This document shows positions 1-59,446 of a stretch of DNA of 59,446 bases, piece after piece. Source of the DNA: Peptococcaceae bacterium BRH_c4b (lineage in GTDB: Bacteria; Bacillota; Desulfotomaculia; Desulfotomaculales; Desulfocucumaceae). The notes under the pieces were generated by a model. It was given only the letters and a program-made list of their open reading frames with translations, was not told where the DNA came from and ran no database searches. The stretch's first letter is position 1. The number at the start of each line of letters is the position of its first letter. The translations under genes were made by a program, and so were the position numbers. The stretch spans positions 1-59,446 of the forward strand of contig LADO01000006.1 in NCBI GenBank assembly GCA_000961595.1, given 5' to 3'.

Positions 1-326
<326 letters not shown>

Positions 327-346
327 TCTTATAGAAAAATCATTTG

Positions 347-381
347 TTGGGGACATTCCTCCGAAGGAGGTGTGTCCCCTT
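347..381. repeat. GGGGACA/TGTCCCC palindromic repeat, short form
   Basis: A minimal copy with left arm TTGGGGACATTCCTCC and right arm GGAGGTGTGTCCCC separated by only a few bases. It lies about 20 bases upstream of the 16S 5' end, so it would be transcribed in the precursor rRNA near the leader that normally pairs with the 16S trailer. Confidence 0.8.
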
Positions 382-482
382 ACCTTTATGGAGATTTTCT
401 CTTGCTCTTTTTCTCGCTAGCTTAAATTGCTTTGACGAGGTTTTGGTTTTTCGGCCTTCAGTCTTTTCCTTCATCTGTCATT

Positions 483-524
483 CATTCGTCATTCCTGACG
501 TCCGAAGTCCGACGACTGACGACC
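483..524. repeat. 7-base-periodic element in the rRNA leader
   Basis: Between the rRNA promoters and 16S the sequence repeats every 7 bases. On the minus strand it runs GGTCGTC, AGTCGTC, GGACTTC, GGACGTC, then AGGAATG, ACGAATG. The same 7-base period marks elements at 3.3, 15.7, 18.6, 33.8, 34.0, 42.8 and 45.8 kb. No gene is seen in 327-830. That stretch holds this element, two GGGGACA repeats and the promoters. Confidence 0.55.
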
Positions 525-585
525 ATTTTTCCATCTTGCTTCTGTTTAGTTTTCAAGGACCAGTTCGCCAAGTGCGACGCTTTTA

Positions 586-759
586 ATCGTATCATTATTA
601 GTTGGTACGGTCAAGAACCATTTACTGGTTCGGCGCATCGGCGACTTTTATATCATAGCATTTTGCAGCTTGTCCGGTCAACCGGTATTTATTGGTTGTT
701 TTACCTGCCAAACCGGCAGCGACATTGGTAAATATATCATATGCCCCTGCCGGTGTCAA
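586..759 (-). promoter_or_regulatory. three tandem sigma-A rRNA promoters
   Basis: Three sigma-A-type promoters face the 16S gene. P1 has -35 TTGACA at 754-759 and -10 TATATT at 731-736 (17-base spacer). P2 has TTGACC at 676-681 and TATGAT at 652-657 (18). P3 has TTGACC at 609-614 and TACGAT at 586-591 (17). Tandem promoters are usual for rRNA operons. Confidence 0.8.
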
Positions 760-768
760 GTATATTCA

Positions 769-828
769 TTGGGGACATTCCTCTGACCCCCAGAGCCAGG
801 CTCAATTGAAAGGTGTGTCCCCTTTCCT
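769..828. repeat. GGGGACA/TGTCCCC palindromic repeat
   Basis: Full-length copy (GGGGACATTCCTCTGACC...AGAGCC...AGGTGTGTCCCC) between the end of gyrA and rRNA promoter P1. Confidence 0.8.
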
Positions 829-830
829 TT

Positions 831-3272
831 TTATTTGACCGTATCCTCCCCGTCGGAATTTACCTTGGCCAAAGCCACCAGCTTATCACCCTCGTCCAGG
901 CGCATCAGGGTAACCCCCTGGGTAACCCTGCTCATTAGGGATACATCACCTGCCCTGATTCTTATGATAATGCCCTCTGCGGAAATCATCATTACTTCTT
1001 CGTCAGGCCGTACCATTTGTAGAGAGACCACTTCCCCGTTTCTTTCGGTGGTTTTTATGTTGATTATACCCTTGCCGCCTCTGGTCTGCAGTCGATATTC
1101 GGCGACCGGGGTGCGTTTGCCAAAGCCGTTGACTGTAACCACCAGAACGTCCGCCTCATCTTTGATGGTATCCATGGAAACCACAACATCTTTATGTAGC
1201 AGATTAATTCCCTTTACACCTCTGGCGGTTCTTCCATAGGGGCTAACATCCTTTTCAGAAAAATGTATAGCCAGCCCGTTCCTGGTGCCCAGCATTATCT
1301 CCTGTTTACCGTCCGTGAGTTTTACTTCCACCAGTTCGTCTTCAGGGTCGAGGTTGATGGCTATTATGCCGTCCCGCCTGGAAGTATCATACTGCTTCAA
1401 TGCTGTTTTTTTGATGACACCCTGCCTGGTGGCCATGAATAAAAACATATTGCCGGTAAATTCCCGAACCGGTATTACGGCCGTTACCTTTTCATCCTGG
1501 TCGATATAAAGAACGTTAACCAGAGGTGTGCCCTTGGCCGTTCTACCGGCTTCCGGTATCTCGTGCACCTTTAACCTATATACCTTGCCCTTATTGGTGA
1601 AAAACAGAAAATAGTGATGGGTGCTGGTTATGAAGAGGTGGCGCACGAAATCCTCCGCTTTTGTATCCATAGCGTTAATACCCCTACCACCCCGTTTCTG
1701 GCTGCGATAGGTATCTGAGGATATTCTTTTTATGTAACCCTGATTGGTGATGGTGATAACCATATCCTCTTCTGGTATAAGATCCTCCACCACCATAGCT
1801 ACATCCTCATCGCTGATTAAGGTGCGCCTGGGATCGGCATATTTCTTTTTTATTTCTGACAGCTCATCTATGATAATCCCGTACACTTTAGCCTCATCAC
1901 TAAGTACTGACTTTAAATAAGCTATCTTTTTTTGCAATTCGTCGTATTCAATATCCAGCTTTTCTCTTTCTAGTCCAGTAAGCCTTTGTAACCTCATTTC
2001 CAGAATGGCTTCCGCCTGTTTCTGGGATAAAGTAAACTTTTCAATAAGTGCTCCCCGGGCTATCTCCACTGTTCTGGAGGAGCGAATGGTACTAATAACC
2101 TCATCTATGTGATCCAGAGCAATCAATAAACCTTCGACTATATGGGCTCTGGCTTCCGCTTTATTAAGTTCAAACCTGGTCCTCCGCACGATAACTTCTT
2201 TTTGGTGATCCAGGTAAAAGTAAAGCACTTCCCTTAAAGTTAATGTCCTGGGCTCCCCGTTTACCAGAGCCAGCATATTAACGCCGAAAGTTTCCTGCAT
2301 CTGTGTATGCTTATAAAGCTGGTTTAAAATAACCTGGGGCTTTGCATCCCGGCGTAATTCAATTACCACCCTCATGCCGCGCCGGTCCGATTCATCCCTT
2401 AAATCAGTTATGCCGTCAATTTTCTTATCCTTGACCAGATCCGCAATTTTTTCTATAAGCCTGGCCTTGTTTACCGCATAAGGCAGTTCAGTTACAATGA
2501 TCGCACTTTTACCGCTGTTAATTTTTTCTGTGGTGGTCTGTGCCCTTACCTTGACGGAACCACGACCAGTGGTATAAGCGGAACGGATACCTTCCCGTCC
2601 CATAATTTTAGCAGCAGTGGGGAAATCAGGCCCCTTAATTATGGTCATCAAATCCTGGGAGGTGGAGTTCGGGTTTTTGATAAGATAAATCACCCCGTCA
2701 ATCACTTCACCCAGATTGTGAGGAGGGATATTGGTGGCCATGCCCACGGCAATACCGGAGGACCCGTTTACCAGCAAGTTGGGTAGGCGGGCGGGCAAAA
2801 CGGTAGGCTCTTTGTCGCTGCCGTCGTAGTTGGGTATAAAATCCACCGTATCTTTTTCGATATCGGCCAGCATTTCCATGGTTATTTTAGCCATCCTGGC
2901 CTCTGTGTAACGCATGGCCGCAGCAGAGTCACCGTCCACCGAGCCAAAGTTACCGTGGCCGTCTATCAGGGGATAGCGGCTGGAAAAATCCTGGGCCAGC
3001 CTGACTAAAGTATCGTAAATGGAGGCATCACCGTGGGGATGGAATTTAGACATCACCTGCCCCACGATGTGAGCACTTTTCCGGTGCGGCTTATCCGGGG
3101 TCATGCCTATCTGGTGTATGGCATACAAAATACGCCTGTGCACTGGTTTCAACCCGTCCCGCACATCCGGTAGGGCCCGCCCAACGATAACGCTCATGGC
3201 GTAGTCCAGGTACGAGTTTCGCATTTCATCTCTGATATTAATTGGTACAACTTTACCCATTAATGATGGCAA
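831..3272 (-). CDS. gyrA: DNA gyrase subunit A
   Basis: GyrA is the cleavage/ligation subunit of DNA gyrase, which introduces negative supercoils with GyrB. The N-terminal breakage-reunion domain contains [21 protein letters not shown], the DNA-linking tyrosine in [11 protein letters not shown], and the GyrA-box variant QKRGGRG that opens the C-terminal DNA-wrapping domain. Length (about 813 aa) is normal. A GTG at 3281 is possible, but the in-frame TTG at 3272 is preceded by GAGGTGA, a strong ribosome binding site, at the right distance. It lies downstream of gyrB, separated by a 7-base-periodic element. Confidence 0.97.
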
Positions 3273-3288
3273 TCGGCTCACCTCATAA

Positions 3289-3353
3289 AAAGTCTAAAGT
3301 CCAAAGTCTAAGGTCTAAGGTCTAAAGTCAGTTTTCTTTTGACATTCGACATT
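3289..3353. repeat. 7-base-periodic element between gyrB and gyrA
   Basis: Units such as AAAGTCT, AAAGTCC, AAAGTCT, AAGGTCT, AAGGTCT and AAAGTC follow each other with period 7. An opposite-sense arm follows (CTTTTGACATTCGACATTT). The two arms can pair into an imperfect hairpin within the gyrB-gyrA transcript. Confidence 0.75.
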
Positions 3354-3356
3354 TTT

Positions 3357-5291
<1,935 letters not shown>

Positions 5292-5344
5292 TTATTGCCT
5301 TAATTTAAAACTAAATAACCGTGATCTACACTCACGGCTGCTTT

Positions 5345-5605
5345 CTACTGATCCTCAACAATGCCTATTTTCAGGGCAGCCCGTTTTTTTAGGGTGCTGC
5401 AGGAAATTGGTGAGATGTAAATATCCTTTGTGGTTATAATAATTGATTTTTCTTTGGCGGATTCGGTAATTTGTTTGATGAACCCTTCATCTGTCGATAT
5501 TTCCATAAACTCCCGGGTGCTTGCGGCCTGCCTTATCCTTACATCGAGGATAGCAATGATATCTTCTTTAAGCACCATCGTTTCCCCTCCAAGGTGTAAA
5601 AACAT
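5345..5605 (-). CDS. remB: extracellular matrix regulator RemB / DUF370 protein
   Basis: An 86-aa protein opening MFLHLGGETMVLKEDIIAIL, typical of the DUF370 family (B. subtilis YaaB/RemB). It lies between recF and gyrB, the usual position. RemA/RemB proteins affect biofilm matrix gene expression in Bacillus; the role here is inferred only from family and place. It abuts recF, sharing the base at 5605, which suggests translational coupling. Confidence 0.88.
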   Translation of the reverse strand: MFLHLGGETMVLKEDIIAILDVRIRQAASTREFMEISTDEGFIKQITESAKEKSIIITTKDIYISPISCSTLKKRAALKIGIVEDQ

Positions 5606-6714
5606 TATCTTTCCCCCTCTATTAACTGACCATTTGTTATTTTCACGGTCTTAAAATCCCTGGGGAAATTTTCTGGTACCGCAGTTGACGTTATAAATGA
5701 CTGCAGCGGTAACGCAAAAAGACCGGCCATCCCCGCCTGCCTGGCCTCGTCAAGCTCCAGCATAACATCATCCATCAGCAATAGTGGATATTCACCGTAT
5801 TCCCTGTGGTAGAGCTTAATAGCAGACATCTTCAGGGACAATACAGCGGATCTTTGCTGTCCCCGGGAACAGTAACGTCTGGCATCCATACCGCCAATAT
5901 AAAACTGCAAATCATCCCTGTGGGGGCCCACCAGTGCCTGCCGTCTGTTTTTTTCTTCCAGGGAACGGGACGCAATGGCACTGTTTAAGGAAAAGGTTAT
6001 TGCCTCAATATTTAATTTATCCCCCAGAGGAACACTGGACAGATATTTATAATAAATATCCTCTTTTCCCCGGGTAAGTTCCCTATATAAATCTTTTAAA
6101 ACTGACGCCATTTTGCCCAATTGTACCAGTCTGCTATAAATAATCCTGCTGCCGTAATTAATCAACTGCAGGTTAAAGCTGTCCAGTATTTCGCTGAAGC
6201 CAGTAGTTTTTATTTTTTCTTTTAATAAATTATTTTTTTGAAGTAATACCCGGTTATAGTTATGCAGATGGTAAGCATAAGCTGGTTCAAAAGAACACAC
6301 CTCCGTATCCAGCCAGCGACGGCGTCCAGCAGGATTGCCCCTTATTAAATCAAGATCTGCCGGGGTGAAGGAAACTGACATAACCGGCAGAAATAGCCGG
6401 TTTTTTTTCTGTTTTACACCGTTCAACCTAAATTCAGCAATAGAATTTTCCGCCAGTCTTACGATTATATCGTCTTCGACGCCGTTTCTCTCCAGCAGTG
6501 CACTAACCTGCAATGAATTAGTTCCATCTTTAATCATTTCCTTTTCACGACTGGTGCGAAAGGATAATCCGGTGGTACAAAATCCGATGGCTTCCAGCAG
6601 GTTTGTTTTGCCTTGGGCGTTATTACCGGTGATAATATTTACTCCCCGGTAAGGATACCACGACAGATCCCTAAAATTTCGAAAATTTGACAGGACCAGC
6701 CGCTTAAAAAACAT
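5605..6714 (-). CDS. recF: DNA replication and repair protein RecF
   Basis: SMC-like ATPase that helps load RecA at gapped DNA. It opens with LVLSNFRNFRDL, has Walker A GNNAQGKTNLLEA near residue 31, a signature-type segment CSRGQQRSAVLSLK and Walker B LLLMDDVMLELDEARQ. The length of 369 aa is standard. It immediately follows yaaA in the dnaA-dnaN-yaaA-recF-remB-gyrB-gyrA block. Confidence 0.96.
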   Translation of the reverse strand: MFFKRLVLSNFRNFRDLSWYPYRGVNIITGNNAQGKTNLLEAIGFCTTGLSFRTSREKEMIKDGTNSLQVSALLERNGVEDDIIVRLAENSIAEFRLNGVKQKKNRLFLPVMSVSFTPADLDLIRGNPAGRRRWLDTEVCSFEPAYAYHLHNYNRVLLQKNNLLKEKIKTTGFSEILDSFNLQLINYGSRIIYSRLVQLGKMASVLKDLYRELTRGKEDIYYKYLSSVPLGDKLNIEAITFSLNSAIASRSLEEKNRRQALVGPHRDDLQFYIGGMDARRYCSRGQQRSAVLSLKMSAIKLYHREYGEYPLLLMDDVMLELDEARQAGMAGLFALPLQSFITSTAVPENFPRDFKTVKITNGQLIEGER

Positions 6715-6945
6715 TTATGCTTCCTCCGGCGCCACTGCCTTGTATGCTCCTATTCCTTCCACACTGACAATATCGCCCGGTAAGATATTTTTGCCCCGGT
6801 GGTAAACCACAGTTCCATTCACGGATACCCTACCGGTCTGTACCAGCATTTTACCCTGTCCACCGGAACCCGCTGCATTGGATAGTTTTAAAAACTGATT
6901 AAGCTTGATAGAAGTACTAACTGCAATACTATGCAAAACTGTCAC
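6715..6945 (-). CDS. yaaA: S4-domain RNA-binding protein YaaA
   Basis: A 76-aa S4-like RNA-binding protein (IKLNQFLKLSNAAGSGG...VLVQTGRVSVNG type) found between dnaN and recF in Firmicutes; it has been linked to ribosome assembly in the family. The GTG at 6945 overlaps the dnaN stop. An in-frame TTG at 6936 has a better-placed GGGAG and is an equally possible start. Confidence 0.88.
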   Translation of the reverse strand: MTVLHSIAVSTSIKLNQFLKLSNAAGSGGQGKMLVQTGRVSVNGTVVYHRGKNILPGDIVSVEGIGAYKAVAPEEA

Positions 6946-8048
6946 TCCCTACTTAGCCTGGCCGGGACAAGAATGGACAGGTAATCCTTATTGTCTTCAG
7001 GTATTATTAGAGCCGGAGTCAATGGTCCGGTAAACCTCACTACCAGCTGTTCATAATTTATTGAACGTAAAACATCACACAGATAACGGACGTTAAAGGA
7101 AATCTCCAGTTTGTCGCCGTTTACCTCCGATTTTATTTCCTCACGAATCCATCCTGTTTCAGAACGCATATTTAAAACCACATGATTTTCTCTAATATAC
7201 AAGCTTACCAGCAGATTATTCTCCCCTGCCAACAGTGCAACCCTTTCTGCCGACTCCAGGAAATCCTTTAGGGGAATTTTAATTTCTGAAATAAACTGAT
7301 TCGGGATCACCTGGCGGTAGGAGGGAAATTTGCCTGGTATGAGTCTGGCTATTATTTGTATTTCCCCTGTAATAAAGGCAGCATGGGTTTTTCCTATGAT
7401 CACTTCCACGATGCTCTTGGGATCTGCTGTTCTTGCCAGTTCATTTAAAGTTTTTCCAGGAACAATTACATTTATAAGTTCTGGTGTTTCCTCGTTGATA
7501 GCGGTGTGACGCAAGGCAAGCCTGAACGTGTCGGTGGCTACTATGGTAAGCCTGCCAGCTACTATTTCAAAAAACACACCGGTAAAAACCGGCCTGGATT
7601 CTTCTGTTGAAACAGCAAATGTAACTTGTTTTATAATCTCCTTGAATAAATCAGCGTCAAGCTTGAAGGAAAATTCTTCTTCCGGAATAACAAAGGATGG
7701 AAATTCGGAGGCATCATAACCGTTGATGTTAAATTCAGAATCGCCATACCTGATTACAGCCATGGTGCTATCAGGCCCGGCTTCAAATTCAATTATACTG
7801 TCCGGAAGACGGCGGGCAAACTCCGTAATGTATCTGGCGGGAATGACCAGTGATCCGCTTTCCTCCACAGTAGCGGGCACAGCGCAGCGAACAGATATTT
7901 CAAAATCAGTGGCGGAAAGAACTAATTTATCTTCCTCACAACTGAATTTAATACCAGTCAGTATAGGCAGGGGGCTTTTTTGCGATACGGCTCTTTGTAC
8001 GCTTTGAATAGCAAAGAGTAGATTTTCTTTGTTGATAAAAAATTTCAT
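6942..8048 (-). CDS. dnaN: DNA polymerase III subunit beta (sliding clamp)
   Basis: Ring-forming processivity clamp of the replicative polymerase. The 368-aa sequence starts MKFFINKENLLFAIQSVQRA and has the family motifs SPLPILTGIKF and FEISVRCAVPA. It ends in a C-terminal clamp segment (LVVRFTGPLTPALI) instead of a canonical PMR tail. The start ATG follows GGTGAG. It is separated from dnaA by 335 bases holding DnaA-box-like sites. Confidence 0.96.
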   Translation of the reverse strand: MKFFINKENLLFAIQSVQRAVSQKSPLPILTGIKFSCEEDKLVLSATDFEISVRCAVPATVEESGSLVIPARYITEFARRLPDSIIEFEAGPDSTMAVIRYGDSEFNINGYDASEFPSFVIPEEEFSFKLDADLFKEIIKQVTFAVSTEESRPVFTGVFFEIVAGRLTIVATDTFRLALRHTAINEETPELINVIVPGKTLNELARTADPKSIVEVIIGKTHAAFITGEIQIIARLIPGKFPSYRQVIPNQFISEIKIPLKDFLESAERVALLAGENNLLVSLYIRENHVVLNMRSETGWIREEIKSEVNGDKLEISFNVRYLCDVLRSINYEQLVVRFTGPLTPALIIPEDNKDYLSILVPARLSRE

Positions 8049-8113
8049 AACAGCTCACCACCAGTTGGGGATATTCCTTCGTAAAAATATTAAGCAGTAA
8101 GGAATTTAGATAT

Positions 8114-8166
8114 CGGGGACATTCCTCCGACCCCGTAGCCAAGCCCTATATAGAGGTGTGTCCCCT
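8114..8166. repeat. GGGGACA/TGTCCCC palindromic repeat
   Basis: Full copy between dnaA and dnaN (GGGGACATTCCTCCGACCCC...AGAGGTGTGTCCCC). A decayed left half (TTGGGGATATTCCTTCG) sits beside it at about 8065-8082. Confidence 0.8.
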
Positions 8167-8215
8167 AACATTATTAATATATATTTTATACTAGCAGTAG
8201 TATTAGTAGCTGTGA

Positions 8216-8266
8216 ATTTGTGTATAATCCCTGGAAGAGTGAATTTTGAAGGGATTATACACAAAT
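8216..8266. promoter_or_regulatory. inverted pair of DnaA boxes between dnaA and dnaN
   Basis: A perfect 17-base inverted repeat (8216-8232 and 8250-8266) with a 17-base spacer. Each arm holds TTATACACA, a match to the DnaA box TTATNCACA, at 8219-8227 (minus) and 8255-8263 (plus). DnaA boxes in the dnaA-dnaN gap are known in Bacillus oriC, so this may be a second part of a bipartite origin or a dnaN control site. The rest of 8049-8383 is AT-rich, with an ATrich hairpin TTATTAACA/TGTTAATAA at 8353-8383 next to the dnaA stop. Confidence 0.7.
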
Positions 8267-8383
8267 TAAACCTGTTGGCAAAGTGATGGCATTAACTTTA
8301 AATTATTGGTATATTTTGTAAGTATTATTTATCACTAATGATCCTTTTTTAGTTATTAACAATTAAAATGTTTTTGTTAATAA

Positions 8384-9721
8384 TTAGCTTTTAATTATGT
8401 TGATAATTTCATTAATATTATTTTGCAGGTTTGTGTCAAGCTGTATTTCGGTTACTATTCGGTCATAAGCGTGAATGACCGTGGTATGATCCCTCCCACC
8501 AAAATATTCGCCTATTTTGGGTAGGGAAAGATCGGTCATTTCCCTGGTCAGGTACATGGCGATTTGTCTGGGAAAAGACACGTTTCTGGTTCTTTTTTTT
8601 GATTTAAAATCATCGGGACGAATATTATAATATTCCGAAACTATCTGGTGGATAAGTTGTATATTAATCTGGCGTGTCTGTTTAGGAGGTAAAATATCCT
8701 TTAAAACATCCGTAGACATCTCAATGTTAATTTCGCACTTATTGAGCATGGAATAAGCGGCTAACCTGATTAGCGCTCCCTCCAGTTCACGGATGTTGGA
8801 CTGTATTCTGTTGGCAATATAATAAACTACATCGTCAGGAACGTTAAGATTTTCCAACTGTACCTTTTTTCTTAGAATGGCGATTCTGGTTTCTAGATCC
8901 GGCGGCTGAATATCAGTAATAAGGCCCCATTCAAATCTGGAGCGCAGCCTGTCCTCCAGGGTGGGTATTTCTTTGGGTGGTCTGTCACTGGAAATAATGA
9001 TCTGTTTATTAGCCTCGTGCAGTGTATTGAAGGTGTGAAAAAATTCTTCCTGGGTCATTTCCTTGCCGGCCAGAAACTGAATATCGTCGACAAGTAATAT
9101 ATCCATGTTGCGGTACTTATTTCGGAATTCTTCAGGTTTTTTATCCCTGATGGAGTTAATTAGATCATTGGTAAATTTTTCTGATGTAACATAGGCAATT
9201 TTAAGGCTACGGTTTTTATTGATGATATGCTGGGCGATGGCATGCATGAGGTGTGTTTTTCCCAGCCCCACTCCCCCGTAAATAAAGAAGGGGTTGTAGG
9301 TTTTGGCCGGTGATTCTGCCACCGCCATTGAAGCAGCATGGGCAAAGCGGTTGCTTTCACCTACTACAAAGGAATCAAAGGAATATTTAGGATTTAACTG
9401 TAAAAAAAATAAATCTTCTACAGGGGGTAGGGGTTGCTTGTTTATACGGCTTAAAATTGAGGGAACATCTTCGTTTAAAATAAAAACTATTTCGGTATCC
9501 TTTTTTAAAATATCATATATAGTGTTTTTAATAATGGGCCCGTATCTTTCCGACAGCCAGTCCCTGGAGAAGTGATCAGGCACCTGGATATAAAAAGTGC
9601 TATCCACACAATCAACAGGTTTCATGGATTGCAACCATGTCTCAGCGTTATGATGGTTTAGCTTTTTTTCAAGGGCTGAAAGAATTTTGTCCCAGGTTGC
9701 CGATACTTCAACTTTGTTCAT
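8384..9721 (-). CDS. dnaA: chromosomal replication initiator protein DnaA
   Basis: AAA+ initiator that melts oriC. N-terminal DnaB/DnaD-interacting part, then Walker A GGVGLGKTHL, Walker B ILLVDDIQFLAGKE, and the C-terminal DnaA-box-binding helix-turn-helix with GGRDHTTVIHAYDRI. 445 aa from the ATG at 9721, which is preceded by CAGGGGGC. A TTG at 9739 is in frame but has no ribosome binding site. Orientation away from oriC. Confidence 0.97.
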   Translation of the reverse strand: MNKVEVSATWDKILSALEKKLNHHNAETWLQSMKPVDCVDSTFYIQVPDHFSRDWLSERYGPIIKNTIYDILKKDTEIVFILNEDVPSILSRINKQPLPPVEDLFFLQLNPKYSFDSFVVGESNRFAHAASMAVAESPAKTYNPFFIYGGVGLGKTHLMHAIAQHIINKNRSLKIAYVTSEKFTNDLINSIRDKKPEEFRNKYRNMDILLVDDIQFLAGKEMTQEEFFHTFNTLHEANKQIIISSDRPPKEIPTLEDRLRSRFEWGLITDIQPPDLETRIAILRKKVQLENLNVPDDVVYYIANRIQSNIRELEGALIRLAAYSMLNKCEINIEMSTDVLKDILPPKQTRQINIQLIHQIVSEYYNIRPDDFKSKKRTRNVSFPRQIAMYLTREMTDLSLPKIGEYFGGRDHTTVIHAYDRIVTEIQLDTNLQNNINEIINIIKS

Positions 9722-9761
9722 GCACGAAGCCCCCTGCAAAATAAACTCTAAAAAAGCCTCC

Positions 9762-9789
9762 TTTATAATGGAGACCTCATTATTGTCAA
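9762..9789 (-). promoter_or_regulatory. dnaA promoter
   Basis: On the minus strand TTGACA (9784-9789), a 16-base spacer and TATAAA (9762-9767) precede dnaA. The -35 borders the DnaA-box-like sequences at 9790-9808, so DnaA could repress its own gene. The autoregulation is inferred. Confidence 0.6.
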
Positions 9790-9937
9790 CTATTCACAAT
9801 TATTCATAATGTTACTGACAAGGGGATAACAATTGTGGAAAAGTTTTTTTGTTAATGTTAAAAATATGATAGCAAAATTTCCAGTGATTATCAACTAAAG
9901 AATAATCTGAAGAAACTGTATCAAAGCTGGCTTTTTC

Positions 9938-9967
9938 TTGACTGCTGCTATTCTGTTAATATATAAT
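9938..9967 (+). promoter_or_regulatory. rpmH operon promoter
   Basis: TTGACT (9938-9943), an 18-base spacer and TATAAT (9962-9967) lie 57 bases before the rpmH start. Confidence 0.65.
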
Positions 9968-10023
9968 AATAAGCGACATGCCTGGTATATGCTGTCAAAA
10001 ACTACCCGGGGAGGTGTATCTAA

Positions 10024-10158
10024 ATGAAGAGAACTTATCAGCCAAAAAATAGAAAACACCAAAAGATTCACGGTTTTCTAAAAAGAATGTCTACTCAGGG
10101 CGGTAGAAATGTAGTAAAACGCAGAAGACTAAAAGGAAGAAAAAGGTTGACTGCTTAA
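10024..10158 (+). CDS. rpmH: 50S ribosomal protein L34
   Basis: A 44-aa basic protein, [18 protein letters not shown] at its start and GRKRLTA at its end, the classic L34. GGGGAGGTG precedes the ATG. First gene of the rpmH-rnpA-yidD-yidC-jag group to the right of oriC. Confidence 0.98.
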
Positions 10159-10159
10159 G

Positions 10160-10183
10160 GGCCGCTTAAGAAAAGTGGCCTTT
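10160..10183 (+). terminator. hairpin after rpmH, possible attenuator
   Basis: GGCCGCTT (10160-10167) pairs with AAGTGGCC (10173-10180), including one G-U pair, followed by only three T. A partial stop between abundant rpmH and scarce rnpA message is plausible. Confidence 0.45.
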
Positions 10184-10268
10184 CATAATTGTATAAGTCG
10201 TACTAAAATTGGTTACCATATTATATACCATTAATTAGCAGAATTATGTTCTTTTTTAAGGTGTTTCT

Positions 10269-10610
10269 ATGTCCAAACTGTATACCTTGAAAAAAAATAA
10301 TGAATTTAAAAAGGTTTACAGTAGAGGGCGGTCGGTGGCGGGACAGTCAATCGTGCTTTATTTCTTGCCGGGGATAACAGGGAGAAAAAATTTTGGTTTT
10401 TCTGTGGGTAAAAAAGTTGGTAAGGCTGTGGTACGTAACAGGGTTAAAAGGGTGCTCAGGGAGTTATGTAGAATAAATCAGCATTGTTTCAAAGATGGTT
10501 ATGATTATGTACTGATTCCCAGAAAGGGTTTTGTGGGCAGAAGTTTTAAACAATTAGGTGAAGAATTGTTCAAACTTACCGGGAAGGCTTTTAAAAATGA
10601 AATCAAATAA
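10269..10610 (+). CDS. rnpA: ribonuclease P protein component
   Basis: Protein subunit of RNase P, which with its RNA removes tRNA 5' leaders. 113 aa with the signature [15 protein letters not shown] in the middle. It is the usual neighbour of rpmH, and its end overlaps yidD by 14 bases. Confidence 0.95.
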
Positions 10611-10827
10611 AGATCTGCTTACCGGGATAATGATCAGGTTTATATTAATATATAGAAGATTTTTATCACCTCTTAAACCACCTGTATGCCGTTTTTATCC
10701 TACCTGTTCACAATATGCTATGGAATCACTGGAAAAGTATGGTATAATAAGAGGTGGTATTAAGGCATTTATTCGTTTATTAAAATGCCATCCTTTTCAT
10801 CCGGGGGGTTACGATCCGGTAAAATAA
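10597..10827 (+). CDS. yidD: membrane protein insertion efficiency factor YidD
   Basis: Small amphipathic protein, about 76 aa, with the conserved [19 protein letters not shown] segment and [11 protein letters not shown] end. It is thought to assist YidC in membrane protein insertion. The ATG at 10597 lies inside the rnpA end and gives the normal family length. Confidence 0.93.
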
Positions 10828-10855
10828 TTTTGTTGGGTCGCAAGGAGGAGTTTAT

Positions 10856-11575
10856 TTGACTGAATTATGGCAATCGCTGGTAGGCGGTATGTCATCTTTG
10901 ATAACTTGGCTCTACCATCTTACTCTATCCGTAGGTTTTGGGAGTTACGGTCTGGCCATCATACTCATGACCATACTGATCAAGCTGGTTTTATTTCCGC
11001 TTAGTCTGAAACAGATGAAATCAATGACTATGATGCAGCAACTGGCTCCCAAGATTAAAGAGATACAGGAAAAATACAAGGGCAAGGATGCCCAGCTGAT
11101 GCAACAGAAGATTATGGAGCTTTATAAGCAGCATAACGTTAATCCTATGGCCGGATGTCTGCCATTGCTTGTTCAAATGCCCATACTTATTGCCCTGTAC
11201 AGGGCGTTGATGATATTTCCTTACGCCGATCCGAATCACGCCAGCTTTTTGTGGATAGGTAATTTGAGCCACATATATACCTTGGGTCAGTTTTTCAGCA
11301 ATCCTACGGTCATATTTATTCCGTTACTGGCCGGCTTGACAACCTATTACCAGACCAGAATGACAACAAATACCCAGGATCAGACCCAAAAAATGATGCT
11401 TTACACTATGCCGCTTTTTATAGCCTGGATAACCACTACAGTCCCTGCGGGACTGGGGTTGTACTGGGTTACCTTTAATTTAGCGGGAATTGTACAGCAA
11501 TATTTTGTTAATAAACAAACCCTGGCCATGAAGGAGGCGCTAACAGAAGGTGCAGGCAATAGAAAAAACCGCTAA
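10856..11575 (+). CDS. yidC: membrane protein insertase YidC/Oxa1
   Basis: Inserts proteins into the membrane alone or with Sec; in sporulating Firmicutes the paralogue SpoIIIJ is needed in the forespore. 239 aa with five likely membrane segments and the motif PMAGCLPLLVQMPILIALYR. The start is TTG with AAGGAGGAG five bases before it. It lacks a lipoprotein signal cysteine, unlike the Bacillus forms. Confidence 0.93.
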   Translation: MTELWQSLVGGMSSLITWLYHLTLSVGFGSYGLAIILMTILIKLVLFPLSLKQMKSMTMMQQLAPKIKEIQEKYKGKDAQLMQQKIMELYKQHNVNPMAGCLPLLVQMPILIALYRALMIFPYADPNHASFLWIGNLSHIYTLGQFFSNPTVIFIPLLAGLTTYYQTRMTTNTQDQTQKMMLYTMPLFIAWITTTVPAGLGLYWVTFNLAGIVQQYFVNKQTLAMKEALTEGAGNRKNR

Positions 11576-12173
11576 GACGGTGCAGGAGGCAGTAAAGCAG
11601 GCGCTTAACGAGTTGGGGATAGAAAGAGAAGAAGCTGACATAGAAGTTGTTGAGGAGCCTTCAAAAGGATTATTCGGCATACTGGGAGTAAAACCCGCCA
11701 GGGTAAGGGTAGTCATAAAAAATACCATCGGCTTGAGGGCAAAGCAAATTTTAGGAAATGTACTTGGTGCCATGGATATTGCTGCAGAAGTAAAAGTGCA
11801 TGAAGAAAATGAAAATGTACATATTAATTTGGAAGGGTCCGATTTGGGAGTATTGATAGGCAGAAGGGGAGAAACTCTGGATGCCCTCCAATATCTGGTA
11901 AGTCTTTCGGTAAATAAAAATCAGGAACATAGGAAAAAAATATTTCTTGATATTGAAGGATACCGCAAAAGAAGGGAAGAAACACTGCAGAAATTAGCCA
12001 TCAAACTGGCGGACAAAGCCAGGCAGCGGGGCAGGAATGTGGTACTGGAGCCAATGAACTCACTGGAAAGAAGGATTATACATACCGCATTGCAAGGTAG
12101 GGACGATATAGCAACATTCAGTGAGGGAGAAGAACCTTACCGGAAAATAATCATAGCACCAAAAAAATATTAA
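11550..12173 (+). CDS. jag: Jag (SpoIIIJ-associated) RNA-binding protein
   Basis: Three parts in order: N-terminal Jag domain (VQEAVKQALNELGIEREEADIEVV), a KH domain with LIGRRGETLDALQYL, and an R3H domain near the end (MNSLERRIIHTALQGRDDIAT). 207 aa. It overlaps yidC by 26 bases and starts at a GTG. Jag/KhpB proteins act with YidC/SpoIIIJ and in RNA binding; the exact role is not settled. Confidence 0.93.
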   Translation: MQAIEKTAKTVQEAVKQALNELGIEREEADIEVVEEPSKGLFGILGVKPARVRVVIKNTIGLRAKQILGNVLGAMDIAAEVKVHEENENVHINLEGSDLGVLIGRRGETLDALQYLVSLSVNKNQEHRKKIFLDIEGYRKRREETLQKLAIKLADKARQRGRNVVLEPMNSLERRIIHTALQGRDDIATFSEGEEPYRKIIIAPKKY

Positions 12174-12181
12174 GCAAACCA

Positions 12182-12215
12182 AACCCAGCGGAGCTCAGGC
12201 CGGCTGGGTTTTTTT
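12182..12215 (+). terminator. Rho-independent terminator after jag
   Basis: AACCCAGC (12182-12189) pairs with GCTGGGTT (12203-12210), followed by a T run. It closes the rpmH-jag unit. Confidence 0.85.
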
Positions 12216-12283
12216 AAAGAGATAGGAAACGTTCATATTTTTAAGTCCACAAGGTGAGGGGGTGTCTCCCTTGTGTATTAGAT

Positions 12284-12335
12284 GGGGACATTCCTCTGAC
12301 CCCAGAGCCAAGCTACAAATAGAGGTGTGTTCCCT
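12284..12335. repeat. GGGGACA/TGTCCCC palindromic repeat
   Basis: Full copy between jag and mnmE, right arm slightly altered (TGTTCCC). Confidence 0.78.
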
Positions 12336-12343
12336 TTCATAAG

Positions 12344-12397
12344 TTGGGGACATTCCTCCGACTCTAGAGCCAATCTTAAAATAGAGGTGTGTCCCCT
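12344..12397. repeat. GGGGACA/TGTCCCC palindromic repeat
   Basis: Second copy in direct orientation only nine bases after the previous one, so the two form a tandem pair in front of mnmE. Confidence 0.8.
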
Positions 12398-12418
12398 TTC
12401 AATAATGAGGTGTAACCT

Positions 12419-13783
12419 ATGATTTACGACACCATAGCAGCCATATCTACTCCCGTGGGAGAAGGTGGTATTGGCATAGTCAGAACAAGCGGGGACGATA
12501 CCCTGCAAATTATTAATAAAATTTTTAAGAGCCCCAGTGGAGAGAATTGGTATAGGGGTAGTCACCGTTTATATTATGGACACATAGTTAATCCGGCGGA
12601 TGGTAGAATTATTGATGAGGTGCTGATGTCCGTAATGATGGCGCCGCACACCTACACCAGGGAAAATGTGGCTGAAATTAACTGCCACGGGGGTATGGTT
12701 CCCCTGCTGGAAGTTTTGAAGGTTGTATTGTCTTCCGGCGCCAGGCAGGCTTTGCCTGGGGAGTTTACCAAAAGAGCCTTTTTAAACGGCAGGCTGGACT
12801 TAAACCAGGCAGAATCGGTAATTGACATCATAAGAGCAAAAACTGGCTCTTCTTTAAAAGTAGCTATGAATCAACTACGGGGGGATCTTTCCGACAAAAT
12901 ACGACATATACAGGATCAAATGTTGGGCATGTTGGCAGAACTTGAGGCAGCTATTGATTTTCCAGAGGATGAGGTGGAGGAAAGAAAAAGTTCCGCCATG
13001 ATCAGCAACGCCGCATCAGTGATGGCCCAACTGGATGAATTAATTGAAAGTGCCGAAACCGGCAGAATATACAGGGAAGGTATTCGCACGGTAATCGCAG
13101 GCCGCCCCAATGTTGGCAAATCATCACTATTGAACGCATTGCTCAGAGAAAACAGGGCCATTGTTACAGAGGTCCCTGGCACCACCAGGGATATTATTGA
13201 AGAAATGTTAAATATAAAGGGTATACCCCTTAGACTTATCGATACGGCCGGTATCAGGAGAACAGAGGATTATGTGGAGAAAATAGGTGTGCAGAAAACC
13301 AGGGAAAGCCTGGAGTCCGCGGATATGGTACTGCTGGTGGTAGATGTAATAAACGGTTTTACGGACGAAGACAGGGATATAGTGGCAAAATTTAAGGCTA
13401 AAAAAATTATTGTGATCATAAATAAAATTGATTTAGACGGCGATATATTGATTGATCTTAATGATCTTCCGGTGGTGAATATTTCGGCTAAGACCGGTGA
13501 AGGGTTAAGCTTGCTGGAAGATAAAATAATGGAGGTGGCTCTGGCAGACGGAGCCGGCCTGCCAGAAGCCGTTACGGTCAGTAACGTAAGGCATCAGACA
13601 GCTATAAAAGAGGCCAGAATAAGCATGGAGGATTTTAACGGCGCCCTCAAGTCTGGATTGACTGCCGATTTATCTTCTATAGAACTGAGGTCGGCCTGGG
13701 AGAGCCTGGGAGAAATCACTGGCAGTACAGTGACGGAAGATTTGCTGGACAGGATTTTTACTGATTTTTGTATCGGTAAGTGA
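12419..13783 (+). CDS. mnmE: tRNA modification GTPase MnmE
   Basis: With MnmG it makes the 5-carboxymethylaminomethyl group on wobble U34 of tRNAs. Tetrahydrofolate-binding N-domain, then a G domain with [15 protein letters not shown], the switch VPGTTRD and NKID, and the C-terminal FCIGK whose cysteine is a family hallmark. 454 aa, normal. It overlaps the possible GTG of mnmG. Confidence 0.97.
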
Positions 13784-13791
13784 GGTGCGGT

Positions 13792-15684
13792 ATGGAATAC
13801 AGTGCCGGTAAATATGATGTTATCGTGGTTGGGGGCGGGCACGCCGGATGCGAGGCAGGATTGGCAGCCGCCAGAATGGGATGCAAAACCCTGGTAGTAT
13901 CCCTTAATATTAGTAATATTGCCCTTATGCCCTGCAACCCCTCCGTGGGAGGTCCAGCCAAGGGGCAGCTGGTGAGGGAAATTGATGCCTTGGGTGGGGA
14001 AATAGGTCTTAATACCGACCGGGCCGCACTTCAAATGCGTATGCTGAATACAGGAAAAGGACCTGCGGTTCATGCTCTCAGGGCACAGGCTGACAAGACT
14101 GTATATCAGATGAATATGAAAAGCGTGCTGGAAAACCAGCCTAACCTGGACGTAAAGCAGGTCTTGGTGGAAAGATTAGTGGTTAAAAACGGCCGGGTTG
14201 CCGGAGTGATAGGAAGCACCGGAGCCGTTTTCAGCGCTGAGGCAGTAATACTTACCACTGGAACATATTTAAAGGGAAGAATAATTATAGGAGATTTGGC
14301 CTACCCCGGTGGGCCCAGCGGTAACCCTAACTCCATAACACTTTCTGAACATCTGAGTGCTTTGGGGTTTAGCCTGTTGCGCTTTAAAACCGGAACCCCG
14401 GCCAGGGTGGACCGCCACAGTATAGATTTTTCCAAAATGTCTGAGCAGCCGGGAGACGAAAAATTATTAAATTTTTCTTATGTTACGAAGGTCAAGGAAA
14501 GGGAGCAGATATCCTGCTGGCTGACCTACACCAACGACGAAACCCACCGTATCATCAGGGAAAATCTTCATCGTTCGCCTCTTTACAGTGGTTTTATCAA
14601 GGGTACGGGACCTCGCTACTGTCCTTCCATCGAGGACAAGGTGGTGAGGTTTGCGGAAAGACCCGGCCACCAGGTTTTTATCGAGCCGGAGGGAAGGGAT
14701 ACTACAGAAATGTATGTACAGGGAATGAGTACAAGCCTGCCTGAAGACGTGCAGCTGGCAATGCTCAGGACCCTGCCGGGGATGGAAAAAGTTGAAATAA
14801 TGAGAACCGGCTATGCCATTGAGTACGATGCACTTGATCCAACACAGTTGAAACTATCACTGGAAACAAAAATGATCGCAGGGCTGTTTTCAGCCGGGCA
14901 GATTAACGGTACATCAGGCTACGAGGAGGCAGCGGCCCAGGGCTTAATGGCGGGTTTAAACGCCGCGTTGCATGTAAAAAGCAGGGAGCCCTTAATTTTA
15001 TCCCGCTCTGATGCTTACATAGGTGTATTGATTGACGATTTGGTAACCAAGGGAACAAACGAGCCATATCGGCTAATGACATCCAGGGCGGAGTACCGGC
15101 TGCTGCTAAGACATGACAATGCTGACAGGAGGCTGACCGAAAAAGGTTTCGGGGTAGGGCTGGTGGATGAGCACAGATATAAGTTGTTAGAGAAGAAAAA
15201 GCAAATCATTATGGGTGAAATAGAGAGGCTAAAAGTTGCCATGGTACCTGTTACGGAAAAAACAAAGGCGATTTTAGAAAGAAAAAAATCCACGCCTCTG
15301 CAGCAGAGTATACCCATGGAAATTTTATTGCGCCGGCCGGAAATAGATTATATGGATTTAATGGACATGGAGTCAGGTAATGCTGAAAATTTACCGGAAG
15401 AGATTAGAGATGCGGTTGAAATAGAAGTAAAATACGAAGGTTATATTAAAAAGCAAATGGCTATGGTGGAAAAGTTTGAAAGGTTGGAAAGTAAAAAGAT
15501 ACCTCAAGACATAAATTATCTGGATATGAAGGGAGTATCCACAGAGGCGGCTCAGAAGCTTGATAGAATAAGGCCGGAATCCATCGGCCAGGCTGCCAGG
15601 ATATCTGGTGTTAGCCCGGCGGATATTTCAGTACTGCTGATACATCTGGAGCAAAAAAGAAGGCTGGCGGAAGTAAAAGCATGA
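13792..15684 (+). CDS. mnmG: tRNA U34 carboxymethylaminomethyl modification enzyme MnmG
   Basis: FAD-binding partner of MnmE. Rossmann motif [19 protein letters not shown] at the start, [20 protein letters not shown] and the C-terminal helical domain. About 630 aa from the ATG at 13792, which follows GAGGTG; a GTG at 13780 is also in frame. Its last codons (V-K-A-stop) coincide with the left end of a 7-base-periodic element that also follows the Hsp20-like gene at 42.8 kb. Confidence 0.97.
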
Positions 15685-15685
15685 G

Positions 15686-15757
15686 TCAAAGGTTGAAAGT
15701 CAAAAGTCGAAGGTCCTTTTAGATGACTTTTGACCTTGGACTTTGGACATTAGACTG
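15686..15757. repeat. 7-base-periodic element between mnmG and rsmG
   Basis: About ten heptads in one register: AAAGTC-type units in the left arm and GACTTTT, GACCTTG, GACTTTG, GACATTA, GACTG in the right arm. The left border AGTAAAAGCATGAGTCAAAG is shared with the copy at 42783. Confidence 0.75.
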
Positions 15758-15783
15758 TTATTTTAATTGAGGAGAGTCTATAC

Positions 15784-16503
15784 ATGTACCCTGAGTTGGA
15801 GCGGTGCCTGAGAAAAGGCGCCGGGGAACTGGGTGTTTTTCTTAGTGAAGAAAAAATTTCACTTTTCATAAAATATTATGCACTGTTGCTGGAGGAAAAT
15901 GAAAAATACAACCTTACCTCCATTGTGGATGAAAAAGAAGCGGCTATAAAACATTTTGTAGATTCCCTGACTTGCCTGGGATTTTATGATTTTGAAAATA
16001 AATATGTTGCTGATGTAGGCAGCGGGGCAGGCTTTCCGGGCATACCCCTGAAAATAATGTGCGAAGGGATGAGTATTGTACTCACTGACTCGGTGCAAAA
16101 AAAGGCTGGCTTTATGGAAAAGGCAGCCAGGGAACTGAAATTGGAGAAGACTGTGGTAATGCAGTGCAGAGCGGAAGACATGGGAGTAAAGGACAATTAC
16201 AGGGAGAAATTTGACACGGTGTTAAGCAGGGCCGTAGCTCCTTTAAATGTATTGCTGGAATACTGTGTTCCACTTCTTAAGGTGGAAGGGATATTTCTGG
16301 CCATGAAGGGACCTGCAGCCGGTGAGGAAATACAGAAAGCAGCTATTGCATTGGATAAACTGGGAGCCGTTGTAGAAGGGACTAAAACAGTAAAACTGCC
16401 GCTGCTGGGTGATGAAAGAAATATTGTTGTCATTAAAAAAACAAGACCTACTCCTGGAAAATATCCCAGGAGGGCAGGCCTTCCCACAAAAAAGCCTTTA
16501 TAA
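15784..16503 (+). CDS. rsmG: 16S rRNA (guanine527-N7)-methyltransferase RsmG
   Basis: SAM-dependent methyltransferase of 16S rRNA. 239 aa with NLTSIVDEKEAAIKHFVDS and the SAM-binding loop VADVGSGAGFPGIPLKI. GAGGAGAG precedes the ATG. It follows mnmG as in most Firmicutes. Confidence 0.95.
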   Translation: MYPELERCLRKGAGELGVFLSEEKISLFIKYYALLLEENEKYNLTSIVDEKEAAIKHFVDSLTCLGFYDFENKYVADVGSGAGFPGIPLKIMCEGMSIVLTDSVQKKAGFMEKAARELKLEKTVVMQCRAEDMGVKDNYREKFDTVLSRAVAPLNVLLEYCVPLLKVEGIFLAMKGPAAGEEIQKAAIALDKLGAVVEGTKTVKLPLLGDERNIVVIKKTRPTPGKYPRRAGLPTKKPL

Positions 16504-16556
16504 GAGGCTGCGAAGTTATGTGCATTATCAGTTTAAACCGGTTTGTGCCGGTTTTT

Positions 16557-16686
16557 ATCTCGCTAACAGCCTGTAAGACCCCGTCCTCGAAGGCCGGGAA
16601 TCAACAGGCTGTAAAGCTCGAACTAAGTTCGCTCTAAGGGTTCGGTAGGGGAATAACCCCTTCCGAACCCAAGGCTCACTTATATT
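16557..16686. repeat. dispersed ~130-bp two-hairpin element, copy 1
   Basis: The gap 16504-16836 holds no gene. Inside it, CAGCCTGT and ACAGGCTG pair around a CCCGTCC stem, and GGGTTCGG...CCGAACCC forms a second strong hairpin. Both outer ends recur in reverse orientation at 42063-42191. The structure suggests a small mobile element or an RNA; no protein is encoded. The rest of the gap shows nothing recognisable. Confidence 0.65.
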
Positions 16687-16836
16687 GTGACTTTTTGTAA
16701 TTAAAAAAAGGAACTAATATTATACTCGTTGAATTAGATTTTAATTGGTGAACTACCCTTCACTCTCGCTTCGCGAGCAAGGAAGGCTAAGGATGGAGAC
16801 TTACCAGCGGGTGAGTTAAAGAACGGAGTGAATAAT

Positions 16837-17601
16837 TTGGGGAAAATTATTGCCATAGCCAACCAAAAAGGAGGAGTCGCCAAAACAACCACAGCGGTCA
16901 ACCTTTCGGCATGGCTTTCCCTAATGGGGCAGAAGGTGCTGCTGGTGGATATTGATCCCCAGGGTAACGCTACCAGTGGTTTGGGCTTTAACAAGGAAGC
17001 CCTGGAACTCACAATTTATGACGTACTAATTAACGGGCAAGAAATTCAGGGGGCTATTTGTGAGAGCGTGATAGAGGGCTTGTGGGTTCTACCCGCCAGG
17101 ATGGAACTGGCCGGAGCGGAAATAGAGATGGTTGGGATTAAGGAAAGGGAGTACCTGTTAAGGGAACCGCTGAAAGCGTTAAAGAAAAACTATGATTACA
17201 TAATAATTGATTGCCCCCCCTCCTTGGGACTGCTTACCATTAACGCACTGGCTGCAGCGGAAACGGTTATGATTCCAATTCAATGTGAGTATTACGCCCT
17301 GGAGGGTTTGGGACAGCTTTTGAATACTATTCGCCTGGTTCAGGAGCAGGTAAATTCAGAACTTAAAATTGAGGGCGTACTACTTACTATGTTTGACGGT
17401 AGAACAAATTTGAGCATTCAGGTTGTGGAAGAAGTTAAAAAACATTTCAGGGATAAAGTTTACGCCACCATAATTCCGAGAAACGTCAGGCTCAGTGAAG
17501 CACCCAGCCATGGCAAGCCGGTAATGGTATATGACCGGCGCTCCAGGGGGTCGGAAGTTTATCAGGATTTGGCAAAGGAAGTGATGGGTATTGAACAATA
17601 A
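16837..17601 (+). CDS. parA: chromosome partitioning ATPase ParA (Soj)
   Basis: Deviant Walker A ATPase of the ParABS system; also a DnaA regulator (Soj) in Bacillus. KGGVAKTTTAVNLSAWL lies near the N-terminus, and DYIIIDCPPSLGLLTINALAAA contains Walker B. The TTG at 16837 is favoured by GGAG eight bases before; GTG 16828 is the alternative. It overlaps parB. Confidence 0.96.
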   Translation: MGKIIAIANQKGGVAKTTTAVNLSAWLSLMGQKVLLVDIDPQGNATSGLGFNKEALELTIYDVLINGQEIQGAICESVIEGLWVLPARMELAGAEIEMVGIKEREYLLREPLKALKKNYDYIIIDCPPSLGLLTINALAAAETVMIPIQCEYYALEGLGQLLNTIRLVQEQVNSELKIEGVLLTMFDGRTNLSIQVVEEVKKHFRDKVYATIIPRNVRLSEAPSHGKPVMVYDRRSRGSEVYQDLAKEVMGIEQ

Positions 17602-18454
17602 AAGGGGACTGGGAAAGGGTCTGGAAGCCCTGTTGCCATCCAGAAACGATGAGCAAAGCGGTATAAGACTGAAGGAAATTAAAATACCCGATGTAGTTCC
17701 TAATTCAAAACAGCCAAGGAAGCTTATGGACGAAGACAAGCTGGTGGAACTTTCCGAATCCATAAGAGAGCATGGCGTGGTGCAGCCAATAGTTGTAAGG
17801 CCGATTGGCGGTGGTAAATACGAACTAATAGCAGGGGAAAGAAGATGGCGGGCCTGTTTAAGGCTGGGACTGGAAAAAATACCAGCCATCATCAGGGAAT
17901 ATGATGATTTGGAAGCAACTGCGGTTGCCCTGATAGAAAACATCCAGAGAGAGAATCTCAATCCCCTGGAAGAGGCCATGGCCTATAAAATGCTGATGGA
18001 AGATTTCGGACTCACCCAGGAGGATGTATCAAAGAGGGTGGGTAAAAGCAGGCCCTTTGTAGGTAATATGGTGAGATTACTGACCCTGCCCCTGGACATA
18101 AAAAATATGATGGTTGAAGGTAAAATAAGCGCAGGGCACGCCAGGGCTATGCTAGCCATAGAAGATAAAAGCAGGCAATTAAAAATGGCTGGTAAAATTG
18201 TAGAAAAACAGCTTAATGTTCGCCAGACGGAAAAGCTGGTAAAAGCATTAACCGAAAAAAAACTGGCTAGACAGAGAATACGAAAGCCTTATATGTTGAA
18301 GGATTATGAAGACCAACTATTTAATGTTCTCGCTGCTAAAGTTCAAATCACTTCTGCACCCGGTGGTGGTGGAAAAATTGTTATCCAATATAGCGGAGAA
18401 GACGATTTACGGTGGCTCGTTAAAGTGCTCACCGGACAGGAAATTCTCATATAG
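17591..18454 (+). CDS. parB: chromosome partitioning protein ParB (Spo0J)
   Basis: CTP-dependent clamp that loads at parS. 287 aa. N-terminal LGKGLEALLPS (ParA-contact type), CTP-binding motif AGERRWRACLRLGL, ENIQRENLNPLEEA, then the DNA-binding helix-turn-helix (TQEDVSKRVGKSRPFVGNMVRLL). The TTG start overlaps the parA end, so translation is probably coupled. A consensus parS site follows the stop codon by eight bases. Confidence 0.96.
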   Translation: MNNKRGLGKGLEALLPSRNDEQSGIRLKEIKIPDVVPNSKQPRKLMDEDKLVELSESIREHGVVQPIVVRPIGGGKYELIAGERRWRACLRLGLEKIPAIIREYDDLEATAVALIENIQRENLNPLEEAMAYKMLMEDFGLTQEDVSKRVGKSRPFVGNMVRLLTLPLDIKNMMVEGKISAGHARAMLAIEDKSRQLKMAGKIVEKQLNVRQTEKLVKALTEKKLARQRIRKPYMLKDYEDQLFNVLAAKVQITSAPGGGGKIVIQYSGEDDLRWLVKVLTGQEILI

Positions 18455-18461
18455 CACACAA

Positions 18462-18477
18462 TGTTTCACGTGAAACA
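18462..18477. promoter_or_regulatory. parS: parS centromere site
   Basis: TGTTTCACGTGAAACA is a perfect 16-base palindrome identical to the parS consensus bound by ParB. It lies just after parB, about 8.5 kb from oriC. The rest of 18455-18722 is a 7-base-periodic element and unassigned sequence. Confidence 0.95.
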
Positions 18478-18616
18478 ACAGTCCGGAAGCCTTAAAATAA
18501 GGCGTTATCATGCTGTCAGGCATCAAGGAGTTAAAGGTAGGTAACTTGCTTCCCGCTGTTCTGGGCGGCCATCGCGTGGTTAATTCAAAAATCCAACTGT
18601 CTTACCGAAATAAATT

Positions 18617-18700
18617 GTCGAATGTCAAAAGTCGAATGTCAAAAGTCAATGAGAACAGGGAGCCTTAGACATTGGACCTTAGACTTTCGACGTTAGACTG
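18617..18700. repeat. 7-base-periodic element after parB
   Basis: Left arm GTCGAAT, GTCAAAA, GTCGAAT, GTCAAAA, GTC. Right arm TTAGACATTGGACCTTAGAC then TTTCGACGTTAGACTG. Ends share GACRTTAGACTR with the copies at 15.7 and 42.9 kb. Confidence 0.72.
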
Positions 18701-18711
18701 AATACAAAAGA

Positions 18712-18740
18712 GAAACCCGGGGTTAAAATCCCCGGGTTTC
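18712..18740 (-). terminator. terminator of yyaC
   Basis: GAAACCCGGGG and CCCCGGGTTTC form an 11-base-pair stem overlapping the last codons of yyaC, followed on the minus strand by TCTCTTTTG. It may also stop parB transcription from the other side. Confidence 0.8.
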
Positions 18741-19331
18741 CTGTTGGCCACTTTGTGTGAGAGTTTTCTGTAGTCCCTCCACTATCAGTTCAGCCATTTT
18801 CATTACTGTGTTGAGCCTGGTGTTTTGCAGCACCATGTACTCCAGGAATCCACCCACGTTGACTATTCCCGTTATGTGCACTTCTCCCACCGGGGGGAGG
18901 TTTTTATTTACTCCGGCTCCGGGTTGCAACGGGCCATCGCCTATATTAATGCAACCTACATTATCCATGCTACCAAGGCAGGCATCTACGGCGATGATAA
19001 AGGGCTTATCATGGGTAGCGCTTATTTTATCCATCTTTTCTTTGAGATTACTGGCGTGCACCGGCTGATCCAGTGTCCCGAAAACGTTGATGTCGTTTTC
19101 GGGACAGAAACTTAATTTAGTACCGATTAAAGGCCCCAGACTATCGCCAGTGGAACGGTCGGTTCCTATACAGAGCACGATGATTTCCTGATTAGCGTTA
19201 ATTCCCTTCCTATCCAAACGCATGGCGAGGTCCCAGCTAAATTTAGCCACGGCCAGCGGATCTTCCATATGAATCCTGGTTTTGGCGGGGAGCAACTCCT
19301 GTTCCACAATGTTTAAGGCGCACACTCGCAC
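18723..19331 (-). CDS. yyaC: sporulation protein YyaC (putative protease, DUF1256)
   Basis: A 202-aa protein of the YyaC family, related in fold to the germination protease Gpr. Family segments are LCIGTDRSTGDSLGPLIG, FIIAVDACLG and GEVHITGIVNVGGFLEYMVLQNTRL. It is next to parB as in B. subtilis but transcribed towards it. The GTG start follows GGGAGG. It marks the organism as a spore former. Substrate unknown. Confidence 0.9.
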   Translation of the reverse strand: MRVCALNIVEQELLPAKTRIHMEDPLAVAKFSWDLAMRLDRKGINANQEIIVLCIGTDRSTGDSLGPLIGTKLSFCPENDINVFGTLDQPVHASNLKEKMDKISATHDKPFIIAVDACLGSMDNVGCINIGDGPLQPGAGVNKNLPPVGEVHITGIVNVGGFLEYMVLQNTRLNTVMKMAELIVEGLQKTLTQSGQQETRGF

Positions 19332-19452
19332 ATTCCTCCCATAATTACCAACAATAATATATTTATTTCCAATCGGTTAATGATTTATTCACTATGGACG
19401 GAATTTCAGGATAAAAATTAATGGCAGGCATAAGCTTTACTGGGTGATTTTT

Positions 19453-20511
19453 TTGAATCAAACATTAAAAATAGCGGCGGTTTATGCTGGCGGCGTAATA
19501 GGTGCCGGGTTCGCTTCCGGCCGTGAGATACTGCAATTTTTCATAAGTCATGGCGAAAGGGGACTCTGGGGCGCCGTAATAGCCTGCGTGCTGTTTGCCT
19601 ACCTGGGTGCAGTTATTATGGCCCTTTCCGTTTCCCTGGGGACGCAAAACTATTTAACAGTGTTAAATAAAGTATTAGGACGCAAGTTGGCTAGAATTAT
19701 TGATGTTCTGAGTATGTTTATGCTCCCCGGAGGATTTGCGGTAATGCTGGCAGGCAGTGGTGCGGTATTCAAAGAACATCTGGGCCTGCCGCCGCTGCTG
19801 GGTATTTTCAGTACTGCCGTGTTTTGCTCACTGGTTTTGATGCGTGGTATGCGAGGGTTTATTGGTATAAATGCCGTGCTGGTGCCGGTAAAGATTGCAG
19901 CTATAGCTCTAGTTTGTTTTATTGCACTGACTATGCCAACTACCGGGCAAGCGGAGACTGCTAATGGTGATGCTCAGATGAAAGGATTTATGTTTATCTG
20001 GTCCGGAATACTTTATGTTTCATATAACATGATAGTGCCTTTGGCAGTATTGTCATCACTGGGCAAAAATGTCACCCTGGGCAAGGGAATTCTTGGAGGT
20101 TTCCTGGGCGGAGTCGGCATAGGACTGATGATCCTTCTGGTTACCGCCGCAGGCCTTGTTTTTTATCCGGCTATAGCAGAATATGAGATACCCCTTCTTT
20201 TTATGGCATCTTTCTTGCCGGGAAGTTTTAAAATCGCTCTGGGCATATTAATTTGGATAGCTATATTAACTACAGCGGTGGCTGATGTCCATGGTTTTGC
20301 CTCCAGGCTTGCCACGCCTGGGTGTAAAAAGTATCAAATTATAGTAATTGTAGTGGTGGTGTGTATGCTGCCACTGGCCAGTCTGAAATTCTCACTTTTG
20401 GTAAATATGCTTTATCCGCTGTTCGGCTATTGCGGATTGCTGCTTCTGGCCGGGTTGCTGTTTGTACCTGCGATTATGGTAATCAAGAGGAAAATTAAAT
20501 TATTGAGTTAA
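19453..20511 (+). CDS. YkvI-like multi-pass membrane protein
   Basis: About 352 aa with roughly ten hydrophobic segments. The opening NQTLKIAAVYAGGVIGAGFASGREI resembles the YkvI family of uncharacterised transporters related to the amino acid-polyamine-organocation superfamily. Substrate unknown. The TTG at 19453 has GGTGA upstream; GTG 19444 is also possible. Stand-alone gene, divergent from yyaC. Confidence 0.75.
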   Translation: MNQTLKIAAVYAGGVIGAGFASGREILQFFISHGERGLWGAVIACVLFAYLGAVIMALSVSLGTQNYLTVLNKVLGRKLARIIDVLSMFMLPGGFAVMLAGSGAVFKEHLGLPPLLGIFSTAVFCSLVLMRGMRGFIGINAVLVPVKIAAIALVCFIALTMPTTGQAETANGDAQMKGFMFIWSGILYVSYNMIVPLAVLSSLGKNVTLGKGILGGFLGGVGIGLMILLVTAAGLVFYPAIAEYEIPLLFMASFLPGSFKIALGILIWIAILTTAVADVHGFASRLATPGCKKYQIIVIVVVVCMLPLASLKFSLLVNMLYPLFGYCGLLLLAGLLFVPAIMVIKRKIKLLS

Positions 20512-20626
20512 CCAGCGAATATGCAATATAATACATAGGTAGTGGTTTTTTTTGTAAACTTTTTACCTGTCCCTGGGTACAGGCTTGATTCACAGAGGCC
20601 CTGGTTTAGCCTTGCATGCAACTGAT

Positions 20627-20649
20627 TAGACATCCATGCCGCTAACGCG
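20627..20649. repeat. 23-bp dispersed motif, copy 1
   Basis: TAGACATCCATGCCGCTAAC plus CGCG recurs with one mismatch at 34085-34107. Both copies end intergenic stretches upstream of a gene (TnpB here, purA there). The rest of 20512-20828 is AT-rich with a CCTGT/ACAGG hairpin and probably includes the left end of the TnpB element. Confidence 0.5.
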
Positions 20650-20732
20650 GTACCAACAGGAGGTTAGCAACTGCTACAAAATAGATAAATATAACTAAAC
20701 ATTTATCAACAAACATTATACGAACAAACCAT

Positions 20733-20761
20733 TGACGCGAACACATGTTTTGTTAGAATAA
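20733..20761 (+). promoter_or_regulatory. candidate promoter of the tnpB-like gene
   Basis: TTGACG, a 16-base spacer and TAGAAT lie about 70 bases before the coding start. A 24-codon reading frame beginning at the ATG at 20780 with its own GGAG overlaps the tnpB start and could be a leader peptide. Positions are approximate by one or two bases. Confidence 0.45.
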
Positions 20762-20828
20762 TGGTAAGGAGTGGTGTCAATGGTTAAATCAACAAAATTA
20801 TTGGGTAGGCTATACAGGTTTTGGGGAG

Positions 20829-22295
20829 ATGTCCGAAGTGAAGACCACAGTTAGAGGCGTCATCCTCCAGCCCGCAGAAGAACATAAAGCCTTCCTGGAT
20901 GAATTGATGGGACGCTATTGCGCCGCTGTGCGCTGGTCATACAAGAGGCTCCTGGATGTGTGGAAAGTTCAGGACATAAGGTTGGCCGTCCAGGGAAAAT
21001 TCACCCTCAATTCCCGCCAGGCCAACGACGCAGTATACGACGCCCAGGCAATAATAAAATCGCAAAAAGAACTGGTCAAACTTAATCATGGCAATGCCGT
21101 AAAGAAAGTAGAACACACCAAAAGCCGGTATAAAAAAGCCCGCTCAAAAAAGAAAAAAGCAAACCTGACCAGAAAGCTGGACAAAGAACAACGCCGGCTG
21201 GCAGCATGGCAAAAGCACATAGAAAACGGCACTACCCCACCGGTGGTATTTGGCGGTAAAAAGCTCTTTTTAGAACGGTGCAAAGGCAACATCAGCCGTG
21301 CAGAGTGGCAGGGAGCCCGAAGCGATCGCTACCTCTCCAGGGGCGATAAAACTAAAGGCGGCAACCTCAACACCAGACTGTATACAATTGACGGCAATAT
21401 ATATTTGGACATAGCCGCCGAACCGGTAGAGACAGGTAAAGTAACCAGGTATAACCGGATCACCGTTCCCGTCTACCTTGCCCACAAGACATCACCAAAG
21501 ACCGGTCGGATTAACGGGCGCAACTACCGGCAGATGGTGTTAAATTATCTTAAACAAGGTAGTGCCTATCAAATAGAAATAATCCGGGAAAACGGGCGCT
21601 ATTACATCCATGTAACCATTGAAGAAGAAACACCCCAAAACTACACTGCCCGTAACGGCGCAGTAGGCATAGACACCAATCCCCACGGACTGGGCATAAC
21701 CCGTGCAGACTATATGGGTCAGTACAAAGAGAGCCTGTGGCTGTCACAAGGAGAGTGGACCTGCGCCCGAAGCTGCCGGCGGGACAACCTGATAGGCGAA
21801 GCCGCCGCTGTGGTGGTAGATATGGCCAAGCAGTTAAACTGCTCCCTGGCCGTAGAAGACATTAACTTCAAAGACGACAAATCAGCAACAGCAAAATTCA
21901 ACAGGATGAGCCACAGCTTTGTCTGGTCAAACTTTTTAGAAAAAGTAGAACGCAGGGCCGCCAGGGCCGGAGTGCCGCTGGTTAAAGTAAAACCACCATA
22001 TACATCCACCATCGGCACATTAAAATACCAGCAGCAATACGGCATATCAAACCACCAGGCAGCCGGTTACGTCATTGCCAGGCGTGCTCTTGGGTACAAC
22101 ATGGAAAAAGTTCCAAAACCATTATTTGAAAGATTGATCAAAGAAAAAGAAAACTATTCAAAACTCTCCAACTGGAAACAATGGAGCGCGATAAAGAAAG
22201 CAATAGAAGCCGCAATTCAAAAACCAACGAAAAGAGAGATGAAGAGCCTGGTTAACTGGCAGCATTGCAGAAAACAACTGTTAGGCACGGTGTAA
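20829..22295 (+). CDS. TnpB-like RuvC protein, IS605 OrfB group, no partner transposase
   Basis: TnpB proteins are RNA-guided nucleases encoded by IS200/IS605 elements. This 488-aa protein has a basic helical N-terminal half (KKARSKKKKANLTRKLDKEQ near 103-121) and a split RuvC domain: D282 in GAVGIDTNPHG and E343 in LAVEDINF. The third site, GISNHQAAGYVIARR at 405-419, has N408 where the usual D[RVH].NAA motif has aspartate. No CxxC zinc ribbon lies between the second and third motifs, unlike typical TnpB. No TnpA transposase is nearby, so it cannot move by itself. Activity is uncertain; it could be a divergent or nuclease-dead relative. Confidence 0.85.
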   Translation: MSEVKTTVRGVILQPAEEHKAFLDELMGRYCAAVRWSYKRLLDVWKVQDIRLAVQGKFTLNSRQANDAVYDAQAIIKSQKELVKLNHGNAVKKVEHTKSRYKKARSKKKKANLTRKLDKEQRRLAAWQKHIENGTTPPVVFGGKKLFLERCKGNISRAEWQGARSDRYLSRGDKTKGGNLNTRLYTIDGNIYLDIAAEPVETGKVTRYNRITVPVYLAHKTSPKTGRINGRNYRQMVLNYLKQGSAYQIEIIRENGRYYIHVTIEEETPQNYTARNGAVGIDTNPHGLGITRADYMGQYKESLWLSQGEWTCARSCRRDNLIGEAAAVVVDMAKQLNCSLAVEDINFKDDKSATAKFNRMSHSFVWSNFLEKVERRAARAGVPLVKVKPPYTSTIGTLKYQQQYGISNHQAAGYVIARRALGYNMEKVPKPLFERLIKEKENYSKLSNWKQWSAIKKAIEAAIQKPTKREMKSLVNWQHCRKQLLGTV

Positions 22296-22500
22296 ACCTT
22301 ACCATAAAGTTTTGCGGGCGGCACAGTACACGCAGAGAAAGGCTGTTGTCGCAAGTAACGACCAGGCGGTGGGTAACACCCCCTTCCGGGCAGTACGTAT
22401 AATACGGCGGAAGCCTTCCACCCGGAGCATGGACGAAAGTCTATGGCTTAGCAGTTGAATCCTGTGAAGCTGCCTCTTGTTTAGTCGACAGGAGAGGAAA
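22296..22500 (+). ncRNA. candidate omega RNA (reRNA) region downstream of tnpB
   Basis: The 200 bases after the stop codon are rich in hairpins: GTCG/CGAC near 22350, GGGTAACACCC near 22372, and CCTCTTGT/ACAGGAGAGG at the 3' edge near 22474-22497. GAATCCTGTGAAGC before the last hairpin resembles right ends of IS605-type elements, where the omega RNA ends and the guide begins in flanking DNA. If so, the guide would start near 22500. The rest of 22501-22636 is AT-rich flank with a weak cvpA promoter (ATGACA/TATAAT). Confidence 0.55.
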
Positions 22501-22636
22501 CTAAATAAATATTGACATATCTAGATATATCAGATTTGTTTAGTTTTCAGAAACCAGGATGAAATAACCAGAATTAATTTTCAGGACAGTAGGATGACAA
22601 ATCAACATAAAATAGATATAATTCGGGGGTGTTGTC

Positions 22637-23344
22637 ATGAACTGGCTGGATATCGCCATAATAGTGATTCTGTGCTGGTCTCTCTGGCAGGGTCTCAGAG
22701 CGGGACTACTGGCGGGCACTGCCAGGCTTATCGGCCTGCTGGCTGGGTTGGTGGCTGCCTTTTTTTATTACGAGCCTCTGGCCAGATACGCTGAAGAAAA
22801 ATGGCACCTGGGGACGATTATACATACTAAACTGTTATGGCCTAATTTCCTCCATGCCCCTGGTAACCTGAGTGGTTCATTGGCAGCCATAAAGCTGCCG
22901 GATATAAATCTGTCCGGCTACGGTGAATTGTTGCCACATATTGCACTGGATGGTAAGTTAAAGGAATTGGGAGAGGCTTTTTCAAAATTATTGGCGTCAG
23001 GCATACTGGAAATCTGCTCGTTTATAGTAATATTTCTGGTGGTGTCCGGCGTTGTTGCTATGCTGGGGAGGTTGTTCTCCACGGTTTTTTCCTTTACTCT
23101 TTTCGGATTCGCAGACAGGTTGGGAGGTGCTGCTTTCGGCCTGGCCAGGGGGCTTTTGCTGGTTTTTGTAATGCTGGCCGTGGCTGTTTCACTGCAGTGG
23201 CCGGCTGCCATAGTTTCGGGCGGCCACGATTCGCTGTGGCTTTCAGATGCGCTTAAAAACTCCCGCTTAGCGCCTATTTTTTTAAAAGTTTTGGCTATTT
23301 ATAAATCTGACATACCCGGACTTTCGCCGGGTAGCTTAATATAA
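22637..23344 (+). CDS. CvpA family membrane protein
   Basis: A 235-aa protein with four or more hydrophobic segments. It begins MNWLDIAIIVILCWSLWQGLRAG and has FADRLGGAAFGLARGLLLV near the C-terminus, both typical of the CvpA/colicin V production family. Molecular role is not known. GGGGGTG precedes the ATG. Confidence 0.85.
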   Translation: MNWLDIAIIVILCWSLWQGLRAGLLAGTARLIGLLAGLVAAFFYYEPLARYAEEKWHLGTIIHTKLLWPNFLHAPGNLSGSLAAIKLPDINLSGYGELLPHIALDGKLKELGEAFSKLLASGILEICSFIVIFLVVSGVVAMLGRLFSTVFSFTLFGFADRLGGAAFGLARGLLLVFVMLAVAVSLQWPAAIVSGGHDSLWLSDALKNSRLAPIFLKVLAIYKSDIPGLSPGSLI

Positions 23345-23418
23345 TAATAGATAGTACTAATCAGAGACAGGCAATACTAATTTAAACTTCATTTTCATGT
23401 TCATGGAGGAGGAGTACT

Positions 23419-24825
23419 ATGTCTAACCTAAAATTTGAACCGGGCCAGGAAAAATCGCCTGTTACCGCCTGGGATAAACTGAATGGGACGCAGTACGATG
23501 ATGTATTTAAATTTAATGCAGGCTATATTGACTTTCTCAATGCCGGCAAGACCGAAAGGGAAGCGGTGGCAGCGGCTATAGAGGCAGCGGAAAAAAATGG
23601 CTTTGTAAACATTACCGGGTGCAGCGGTTTGAAAGCCGGCGATCAAGTTTACGCCGTCAACAGGAACAAGGAATTAGTGCTGGCGATAATAGGCAGTAAG
23701 CCGTTTACCGACGGGTTGAATATTGTGGGCGCGCATATAGACTCCCCCCGGCTGGATTTAAAACCACAGCCTTTTTATGAGGACGGTCTGCTCTCCCTGG
23801 CCAAAACCCATTATTACGGGGGCATAAAAAAATACCAGTGGGTGGCGATGCCCCTGGCCCTGCATGGTGTGGCGGTGAAAGAAGATGGCAGCATAATTAA
23901 AATAGCTATCGGTGAAAAACCGGGAGATCCCGTTTTTACCGTAACTGATCTACTGCCCCACCTGGCTAAAGACCAGATGGATAAAAAGCTTTCTGAGGGC
24001 GTTGCAGGTGAGGCGCTAAACATCCTGGTAGGGGGTGTGCCCGTAAAAAACCGGGAGATTAAGGACAGGTTCAAAAAATCCACATTGGATTATCTGAACA
24101 GGGAGATGGGGCTAACAGAGGAGGATTTTATCAGCGCCGAAATTGAGGCTGTGCCGGCCTGGCCGGCTTCCGACACCGGTTTTGACCGTGGGCTGGTGGC
24201 GGGCTACGGACAGGACGACAGGGTTTGTGCCTACGCTGCCCTCCAGGCGCTGCTGGATACTGAAAAGCCGGCGCACACCTCCGTGGTGCTGCTCACTGAT
24301 AAGGAGGAGGTAGGCAGCATGGGCAATACCGGGATGCAGTCGACTTTTTTTGAAAATTTTGTAGCCGGCATTATTGCCATGGGCACGGGAAACTATAGGG
24401 ATCTTATGGTAAGGACCACCCTGGCCAATTCCCGTGGTCTTTCCGCGGATGTAAACGCCGCGCTGGATCCTAACTATGAAGGGGTCATGGATAAGCTGAA
24501 CGCAGCCCGGCTGGGCTGCGGGGTGGTGTTGACTAAATATACCGGTTCCCGGGGCAAGAGCGGTTCCAGTGAAGCTTCGGCGGAATTTGTAGCAGCGGTC
24601 AGGAAGATATTTAACGGCAACAATGTAGTCTGGCAAACGGGTGAATTGGGTAAGGTGGACCAGGGGGGCGGAGGTACCATTGCCTACCTGCTGGCCAATT
24701 ACGATATGGATATCGTGGACTGTGGTGTGGCCCTGCTGGGGATGCACTCCCCCTTTGAGGTGGCCAGCAAGGTGGATGTCTATATGGCTTACCGGGCGTA
24801 CCATTCATTTATGAAGAACGCGTAA
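23419..24825 (+). CDS. M18 family zinc aminopeptidase
   Basis: Metallo-aminopeptidase of the M18 (aminopeptidase I) family, cytosolic, usually dodecameric. Metal-ligand motifs are GAHIDSPRLDLKP, a catalytic glutamate in LTDKEEVGSMGNTG, and GQDDRVCAYAALQALL; the final ligand is LLGMHSPFEVASKVD. 468 aa, complete. GAGGAGGAG precedes the ATG. Stand-alone gene. Confidence 0.92.
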   Translation: MSNLKFEPGQEKSPVTAWDKLNGTQYDDVFKFNAGYIDFLNAGKTEREAVAAAIEAAEKNGFVNITGCSGLKAGDQVYAVNRNKELVLAIIGSKPFTDGLNIVGAHIDSPRLDLKPQPFYEDGLLSLAKTHYYGGIKKYQWVAMPLALHGVAVKEDGSIIKIAIGEKPGDPVFTVTDLLPHLAKDQMDKKLSEGVAGEALNILVGGVPVKNREIKDRFKKSTLDYLNREMGLTEEDFISAEIEAVPAWPASDTGFDRGLVAGYGQDDRVCAYAALQALLDTEKPAHTSVVLLTDKEEVGSMGNTGMQSTFFENFVAGIIAMGTGNYRDLMVRTTLANSRGLSADVNAALDPNYEGVMDKLNAARLGCGVVLTKYTGSRGKSGSSEASAEFVAAVRKIFNGNNVVWQTGELGKVDQGGGGTIAYLLANYDMDIVDCGVALLGMHSPFEVASKVDVYMAYRAYHSFMKNA

Positions 24826-24916
24826 AAACGCTTCCAGCCAGATTTACTGCTTAATAGAGCAATTCGGCGTAATTACCAGAAAAACCAAGTTTTTCTGTTT
24901 ACAGGGTGATGCTATT

Positions 24917-25120
24917 ATGTCTTTTATAAGATATCAGGTGGGTGACGTTGTAAAAATGCGCAAAGTACACCCCTGCGGGGGAGATCAGTGGGAAATAATG
25001 CGCACTGGTGTGGACTTTCGCATTAAATGCCTGAAATGTGGACGGGTGCTCATGCTGCCCCGGCCCAAGTTTGAAAAAAGCGTCAAAATAATATTGTCCC
25101 AGGTTATTCCCCCCAGTTGA
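24917..25120 (+). CDS. DUF951 family protein
   Basis: 67 aa with YQVGDVVKMRKVHPCGG and RTGVDFRIKCLKCGRVLMLPR, the DUF951 pattern found upstream of rpsF in many Firmicutes. The cysteines suggest metal or nucleic acid binding; function unknown. Confidence 0.88.
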   Translation: MSFIRYQVGDVVKMRKVHPCGGDQWEIMRTGVDFRIKCLKCGRVLMLPRPKFEKSVKIILSQVIPPS

Positions 25121-25162
25121 GGTATCTTACCGAAAAACTGTTTAGCTATGGGGGAATGTCAA

Positions 25163-25216
25163 TTGCTATTCAGTTCTGTACGTGTTATAATGTTTAAGCC
25201 AAAAATTTGGCTTAAA
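25163..25216 (+). promoter_or_regulatory. rpsF operon promoter and leader hairpin
   Basis: TTGCTA (25163-25168), a 17-base spacer and TATAAT (25186-25191). It is followed at once by a perfect 11-base-pair hairpin, TTTAAGCCAAA/TTTGGCTTAAA (25193-25216). The leader continues with a CTACC/GGTAG hairpin. In other bacteria S6:S18 binds its own mRNA leader; whether this leader does so is not shown. Confidence 0.65.
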
Positions 25217-25278
25217 TTCCGCCCTGCTCTACCCTGGTGGTAGGGCCGTTTAGTCCGCGGGGAGGGGGTGAAGAGGAG

Positions 25279-25566
25279 TTGCGCAAGTACGAAACGATTT
25301 ATGTCATTCGTCCGGAACAGGAAGATGACAAATATACCGAGATAATTGAAAAATATAAGTCATTGATTGAAAACAATGGCGGAGAGATTACCAACATTGA
25401 CAAATGGGGCAAAAGGCGGCTGGCCTATGAGATTGCCCACTTAAAGGAAGGCTTCTACGTGGTGGTCAAATTTAATGCCGAGCCGCAGGTTGCCGAAGAA
25501 TTGGACAGGGTATATAAGATTTCAGATGAAATCATTCGTCACATTATTGTCCGCGAGGACGAATAA
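25279..25566 (+). CDS. rpsF: 30S ribosomal protein S6
   Basis: [16 protein letters not shown] opens the protein, with [20 protein letters not shown] in the middle. 95 aa from the TTG at 25279, preceded by GGGGGTG; longer in-frame starts upstream add non-homologous residues. First gene of rpsF-ssb-rpsR. Confidence 0.95.
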
Positions 25567-25607
25567 TGATTTTTTGGGGACGATAGAATTTATCGGGCGG
25601 TGATGAG

Positions 25608-26015
25608 ATGCTCAATAAAGTAATACTTATCGGGAGATTAACAAGGGATCCCGAGCTACGGTATACGCCCAGCGGCACACCGGTGGCCAAGTTTACCCTG
25701 GCGGTGGACAGAAGGCCCAACAAGCAGGGAGAAAGGGAAGCCGATTTTATTGACATCGTAACCTGGCAGAAAACTGCTGAAACATGTGCCAATTATCTGG
25801 GCAAGGGTCGTTTGGTGGCAGTGGAGGGACGGCTGCAGATCCGTTCCTATGATGACAACCAGGGGGTACGCCGCAAGGCAGCCGAAATTGTGGCCGAAAC
25901 GGTACGGTTTTTAGACAGGGCAAAGGATGGGCAATCGCAGCACACCCCCAGCGGCAACGCCGGTGACGATTTCGCCAGCGAGGTCAGCTTTGTAGATGAC
26001 GACATGCCATTTTAG
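25608..26015 (+). CDS. ssb: single-stranded DNA-binding protein
   Basis: OB-fold [24 protein letters not shown] start, [21 protein letters not shown], and the acidic tail DDDMPF that recruits replication and repair partners. 135 aa, between rpsF and rpsR as usual. Confidence 0.96.
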
Positions 26016-26031
26016 ATAAGGAGGGAAGGCT

Positions 26032-26262
26032 TTGAAACGTGAACGCGGACGCAGGGGCAAAAAGCGCATTTGCAGCTTCTGTGTCGATAAAGTAGAAGGC
26101 ATTGATTATAAAGACATTCCTCGTTTAAAGAAATATATTACCGAGCGCGGGAAGATATTGCCCCGCAGGATATCAGGCAATTGTGCCAGGCATCAGAGGA
26201 TGCTGACCACAGCCATAAAAAGGGCCCGCAACATTGCACTGATACCCTTTACATCAGAATAA
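26032..26262 (+). CDS. rpsR: 30S ribosomal protein S18
   Basis: 76 aa; [18 protein letters not shown] and [20 protein letters not shown]. The CSFC and GNC cysteines indicate the zinc-binding (C+) form. The TTG start follows AAGGAGG. Partner of S6 in the small subunit. Confidence 0.96.
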
Positions 26263-26300
26263 AAAAGGAAGGGGAGCCAAAGGTTCCCCTTCCTTTTTTT
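26261..26300 (+). terminator. rpsF-ssb-rpsR terminator
   Basis: GGAAGGGGA and TCCCCTTCC form the stem, flanked by A and T runs, directly after rpsR. Confidence 0.88.
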
Positions 26301-26426
26301 TAAAAAGCAGTCTTACCGTGCCATGCAGGGCAACAAATAACAGGGTTTTGAGTCTGCCCCGGGGCAGGAATATAGGACGCAGTTGCAGAATAGTCTCATG
26401 ATGCTTTATTTGCGGAGGTAAGAATT

Positions 26427-26744
26427 ATGTTCCCGGAAAGCAACAATACAGGTTTTGCCAGAAATATACGGGTGGTGGAATGGCTAAAGTCGGATTTACT
26501 AACCTCCGTTGCAAACCTGTACAAGGCCATGCTGCGGGGAAGCGAGGAAAAATTGCTGGACGCGCTGTCCGGCATAATTATAACCTGCTATATACTGGGC
26601 CGCCGCCTGGGTTTGAGTTTTTCCAGACTGGACATGAGGGTGGAAGCCAAACTAAGGCAAGGTATTGACGAAGACCATGAAGTGGAAAAATGGTACAAAG
26701 ATCTTTCACATTTACTGACGCACCTTACGGATAAGAAGAGGTGA
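26427..26744 (+). CDS. MazG-like family protein
   Basis: 105 aa, all-helical prediction, starting MFPESNNTGFARNIRVVEWLKSDLL. Similar small proteins follow rpsR in many Firmicutes and are classed as MazG-like, but the acidic metal-binding set of true MazG is not evident, so catalysis is doubtful. GGAGG lies before the ATG. Next gene yybS starts four bases downstream. Confidence 0.7.
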   Translation: MFPESNNTGFARNIRVVEWLKSDLLTSVANLYKAMLRGSEEKLLDALSGIIITCYILGRRLGLSFSRLDMRVEAKLRQGIDEDHEVEKWYKDLSHLLTHLTDKKR

Positions 26745-26748
26745 TCCA

Positions 26749-27717
26749 TTGGTTCCCTATTCCGGAAACAGGGCCCTGGTGGAGGGGGCTTTTTTTGCGG
26801 CTATTACGGTGGTGCTGGGATTTTTGGGCCAATTTGTGCCTTTGCTGCCGTTACTTATGCCCGTGCCACTGGCCGTGCTGGTCAGGCGCCACGACCTTAA
26901 GCTGGGTTTCATGGCCCTGGCGGTTGCAGTGGCGCTGATGTTTATGCTTTTCGGGCGCCCGCTTACGGTTCTATTGCTGGTTATCCAATCAGGACCCGTT
27001 GGTCTGCTGCTGGGCCTGTTATTTAAGAACCGAGTGTCTTCCGGTCTGGGCATAGCCGTTACCTCCATTATGGGGGTTGTAACCACAGTGCTGGTACTGG
27101 CTATTTCCTTCTGGTTAACAGGCATAAGCCCATTTGCTATGGGGGACGAAATGCATCGTTCCATAGAACAGGCTTTGAAATTTTACCAGCGTAATGGGCT
27201 ACTGGATAATGCACAGTTGCAGATGATGAAGGCCAGTATGGAACAGGCGATAAATTTTGTTGTTCAGCTTATACCCGGTATATTGGTGACCGCCTCAATT
27301 ATGTCTTCCTTTATTACCTATGCGCTAACGCATTTTATACTGGTTAAAATGCAGTTCGAAACGGTACCCTTGCCTCCCTTCAGCCGATGGAAGCTGCCCT
27401 GGTATGTTATCTGGGGGGGAATTGCCGGGCTGAGTTTTATCCTGCTGGGGGATGAAATTGCACTGGCGAGTCTGGCGACAGTGGGTAAAAATATTCTTTA
27501 TGTAATGGGCTTTGTATATTTCATTTTAGGTGTTTCTGTATTCATCTTTTTCATGAAAAAATGGAATATTGCCAGGCCGGTTAAATTTCTAATAGTGGCG
27601 CTGGTGGTACTTTACTGGCACGTAGCGCTAAGCATGATGCTGACGCTGGGCGTTATCGACCCGGTAATGGACTTGCGCCGGCTGTCGAAGCACGGGGATA
27701 CCACCAAGGGGGGATAG
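26749..27717 (+). CDS. YybS family membrane protein (DUF2232)
   Basis: 322 aa with about eight membrane segments; [17 protein letters not shown] near the start and [10 protein letters not shown]-like C-terminal helices are typical of DUF2232. In B. subtilis yybS is followed by gdpP and rplI. Here rplI follows at once and gdpP is absent from this site. TTG start with AGAGGTG upstream. Function unknown. Confidence 0.85.
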
Positions 27718-27719
27718 TA

Positions 27720-28166
27720 ATGAAAGTAATACTGTTACAGGACGTCAAAGGACAGGGAAAAAAAGATCAGATAGTGAACGTTTCGGACGGCTATGCCCGT
27801 AATTTTTTGATACCCCGGGGCCTGGCGGTGGAGGCCACGGAGGGTAAGGTCAAGGATCTGGCCCGTCAGACTGCCTATGCCGATAAAAAGAAATCGCAGG
27901 AGGAAGATGCGGCCAGGGGACTGGCGGCCAGGATGAGCGGACTGACGGTGCAGGTAAGCGGAAAGGCCGGCGAAGGCGGCAAGCTCTTCGGCGCCGTGGG
28001 CAATAAGGATATTGCCGAGGCTCTGGAAAAACAGCACGGCTTTAATATTGACAAAAAGAAGATCATATTAAAAGAACCGCTGAAAACATTGGGAGTTTTT
28101 CCGGTTACCATAAAGTTGCACCCCGTTGCCCAGGTTGAAATACAGGTGGCGGTGGTGGCGGAATAA
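27720..28166 (+). CDS. rplI: 50S ribosomal protein L9
   Basis: 148 aa; [38 protein letters not shown], then the long helix and the C-terminal domain with [15 protein letters not shown]. It starts two bases after yybS. Confidence 0.96.
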
Positions 28167-28173
28167 AAAGGTC

Positions 28174-28262
28174 AGGGGACACACCTCTCTTAAGGGTAAG
28201 ACTATAGAGTCAGAGGAATGTCCCCGATTGAAATGGCTTTGGGGTCGGAGGAATGTCCCCAA
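28174..28262. repeat. GGGGACA repeat, reversed full copy plus extra half
   Basis: A reversed full copy (GGGGACACACCTCT...AGAGGAATGTCCCC, 28174-28225) is followed by another reversed left half (GGGGTCGGAGGAATGTCCCC, ending 28260). It separates rplI from lonC. Confidence 0.8.
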
Positions 28263-28357
28263 TTAAAGTTCCGTTGTGACCGGTCCGCGGGTATGTATCA
28301 GTATTCCGGCCCCGTAATGGTTTCCAGGCTCAGCAGTAATGGAGAGGAGTTTAATCG

Positions 28358-30301
28358 ATGAAATTTTTCCTGGAAAAGATAAAGGGCGGCAATAGAATAG
28401 AACAGGCAGGCGGACCCGGTGGCAGGGACCAGCTCAGGCGGCAGGTCAATGCACTATATAACCTGGTAGCCAATTTGTACGGCTCTGACAAACTGGTATT
28501 AAGAGCCAGCAAGTTAAACGCCCTGCAATTGATGCGCTCTGAGCTGCTGGAGGAAAGGGTGCTGGCTCTACAGCGGCTGGTCTACGAGGATCCCACCATA
28601 GATGCGGTTCCGGAACTGAAGGATATTCCTAAAATACTCGGGCAGATGGAGGATGAAATAGCTGATAATATTGCCCGCCGCTCCGTGGAAGAGGAAATAG
28701 AGAAAAAAATTAACGACAAACTGCAGCAGAAGCATGAGGATTACGTGCGTGAAATAAGAATGCAGGTGATAAAGGAAAGCAACGGCCCGGAGAATGCCCA
28801 GACCCTAAAAAAGTTGGCCATTTTGGAAAAAATGGAACAGAAGAAACTGGCCCGGACGGCCATGGAGTACCTCAGGCCTGCCGCCGTGGAAGAGATTATA
28901 GGCCAGGAGCGGGCGGTCAAGGCCCTGATGTTCAAGCTGGCATCATCCTTTCCGCAGCATATTTTATTGTACGGGCCTCCGGGGGTTGGCAAAACCACTG
29001 CTGCCAGACTGGTTCTGTCCGCGATAAAGGAAATGAAGGGCAGTCCCTTTGCCAGGGAAGCCCCTTTTATTGAGGTCAACGGCACCACTCTGCGCTGGGA
29101 CCCCAGGGAAATTACCAACCCGCTGCTGGGTTCGGTGCATGATCCCATCTACCAGGGAGCTAAGCGGGACCTGGCGGACAGCGGTGTACCGGAGCCCAAG
29201 CTGGGGCTGGTTTCCGATGCCCACGGAGGGGTGCTTTTCATCGATGAAATAGGGGAAATGGACCCCATATTGCAAAACAAATTGCTGAAGGTGCTGGAAG
29301 ATAAGAGGGTATTTTTTGATTCATCCTATTATGATCCCCATGATCCCAACGTGCCCCAGTACGTTAAAAAAATATTTGAAGAGGGCGCACCGTCAGATTT
29401 TATACTGATCGGCGCTACCACCAGGGACCCCGAGGAAATAAACCCCGCCATACGCTCCCGCTGCGCCGAGGTCTTTTTTGAGCCCCTGACCCCTGGCGAT
29501 CTACGGGTGATAGTGCTGCAGGCGGCCAAAAAGCTTGAAGTTAACCTGGAAGAGGGAGTGGCCGGGTTAATCGGCGAGTATACCATCGAGGGGCGTAAGG
29601 CCGTTAACATACTGGCGGACGCCTACGGTATGGCTTTCAGCCGCCGTGTCGATGCCGGAGACGGGGACTTGACCATAGCCCTGGACGACGTTTACGAGGT
29701 ATTGCAGTCCGGTCGCCTTACCCCCTATATAACCCGCAAGGCGTCGGACAAGCCCGAGACGGGGAAAATATTCGGATTGGGTGTGCATGGCTTCCTGGGC
29801 TCCGTGCTGGAAATAGAGGCCGTGGTTTTCCCGGCCCGGAAAAAAGGCCAGGGTGCCATCAGATTTAATGACACCGCCGGCAGCATGGCCAAAGATTCAG
29901 TGTTTAACGCTGCTTCGTTAATCAGAAAGTTCACCGGGGAGGATCTTGCTGCCTATGACCTGCACATCAATGTGGTGGGCGGTGGGAAAATAGATGGTCC
30001 CTCCGCCGGGGTAGCCATTTTTCTGGTGGTTTACAGCGTTCTAAAAAATTTGCCCATACCTCAGGACGTGGCGGTTACCGGTGAACTTTCCATCCGTGGA
30101 GGCATCAAAGCGGTAGGCGGCATACCTGAGAAAATTTACGGGGCACGCCAGGCCGGCATCAAGCAGGTGCTGATTCCCGGGGAAAATAAAAAAGATGTGC
30201 CCGTGGATTTAAAAAATTTAACAGTTATACCGGTCAGTACCGTAGAGGAAGTGCTGGAGAATATTTTCGGCGTCCCGGCAACTGATTTACCGGTTAATTA
30301 A
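28358..30301 (+). CDS. lonC: ATP-dependent protease LonC
   Basis: Lon-family protease of the LonC group: about 190 helical N-terminal residues, AAA+ module with Walker A YGPPGVGKTTAARL near 205 and Walker B VLFIDEIGEMD, then the Lon protease domain with the catalytic serine in GPSAGVAIFL near 549 and the lysine in IRGGIKAVGGIPEK near 582. 647 aa. Found mainly in thermophilic and spore-forming Firmicutes. GGAGAGGAG precedes the ATG. Regulation by stress or sporulation is not visible. Confidence 0.92.
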   Translation: MKFFLEKIKGGNRIEQAGGPGGRDQLRRQVNALYNLVANLYGSDKLVLRASKLNALQLMRSELLEERVLALQRLVYEDPTIDAVPELKDIPKILGQMEDEIADNIARRSVEEEIEKKINDKLQQKHEDYVREIRMQVIKESNGPENAQTLKKLAILEKMEQKKLARTAMEYLRPAAVEEIIGQERAVKALMFKLASSFPQHILLYGPPGVGKTTAARLVLSAIKEMKGSPFAREAPFIEVNGTTLRWDPREITNPLLGSVHDPIYQGAKRDLADSGVPEPKLGLVSDAHGGVLFIDEIGEMDPILQNKLLKVLEDKRVFFDSSYYDPHDPNVPQYVKKIFEEGAPSDFILIGATTRDPEEINPAIRSRCAEVFFEPLTPGDLRVIVLQAAKKLEVNLEEGVAGLIGEYTIEGRKAVNILADAYGMAFSRRVDAGDGDLTIALDDVYEVLQSGRLTPYITRKASDKPETGKIFGLGVHGFLGSVLEIEAVVFPARKKGQGAIRFNDTAGSMAKDSVFNAASLIRKFTGEDLAAYDLHINVVGGGKIDGPSAGVAIFLVVYSVLKNLPIPQDVAVTGELSIRGGIKAVGGIPEKIYGARQAGIKQVLIPGENKKDVPVDLKNLTVIPVSTVEEVLENIFGVPATDLPVN

Positions 30302-30348
30302 CGGGCTCCCTTGGGGCAGCGTGTTAAGGAAAATTAATTTCGGTATTA

Positions 30349-30377
30349 GTTAAAGGCGGCAAGCAGCCGCCTTTAAC
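30349..30377 (+). terminator. strong hairpin after lonC
   Basis: GTTAAAGGCGGC and GCCGCCTTTAAC form a perfect 12-base-pair stem with loop AAGCA. No T run follows, so it may act as a 3' stabiliser or a weak terminator. Confidence 0.6.
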
Positions 30378-30432
30378 ATTGTATAGTAAATCATGTTTCG
30401 GGTAATTTGTGGATAACTTTCCCCTTACAGTA

Positions 30433-30572
30433 GTTGGGAACATTCCTCCGACCTTAGAGCCAAGCTTAAAAGAGAGGTGTGTCCCCTGACATTATTGGAG
30501 GTGTGTCCCCTTTCACCAGTTGGGGACATTCCTCCGACCCCAGAGCCAGGCTCCAAAGAGAGGTGTGTCCCC
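30433..30572. repeat. two GGGGACA repeats with an extra right half between them
   Basis: Full copy at 30433-30486, a lone right half GGAGGTGTGTCCCC ending at 30510, and a second full copy at 30520-30572. A reading frame from here runs into dnaB but is repeat sequence, not part of the protein. Confidence 0.8.
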
Positions 30573-30589
30573 TTTCCTTAATACGGGGA

Positions 30590-30627
30590 GAAGGACCGAT
30601 AGTCCTGAGGGGCGGCAGCCCCTTTTT
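30590..30627 (+). terminator. 38-bp duplicated hairpin block, copy 1 (dnaB leader)
   Basis: GGACCGATAGTCC hairpin followed by GAGGGGCGGCAGCCCC and a T run, i.e. a small hairpin plus a terminator-type hairpin 88 bases before dnaB. The identical 38 bases occur at 35632-35669. It could attenuate dnaB transcription. Confidence 0.6.
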
Positions 30628-30714
30628 AATTTCAGAAGGAATACTTTGCAGAGGTGTATAATTACATCCTGTTGGAAGATATATGGGCTTTTGCCCGGGG
30701 ATGGCGATAATAAT

Positions 30715-32076
30715 ATGAGCATAGATTTATTGAATAGAATTCCGCCCCAGAATATAGATGCAGAGCAATCCGTATTGGGTGCTATGTTCCTGGACCGGGA
30801 AGCCATATACAAAGCAACCAGGCATCTAAAGGCGGGAGACTTCTATCTGGAGGGGCACCGTTTAATTTTTGATGCTATTATAAAGCTGGACGAGGCCGGC
30901 AAAACACCGGATCTGGTGACGGTAGCAGATTTACTCAAGCAGAACAACCAGCTGGAAAAAGTGGGCGGTGCGACCTACGTGGCCTCCCTCATCGGCATGG
31001 TGCCCACTGCCGCCAACGTGGAGCACTACGCCAGGATCGTGGAGGAAAAGTCCATCCTGCGCAGCCTCATCTCAGCGGCCAACAGGATTGCCAGCATGGG
31101 CTACGAGGGCGGGGAAGAGGCGGAAAAGCTGGTCACCGAGGCGGAGCGGATGCTCATAGAACTCAGCAGCCGCCGGACTGATACGGTTTTCAAGCCCCTC
31201 AGCGAGATACTGCTGGAGATTTTCCAGATCATAGAGAACAGGTACCGCAACAAGGGACAGATATCCGGTATAAAAACAGGCTTTGATGACATGGACCGGC
31301 TTTGCTGTGGCCTGCAGCCAGGCGATCTGGTGATCATGGCGGGGCGTCCCGCCATGGGCAAGACCAGCCTGGGCATGACCATAGCCCATAATGTGGCCCT
31401 GAAAAGTAACCTGCCGGTGGCGGTTTTTAGCCTGGAAATGTCCAGGGCGCAATTGGTCCAAAGGATACTTTGCGCGGAGGCCATGGTGGATCAGCAGAAG
31501 GTCCGTACCGGGGACCTTAACGAGGACGATTGGCGGCGGCTGGTGGAGGCGGCGGGCAAACTTACCAAAGCCACCCTGTATATAGATGACACTGCCGGGC
31601 TGTCAGTGCGGGAGCTGAAGGCCAAGGCCAGGAATCTCAAGGTTGAAAAGGGACTGGGTCTAATCGTAATTGACTATCTGCAATTGCTCTCCGGTTCATC
31701 CCGGGAAAACAGGCAGCAGGAAATATCGGAAATATCCCGTTCGCTAAAAGGGCTGGCCAAGGACCTGGAAGTGCCGGTGATCGCCCTGGCCCAGCTCAGC
31801 CGGGCGGTGGAACAGCGGCAAGAGAAAAAACCCATTATGTCCGATTTGAGAGAGAGCGGCAGCCTGGAGCAGGACGCTGATGTAGTGATGTTCATTTACC
31901 GGGAGGAGTATTACCGGCCGGATACGGAGAAAAAGGGAATTGCCGAAATAATAGTGGCCAAGCAGCGCAACGGCCCTACCGGTGTGGTGGAACTGGCGTT
32001 TTTAAAGGAGTTTACCAAATTCGTCAACCTGTCCAGGGATTTTGAAGCTGCCGGAAAGAACAGCGACGGGGTATAA
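30715..32076 (+). CDS. dnaB: replicative DNA helicase DnaB
   Basis: Hexameric 5'-3' fork helicase (DnaC in Bacillus naming). N-terminal domain LLNRIPPQNIDAEQSVLGAM, RecA-type motor with AGRPAMGKTSLGMTIA near 208, VIDYLQLL and SDLRESGSLEQDADVV. About 453 aa from the ATG at 30715. Located in the usual rplI-lonC-dnaB series. Confidence 0.96.
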   Translation: MSIDLLNRIPPQNIDAEQSVLGAMFLDREAIYKATRHLKAGDFYLEGHRLIFDAIIKLDEAGKTPDLVTVADLLKQNNQLEKVGGATYVASLIGMVPTAANVEHYARIVEEKSILRSLISAANRIASMGYEGGEEAEKLVTEAERMLIELSSRRTDTVFKPLSEILLEIFQIIENRYRNKGQISGIKTGFDDMDRLCCGLQPGDLVIMAGRPAMGKTSLGMTIAHNVALKSNLPVAVFSLEMSRAQLVQRILCAEAMVDQQKVRTGDLNEDDWRRLVEAAGKLTKATLYIDDTAGLSVRELKAKARNLKVEKGLGLIVIDYLQLLSGSSRENRQQEISEISRSLKGLAKDLEVPVIALAQLSRAVEQRQEKKPIMSDLRESGSLEQDADVVMFIYREEYYRPDTEKKGIAEIIVAKQRNGPTGVVELAFLKEFTKFVNLSRDFEAAGKNSDGV

Positions 32077-32077
32077 G

Positions 32078-32220
32078 TTGGGGACATTCCTCCGACCCCA
32101 TAGCCAAGCATTAATTGGGGACATTCCTTCGACCCCATAGCCAAGCCCTACATAGAGGTGTGTCCCCTGACCTCTTTTGAGGTGTGTCCCCTGACCTCTT
32201 TTGAGGTGTGTCCCCTGACC
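32078..32220. repeat. GGGGACA repeat cluster with tandem right halves
   Basis: A left half (32078-32106), a full copy (32114-32167), then the 24-base right-half unit GAGGTGTGTCCCCTGACCTC plus TTTT repeated so that three TGTGTCCCC ends stand in a row. It starts right after the dnaB stop. Confidence 0.8.
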
Positions 32221-32235
32221 GCATATTATTAAATA

Positions 32236-32264
32236 TTGACAGTGTGGTAACCCTTTGCTAGAAT
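32236..32264 (+). promoter_or_regulatory. promoter of the FAD-dependent oxidoreductase gene
   Basis: TTGACA (32236-32241), a 17-base spacer and TAGAAT (32259-32264). The transcript would have a leader of about 160 bases, in which no known riboswitch was recognised. Confidence 0.7.
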
Positions 32265-32428
32265 TACTATGTTATACGCTAAGTAGTGCTAATTGTAAAA
32301 TTATAAAATAATATTTTTACACTCAAATGTTGACTTATACACAGGTCGTCATTTGAGGTTTTTTTATGGGCATGTGTCAAAAGCACAATGCAATCTGTTA
32401 TTCGGTTATATTAGGGGGGAAGATATCT

Positions 32429-33817
32429 TTGCAAACTTATGACGTCATTATAGTGGGGGCGGGTCCCGCGGGTATTTTTGCCGCCATGGAACTGGTCCGG
32501 GAAAAGAATGACATAAAAATACTCATACTAGAAAAGGGCAGAGATATAGACAATAGAATTTGTCCCTCCAAGACCAAAAATGTAAAATGTGTGAATTGCC
32601 AGCCTTGCTCCACGGTTTGCGGCTGGGGCGGCGCCGGGGCTTTCAGTGACGGCAAGCTGACTCTTTCCACCGAAATAGGGGGCAGTCTGGAGCAGTATAT
32701 AGGCGAAGATGCATTAAGTGGCCTGATTGATTATGTGGACGGAAGGTACCTGGAATTCGGGGCGCCAGAGGAAGTTTACGGCCTGAGCAACAAAGAAGAA
32801 ATAGAAAACTTCCAGCGCAAGGCCGTCCAGTCCGAGTTAAAACTGATACCGGTGGGCATTCGCCACCTGGGGACGGGCCGCTGCCAGGAAATATTGAAGC
32901 AGATGAAGGAATACCTGCTGGCCAGTGGAGTGGAAATTAAAACCGGTACGGCCGTGGAAGAGGTGTTGGTGGAAAACGGTGAGATTCGGGGAATCTGCAT
33001 ATCCGGGGGAAAAAAGGTTTACGGCAGGCACGTAATCCTGGCCCCGGGCAGGGAAGGCTCCCAGTGGCTGGCCGGCCAGGCCGGGCGTCTGGGCATAAAA
33101 ATGGAAATCAACCCGGTGGATATCGGGGTGCGGGTGGAAGTGCCTGCAGCGGTGATGGAACCCCTGACCAGGGTGTTTTATGAGGCCAAATTTATATACT
33201 ACTCCAAATCCTTTGACGATAAGGTACGGACTTTCTGCATGAATCCTTACGGTGAAGTGGTGCTGGAGAACAACGAAGGGCTGGTCACCGTCAACGGACA
33301 CTCTCATGCTTACAAAAAAACCGGCAACACCAACTTTGCAGTGCTGGTGAGCAAAACGTTTACCGAACCTTTTAAGGAGCCTATCGCATATGGTAAATAT
33401 GTGGCCAGTCTGGCCAACCTGCTGGGGGGCGGGGTGATGGTGCAGCGGCTGGGGGATCTTATTGCCGGCCAGCGTACCAATGCCAGCCGGCTTAGCAAGT
33501 CATTGACCGTACCAACCCTGTCCGAGGCTACACCCGGGGATCTGAGTCTGGTTTTTCCCTACCGCCATCTGATGGCTATTGTGGAAATGTTGAAGGCCCT
33601 GGATGATATAGCTCCGGGGGTATACTCAAGATACACCCTTCTTTACGGTGTTGAAGTGAAATTTTATTCATCCCGCCTGCAGTTAAGTAACTTGCTGGAA
33701 ACAGCTGTGACCAACCTTTTTGCCGCCGGAGACGGCGCGGGGGTAACCAGAGGCCTGGTGCAGGCTTCCGCCTCCGGGGTCGTGGCAGCCCGGTCAATAA
33801 TGTCCCGGCTGCAGTGA
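32429..33817 (+). CDS. NAD(P)/FAD-dependent oxidoreductase, COG2509 type
   Basis: About 462 aa. N-terminal FAD-binding VIIVGAGPAGIFAAMELV, then a cysteine patch CVNCQPCSTVCGWGGAGAFSDGKL that recalls HI0933/COG2509-like dehydrogenases, and a C-terminal FAD contact LFAAGDGAGVTRGLVQAS. The substrate is unknown. TTG 32429 is chosen because GGGGGGAAG precedes it and the protein then starts at the nucleotide-binding strand. Confidence 0.85.
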   Translation: MQTYDVIIVGAGPAGIFAAMELVREKNDIKILILEKGRDIDNRICPSKTKNVKCVNCQPCSTVCGWGGAGAFSDGKLTLSTEIGGSLEQYIGEDALSGLIDYVDGRYLEFGAPEEVYGLSNKEEIENFQRKAVQSELKLIPVGIRHLGTGRCQEILKQMKEYLLASGVEIKTGTAVEEVLVENGEIRGICISGGKKVYGRHVILAPGREGSQWLAGQAGRLGIKMEINPVDIGVRVEVPAAVMEPLTRVFYEAKFIYYSKSFDDKVRTFCMNPYGEVVLENNEGLVTVNGHSHAYKKTGNTNFAVLVSKTFTEPFKEPIAYGKYVASLANLLGGGVMVQRLGDLIAGQRTNASRLSKSLTVPTLSEATPGDLSLVFPYRHLMAIVEMLKALDDIAPGVYSRYTLLYGVEVKFYSSRLQLSNLLETAVTNLFAAGDGAGVTRGLVQASASGVVAARSIMSRLQ

Positions 33818-33822
33818 ACAGG

Positions 33823-33900
33823 TTAAAGTCTAATGTCAAAAGTCGAAGGTCAAAAGTCAATGAAAGCCGAAAACCTTTGATTTTGGAGCTTTAGACGTTA
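33823..33900. repeat. 7-base-periodic element after the oxidoreductase gene
   Basis: AAAGTCTAATGTCAAAAGTC then GAAGGTCAAAAGTC left arm; TTTGATTTTGGAGCTTTAGA plus CGTTA right arm. Confidence 0.68.
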
Positions 33901-33933
33901 ATAGATTCTGCCTTGAAAATAAATTTAGGGAAA

Positions 33934-33992
33934 TGTCATCCTGAGCGTTAGCGAAGGATCTTGGATTCTTCACTTCGTTCAGAATGACATAA
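33934..33992. repeat. TCATCCTGAGCG-type hairpin repeat
   Basis: TGTCATCCTGAGCG and CGTTCAGAATGACA are imperfect inverted arms around GAAGGATCTTGGATTCTTCA. Repeats of this type are common in many bacterial genomes. Within 33818-34219 there is no gene: this repeat, the element before it and the one after it fill most of the gap. Confidence 0.65.
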
Positions 33993-34034
33993 AGTTTCCT
34001 GGATTTTCATGCTGGCGCCGCTCGCGGCGTGGGG

Positions 34035-34107
34035 GTCTGACTACTGGATACTGACTACTGACTACGGAATTCTGAATTCCTGAATAGACATCCATGCCGC
34101 TTACGCG
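34035..34107. repeat. 7-base-periodic stretch plus 23-bp dispersed motif, copy 2
   Basis: TCTGACT, ACTGGAT, ACTGACT, ACTGACT, ACGGAAT, TCTGAAT run with period 7. They are followed at 34085-34107 by the TAGACATCCATGCCGCTT motif also found at 20627. Confidence 0.55.
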
Positions 34108-34204
34108 ACACTAGCTGATGAAAATCTATTTTCAGTACGGTAACAAAACAATAAATATAAAACCTGCCGGGTCCTGTCTAGGGAGGGCTCAATGCGGGTC
34201 ATAA

Positions 34205-35506
<1,302 letters not shown>

Positions 35507-35631
35507 ATTCGGCGTATAGCAATAAGCGGGGATGACGCTGCTCCCGCCTGCTCCGTTATTTGACGGACCGGAACTTTGGCTGCTGACAAAATCACGGTGG
35601 GCTTCAGGCAAGCAACACTATAGTGCGGGGT

Positions 35632-35669
35632 GAAGGACCGATAGTCCTGAGGGGCGGCAGCCCCTTTTT
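35632..35669 (+). terminator. 38-bp duplicated hairpin block, copy 2
   Basis: Identical to 30590-30627: GGACCGATAGTCC hairpin then GGGGCGGCAGCCCC with a T run. It lies between purA and the next small gene and can end purA transcription or attenuate the downstream gene. Confidence 0.65.
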
Positions 35670-35705
35670 TGTAATATTAAACAAACTGTGGGCGAGGTGG
35701 GGGCT

Positions 35706-36002
35706 ATGACCCGGGGTGAGGATTTTTTACAAAATACTTTGTTGCAGGCGCAGTTAAACAGGCTTAAGTACGGTGATGAGTCGACTGATGACAGCAGACC
35801 CCCGGCGGACTGGGCGCTTATCGCCGGGGAACATATGGGCCACCTGTTGGGGGCCGTGCGCATAGGGGACTGGTCCCGGGTAGAGCAGGAGATTCTCCAT
35901 GTCTCCGGCCCACTGCTGGAGTTACACGAAGCACTGGTTAAAAACAGGCTGGTCAACAACCCCGGCGGTGCAGTCAGCCGGAGTAAAATAGGACATAAAT
36001 AG
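35706..36002 (+). CDS. small hypothetical helical protein
   Basis: 98 aa from the ATG at 35706, which has GAGGTGGGGG upstream. Mostly helical; WALIAGEHMGHLLGAVRIGD resembles the helical segments of MazG-like folds, but no full acidic metal site is seen, so I do not assign a function. It stands alone between purA and the tRNA genes. Confidence 0.6.
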   Translation: MTRGEDFLQNTLLQAQLNRLKYGDESTDDSRPPADWALIAGEHMGHLLGAVRIGDWSRVEQEILHVSGPLLELHEALVKNRLVNNPGGAVSRSKIGHK

Positions 36003-36090
36003 AACTCCCGCCCGGTGAGGGAGGTTTACAGGCACGTGCCAAACAGCAATCAGTGATACAATGTTTTACAATACAGACAAAAATAATGGA

Positions 36091-36119
36091 TTGACACTCC
36101 CTGCGACTTATAGTATCAT
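36091..36119 (+). promoter_or_regulatory. tRNA promoter
   Basis: TTGACA (36091-36096), 17-base spacer, TATCAT (36114-36119), 55 bases before tRNA-Lys. Confidence 0.75.
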
Positions 36120-36173
36120 ATCATTTGTTGACGCCATAATGGCGTGCCGGGGGACAGACCCGGAAATGCATCT

Positions 36174-36249
36174 GGGCCATTAGCTCAGTTGGTAGAGCAC
36201 CTGACTTTTAATCAGGGTGTCCCGCGTTCGAGTCGCGGATGGCTCACCA
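36174..36249 (+). tRNA. tRNA-Lys (anticodon TTT)
   Basis: Cloverleaf of 76 bases with encoded CCA. Acceptor GGGCCAT/ATGGCTC (one G-U), anticodon stem CCTGA/TCAGG with loop CTTTTAA, T-loop GTTCGAG. Its last base touches the first base of the next tRNA. Confidence 0.96.
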
Positions 36250-36325
36250 GGCCCCTTGGTCAAGCGGTCTAAGACACCGCCCTTTCACGGCGGTAACACG
36301 GGTTCGAATCCCGTAGGGGTCACCA
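36250..36325 (+). tRNA. tRNA-Glu (anticodon TTC)
   Basis: 76 bases with encoded CCA. Acceptor GGCCCCT/AGGGGTC, anticodon stem CCGCC/GGCGG with loop CTTTCAC, T-loop GTTCGAA. Zero spacer to tRNA-Lys. Confidence 0.96.
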
Positions 36326-36329
36326 GAAA

Positions 36330-36359
36330 AAACCTGCGCAAAAAGGCGCGGGTTTTTAT
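36330..36359 (+). terminator. tRNA operon terminator
   Basis: AACCTGCGC and GCGCGGGTTTTT pair around AAAAAG with a T run. Confidence 0.8.
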
Positions 36360-36361
36360 TA

Positions 36362-36414
36362 TTGGGGACATTCCTCCGACTCTAGAGACATACTCCAGAG
36401 AGAGGTGTGTCCCC
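36362..36414. repeat. GGGGACA/TGTCCCC palindromic repeat
   Basis: Full copy directly after the tRNA terminator. Confidence 0.8.
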
Positions 36415-36587
36415 TTTCCTTAGTTGTAATAGAACAGAAAACCAGAATAAGAGCAAACTATCCGAACTTCGATTGGGCAGTAACCGGATGTCGTAATTTT
36501 TGGCTATTATTAAAAAACCTCTGTTGGTATACTATTACCAGCAGAGGATAAAGGAGTATTACAAACAATTAATAATGGAGGATTTAT

Positions 36588-36850
36588 ATGCGTTGGGAAG
36601 ATGCAAAGAAAACCTATCCCCCACAATGGATTATTATTGAGGCAGTGGATGCTCATACAGAAGGGGACAAACGGATTATAGAGAACATCCAAATCGTTGA
36701 ATTGTTTGAGGGGATAACAACGGGGCTTTGCGCCGGTATGTGCAGCTCCATAAACTACATCCGGAAAAGGAATACTATGTGGTCCACACCTCACGTCCTG
36801 AGCTTAATGTGAAAGAAAGAATCTGGACTGGTGTCAGGGGGATACGATGA
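36588..36850 (+). pseudogene. small cassette protein, frameshifted
   Basis: Opens MRWEDAKKTYPPQWIIIEAV, like a family of about 85-aa proteins that precede retropepsin-like genes in Firmicutes. After VELFEG the good sequence continues in another frame (DNNGALRRYVQLHKLHPEKE and on to ERIWTGVRGIR). One base is missing in the G run at 36710-36713. The restored frame stops at 36850 and overlaps the next ATG (ATGA at 36847). Homopolymer position means a sequencing error is possible. Confidence 0.7.
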
Positions 36851-37228
36851 AGCTATATTACGATTATGGACTTCCATTTACAGAAATTGAGTTTTATCAA
36901 TGGTATCAAAAATGTGAAGCTGTCTAAAGTACTGATTGATACTGGCTCAGCCACTACCATTATTTTTACCGAAACAGCAATCAGTTTGGGTTTAGGACCG
37001 GAGCCGGCTGATGAACTGAACATTGTCCGTGGTGTCGGCGGCATAGAATCCGTATATGAAAAGTATGTAGAGAAAATCGTCCTGGACACTTTTATGTTAA
37101 AAAATATGAAAATAGATGTAGGAGCAATGCAATACGGCTTTGAAATTGATGCTATCGTTGGAATGGATATATTAGATAAGGCCAAAGCTCTAATTAATTT
37201 CCATGAAATGACTTTAACAAAGGCTTTG
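36847..37228 (+). pseudogene. retropepsin-like aspartic protease gene, frameshifted and truncated
   Basis: MKLYYDYGLPFTEIEF in one frame and INGIKNVKLSKVLIDTGSAT in the next belong together. One extra base in the TTTT run near 36891 splits them. LIDTGSATTIIF is the retropepsin active-site motif. The C-terminal part ends after ALINFHEMTL, where IS3 transposase sequence takes over in the same frame. The result is an accidental chimeric reading frame from 36866 to 37882. Confidence 0.7.
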
Positions 37229-37882
37229 AACAAGGAAGGGACTACCTGCGGCAGAAACCGGATAGCCCGCCTGATGCGGGAGAATGGCATTGTCGCTCGG
37301 TCTAAGAGAAAATACAAAGCAACAACTAACTCAAAACATAATTACCCGGTTGCTGAAAACCTGGTTAATCAGAACTTTACTGTAGATAGGCCAAACAAGG
37401 TATGGGTAGCCGATATTACCTATATCCCAACTGATGAAGGGTGGCTATACCTTGCTGGAGTTGAGGATCTTTTCCAGCGTAAAATTGTAGGCTGGGCCAT
37501 GGACAGCACCATGACCCGTCAGCTAACATTGGATGCCATAAGACAAGCAGTCTGGCGTTACCGTTCACCAGCAGGTCTTATTCATCACTCAGACCGTGGA
37601 ACTCAATATGCAAGTAATGAATATCAACGGGCATTAAAGGATTATGAAATGATACCAAGCATGAGCCGCAAGGGTAACTGTTATGACAATGCTTGTATGG
37701 AATCGTTTTTTGGAACACTGAAGCGGGAATTGATTTATGGAAACCGCTTCAGGAGAAGGGCAGAAGCTCGCCAGGCTATCTTTGAGTATATTGAAGTCTT
37801 TTATAACCGCATAAGACTGCACTCTGCTCTTGGATATATGTCGCCAGTGGAATACGAGCATATTTTTAAACTGGTGGCATAG
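37229..37882 (+). mobile_element. IS3-family transposase OrfB, N-terminally truncated
   Basis: About 217 residues starting at LNKEGTTCGRNRIARLMREN. The DDE catalytic triad is present: D in WVADITYI, D in IHHSDRGTQYAS and E in NACMESFFGTLK. Normal OrfB is about 280 aa, and OrfA and the left inverted repeat are missing, so the element is a remnant. The IS2/IS150-like subgroup is a guess. Confidence 0.85.
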
Positions 37883-38000
37883 TAAAGTTTCTCAATAGCA
37901 GGAAAACCCAGTGGCCGTTCATCGGAGCGAAGCGTAGACCCTTGATACGGAGAATGCCCGTGTTAGCCTTTCTTGGCAAGGGGCCCAAGCGAAAGCGTGG

Positions 38001-38402
38001 GTGCCCCTTAGGCCCCTGAAAACACGGTCGGATAACAACCTGTCCAGAGAAAAAAACTTCAGGTTCACTACCTGGGACAAGACCCCACCCACGTTAACCG
38101 GCAGTAATCCGGTTAACGATGCCACCGGAGTGCCGGTTAATAAGGACATAACTGTAACCTTCAGTGAAAAAATTCAGCAAGGCGCGGCCTACGATAGCAT
38201 CATCCTGAAAGATGACCAGGGGAATACTGTTGCCATTAGAAAAAACGTCAGAAAAGACAAGCTGATCATAATTCCCAACACCAGACTGGGCTTCAATACC
38301 CGGTACACCGTCACTGTTCCCGCCCAGGCGGTGAAAGATATGGAGAACAACGACATAGCAAATGATTTTACCTTTAACTTCACCACCAGGACACGCAAGT
38401 AA
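38001..38402 (+). pseudogene. orphan Ig-like (Big_5) domain fragment
   Basis: One Big_5 type domain, PPTLTGSNPVNDATGVPVNK to FNFTTRT, as found repeated in secreted or surface proteins. There is no signal peptide, and the segment before it (FRFTTWDK) looks like the end of a preceding domain. It is therefore the 3' end of a lost larger gene. 37883-38000 before it shows nothing recognisable. Confidence 0.65.
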
Positions 38403-38478
38403 CGAAGAGCGAAAGACAAGGATAGGATTGTTTTTTTGACAGGTTGCTTTCAAATAAAAGCGGCCTGTTTTTTGTTTG

Positions 38479-38520
38479 TGGGGACATTCCTTCGTGAAAA
38501 TGTTGAGAAGGTGTGTCCCC
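38479..38520. repeat. GGGGACA/TGTCCCC palindromic repeat, short form
   Basis: GGGGACATTCCTTCGTG...AGAAGGTGTGTCCCC between two convergent genes. Confidence 0.78.
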
Positions 38521-38534
38521 TTTCCTTATTTCCG

Positions 38535-39230
38535 CTAGTTTATTTCAGGGCAATTTTTGATCGTGCATCGGGTGCATAGGGGCGTCTCCCCGCATATTGT
38601 CTGGCTGAACATATAGAGTATGGCATATCCTTCTATGGGCTCATACCCTTCCGCCCGGGACTGGCGGTTAATAATTTCAAAGATGGCATTCGGGGAATTT
38701 TTGTGCTCAAGCAATCGCCATCTGGTTAATACGTTGGCTATTTGATGCTGCTGGGCATGAAAATTTCGAAAACCGAGGCTGTCAAGTAAAGACCTGACAT
38801 TATTGTTGCCAATGTAGCTGAAATTCTCCACCAAGTCTTCCAGGATGTTGTCTGATGCATCCAGCCAAGCCCTCAGGCTTCCGTGTTTTTTAATTAATTC
38901 CAGAGTGGTAGCAGAATTGCCAAGCAGTGCCTTCACCTTCTTCGAATTGTCGCAAGCTTGCGGCAGCCTTGATTTGCTCCAGCCCGGAAAAAGCCGGTTA
39001 AGTGTTGGGCTGAACCAAAGCATGGCCTTTTTTATGTCGGGCCATATTTTTTGGGCGCTTTGAATCTGATAGCCGCTTAGCAGCACGGTCCACGAAACGT
39101 TATGCAAAATCTTCCTGTCGCCCATCTTTTTGTAACAGTTTTTTACCATATTCAGTATGTTTTCGTTCGCGTCGGGGCTGTTTCCCAAAAGACATTCCTT
39201 GCTTTGTAACAATAAATTTGCCGTGTTCAT
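38535..39230 (-). CDS. HhH-GPD superfamily-like protein, possible DNA glycosylase relative
   Basis: 231 aa. The middle part (FSYIGNNNVRSLLDSLGFRN, then HAQQHQIANVLTRW) resembles the helix-hairpin-helix-GPD fold of base-excision glycosylases. The tail CGETPLCTRCTIKNC resembles their iron-sulfur loop but with spacing C-x5-C-x2-C-x4-C rather than C-x6-C-x2-C-x5-C. The expected catalytic aspartate appears replaced (QQHQ), so glycosylase activity is doubtful. The identification is by motif reading only. Confidence 0.45.
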   Translation of the reverse strand: MNTANLLLQSKECLLGNSPDANENILNMVKNCYKKMGDRKILHNVSWTVLLSGYQIQSAQKIWPDIKKAMLWFSPTLNRLFPGWSKSRLPQACDNSKKVKALLGNSATTLELIKKHGSLRAWLDASDNILEDLVENFSYIGNNNVRSLLDSLGFRNFHAQQHQIANVLTRWRLLEHKNSPNAIFEIINRQSRAEGYEPIEGYAILYMFSQTICGETPLCTRCTIKNCPEIN

Positions 39231-39256
39231 GTTTGTTCACCAGCCTTAATAAGGTT

Positions 39257-39323
39257 AGGGGACACACCTTCCTGTGTTATCAAAATTTCTTACCGGTATA
39301 TGAAGTCGGGAAGGAATGTCCCC
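39257..39323. repeat. GGGGACA/TGTCCCC repeat, reversed, long form
   Basis: GGGGACACACCTTCC...GGAAGGAATGTCCCC upstream of the gas vesicle cluster. Its loop resembles the long-loop copy at 58214. In 39324-39716 no gene is seen; it is AT-rich and probably holds the gvpA promoter, which I could not place. Confidence 0.78.
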
Positions 39324-39716
39324 AATTTATGGATAAATTTTTTCTAATTTCGAGTTAACCCCATGAATATATTCATAAACAGACACACCATGAATATATT
39401 TATCTTCAGAGCAATATCCGGAGGATTTAAACCAGAGGTTAAAGGTTTCACGCAGGTGTTCATGTATGTATTTCACCAGTACAGGAGCAGAGTGACATTT
39501 TACTACATAATATATAAACAAAATATAAATAGTTCCGCTTTCCTTTCCTTTTTTTTAGTAACCTTCGCCAGCAATTCTCCATATATTGATATTGGAAAAA
39601 TGCTTATAAAATATTCCGTGTTATCGCTGCCGCGTGATTCTTCGGTCGGGGGCTACCGGGGACGTGGCGTCGCGTAGAATACGGAATGTGAAATAAAAAA
39701 AGGAGTGATATTTTTC

Positions 39717-39935
39717 ATGGTACGTAAGAGTGTTGACGCATCCAGCCTGGCGGAAGTCATCGACCGCATACTTACCAAAGGTATTATTATTGACTTGTAT
39801 GCCAGAGTTTCGCTGGTCGGAATTGAACTGTTGGCCATTGAGGCCAGGGTTGTTATTGCCAGCGTTGAGACATGGCTCAAGTACGCAGAAGCGGTCGGCC
39901 TGACTAAGCCCGTACTGTATGAACATGCGGCCTAA
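39717..39935 (+). CDS. gvpA: gas vesicle major structural protein GvpA
   Basis: 72 aa, the hydrophobic shell protein whose ribs form the gas vesicle wall. [40 protein letters not shown] and [13 protein letters not shown] match GvpA end to end. AGGAGTG precedes the ATG. It is separated from the rest of the cluster by a palindrome and a GGGGACA repeat, so it may be expressed at a different level. Confidence 0.96.
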
Positions 39936-40078
39936 AGCGTTGTCGTGGAAGATGCATGTCTGAAAATTAACACTGGTTCCAAATCCCCGGTGAAGATTAA
40001 TTTTATTTTTCTGCCGGTTTATGAAACCGTGCAGAACTTTCCTGTCCGACATGCCTGCCCGAAGCCCCGGAAAAATTG

Positions 40079-40113
40079 TTATTTGGGACATACCACTGGT
40101 ATGTCCCAAATAA
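40079..40113. terminator. 35-bp perfect palindrome after gvpA
   Basis: TTATTTGGGACATACCA, one central C, and its exact complement. No T run follows. It may protect or attenuate the gvpA transcript, giving more shell protein than downstream products; it also carries GGGACAT/ATGTCCC like the dispersed repeats. Confidence 0.6.
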
Positions 40114-40130
40114 ACGCGAAAAATAAGGTT

Positions 40131-40196
40131 GGGGGACACACCTTCTTGGTTTTCTAAAATTCTAACGCCTTAACAGTTTCACGAAGGAATGTCCCC
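40131..40196. repeat. GGGGACA/TGTCCCC repeat, reversed, long form
   Basis: GGGGGACACACCTTC...GAAGGAATGTCCCC between gvpA and the next gene. Confidence 0.78.
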
Positions 40197-40221
40197 AATC
40201 TATGTAAAGGGGGGATTACTA

Positions 40222-40536
40222 ATGTCTTTGTCAGCTAATTTTAAAGAATTGGGCCAAGATTTAATCCGATCGCAAAAGCACAGGTCAAAATACTTGCGTC
40301 ATTTGGAAAAAAATATTGAAGAACTTCTTGAGCGATTCCAGCGGGAAAGAATCAGTGAAACTGAATCCATCCGGATATTACTGGTGGAAGACAGAGCAAG
40401 ACGCCTGGAGAAAGTGCGGGAAATGCTGGAGTCATTTGAGGGCGACAGGAAAAAAGCAGAGATGATTTGGAATAAAACCATGAGAATATTGAATAAAATA
40501 CGCCAAGAGTATTCCCAACCCCTTAGGCAAAGTTGA
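40222..40536 (+). CDS. unknown coiled-coil protein in the gas vesicle cluster
   Basis: 104 aa from the ATG at 40222 (AAAGGGGGG upstream). Entirely charged helix, for example RHLEKNIEELLERFQRERIS and SFEGDRKKAEMIWNKTMRIL. Likely coiled coil. No match to a named Gvp family that I can recognise. Its place between gvpA and gvpO suggests a role in vesicle assembly or regulation. Confidence 0.7.
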   Translation: MSLSANFKELGQDLIRSQKHRSKYLRHLEKNIEELLERFQRERISETESIRILLVEDRARRLEKVREMLESFEGDRKKAEMIWNKTMRILNKIRQEYSQPLRQS

Positions 40537-40681
40537 AGACACCGTATTTGTTTAGGCAGCAAGACATTTCCGGGTGTTGGAGGAGCTTGTTAAATACTGC
40601 TACAGTAATGAGCGGGCCCAGATGCTTATAGCATGCTGGGCCTGCTATTGGGAATAAGTTTTGGGCAACGGAGGTTTTTTT

Positions 40682-40939
40682 ATGATCGAGAGAGTTATTG
40701 ACACGGTGCAGAATTTTTTTTCTACCACCCTGAATAAACAGGGAACCGTGATTGGCATCAGAAAAGAGGATGATCTCTGGCGGGTGCAGATTGAAGTTGC
40801 CGAAGATGTGGAATACATGCGGAAAAGGGCCAGGGACGACTTGATGGCCATATATGAGGTGGGGGTAACCTCGAACTTCGAAGTGTTGGATTTTGAAAGA
40901 AAATCAATGAGGCCCAGGGATAATACCTTTAATACATAA
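40682..40939 (+). CDS. gvpO: gas vesicle protein GvpO
   Basis: About 85 aa. LWRVQIEVAEDVEYM, DLMAIYEVGVTSNFEVLDFE and the basic end SMRPRD match the GvpO family, needed for vesicle formation in haloarchaea and found in actinobacteria. ATG at 40682 follows GGAGG. Confidence 0.82.
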   Translation: MIERVIDTVQNFFSTTLNKQGTVIGIRKEDDLWRVQIEVAEDVEYMRKRARDDLMAIYEVGVTSNFEVLDFERKSMRPRDNTFNT

Positions 40940-40950
40940 CAACGGAGGTC

Positions 40951-41002
40951 AGGGGACACACCTCTCTTTAGGGTATGGTTATAGGGTCGGAGGAATGTCC
41001 CC
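40951..41002. repeat. GGGGACA/TGTCCCC repeat, reversed
   Basis: Full reversed copy between gvpO and gvpN. Confidence 0.8.
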
Positions 41003-41027
41003 AATACTATAAAAAGGTGGCTGAAAG

Positions 41028-42035
41028 ATGATCGACAATCATGTTTTTGAAGTAAAAATGCCGGACTTTGTGGAGACTGAATATTTTAAAAACATTAAAG
41101 ACAAGGCCATTGCTTACCTTAAAGCAGGAATTGCCATAAACTTCAGCGGGCCGTCCGGTATCGGCAAGACCTCCCTGGCGCTTTACGTGGCCAGGGGATT
41201 GGGCAGGCCTGTGGTGTTTATCCACGGGAACGAGGAAATGATGGGCTCCGACCTCATCGGCGGCAACTTTGGCTACCACAAGAGAAAAATGGTAGATAAT
41301 TTTGTGCACAACGTTTACCTCTTGGAAGAGGATCTGGAGCAGCGCTGGGCGGAAGGAAGGCTCACGGCCGCCTGCACCAAGGGCTATACTCTTGTTTATG
41401 ATGAATACACCCGGTCCAGGCCGGAGGTAAATAATTTTTTACTGTCCGTACTGGAGGAAAGGATGCTGAGCCTCACCGGGCACCAAAAAAAGGGGCAATA
41501 CCTTGAGGTGCACCCGGAATTCAGGGTAATCTTTACCAGTAACCCCCGGGAGTACGCGGGGGTTCATAAAAGCCAACTGGCTTTGGATGACAGGATTATT
41601 ACCATGGATATGCTAGAGATGGATAGGGATACAAAAATAGCGGTTACCATAGCCCAGTCCGGTATGGAGGAAACCCAAGCTGCTCAGTTGGTTGATACGC
41701 TGCAGAGAATAAAAGAAAAAATTGGTGAAGGCGGTAATATTTCCGTAAGAAGTTGCATAAAAATAGCCAGGATATTGCAAAAGGCCGGCGGATCGGTCAG
41801 CCACCAGGATGTTTATGCGGATGTGCTGCTTTCAGAAAACCGGTCCTTACTGTCGGCGAAAAGTTCGAAGCTGACCGATTTAATTGCCCGGGAAATAAGC
41901 CGGGCGGAAGTTGATAGTAACTCCAGACTGCCGGTGGGAGCGGATGATGGGACATCAGTTGAGCAGCCGGTTGAAGGAACGACTGATGGCATAACACCCG
42001 CTGATGAAAAATCCGGGGGTGGGCTGGTGGATTGA
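41028..42035 (+). CDS. gvpN: gas vesicle ATPase GvpN
   Basis: MoxR-type AAA+ ATPase that helps vesicles grow to full width. Walker A SGPSGIGKTSLALYVA near residue 40, GNEEMMGSDLIGG, Walker B YTLVYDEYTRSRPEVNNFLL, sensor FTSNPREYAG. The C-terminal 50 residues are low-complexity and acidic. 335 aa. Confidence 0.95.
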   Translation: MIDNHVFEVKMPDFVETEYFKNIKDKAIAYLKAGIAINFSGPSGIGKTSLALYVARGLGRPVVFIHGNEEMMGSDLIGGNFGYHKRKMVDNFVHNVYLLEEDLEQRWAEGRLTAACTKGYTLVYDEYTRSRPEVNNFLLSVLEERMLSLTGHQKKGQYLEVHPEFRVIFTSNPREYAGVHKSQLALDDRIITMDMLEMDRDTKIAVTIAQSGMEETQAAQLVDTLQRIKEKIGEGGNISVRSCIKIARILQKAGGSVSHQDVYADVLLSENRSLLSAKSSKLTDLIAREISRAEVDSNSRLPVGADDGTSVEQPVEGTTDGITPADEKSGGGLVD

Positions 42036-42062
42036 AAAGAACAGGCCCGCAACGGCTACCGT

Positions 42063-42191
42063 AATATAAGTGAGCCTTGGGTTCGGAAGCGAATCCATAG
42101 AGCGAACATAAAGGTGTGGGGACACACCTCTATATAGGGCTTGGCTATGGAGTCGGAGGAGGACGGGGTCTTACAGGCTGTTAGCGAGATA
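42063..42191. repeat. dispersed ~130-bp element, copy 2, reversed and fused with a GGGGACA repeat
   Basis: Outer ends (AAGTGAGCCTTGGGTTCGGA and GGACGGGGTCTTACAGGCTG) are the reverse complement of the ends at 16557-16686. The interior, 42117-42160, is a reversed GGGGACA repeat lacking its last ATGTCCCC. This is a chimera of two element families between gvpN and the Hsp20-like gene. Confidence 0.7.
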
Positions 42192-42267
42192 ATAGCCGGG
42201 GAAAGGAATAAGTAATGGGTGACAGGGCATCTTTAGATGTTTGTTATGCGGGATGGTGTTATTACAC

Positions 42268-42783
42268 ATGAAAAAAGACTTTTTTGAAGGGTTTAAATTG
42301 AACGATGTATTGAAAGGCATAACCGATCTGGTGGATCTGGTGCAAAAAATGGATGAAGAGAAAAAAACGGAGGAAAGCAAAACAGGGAGTTTTCAATTCC
42401 CCCGGGATAAAAAGGTTTTTCAGGGTTCTTACGGCTTTAGCGTTAAACTGGGTGGCCTGCCTGATAGCCCCCGCTCCGAAAAACCGGTGACCATAGATGC
42501 CGGGAGGGTAATAAAAGAGAAAAAAATGCCCGTTGAAGCATGGGAGCCGGTGATGGATATATTTGATGAGGGCAGCACGGTGCAAATAGTGGTGGAAATG
42601 CCAGGCGCCGCCGAGGACCAGGTAAATATAGAAATATCCGGTAGTATGCTGGACATCGCTATGGAGAAGGGCGAGGCCGGAGTAATTAAGTCTGTACCCC
42701 TTCCCTGCCCGGTGAAACCGGAATCCCTTCAATACTCTGTACGTAACGGTATATTAAAAATCACACTGGATAAAGCGGCGTAG
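42268..42783 (+). CDS. gvpH: Hsp20/alpha-crystallin-like protein, GvpH type
   Basis: About 171 aa. The C-terminal 90 residues form an Hsp20 fold (VMDIFDEGSTVQIVVEMPGA, NIEISGSMLDIAME, YSVRNGILKITLDKA). The N-terminal part (FKLNDVLKGITDLVDLVQKM) matches the GvpH start. In haloarchaea GvpH is a chaperone-like partner in vesicle formation. Start ATG 42268. Confidence 0.82.
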   Translation: MKKDFFEGFKLNDVLKGITDLVDLVQKMDEEKKTEESKTGSFQFPRDKKVFQGSYGFSVKLGGLPDSPRSEKPVTIDAGRVIKEKKMPVEAWEPVMDIFDEGSTVQIVVEMPGAAEDQVNIEISGSMLDIAMEKGEAGVIKSVPLPCPVKPESLQYSVRNGILKITLDKAA

Positions 42784-42938
42784 TAAAAGCATGAGTCAAA
42801 GGTCCAAAGTCCAAAGTCAAAAGTCAAAAGTCGGTCGAAGAGTCTTGAAGCCCGATTAAAGTTTTTTGACTTTTGGAACTTAGACAGAATAGCTACGGAG
42901 TAATAGACCTTTGACCTTTGACTTTTGACATTAGACTA
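42783..42938. repeat. 7-base-periodic element, longest copy
   Basis: Left border AGTAAAAGCATGAGTCAAAG is the same as at the mnmG end. AAAGTCC and AAAGTCA heptads follow, then two right arms (TTTTTGACTTTTGGAACTTA and GACCTTTGACCTTTGACTTT). About twice the usual length; it separates the Hsp20-like gene from the Cdc48-like gene. Confidence 0.75.
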
Positions 42939-42957
42939 GAAAGCGGGGCAATAATCC

Positions 42958-45090
42958 TTGGCAGATGAAAGTTATTTTGTGGTGGCGGAATCTGCTCATA
43001 AAGACGTGGGCAGGGGTATTGCCCGCCTGGACCCGGATGATATCTGCGGGCTGGAGGCAGAAACCGGTGATATTGTGGCGATAACCGGCAAAAACACGGC
43101 TGTGGCGCGGTTAATGCCACAGCACCGGGAAAACAGGGGGAAAAAAATAATACAGCTTGACGGTTTGTCCAGGGAGAATGCCGGGGTTGGGTTGGGAGAC
43201 CGGGTGCGGGTTAAAAAGGCCGGCGCCTGCCAGGAAGCCTCAAAAATAATCGTTGCTGTACAGGAGGATACCGGTTTCCGGCCGGAAACCGCATATATAC
43301 GCAAATATCTGGAGGGGCTGCCGGTTCTGGTTAATACCAGGGTGCAAGTTCCCACCTGGGGTTCCAAAACAATAGAAATGAAGGTAATTCATACCGAGCC
43401 GGGGGGAACAGTGCTGGTAGGACCCGACACCGGGGTAGCCGTCAAGGATGCCGCTTCCCCGGGAACGGGACGGGGCCGGACCATACGCTATGAAGATATC
43501 GGAGGCCTGGGCAAAGAACTCACCAAAATCAGGGAGATTATAGAGCTGCCTCTGAAATATCCCCATATTTTTGGGCATCTGGGCATTGATCCTCCCAGGG
43601 GTGTACTGTTAAGCGGGCCTCCCGGTACGGGAAAAACGTTGATTGCCCGGGCCGTTGCTTCGGAGTCCGAGGCAGCTTTTTTTCATGTTGGCGGGCCGGA
43701 AGTCATTCATAAATATTACGGTGAAAGTGAGGCCAAGCTCAGGGAAATTTTTGAGCGGGCGCAGCAAAAAAGCCCCAGCATTATTTTTATCGACGAGATA
43801 GATGCCATTGCCCCCAAAAGGGAAGAGGTCACCGGGGAAGTGGAAAAAAGAGTGGTGGCCCAGTTACTGGCCCTTATGGACGGCCTGACCGGGCGGGGAC
43901 AGATTGTGGTCATAGGGGCCACCAATATTCCCAACGCCCTTGACCCTGCCCTCAGGCGGCCCGGGAGGTTTGACCGGGAAATATTTATAGGGGTTCCTGA
44001 TCAAAAAGGCCGGAGGGAAATCATGCAAATTCACACCAGGGGCATGCCTCTGGCCGGGGATGTAGATTTAAGCGCTCTGGCAGGGCTAACCGCCGGTTTT
44101 ACGGGTGCTGATCTCAGCTCGCTATGTAAGGAAGCGGCTATGGGATGCCTCAGGGATACATTACCCCGGGAACGGGCAAGGGCAGGCTGGGCCGGGTGGT
44201 CGGAGCTAAAGGTGGGCATGAAACATTTTAGCGAGGCCCTAAAGGACATAGAACCATCTGCAGCCAGGGAATTTCTTGTGGAAATTCCGATGGTGGGTTG
44301 GGAGCAGGTGGGAGGGCTGGACAGGGAAAAGAAACTATTAAAGCAGTTTATAGAGTGGCCGCTGAAATACACAGAGCTTTTTGCCTGGGCAGGGGCAAAA
44401 ATGCCCCGGGGCATTCTCCTTTACGGCCCCCCGGGAACCGGCAAAACTTTACTGGCCAGGGCCGTTGCCAATGAAGCTAACGCTAACTTCATTGCTATTA
44501 AAGGGCCGCAGTTAATGTCTAAGTGGGTGGGAGAGTCGGAAAGACAGATTCGGAAATTGTTTACAAGGGCCAGGCAGGTGGCGCCTTGCATAATTTTTTT
44601 TGATGAAATTGATGCCCTGGCTCCCGTGAGGGGGTATGGGGGAGGTGCTGCCGGGGAAAAGGTGGTCAGCCAGTTGCTTACCGAGATGGACGGCATTGAG
44701 GGCTTGCACAATGTTGTGGTAATGGCTGCTACCAACCGGATAGATACCATAGATCCGGCCTTACTGCGATCTGGCCGGTTTGAGGTTAAGCTGGGATTAT
44801 CCATGCCGGACCGGCAGGCAAGGCAGGAGATGTTTAGCATACACATGCGGGACCGCCCCGTTGGGCGGGAGGTTAAATCTGAGTTACTGGCGGAGCATAC
44901 GGGTGAATTAAGCGGGGCTGATATTGAATACGTGTGCCGCAGGGCAGCCCTTTTAGCCATAGAGGACTTCATCGGCCAAAACGGGGACGACATGGGTGAC
45001 TTGGACGCTTTTTGCATTAAGGAGGCAAATTTTATTCAGGCCATTGATGAAGTGCAAAGCATGCCCCGGGGGGTGATGGAATATGAATGA
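42958..45090 (+). CDS. CDC48/VAT-type double AAA+ ATPase
   Basis: Protein unfoldase of the Cdc48/p97/VAT group: N-domain (residues 1-150; RGIARLDPDDICGLEAETGD), D1 with GPPGTGKTLIARAVA near 219 and FIDEIDAIAPKRE, D2 with GPPGTGKTLLARAVANEANA near 489 and FFDEIDALAPVRG. 710 aa, TTG start. Both AAA modules keep Walker motifs and arginine fingers (RRPGRFDRE; RSGRFE). The stop overlaps the start of gvpF, so it is translated with the gas vesicle genes. Cdc48 is rare in bacteria and here looks dedicated to vesicles. Confidence 0.92.
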   Translation: MADESYFVVAESAHKDVGRGIARLDPDDICGLEAETGDIVAITGKNTAVARLMPQHRENRGKKIIQLDGLSRENAGVGLGDRVRVKKAGACQEASKIIVAVQEDTGFRPETAYIRKYLEGLPVLVNTRVQVPTWGSKTIEMKVIHTEPGGTVLVGPDTGVAVKDAASPGTGRGRTIRYEDIGGLGKELTKIREIIELPLKYPHIFGHLGIDPPRGVLLSGPPGTGKTLIARAVASESEAAFFHVGGPEVIHKYYGESEAKLREIFERAQQKSPSIIFIDEIDAIAPKREEVTGEVEKRVVAQLLALMDGLTGRGQIVVIGATNIPNALDPALRRPGRFDREIFIGVPDQKGRREIMQIHTRGMPLAGDVDLSALAGLTAGFTGADLSSLCKEAAMGCLRDTLPRERARAGWAGWSELKVGMKHFSEALKDIEPSAAREFLVEIPMVGWEQVGGLDREKKLLKQFIEWPLKYTELFAWAGAKMPRGILLYGPPGTGKTLLARAVANEANANFIAIKGPQLMSKWVGESERQIRKLFTRARQVAPCIIFFDEIDALAPVRGYGGGAAGEKVVSQLLTEMDGIEGLHNVVVMAATNRIDTIDPALLRSGRFEVKLGLSMPDRQARQEMFSIHMRDRPVGREVKSELLAEHTGELSGADIEYVCRRAALLAIEDFIGQNGDDMGDLDAFCIKEANFIQAIDEVQSMPRGVMEYE

Positions 45091-45832
45091 AACAACGGGA
45101 AAATATCTTTACTGCTTTATAAAAAACGGTTCTGAGCAAGAGTTCGGCTGCATCGGTATGGGGGAGGAAGGTGAGCTTGTATATACCGTGCCTTACCAGG
45201 ACATGGCTGCTGTGGTTAGCGATAGCGCAGAAAGTTATTACGACCCCATAGGGAAAAACGCCATGTGTCACCAGAATGTCATTAGCACGGTGATGTCCGG
45301 CCAGGAAGTGGTGCCGGTCAGATTTGGGGTAATCTGCAAGGATCTGCAGGCCTTAAACAAACTGATGGAAGAAATATACCCGGCCATCATGACCAATCTT
45401 GAGCGGGTGCGCAATAAGATGGAAGTGGGGCTGAAAGTTTTCTGGACCAGGGAAGCATTCGTCAGTGAAGTGGGAGAGGCAAACAGTGAAGTAACAGATC
45501 TAAAAAAAAGAATTATGGAAATAGGCCCGGAGAAAGGGTATCTCCTGATGATTGAGCTGGGAGAAAAACTGCAACAGATAGCGGATGAAAGAAGGCAACA
45601 TTACATTGATAAAATTTACGAAGGCCTGCGGAAGGAAGCCGGCGATGCGCGACTTAATGAGACTGTAGGGGAAAGAATGGTCTTTAATGCCTCTTTCCTG
45701 ATCGACAAGGCCAGTGAAGAACAATTCGACGGGGCGGTTAACCGTTATTACGAAATTTACAGCCAACACCTGGATTTTAAGTATACCGGACCCTGGCCCC
45801 CTTATAATTTTGTAGAAGTAAATGTTGACTAA
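45083..45832 (+). CDS. gas vesicle protein GvpF/GvpL, first copy
   Basis: 249 aa. N-terminal KYLYCFIKNG, then VVPVRFGVICKD and the C-terminal signature FKYTGPWPPYNFVEV define the GvpF/L family, assembly proteins on the inner vesicle surface. Overlaps the Cdc48-like gene by eight bases. Confidence 0.93.
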   Translation: MNETTGKYLYCFIKNGSEQEFGCIGMGEEGELVYTVPYQDMAAVVSDSAESYYDPIGKNAMCHQNVISTVMSGQEVVPVRFGVICKDLQALNKLMEEIYPAIMTNLERVRNKMEVGLKVFWTREAFVSEVGEANSEVTDLKKRIMEIGPEKGYLLMIELGEKLQQIADERRQHYIDKIYEGLRKEAGDARLNETVGERMVFNASFLIDKASEEQFDGAVNRYYEIYSQHLDFKYTGPWPPYNFVEVNVD

Positions 45833-45838
45833 CTACTC

Positions 45839-45909
45839 AGTCTAAGGTCGAAGGTCTAAAGTCTAAAGTCCTTAGGTCCTCGATTTCTTTTGACATTTGA
45901 CATTTGACA
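45839..45909. repeat. 7-base-periodic element between gvpF and gvpG
   Basis: GTCTAAG, GTCGAAG, GTCTAAA, GTCTAAA, GTC left arm; TTTGACATTTGACATTTGAC right arm. Confidence 0.75.
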
Positions 45910-45931
45910 AGTGTTTTTGGTGGTGGAAATT

Positions 45932-46222
45932 ATGGTACTGGGAAAAATATTCGTGTCTCCTTTCAAAGGTTTATTGTGGGTGTTTGAAGAGATTACCCGG
46001 CGTGTGGATGCAGAATTATACGATGTGGGGAAGCTCCAAAGAGAGTTGCTGGAACTGCGGCAGGCTTTTGAACTGGGGGATATCAGCCCGGAGGAATACG
46101 ACGCCCGGGAGGAACAGCTGATAGGGAGACTGAGGGCGGCCAGGGAAAGAAAGTTGGCAGAAGAAGAACACGACGACGAAGAAGATGAAGATGTGGAGGA
46201 TGACCGGTATGATACTACCTGA
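45932..46222 (+). CDS. gvpG: gas vesicle protein GvpG
   Basis: About 96 aa: LGKIFVSPFKGLLWVFEEI then ELRQAFELGDISPEEYDARE, ending in a strongly acidic tail. Matches GvpG. It overlaps the next gene by 14 bases. Confidence 0.92.
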   Translation: MVLGKIFVSPFKGLLWVFEEITRRVDAELYDVGKLQRELLELRQAFELGDISPEEYDAREEQLIGRLRAARERKLAEEEHDDEEDEDVEDDRYDTT

Positions 46223-47282
46223 ACATTTCTGGGAAAGTATCAGGCCATATTTTCTATCCAGGGCCAGGGAACTGGTGGAAGAAGCCTGGGTGGAGGTAAC
46301 CGGTGAGATCGATACCAGGCTGAAAAACGAATTCAGGGAAGCCATGTCCGAAGCTTTCAGATGCAGTCTGACCCAAGCCCTGGAGGAGAAGTTTTCAAGC
46401 AACATAGTCAACTCCGTGCCCGGCGGGGTTAGCCCCGTGTCCGACGGGGAGCCCGGGGACGCTGTGTTATATTATCTGTACTGCGTCACCGACGGCCGGG
46501 CCGGGGAAACCCTGGCCGGTATGCTGTCCGGGCATGCTGCCGCGCTTAACGTGGTTTTTTCCGAAGGCAAGCATTTTTGCGCCGTGGTGGGGGAGTGCTC
46601 TCCTGATGAATTCAGTGAGGAAGTTATCGAGGAAAAGCTGGGGGATGTAGGCTGGCTGGAGGAGAAGGCCAGACTGCACCAGGAAGTTATAGAATTTGTT
46701 TTGAAATCAGTGGACCACCCGGTCATTCCCATGAAATTCGGCTCTGTGTTCAGTACACCCGCAAGAGTAGTGGAGATGCTGCGGGAGCAAAGGGATTTCA
46801 TGAAAAAGGCACTGGATTTTTTACGGGGCCGCCAGGAATGGGGATTAAAGATTTACTGCCATAGGAATAAACTGGAACAGGAAATAAAAACATATAATCC
46901 TATGATCAAGGATATGGTGGAAAAGGCTTCCGGAGGAGCTTCGTCGGGGATCGCCTTTATGATGAAGAAAAAACTGGAAGATAGTATGCTGATTGAATGT
47001 GACAATGAAATGGAAAAAATTTGTTCCTTCTGTCACCAGAGGCTGTATGGGTTTTCCTGCGATGCCAGGCTGAATAAACTCCTGGACAAGGGAATCACCG
47101 GAGAGGAGGCGGAAATGATACTCAATGCGGCCTACCTGGTGGATAACCACAGTAGGGAGGATTTCATGTCGGCAGTCAGGGAACTACAGGATAACATTTC
47201 ATCCTCATTCTTCTTTTCCGTTACCGGCCCCTGGCCACCGTACAATTTTTCGGGAGCTGCCGGGAGTGATGGATCTGAATAG
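46209..47282 (+). CDS. GvpF/GvpL family protein, second copy, with N-terminal extension
   Basis: About 357 aa, over 100 more than its sister copies. Residues 1-80 form an unusual helical head (WESIRPYFLSRARELVEEAW). The family domain follows, with LYYLYCVTDG, VIPMKFGSVFST and the C-terminal SVTGPWPPYNFSG. GGAGG lies eight bases before ATG 46209. The head could bind another cluster protein. Confidence 0.9.
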   Translation: MILPEHFWESIRPYFLSRARELVEEAWVEVTGEIDTRLKNEFREAMSEAFRCSLTQALEEKFSSNIVNSVPGGVSPVSDGEPGDAVLYYLYCVTDGRAGETLAGMLSGHAAALNVVFSEGKHFCAVVGECSPDEFSEEVIEEKLGDVGWLEEKARLHQEVIEFVLKSVDHPVIPMKFGSVFSTPARVVEMLREQRDFMKKALDFLRGRQEWGLKIYCHRNKLEQEIKTYNPMIKDMVEKASGGASSGIAFMMKKKLEDSMLIECDNEMEKICSFCHQRLYGFSCDARLNKLLDKGITGEEAEMILNAAYLVDNHSREDFMSAVRELQDNISSSFFFSVTGPWPPYNFSGAAGSDGSE

Positions 47283-47463
47283 CCTGACACGGGAGAAAAA
47301 CGTAACTTTGCTTGAACTGCTGGATTTAATACTGGACAAAGGGGTGGTTATTTCCGGCGACATTATTATCTCCGTAGCGGATATAGATCTTGTCTATATG
47401 GGCCTGAGGGTGGTGCTGGCTTCTTTAGACAAATTTTACCCGCCGGGAGATGGTGAGATATAA
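47269..47463 (+). CDS. small GvpA-family protein (GvpS/GvpJ/GvpM type)
   Basis: 64 aa with the GvpA-fold core VTLLELLDLILDKGVVISGD and ISVADIDLVYMGLRVVLASL. It overlaps both neighbours (14 bases and one base), so stoichiometric coupled translation is likely. The closest label is GvpS, not certain. Confidence 0.85.
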   Translation: MDLNSLTREKNVTLLELLDLILDKGVVISGDIIISVADIDLVYMGLRVVLASLDKFYPPGDGEI

Positions 47464-48173
47464 TGCTGTACCTTTATGGTATCATTGACACCCCCGGACC
47501 GCTAAATTTTACCTGCGCCGGCAGGGATGTTTTTACCGTGGCCTGCGTTAATATAGGAGCGCTGGTGTCCCCGGGCAGTGGTGCTATGGCGCGTGTTGAC
47601 GACAATAACGTGCTTGCCCACGGGGAAGTGCTGAAGAACATCGCTGCAAGACACGTTCTCCTGCCCGTGAAATTCGGCACTCTGCTGGCAGGCCAAAGCG
47701 ATGTGGAAGGGTTGCTGACCAGAAATTACCGGTTGTTTGAATCCTCTCTGCAAGAAGTCCGGGGCGCGGTTGAAATGACGGTTAAAGCCCTGTGGGATGC
47801 CGGGAGAGAAAGGGAAAAATGCAGCCGGAAGGTGTTGTCCGCATGCCGGGGGGATGATTCGCCGGACCGGCCGGGAACCGCATTTTTATTGCAAAAAAGG
47901 AAAGAGCATCTAATCGGGCAATGCCTCAAGGAAGCCGCCGGCGGACCGGCGGAGGAAATACACGGGCTGCTGGCCCGGGGGGCGGAAAAGAATATCAAAA
48001 GGGTGTTGCCGACTCCGGGTATTTTCTATCATGGCTCCTTCATGATTAAAAAGGAAAATGCCGGGGATTTCGGGCAAAATTTCCTGGCCGTCCGTGAGAA
48101 ATACGCCGGTTATAAATTTCTTCTCACCGGCCCATGGCCGCTATATAGCTTTGTTTCAATAAAATGCAGCTAA
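47463..48173 (+). CDS. gas vesicle protein GvpF/GvpL, third copy
   Basis: 236 aa: LYLYGIIDTP, LLPVKFGTLLAG and the ending FLLTGPWPLYSFVSI. Shorter middle region than the first copy. Begins in the stop codon of the small GvpA-family gene. Confidence 0.93.
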   Translation: MLYLYGIIDTPGPLNFTCAGRDVFTVACVNIGALVSPGSGAMARVDDNNVLAHGEVLKNIAARHVLLPVKFGTLLAGQSDVEGLLTRNYRLFESSLQEVRGAVEMTVKALWDAGREREKCSRKVLSACRGDDSPDRPGTAFLLQKRKEHLIGQCLKEAAGGPAEEIHGLLARGAEKNIKRVLPTPGIFYHGSFMIKKENAGDFGQNFLAVREKYAGYKFLLTGPWPLYSFVSIKCS

Positions 48174-48292
48174 GGCCGTTGAAAAACTGCGCCTGGCTTT
48201 GTCAGGCTCGCCGTCCAGTGCTCACGTACCACTAGTACGCTCCGCGCTGTCCGGCTTCGCCTTTCGCGCCATGCTTGTTTTTGACCGGCCTT
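48173..48292. repeat. 120-bp imperfect palindromic element
   Basis: AAGGCCGTTGAAAAAC and GTTTTTGACCGGCCTT are outer inverted arms (14 of 16 pairs). The inside contains CTCACGTACCACTAGTACGC. It lies between the third gvpF/L and gvpK; no gene. Confidence 0.6.
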
Positions 48293-48323
48293 AATGAGAG
48301 TTTGCTAGCCGGAGGGATGTTCC

Positions 48324-48662
48324 ATGGAGAATCTGGTTTGCCGCGAGGAAGAAATTGAGGATTTTGAGGCCGAAATGTCCGGCAGGAACCCCGCCGGGGC
48401 GCAGCGGATACATGCCGATCCGGAAAAGGTGGAGCAGGGTCTGGCCAAATTAGTACTGACACTGATTGAACTGCTCAGGCGATTGATGGAAAAACAGGCG
48501 CTGAGAAGAATAGAACGGGGCACCCTCACGGATGAAGAAATTGAAAGGGTGGGGCTAACCATGTTGAGGCTGGAAGAAAAAATGGAGGAACTGAAGCGGG
48601 CTTTTGGTTTGGAAGGGGAAGAACTGAACCTTAACCTCGGCCCGTTGGGAGACCTCCTTTAA
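48324..48662 (+). CDS. gvpK: gas vesicle protein GvpK
   Basis: 112 aa. RIHADPEKVEQGLAKLVLTL, IELLRRLMEKQALRRIERG and LTDEEIERVGLTMLRLEEKM match GvpK. 12 bases before gvpJ. Confidence 0.94.
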   Translation: MENLVCREEEIEDFEAEMSGRNPAGAQRIHADPEKVEQGLAKLVLTLIELLRRLMEKQALRRIERGTLTDEEIERVGLTMLRLEEKMEELKRAFGLEGEELNLNLGPLGDLL

Positions 48663-48674
48663 GGGGGTAATACC

Positions 48675-48998
48675 GTGCAACATGCCACCAGAAGCACCAA
48701 CCTTGCCGAAATATTGGAAAGAGTCCTGGACAAAGGGCTGGTAGTAGCAGGGGACATAAAAATTTCACTGGCGGATGTGGAATTATTAACCATAAAAATA
48801 AGGCTGCTCATATCTTCGGTGGATAAAGCCAGGGAAATAGGTATCAACTGGTGGGAGAACGATCCCTATTTAAGCACCAAGGCACAAGCGGCATTGGAAA
48901 AAGGGGAAGGGGTCCCGGCAGCCGTACCTGCAGGAAGAGATGCCGAATTTGCGGAAGAAGCGGCGGTCCAGAACAGCAGCAGATACCCGGTGAGGTAG
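48675..48998 (+). CDS. gvpJ: minor gas vesicle protein GvpJ
   Basis: 107 aa, GTG start. GvpA-like core (NLAEILERVLDKGLVVAGD, ISLADVELLTIKIRLLISSV) followed by the GvpJ extension with WWENDPYLS and a low-complexity tail. GvpJ is found at vesicle cones or edges in other systems. Last gene of the cluster. Confidence 0.9.
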   Translation: MQHATRSTNLAEILERVLDKGLVVAGDIKISLADVELLTIKIRLLISSVDKAREIGINWWENDPYLSTKAQAALEKGEGVPAAVPAGRDAEFAEEAAVQNSSRYPVR

Positions 48999-49012
48999 GC
49001 TTAAACTCGGGG

Positions 49013-49073
49013 GGGGTCAGGCTTGCATTATTGCACTTCTTTTAAAGAAGTGCAATAATGCAAGCCTGACCCC
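49013..49073 (+). terminator. 61-bp perfect palindrome ending the gas vesicle cluster
   Basis: Two 30-base exact arms (49013-49042 and 49044-49073) around one T; outer part GGGGTCAGGCTTGC/GCAAGCCTGACCCC, then TTTTGTTTCTTTTTTT. It works as a terminator by form. Similar GGGGTCAGGC palindromes occur as dispersed REP-like units in other bacteria. Confidence 0.85.
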
Positions 49074-49100
49074 TTTTGTTTCTTTTTTTATTGTTCAACC

Positions 49101-49134
49101 TTTGGGATGTAACAAAAATATGGCTGTTTACATA
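49101..49134 (+). promoter_or_regulatory. possible sigma-K-type promoter
   Basis: CATATTATT at about 49125 resembles the sigma-K -10 (CATANNNTA) with AC 17 bases upstream. Weak evidence; positions approximate. It would fit a late sporulation gene. Confidence 0.25.
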
Positions 49135-49232
49135 TTATTTACCATAGGACAGTGACAATTATTGCAATGGCAGGGCAGTGCTGGATTATCAGGCAAAGCA
49201 AACCAAATATTTAACTTAGGGGAGGAAAAAAC

Positions 49233-49820
49233 ATGGGTATATCTTTTCACAACTGCCTAGTGTTTAACGACTGTGTACAAAAAGTGGCGGAGGCCCAACT
49301 GACCGTAGCGGCCATAAACGCACTTACCGGTCTGGGCATTGTGGTAGACAGTTTCGGCAACGCTACGGTAGTTATCGGCGGCGTGGCAATTCCGGTGCAA
49401 TTTGAAGTGTGCTGCCAGTTGGACAAAATAGTTTTCAGACCCACACTGCTCAAGAACAAGATTATAAACTGCGGCTGGGTACGCGGTGCCTTGCTGATCA
49501 AAAATGCCGATGCCGGCAATGTTCTTGCCTGTGTGGATGTATCCCTGGCCTTCCAGGAGGAGCAGGTGGCCAATGGCGTTTTGCCCACAGATTTCATCAG
49601 GGAAACTGTGGAAATTGATGAAGGGACCAGCACCTGCCTGGTGCTGGTGCTCAATCCGACCACCGGTGTGGTGGAGCCTGTTGTGATTATGAAGTGCGTG
49701 TTTACAGTGGCCAAAATAGTAACCCGCGAAGAGGTAGTGCTGCCGTCCAACTGCACCGCCCTTCCCCTCTGCGTGTCAAATGTCTGCCCTGCGAACAGGG
49801 TCAATATTTCACAGACATAG
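49233..49820 (+). CDS. Cys-rich hypothetical protein, possibly spore-surface
   Basis: 195 aa, no signal peptide, about ten cysteines spread in pairs (FNDCV, EVCCQLD, IINCGW, PLCVSNVCPAN). Beta-rich, with VVIGGVAIPVQFEV and ACVDVSLAFQEEQ. I do not recognise the family. Cysteine-rich, signal-less proteins of this kind are common in spore coats; its neighbours support that, but it is inference. GGGGAGG precedes the ATG. Confidence 0.7.
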   Translation: MGISFHNCLVFNDCVQKVAEAQLTVAAINALTGLGIVVDSFGNATVVIGGVAIPVQFEVCCQLDKIVFRPTLLKNKIINCGWVRGALLIKNADAGNVLACVDVSLAFQEEQVANGVLPTDFIRETVEIDEGTSTCLVLVLNPTTGVVEPVVIMKCVFTVAKIVTREEVVLPSNCTALPLCVSNVCPANRVNISQT

Positions 49821-49896
49821 TGATAAATACCTGGCCAGCTAAACAGTTATACAGTCGCCTGTATAAAAATGTTGTTCGATTCATGTTAAACTCTTG

Positions 49897-49920
49897 GAGC
49901 CTGCGGGCTCTTTTTCTTTT
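49897..49920 (+). terminator. terminator after the Cys-rich gene
   Basis: GAGCC (49897-49901) and GGCTC (49906-49910) with TTTTTCTTTTT. Confidence 0.7.
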
Positions 49921-49947
49921 TACCTGTTCCGGCAACCGGTTTTAGTA

Positions 49948-50403
49948 TCATCTATTTTGGGTAGACCAATCAAACCCGATGGAGGAGTCGTCCCACGGTA
50001 TTCTATGTTCGTCTGGGTTGCCCGGTTGGTAGGACTGTGTGGTGAAATAAATTATCACTGCCGGCAGATTACCCAGCACCCGGTATCCGTGGGCAACCAT
50101 TATTGGTATCAGCAATAAAACCGGATTATCCTCACCCATATAAAAAACATTTGTTTTTTTATAGGTAGGTGAATCATGCCTTAAATCATGAAGCACTACC
50201 TGGGCGTTGCCTACCGGAAAAAACCACAAATCTTCCTGGAATTGGTGATAGTGAAAGGCTTTAATCACTCCCGGATAAGATTTGGAAATAGATGCCTGGC
50301 CGAAGCGGGTTAGCAATCCGTCATCATCCCTTAATATTTCCGCGAAAAAGCCCCGGTCATCGGGATACTTGACCAGTGTTTTTACCTTTACCCCTTCAAT
50401 CAA
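49948..50403 (-). CDS. RmlC-like dTDP-4-dehydrorhamnose 3,5-epimerase-related protein
   Basis: 151 aa cupin. VIKAFHYHQFQEDLWFFPVG corresponds to the RmlC catalytic region (histidine kept; the usual RGLHYQ is KAFHYHQ). HDLRHDSPTYKKTN, IPIMVAHGYRV and YFTTQSYQPG follow the family order. Likely acts on nucleotide sugars for surface glycans. TTG start at 50403. No other rhamnose genes are in view. Confidence 0.82.
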   Translation of the reverse strand: MIEGVKVKTLVKYPDDRGFFAEILRDDDGLLTRFGQASISKSYPGVIKAFHYHQFQEDLWFFPVGNAQVVLHDLRHDSPTYKKTNVFYMGEDNPVLLLIPIMVAHGYRVLGNLPAVIIYFTTQSYQPGNPDEHRIPWDDSSIGFDWSTQNR

Positions 50404-50549
50404 AGCAAAACAAAACCCCCTACTACCCTATGCTTAATAATATATCTATACATCTGTACGCTCGTAAATGTGTCGGATTAGTTAATTTTTTATAATGTTT
50501 TGTACTATTTAATGGTAACGCTTCATATTATTTAGAGATATAACAAGGA

Positions 50550-50580
50550 AAGGGGACACACCCCTTCAGGGAATGTCCCC
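50550..50580. repeat. GGGGACA/TGTCCCC repeat, reversed short form
   Basis: AGGGGACACACCCC..AGGGAATGTCCCC immediately upstream of the ribosome binding site of the next gene. Confidence 0.75.
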
Positions 50581-50608
50581 AACAATAGGACGAGGAGGGA
50601 GCTCGGGC

Positions 50609-53308
50609 ATGTCCATTGTCAGGGGGCAACACTGGTTGCTCAAGACCAGAGCAGGGGATATATGGGATATATTTCTAGAAAACAATTTATTGAGATACAG
50701 GATTTTTACTGCCGGCTACCAGTTTCCTCCTGCACCAGAAACGCTGGTTGGCACGCCTGTGATTGATTACAGCGCTATTATCGATGCCTCGGACAATTTG
50801 CATTTGGCATGTATATTAAAAAGTGGTGAATTAAAATATTACATAGGCTACCCCGGCCGGAACTGGAACAGCACTGTGCTGGCCGAGTTTGACACAAAGG
50901 CACAATATTTGAGATACCTGACACTGATGCTGACTTCAAAAAGGGTGCACATATTTTTGCTAACCTCCAGCATGATGAATGCCTTTGTTTGGGCGATCAT
51001 GCATTCCTTCTGGAACGGGAAGGAATGGAAGGAGCAGCATATTGGCGAAATAATATCAGGCAAAAATATAGCTCCCTTTAGCGTGGACAAAGACAGCCAG
51101 GAGAACATTCACTTTATTTACACCAGTGCGGTGGGCGGCAGAAATGTCGAGCCCTATTATAAAAAATTTAATAAAAATTTTGATTTATGGGGTCATACCG
51201 AAACTATATCTCAAATGCCGGACAATACACTGGAGGTTTTCGGCCTTGTGGACCGAAAAGATACCTTTCATGTTATCGCCAGCGGTGTCTCAGGCGCAGA
51301 AAACAGGCCAAATATAACATATCGCAGGCGCAAGGAAATTACCAAACATAATAATCCATGGGAAAACATGGTGACTATTTCCAATTCCTTTAACGGCACC
51401 TCCAGGCCCATGCTTTCCTACCGTGATAACAATTTGTTCGCCTTATGGCGGGAACAGACTCAATTTATGTATAGCGTTTCACATGACTGGGGCAGCGGTT
51501 GGAGCAGGTCCGCCTCCGTGGATATGGCCGGCCGACCTGTACTAATAACTTTTAGAAGCAATTCTTTGACGGATGTGGGAAGAACAAATATACCACTTGT
51601 TCCTGGAACATCCGGCAGCGTAGTACAAATGTTTCTTGATGAGGATAAGCAACTGTTTCCGCCTCCGGTGGCGCCGGAAATGGTGACCGGCAATTATTAT
51701 CCGCCTGCGGCGCCGGAAACGGAAAAGATAATCCCGCCTGCAGTACAGGACAACGCTGCCGCAGGGCAGGAAGAGGAGGTAGCATGCCAATGTCCGGGCA
51801 CTGGGGATGAGGGTGTAGCCGGACAGGTAACTGGAGTAGAGGAAAGCCAGCCTGAAGGGTTTGCTGAAGAGGTGGCTGAAAACGGCCACCGGGATGATGA
51901 GGAAGATGATGTTTCTAGATTAATCCGGGAAAACGAGAGTATTAAAACAAGCCTGGAAGATTTAAAGCTTGACGACCAGCTGATTTGCACCACGGTAGAA
52001 GAGATGGAGAGCAAAATGGCTGGGCTGGATCAGGGGCTGGGGGCGGTAAACGATTCTGTTGAGCGCCTGCACCTGCGCTATGAAGAGATCATCACGCAAG
52101 TGGCGGAGAAAATACAAACTGCCTTCAGCGAAAGTGAAGTGCTCGAATCAATGAAGGCGGAATTAAAAGCGGTAAGGAACTGTCAGAGCGAAATCGACGA
52201 CAGGGTAAATGTATTAAATAATATTCCACACATTGAGGAAAGTATAAAAGATATATTTAAACAGCTAAAAAAAGAGCATAGTGCAATGAAAGGGATGGTT
52301 GACGAACTATTTGCGGGGCAAAAGCAAATAGAATCCCATATTGACGAGATTGTTAAATCAAGGGAGCTGGTTGAAAGCGAAATAAATGAAAAATTGGCTG
52401 TTCTGGACGGCAGCATGGTGGATAATCGCGATAAAACAGAAGAATTGAGCGGGCTTCTGGCCGGCACCCAGGGTAAAGTAGAAGAGCTTGCCGGACAGAT
52501 AGTTGGCCATGGCGAAAAGGTAGATCATTTTTTCCAGCGTGTTGATAGCAGTCATCAGGTATTTCAGGAGGAACTATACCAACACAGGGAGGAAATAGAT
52601 GCGCTGGGCGCCAGACTTGAGCAATATCTGCAGGAACAGGCAGAAATGTATACGATGCAGGCTGATGCGAGAAAAATGATTTTGATGCTTCAGGAAGGGC
52701 AAACAGACCATGAAAAAGCCCGGGAAGAACTATTTGGTGAAATGAGGCTGTTAAGGCAGGATTTTGTGCAGCAGCAAGAACTGCTGCAGCAGCTTACCGG
52801 CGCTGGCGCCGGCCTGGAAAAGGAGTTGAGCCGGATAGCGGAGGAGCAGAAAAAAGAGAGCCAGCAGCTTAAAGGCTTCCAGGAAAGCGGTACTAAGCTG
52901 CGGGCGGAGGTAAAAACGGAGCAGGATAAGTTGAAAAAGGAATTGGGAGGCATTATATCCGAGCAGTTATCTTTGCAAAAGCTGCTGGAGGGCCTTCGTG
53001 AAGAGCATGAGAAGACCAGGGAGGAACAGTCTCTGTACCGTCAGGAGCAGTCCAGGACCAGGGAAGGCCAAATAAAAGAAATATTCGCTGGCATGCTGGA
53101 ATTAAAAGAACAGGGCAAGCTTTTACTGACCCAGGTCAAATCCGTACAGGTCAAACAGGGGGAAAGCGCCAAGAGCATAGCCTTGCTGGAGTCAAAATAT
53201 AAAGAACTGCAGGAGCAGTTGACCAGGGTGGAAAAAGAACAAAAGATGATTCAGGAGGAACTGGCTAGGCAAAGAAATGCAGGTTTGTTAAAGAGAATTT
53301 TTAACTAA
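50609..53308 (+). CDS. large protein: beta-propeller-like head and long coiled coil
   Basis: About 899 aa from ATG 50609 (GAGGAGG upstream). Residues 1-345 read as a propeller/sialidase-like region with repeated short strands and aromatic blades (IDASDNLHLACILKSGELKY, KDSQENIHFIYTSA). A Pro/Ala/Glu-rich linker spans about 350-440. Residues 440-890 are heptad-rich coiled coil (EEQKKESQQLKGFQESGTKL). No signal peptide or membrane anchor. Probably a rod-like structural or tethering protein; function unknown. Confidence 0.8.
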   Translation: MSIVRGQHWLLKTRAGDIWDIFLENNLLRYRIFTAGYQFPPAPETLVGTPVIDYSAIIDASDNLHLACILKSGELKYYIGYPGRNWNSTVLAEFDTKAQYLRYLTLMLTSKRVHIFLLTSSMMNAFVWAIMHSFWNGKEWKEQHIGEIISGKNIAPFSVDKDSQENIHFIYTSAVGGRNVEPYYKKFNKNFDLWGHTETISQMPDNTLEVFGLVDRKDTFHVIASGVSGAENRPNITYRRRKEITKHNNPWENMVTISNSFNGTSRPMLSYRDNNLFALWREQTQFMYSVSHDWGSGWSRSASVDMAGRPVLITFRSNSLTDVGRTNIPLVPGTSGSVVQMFLDEDKQLFPPPVAPEMVTGNYYPPAAPETEKIIPPAVQDNAAAGQEEEVACQCPGTGDEGVAGQVTGVEESQPEGFAEEVAENGHRDDEEDDVSRLIRENESIKTSLEDLKLDDQLICTTVEEMESKMAGLDQGLGAVNDSVERLHLRYEEIITQVAEKIQTAFSESEVLESMKAELKAVRNCQSEIDDRVNVLNNIPHIEESIKDIFKQLKKEHSAMKGMVDELFAGQKQIESHIDEIVKSRELVESEINEKLAVLDGSMVDNRDKTEELSGLLAGTQGKVEELAGQIVGHGEKVDHFFQRVDSSHQVFQEELYQHREEIDALGARLEQYLQEQAEMYTMQADARKMILMLQEGQTDHEKAREELFGEMRLLRQDFVQQQELLQQLTGAGAGLEKELSRIAEEQKKESQQLKGFQESGTKLRAEVKTEQDKLKKELGGIISEQLSLQKLLEGLREEHEKTREEQSLYRQEQSRTREGQIKEIFAGMLELKEQGKLLLTQVKSVQVKQGESAKSIALLESKYKELQEQLTRVEKEQKMIQEELARQRNAGLLKRIFN

Positions 53309-53310
53309 TA

Positions 53311-53342
53311 AAGATATCACCCCTTGAGCGGGGTGATATCTT
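53311..53342. terminator. bidirectional terminator
   Basis: AAGATATCACCCC and GGGGTGATATCTT form a perfect 13-base-pair stem between convergent genes, with T-rich sequence on both sides. Confidence 0.88.
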
Positions 53343-53382
53343 CTTTTTTGCTGCCTGTGGCAGCGGCAGCAGTTTTAGGTTT

Positions 53383-54966
53383 TTACAGATCTTCCAGTTG
53401 CGGCGGGAAGAAATCTGTTGGGAAAGGTGTTTTGACCGGGTTGAAGAAGGTTGCGCACACATCCACTTTTTGCTCCGCAAACGCTTCGCAGGGAGCGGGT
53501 TCCGGGCAGAAACCGAAGGCCGGGACCAGCAACTGTACTTTGCCCACAACCTTAAGCACCAGGAATACCCCCACCTGAATGGCCAGGCAGCAGTCGAACA
53601 CGGTAGGTGTGCACAGGAGCTCAGAACGGGTTTCAGTAATAATATTGAGGTCCACTTCATCCCTGGCCGGCGGTATGAACAACACGATGTCCTTTTGAAT
53701 ATCGGGCAAGGTGCCGCTAATGGTAATGGTTTTGCCTGTGCCGGTATCCAGTAATGTTGCGGTGAAGGCTATGGATATGGTCAACATAACCCGGAAGAAG
53801 TTAGGCCTGTTGGCAATGGGGGTTATCTGCAGACTCCCGGGAACAATGGTGCCGTTAAAGAATTTAATGTCCTGGAATATAAAGGGTCCGGTGCCGGTAA
53901 GAGGTATATTAATTTCCGGGAAGCATTCCCTTTGCTGGCAGCTGGTATAAACTTTATCCACGATGATGCAGACGGATTCCCTTATTTCTTCCAACACGTA
54001 GGGGTCGAGCAGATCGATGGGTTCACTGGGGCTTTCTATTGCTCCGAGGCGCCCGATATCAATACCCCTGGGGCCTCCTGCAATGGCAATGTTGTTGAGT
54101 GTGGCTATGACGGTATTGGTGGCTGTATTAATAATAGAGATGGAGTTGCTGCCGAAATTGGTCACGAAAGCCCTTACCACGCTGACCTCGGGATTTGTGT
54201 CGAAATCAATACTGTCCGGTGTTATGCCCACGGGGATGCTGGGGACGATTACAGTATAGCTGAGTGCGCTTATTACCGTCACGTCGTTGGAACCACTGTT
54301 GACGACGTAGGCAAATGTACCGGCGGGATTGACTTTAACAGCGTTTGGATTTAACCCCGGCAACACCGATACTGTTGCGATTACGGTATTGGTATTGGGG
54401 TCGATGACAGAAACACTGTTACTGTTAAGATTTGGCACCCATACCTTTCCATCCGGGGCCACGCTAAGAAATCTGGGGGTGGTTCCCACCGCTATGGGTG
54501 CGCCCAACACGGTGTTGGTGTTGGCATTAATCACGGTAACTGTGCCGTCGCCGCTGTTGGCCACATATACAAGCATGTCATCCGGTGAAATTGCCACTCC
54601 TATAGGAGTATTACCCACGTTGACGGTGGCCACCACCGCATTGGTAGCGGTGTTGATTACGGACACCGTGTTGCTTCCGGAGTTGGTTACATAAGCCCTG
54701 GTGCTGATGGAGTTGAAAACTACACCAGCGGGTGCGCTGCCCACTGTTATTGTCGCTTCGGGAATGTTGGTACTGGCGTCAATGACAGTTACGGTATTGG
54801 TACCGAAGTTGGTAACATATACCTTCGCTGCGTTGGGCATTAGTTGCACGCTGAGAGGGCCGGTTCCGGTGGCTATCCTGGTAAGTATGGTGCCGCTTAA
54901 AGAATTGAGCACTGCTACGGAATTATCGTTCGGATCGGCAACGTAGGCACGAAATCCAACTAACAT
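53383..54966 (-). CDS. YVTN beta-propeller protein with Cys-containing C-terminal domain
   Basis: 527 aa. Residues 1-310 hold about seven YVTN-type repeats (AYVTNSGSNTVSVINTATNA and similar). The last 200 residues begin SVCIIVDKVYTSCQQRECFP and contain paired cysteines; this type of domain occurs in Firmicute spore-associated proteins. No signal peptide. AAAGGAGG precedes the ATG. Likely a surface or spore structural protein. Confidence 0.8.
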   Translation of the reverse strand: MLVGFRAYVADPNDNSVAVLNSLSGTILTRIATGTGPLSVQLMPNAAKVYVTNFGTNTVTVIDASTNIPEATITVGSAPAGVVFNSISTRAYVTNSGSNTVSVINTATNAVVATVNVGNTPIGVAISPDDMLVYVANSGDGTVTVINANTNTVLGAPIAVGTTPRFLSVAPDGKVWVPNLNSNSVSVIDPNTNTVIATVSVLPGLNPNAVKVNPAGTFAYVVNSGSNDVTVISALSYTVIVPSIPVGITPDSIDFDTNPEVSVVRAFVTNFGSNSISIINTATNTVIATLNNIAIAGGPRGIDIGRLGAIESPSEPIDLLDPYVLEEIRESVCIIVDKVYTSCQQRECFPEINIPLTGTGPFIFQDIKFFNGTIVPGSLQITPIANRPNFFRVMLTISIAFTATLLDTGTGKTITISGTLPDIQKDIVLFIPPARDEVDLNIITETRSELLCTPTVFDCCLAIQVGVFLVLKVVGKVQLLVPAFGFCPEPAPCEAFAEQKVDVCATFFNPVKTPFPTDFFPPQLEDL

Positions 54967-55097
54967 TAAATGTGCCTCCTTTTTTATTTAGTTTTATTTT
55001 TATACCCTCGTAGGGTAATTAGCTGGCCGGTTGTATGATTCAATCGCGTCCTTTCGGGTGGTTTTTTATTACATTTTATGTGTGGAAAGTGAAATTG

Positions 55098-56129
55098 TTA
55101 CTTGACCGTTGAAGATTTTGCCGTATCAGATAAAATTTTTTCATATCCGTTTAAAGTTTCCAGAGCGGCTTTCTCCCATAGAAAATTATGGTTAATATGG
55201 GATGTTAAGGCGATCAGTTCGCTGTCTGATATCTTTAGCGCCTTAATTACGGCATTTCGTATTGATTCCTCGCTGTCGGGGTTGCAGTAGCAGGCCATCC
55301 GGCCAAAATATTCGGTGGCGCAGCCGCGGTCGGTGCTTACCAGCCTGCAGCCGGCCAGACCTGCTTCCAGGCTGGCCAGTCCGGGCGTTTCAAACCAACT
55401 GGGCAGAACATGTACCCTTGCGGCGGCATACAGACCCGGCAGCTGGTGGTGTTCCAAGTGGCTCAACATAATTAACCCGGGGTAAGCCATTCTGCATTTT
55501 TCAGCGTACTCCCGGTCATTTACCGGTCCGGCCAGCACCAGAGTCAGGCCGGTGTCCTGCAATGCTTTAGCCAGGGCTAACTGGTTTTTACGGGGGCTGA
55601 TTCTACCTACGCATAATACAAAGTCTTTTATACCATGTTGCCTGTAGAACTCGTTTGGGTCGCCCCGGGCAAACAACAGGTCCACCCCGTTGGGCACAAT
55701 ATGGCAGGGAGCCGCGCCCTGAGTTTGCCGCCCGATTAAATCCGCCTCTGCTTTAGAGTTGGGTAAAAGCAGGTCCGCGTTGCGGAAAATAGTTTTACGC
55801 ATGGCCTGGGAGTTAACCCAGTTGTTATATAGATTTTGGGGGCTACCCGGAGAATGGCAGAATTCGGCAAAGTCCCAGTATATGGTGGAAACCGCCACGG
55901 GCTTATTCTGTTTTTTGGCATTATGGTAATAATAATAGGCCTCCTTTACTCTGGTGGTATTGAACAGATGAATTATGTCATAGTTGGCAAGGCTGGTGAC
56001 AGAAGTAGAAACATCCACTGTAACGCCCAGTTTTTCCAGGTATTCTTTTGTCTTTAACAGTTGTATGCTGTCACCGGCCAAATTTTTCAGATAATCAGGT
56101 CTGGTTTGAAAAAGAACTCGCAGTTTCAT
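55098..56129 (-). CDS. glycosyltransferase family 1/4-like (GT-B)
   Basis: About 343 aa. MKLRVLFQTRPDYLKNLAGD start, C-terminal GT-B motifs LCVGRISPRKNQLALAKAL, LPSWFETPGLASLEAGLAGC and a final ES loop (NPDSEESIRNA). Transfers sugar from a nucleotide donor; acceptor unknown. GAGGA precedes ATG 56129. A longer in-frame start (56312) would run through the repeat-rich tail of the upstream gene and is rejected. Confidence 0.88.
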   Translation of the reverse strand: MKLRVLFQTRPDYLKNLAGDSIQLLKTKEYLEKLGVTVDVSTSVTSLANYDIIHLFNTTRVKEAYYYYHNAKKQNKPVAVSTIYWDFAEFCHSPGSPQNLYNNWVNSQAMRKTIFRNADLLLPNSKAEADLIGRQTQGAAPCHIVPNGVDLLFARGDPNEFYRQHGIKDFVLCVGRISPRKNQLALAKALQDTGLTLVLAGPVNDREYAEKCRMAYPGLIMLSHLEHHQLPGLYAAARVHVLPSWFETPGLASLEAGLAGCRLVSTDRGCATEYFGRMACYCNPDSEESIRNAVIKALKISDSELIALTSHINHNFLWEKAALETLNGYEKILSDTAKSSTVK

Positions 56130-56139
56130 TAAAAAATCC

Positions 56140-57141
56140 TCATCTGTCAATTTGGGGACGTCTTTCAATTTGGGGACGGTTCTTGAATTGAATAATTTTT
56201 TGAAGTATTTCCTTTGCCCTGAGCAGATAGGTGTGTTTTTGGTAGACTTCTTCCTGCCCGGACCGGGCGATCTTTTCCCGTAAATAATCCCTCCCGAGGT
56301 AATATTTAACAAGATCCACGGTTTCTTCAGCGGATTTGCTCCACACCAGATGTTTATGGTTGGTAAACATGTTTTCTATGGCCGGGGTCCACTGTGTAAT
56401 GTGAAAGGCGTTGCAGCCCAGGGCTTCGAATGTGCGCATACTCATCATGGTGGCAGAACTGTCTACCGAGTGCAGGCCAAGAACGATCTTGGCTGAGGAA
56501 TAGGCTGCGGGAAGGCGCTCGTAGGACAGGTAGCCGCCATAAAAGTGACGGTCCAGGCTGAAGGGCCTTCTACCGTCCACCCACCACTGGTTTCCATATA
56601 CCTTGATATTGTAGTTGCCGTTTAGCAGGGGCCTGAGGACAGTATCCAGTCCCTTTGTCCGGGCGGTGTATTTGTGGTAGTTGTTGCCTACAAATACCAG
56701 GTCGTGCCTTAAACTGTCGTCAGGCGCGACTTTTTTATGGAATGACGGCAGACAGGCGAATTGTATGTGCGCCGCCCGAATTCCATGCCGGAGGTAAAGG
56801 GGTACGCAGTCAATGTCTGTGGTAAACACATATTTAGCCTTGCGGGCCAGGTGTAGGGAGAAGTTTTTAAACTCCACCGGGTCGTCAATGGCCCAGAAAA
56901 GCAGGGGTACATTGAACTCCTGCAAAACCGGGAAAAGAACCTGGTAGGGTTTTAATATTGCTGTTCCTTCTACAACAACAAAGTCTGGCCGGTGAATTAT
57001 CAGCTGTTCCCGGAAATATCCGGGGTTCATTTCTGTATTTCCCGGCACTTCAATGATGGCGATGTCTTCCCCGGCTTCGGCCAGCCCTGCCGCCAGGCCG
57101 TATTTTATAATGGGCGGACCGTTGACAAAAAGAAACTTCAA
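56140..57141 (-). CDS. CgeB-like glycosyltransferase (spore maturation type)
   Basis: 333 aa: MKFLFVNGPPIIKYGLAAGL, then FWAIDDPVEFKNFSLHLARK (DUF3880-like) and the C-terminal glycosyltransferase segment MMSMRTFEALGCNAFHITQW. In B. subtilis CgeB helps glycosylate the outer spore layer. The last residues RPQIERRPQIDR come from two tandem TTTGGGGACG repeat halves at about 56150-56180. Followed by the next glycosyltransferase 11 bases on. 57142-57453, upstream, shows no gene. Confidence 0.85.
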   Translation of the reverse strand: MKFLFVNGPPIIKYGLAAGLAEAGEDIAIIEVPGNTEMNPGYFREQLIIHRPDFVVVEGTAILKPYQVLFPVLQEFNVPLLFWAIDDPVEFKNFSLHLARKAKYVFTTDIDCVPLYLRHGIRAAHIQFACLPSFHKKVAPDDSLRHDLVFVGNNYHKYTARTKGLDTVLRPLLNGNYNIKVYGNQWWVDGRRPFSLDRHFYGGYLSYERLPAAYSSAKIVLGLHSVDSSATMMSMRTFEALGCNAFHITQWTPAIENMFTNHKHLVWSKSAEETVDLVKYYLGRDYLREKIARSGQEEVYQKHTYLLRAKEILQKIIQFKNRPQIERRPQIDR

Positions 57142-57459
57142 ATGGAAGCCCTCCGCTTAGTGGACTTTATGTATGATATGCATTGAATGATTAGGGTGAC
57201 AATTAGCCCATATATTTTCAATCTTCCCCGATAAACTCAGCATGCCGGACACTCCTTTAATAAATTGCATATTATCGGCTATAAGATTTACATATGCGGA
57301 AGCCATAAATGTTGTGGCAAAATATGGGTTACGCTAATAATTTATACCAGCAAACATTTTGTGAGGGGCCGGCCGAAATATTTAAAGGGTGTGCTTTGGT
57401 ATAACGGTGGATATAACGACGGAGGGATTGCTAAATAATTAATATGGGAGTAGATGGTA

Positions 57460-58179
57460 ATGAATCGCTTTGGGGAAGAAATTATAATGCCTCTGCTGAC
57501 CGTGACAAATATAGTAAATATTGTTGAGATCGGGGCCGAGCACGGTACTAACACATTGAAATTACTTGCCTACTGCAAATCCAAAAATGGCGTGCTGCAT
57601 GTGATAGATCCGGTCCCCCAGTTTGATGTCGACGGATTCAGGCAAAGGTACGGGGAAGCATTTAAGATGCATATCGGCTTCAGCCTCGACGCCCTGACCG
57701 GGATAAAAGATTATGACGCCGTTTTGATTGACGGGGACCACAACTGGTATACTGTTTATAATGAATTAAAAATTGTTGAAGAAAATGCGGAAGTCAGGGG
57801 TGAGTTCCCTGTAGTTTTTGTGCATGATATCGCCTGGCCGTACGGAAGAAGGGATTTGTATTATTATCCGGATTTAATTCCGCCGGAGTACAGAAAGCCT
57901 TACGCCAAAAAAGGAATGGAACCGGGGAGGTCGGAGCTTCTGGAGTCGGGAGGCTACAACCTGATTTACAATAACGCGGCGTTTGAATACGGGGATAAGA
58001 ACGGTGTGCTGACCGCTGTAGAGGATTTTTTGCAGCAAACCAGTTGCCGGATCAGTTTCCTTAAATCAATGAAGCACAACGGACTGGGCATATTGATGTC
58101 AGAGGACATGAGCAAATTGTTTGCGGCTGAGTTGAATCAACTGCCCGTTTGGGAAGAGGAGTATCATTACGGCGGATAG
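57460..58179 (+). CDS. class I SAM-dependent methyltransferase
   Basis: 239 aa. IVNIVEIGAEHGTNTLKLLA is the SAM-binding first strand and loop; HVIDPVP and YDAVLIDGDHNWYTVYNEL follow in Rossmann order, with metal-type acidic residues as in cephalosporin hydroxylase/MdmC-like O-methyltransferases. ATG 57460 is nine bases after GGGAG. Probably modifies a glycan or small molecule. Its 3' end is duplicated at 59055. Confidence 0.83.
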   Translation: MNRFGEEIIMPLLTVTNIVNIVEIGAEHGTNTLKLLAYCKSKNGVLHVIDPVPQFDVDGFRQRYGEAFKMHIGFSLDALTGIKDYDAVLIDGDHNWYTVYNELKIVEENAEVRGEFPVVFVHDIAWPYGRRDLYYYPDLIPPEYRKPYAKKGMEPGRSELLESGGYNLIYNNAAFEYGDKNGVLTAVEDFLQQTSCRISFLKSMKHNGLGILMSEDMSKLFAAELNQLPVWEEEYHYGG

Positions 58180-58206
58180 TGTCCGGCACACTATCCGCCG
58201 TTTTAT
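58171..58206 (+). terminator. terminator overlapping the methyltransferase end
   Basis: GGCGGATAGTGT and ACACTATCCGCC, loop CCGGC, then GTTTTAT. The stem includes the stop codon. Confidence 0.8.
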
Positions 58207-58213
58207 GTTCATT

Positions 58214-58291
58214 AATTGGGGACATTCCTTCCCGATTTTGTTAAGAAGCAAGGAATTAGTCAAACATTGAAAGGTGTGTCCCTTAACCGCT
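58214..58291. repeat. GGGGACA/TGTCCCC repeat, long form, with empty counterpart
   Basis: TTGGGGACATTCCTTCCCG...AAAGGTGTGTCCCTTAA. The tandem copy of this intergenic region at 59161-59175 lacks exactly about 78 bases here, so this repeat was gained (or lost) after the duplication. Confidence 0.82.
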
Positions 58292-58410
58292 ATACAAGGA
58301 AAATCAGGTAGATTTTTTGGTCAAGGTGTCAATTTATGGTATGTTTTCATATGGTATACCAGTAACGTATTCCCAAATTACTTATCATTATATGAAAGGA
58401 TGGAAACATA

Positions 58411-59052
58411 ATGGCACTGGTACACACTGATTATGTTAGCAGGCCCAACGTGGTTGGAGGAGCCTACAACACTTTCTGGGCCCCCGACGGCACGGCCTTT
58501 ACCCGGTTTGCCAGCACTTACACAACGCTTTCGGCTCCCGCCACCCCCAGCCCGCTGTGGCCCGCACCTGCCGCCCCCGCAGCAGACCTGGCCCAGTTTA
58601 TCTGGCGGGCAAGTCCACCCGCCACAGACTTTTCCGCCGGCGTGATCCTGCAGTTTGAACTGGTGGATCCGGTGGTATTTAACACCACCCTGGGCATTGG
58701 TGCAACAGTTGATGCGGTGGTTTACGTGATGGCGGACAATGCCTTTAACATTGAAGTACAGTTCAGGAGAAGTGTGACCACAGCTACTCTAACCCAGATA
58801 TTTACCCTGAGCGACAATCCGCTGCCTATTAACACCCCGGTACCGTTTTCCCAACCCTTCGGCTGGCAAAACGTTTACATCTATTATTTGACTGATGTGT
58901 TCAACGGCGCTGTTCTTACCGGTGAAGACATCGATATAGACTTCCGGGGTAAAGTGTCCAACTATGCGCCGGGCGCCGCAGCGGCGGCTACCAACACAGC
59001 GGGGATTATGTTACGAATGGACGTGTTAAGCCTTGTCACAGCAAATGGGTAA
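58411..59052 (+). CDS. unknown beta-rich protein, tandemly duplicated gene, copy 1
   Basis: 213 aa, no cysteine, no signal peptide. Starts MALVHTDYVSRPNVVGGAYN; a Pro/Ala-rich stretch (TPSPLWPAPAAPAADLAQF) precedes a beta-rich part. Family not recognised. Upstream GTGTCAATTTATGG and CATATGGTA (near 58350) could be a sporulation-type promoter. The neighbourhood suggests a surface or spore structural role. Confidence 0.7.
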   Translation: MALVHTDYVSRPNVVGGAYNTFWAPDGTAFTRFASTYTTLSAPATPSPLWPAPAAPAADLAQFIWRASPPATDFSAGVILQFELVDPVVFNTTLGIGATVDAVVYVMADNAFNIEVQFRRSVTTATLTQIFTLSDNPLPINTPVPFSQPFGWQNVYIYYLTDVFNGAVLTGEDIDIDFRGKVSNYAPGAAAAATNTAGIMLRMDVLSLVTANG

Positions 59053-59054
59053 CT

Positions 59055-59165
59055 GATGTTGGAGGACATGAGCAAATTGTTTGCGGCTGAACTGAATAAA
59101 CTGCCTGTTTGGGAAAAGGAGTATTATTACGGCGGATAGCGGCAGGCATACTATCCGCCGGTTTT
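59055..59165 (+). pseudogene. duplicated 3' end of the methyltransferase gene
   Basis: About 35 codons matching the methyltransferase end (LEDMSKLFAAELNKLPVWEK) plus its terminator, next to the stop of the preceding gene. It is a remnant created by the tandem duplication with unit length 960 bases (882 without the repeat). Confidence 0.75.
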
Positions 59166-59292
59166 GTTTGCTTCCACAAAGAAAATCAGATCATTTTTTG
59201 GCTTATGTGTCAATTTATGGTTTGTTTTTATACATTGTACCAGTGATGTATTCCTAAATTACTTATCATTATTATGAAAGGATGGAAACATA

Positions 59293-59446
59293 ATGGCACT
59301 GGTACACACTGATTATGTTAGCAGGCCCAACGTGGTTGGAGGAGCCTACAACACTTTCTGGGCCCCCGACGGCACGGCCTTTACCCGGTTTGCCAGCACT
59401 TACACAACGCTTTCGGCTCCCGCCACCCCCAGCCCGCTGTGGCCCG
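59293..59446 (+). CDS. unknown beta-rich protein, copy 2 (cut by window end)
   Basis: The 154 bases visible are identical to the start of the gene at 58411, including the ribosome binding site GAAAGGATGG. The gene continues outside the window. Flanking intergenic sequence differs clearly between the two copies. Confidence 0.8.
   Translation, partial: MALVHTDYVSRPNVVGGAYNTFWAPDGTAFTRFASTYTTLSAPATPSPLWP

Follow-up and report, generated by a model that had tools for sequence, protein, structure and literature searches.

What defines TnpB and Cas12 nucleases is a D-E-D RuvC site, to which TnpB adds a zinc ribbon. The published TnpB/Fanzor signature demands both a C4 finger and an RD motif (PMC3627910), and in ISDra2 TnpB the triad D191-E278-D361 is accompanied by a CCCC zinc finger situated between strand 5 and helix 4 (PMC10097598). 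For the TnpBs of IS607 elements, the TAMs that have been measured are AGGAG or GAGGG (PMC11061315). A different third residue is known from the RuvC resolvases of Thermus and Deinococcus, where it is naturally a histidine; the Thermus enzyme is active, and the substitution H143D raises its activity (PMC3834835). A search of the literature for a D-E-H site in TnpB found no description, most subscription journals being outside the search.

Here we describe a tnpB-like gene located within a window of 59,446 nucleotides (the whole stretch of DNA that was analysed), the features of which are presented in Table 1. A first-pass annotation of this DNA had reported the presence of D282 and E343, the string SNHQAA containing N408 and H409, and the lack of a zinc ribbon, and all of these observations were borne out: the ORF is intact, both acidic residues are in it, and there is no CxxC at residues 380–430. 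It is quite likely, in our judgment, that the locus is a tnpA-deleted IS607-family element whose zinc-ribbon-less TnpB probably cuts with the RNA of its own 3′ flank by way of D282, E343, and H409.

Table 1. Features of the tnpB-like locus and of its surroundings in the window.
Feature	Coordinates	Strand	Basis or remark
16S rRNA gene, 5′ part, at window edge	1–325	-	
AGGAGG adjoining left end (target/TAM side)	20658–20663	+	Its final GG presumably serves IS607 as crossover dinucleotide
IS607-type left end and leader, starting TTAGCAACTGCTACAAAATAGA	20664–20828	+	Comparison with L081
tnpA (serine recombinase) remnant, 24 codons	20780–20854	+	Alignment with L081, L082, L086
tnpB-like gene, 488 aa	20829–22295	+	Predicted RuvC residues D282, E343, H409; no zinc ribbon
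Putative omega-RNA/reRNA scaffold and IS607 right end, ending TTTTCAGAAACCAGG	22296–22558	+	Copy boundaries, covariation, fold z-score
Predicted flank-encoded guide ATGAAATAACCAGAATTAAT	22559–22578	+	Right-end boundary
tRNA-Lys/tRNA-Glu pair	36174–36325	+	

The protein was matched at its N-terminus by the NCBIfam domain TIGR01765 and by TIGR01766 with 34.2 bits (above the cut-off of 32), while the NCBIfam model guided_TnpB scored 59.8 bits, below its cut-off of 100. The Pfam zinc-ribbon model PF07282 gave a weak match to residues 366–394, that is, without the ribbon. In a family of 61 sequences, TIGR01765 and TIGR01766 (“tspaseT_teng_N” and “TnpB-related”) match 57 and 58 members, respectively. 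The gene is the single copy of its kind in the 3.6-Mb genome. PF07282 has ten matches elsewhere in the same genome (contigs C1, C4, C6, C14, C20, C41, C47, C54, and C62), several of them in short ORFs that are probably truncated.

Homologs were used to settle the identity of the third catalytic residue. Family matches were found in 24 of 60 related genomes and in 44 of 299 genomes of the phylum, with named loci including those of Pelotomaculum, Desulforamulus, Desulfotruncus, Clostridium, Halanaerobacter, and Thermus. Among 112 homologous ORFs the triad at positions 282, 343, and 409 reads D-E-H in 85, D-E-D in 12, D-G-H in nine, and K-E-P in one, the remainder being truncated or misaligned at the triad; to the question of whether D is always absent from homologs, the answer is that it is not, although H is the rule. 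In the curated alignment of 61 sequences, position 409 is H in 52 and D in nine, and position 408 is variously V, N, I, K, T, S, or A. N408, which had been proposed as the third catalytic position, is not the catalytic column because position 408 varies freely while 409 is only H or D in this alignment; the proposal was off by one residue. Residues D282, N284, E343, S393, G396, K399, R418, and E426 are invariant in this alignment, and a CxxC within 380–430 is found in none of its 61 members. The D-E-D sequences group in a single supported clade and have their D exactly at 409, as K-D, comparable to R-D in ordinary TnpB; the tree of the D and H forms has long branches and supports no direction of change between the two residues.

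A profile–profile alignment with 15 zinc-ribbon TnpBs placed SNHQAAGYVI on DRDVNAARNI, with H409 on the D and N408 on the R of “RDxNAA,” and together with the homolog alignment it ruled out N408 as the third residue. The site therefore departs from the canonical D-E-D triad at H409, and the C4 zinc ribbon that canonical TnpBs have before RuvC-III is lacking. The second alternative of the first-pass annotation, a subgroup using H409, is supported by the homologs, the D/H exchange, the profile alignment, and the structural register. Judged by these alignments, the third catalytic D has not been lost in this copy; a conserved, predicted catalytic histidine stands in its place.

Some homologs deviate from this pattern. 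In archaeal loci (L123, L125, L126, and L128–L133) the D-x-N motif and the histidine are kept and the usual RuvC-II glutamate is a G, and an invariant E in RSEAxT, seven residues before the lost first Cys, occupies the relocated-glutamate position of Fanzors and pro-Fanzors. From sequence, it looks likely that these archaeal cousins have a D-Ealt-H site. The homolog L017 (L172:7671–9380; G010:C67) encodes 569 aa and has K for D282 and P for H409. Its branch in the tree is long, an XRE regulator gene is in its vicinity, and it has no tnpA. It is a candidate for a truly dead TnpB, possibly repurposed.

An AlphaFold2 model of the 488-aa protein, built with the 61-sequence alignment, has a pLDDT of 88.2 and supersedes an earlier, poor model from six sequences (pLDDT 69). 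In this model D282 is within strand 278–284, E343 ends strand 339–343, and H409 is at the start of helix 408–420, the last RuvC helix, while a short helix (392–404) occupies the place of the TnpB zinc finger. Using VIA-align, the best structural match was Cas12f (Z 18.6), followed by ISDra2 TnpB (Z 16.0 over 287 residues), so that the model has the WED/REC/RuvC fold of canonical TnpB; its RuvC part matched stand-alone RuvC with Z about 13. A sequence search of solved structures gave a weak Cas12f match with a six-member alignment, and Cas12f/TnpB with the 61-member alignment and folds. The end of the aligned range with ISDra2 (model 425 = chain 377) puts H409 on D361, and the range ends with Thermus thermophilus RuvC (423 = 157, 276 = 1) put H409 on H143 and D282 on residue 7, both registers being derived from range ends and not from coordinates.

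The element itself belongs to IS607. It had been noted that no tnpA is nearby, which is correct as to an intact gene, but a remnant survives in which the start region is retained and the catalytic part deleted, and which overlaps the start of tnpB. A search of the whole genome for IS607 TnpA gave nothing above the cut-off. In relatives, TnpA is the MerR-HTH serine recombinase by which IS607 is recognized, encoded upstream of tnpB and either complete (in full in L002, L083, and L003) or internally deleted; of this the window has the remnant only. Where enough upstream DNA was available, tnpA was found in 53 of 76 D-E-H loci (33 near full length, 20 partial), and it is also present in the D-E-D sister clade. 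The reduction of tnpA in the window resembles that in the nearest relative, L081 (Pelotomaculum propionicicum), with which the left end and leader are 80% identical over 231 aligned columns. A promoter scan found a promoter-like TTGACG-16-TAGAAT at 20732–20759, as a consensus match only. The region following the gene had been described as structured and IS605-end-like; structured it is, but its ends are those of IS607, IS605 ends being ruled out by the TnpA type of the relatives. As regards the Y1 (HuH) TnpA typical of IS200/IS605, the tnpA recognized in the relatives was the serine recombinase, no separate Y1 model having been used.

The ends were read where similarity stops among multi-copy relatives, namely G030 with at least ten near-identical copies, G047 with three, and G146 with four; several regex calls of G030 left ends inside tnpA were excluded, and the left ends of G030 were taken from the comparison of copies. 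As expected of IS607, GG is found at both junctions of the copies (GGAGG on the left, CCAGG on the right) without target duplication, and wherever a relative’s copy could be read, its left end follows GGAGG. In the window the right end closes at AAACCAGG, position 22558, its last GG being 22557–22558, and the left end lies directly against AGGAGG, a sequence of the kind that known IS607 TnpBs, such as that of ISFba1, have as TAM. A start codon with an ORF lies 4–13 nt past the right end in 24 of 34 relatives’ flanks, vs. 16.5% at other offsets, and therefore elements of this family insert into Shine-Dalgarno sequences, which agrees with the AGGAG/GAGGG TAMs of other IS607 TnpBs. In L004, L026, L058–L070, and others, the insertion separates a GGAGG Shine-Dalgarno sequence from the start codon of a gene. 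The next gene in the window starts 78 nt downstream. In G001, G002, and G004–G007 the two flanking genes are adjacent without the insert; an empty site at base level was sought there and could not be joined, the intergenic DNA being too diverged. The same genome also has a miniature derivative, L072 (G000:C15:22317–22439, minus strand), made up of the left-end motif GGTTAGCAAC, the 3′ half of the guide RNA, and the right end, with a guide of its own downstream. The lone TnpB might serve it in trans.

The 263 nt from the stop codon to the right end could be aligned among 17 elements, with protein identities to the TnpB of the window as low as 42–46%. RNAalifold gave 51 pairs, 37 of them with two-sided compensatory changes, and 92.9% of cells pair in the covariation test; none of 500 shuffles reached any of the five covariation measures and slid structures collapsed. 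The RNA sequence of the window alone folds with z = -4.15. By these measures the 3′ flank has a conserved RNA structure, far beyond chance. In Rfam, nothing at the locus scored above gathering and there was no credible match, RAGATH-18 included, the sub-threshold matches being attributed to chance. An RNA ending near 22500 had been proposed, about 58 bases short of the end that the copy boundaries in relatives give. Since the RNA structure of the right end runs to 22558, the guide is predicted to begin at 22559 with ATGAAATAACCAG, and by comparison the locus has the structured right-end omega-RNA and flank-encoded guide of a canonical TnpB, both as predictions. Targets had been suggested to match the bases after 22500; with the start moved to 22559, a search of the genome itself with a pattern of GG plus the first 16 bases of the guide gave no site other than the self site with fewer than three mismatches.

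The tnpB of the window compared with that of L081, where tnpA is also reduced, gave a dN/dS of 0.22, with 0.10–0.36 in other pairs and 0.33 among the near-identical G030 copies. Measured in this way across lineages, tnpB is under purifying selection, and the enzyme is maintained while tnpA is lost repeatedly. Given the single copy, retention in the window could be recent or neutral.

The analysis shows the gene, its ends, the RNA structure, the conservation of D, E, and H/D, the IS607 ancestry, and the purifying selection. Our explanation also draws on the profile alignment, the structural model and its register, the natural histidine of Thermus and Deinococcus RuvC, the multi-copy relatives, and the TAM-like AGGAGG; counted against a nuclease are the third residue that is not D, the missing zinc ribbon, and the guided_TnpB score. 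The best reading is that an immobilized IS607 element keeps an RNA-guided nuclease that is under selection, has a D-E-H site, and is probably active, if perhaps slow. The promoter-like site in the left end would give rise to an mRNA that carries the guide RNA as its 3′ portion, and the protein would bind the RNA from 22296–22558 together with about 16–20 nt of flanking guide. So loaded, it would check DNA for AGGAG(G) and then for the guide sequence, and the RuvC site of D282, E343, and H409 would cut matching DNA. The empty insertion site would be such a target, and its cutting would favor copies that retain the element. We infer this RNA production and guided cutting, as well as the binding of metal by H409, which would act as H143 does in Thermus RuvC. 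H409 may make the enzyme slower than D would, and a His third ligand could result in a very weak enzyme or a nickase.

It is improbable, though worth more weight than the other two rivals, that the D-to-H change ended catalysis and left a TldR-like RNA-guided binder that represses or occupies its target. The gene is intact without tnpA, and a precedent exists in Cas12m2, which has a non-canonical His-Asp-Asp RuvC triad and binds without cutting (PMC10442227). However, Cas12m2 is changed at the first and second residues, both invariant here, and is not a close parallel. Moreover, TldRs have lost their RuvC residues, whereas in this family D and E are invariant and the third site is only H or D, with H occurring family-wide in mobile multi-copy elements and not as a lesion of this copy. 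Nor does the guide match a host promoter elsewhere, the genome itself holding no second target within two mismatches, and in the dead-looking relative L017 both D282 and H409 are gone, which is what a catalytic H would lead one to expect. Repurposing for binding, the first alternative offered by the first-pass annotation, is thus disfavored by the invariant D282 and E343, by H as the family rule, and by the purifying selection.

Slightly less probable again is that the IS607 remnant is a passenger in decay and that its TnpB and RNA serve no present function in this genome. The single copy, the mere remnant of tnpA, the lack of an IS607 TnpA in the genome, and the reduction of another element there to its ends would all fit, but the ORF, the conserved RNA helices, and the ends are all intact, and dN/dS against the nearest relative points the other way, even if that selection may partly predate immobilization. 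As for the reading that this is an otherwise ordinary D-E-D TnpB, defective because its third D was lost in this copy alone, its one attraction is that residue 408 is N and not D; with 408 outside the catalytic column and H at 409 in the 85 D-E-H homologs, this reading is refuted by the alignments and retains a negligible probability. The preferred reading remains the nuclease with a D-E-H site.

More tentatively, and at somewhat less than an even chance, the family may represent a large branch of RNA-guided nucleases that evolved a His-tuned D-E-H site without a zinc ribbon, to which the archaeal cousins would add a relocated Fanzor-like glutamate; the tuning would consist of slower cutting, nicking, or another metal preference. 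If the family works, an RNA-guided RuvC tolerates a His third ligand, as the Thermus and Deinococcus resolvases do, and H409D and H409A would give natural access to the speed of cutting and the choice of strand. Motif filters demanding the third D or the C4 ribbon, the published TnpB/Fanzor signature among them, miss this branch or label it dead.

The family should be regarded as a TnpB-like IS607 branch and not as canonical TnpB, because it fails both the C4 finger and the RD of the published signature. By annotation it is already known, as the TnpB-related proteins of TIGR01765/TIGR01766, for which no description of a catalytic site, RNA, or activity was found in the literature searched. With ISFba1 TnpB (PDB 8IAZ; PMC11061315) it shares the IS607 origin, the upstream serine-recombinase tnpA, the WED/REC/RuvC fold, and, as predicted here, an reRNA wholly 3′ of the coding sequence and an AGGAG-type TAM. 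However, ISFba1 TnpB has 387 aa and the triad D194-E290-D371 and is guided by a RAGATH-18-derived RNA, whereas members of this family mostly have 480–580 aa, a D-E-H site, and no zinc ribbon, and their predicted RNA has no credible match to RAGATH-18. ISDra2 TnpB, of IS200/IS605, has the same fold and a guide encoded by the flank of the right end, but differs in its Y1 TnpA, its D191-E278-D361 triad, and its CCCC zinc finger (PMC10097598). Cas12f is closest in fold, but is CRISPR-associated and has zinc fingers and a D-E-D site. The RuvC resolvase of Thermus and Deinococcus is a stand-alone Holliday junction resolvase and not RNA-guided, but has a natural D-E-H site that falls in the same register in the structural match.
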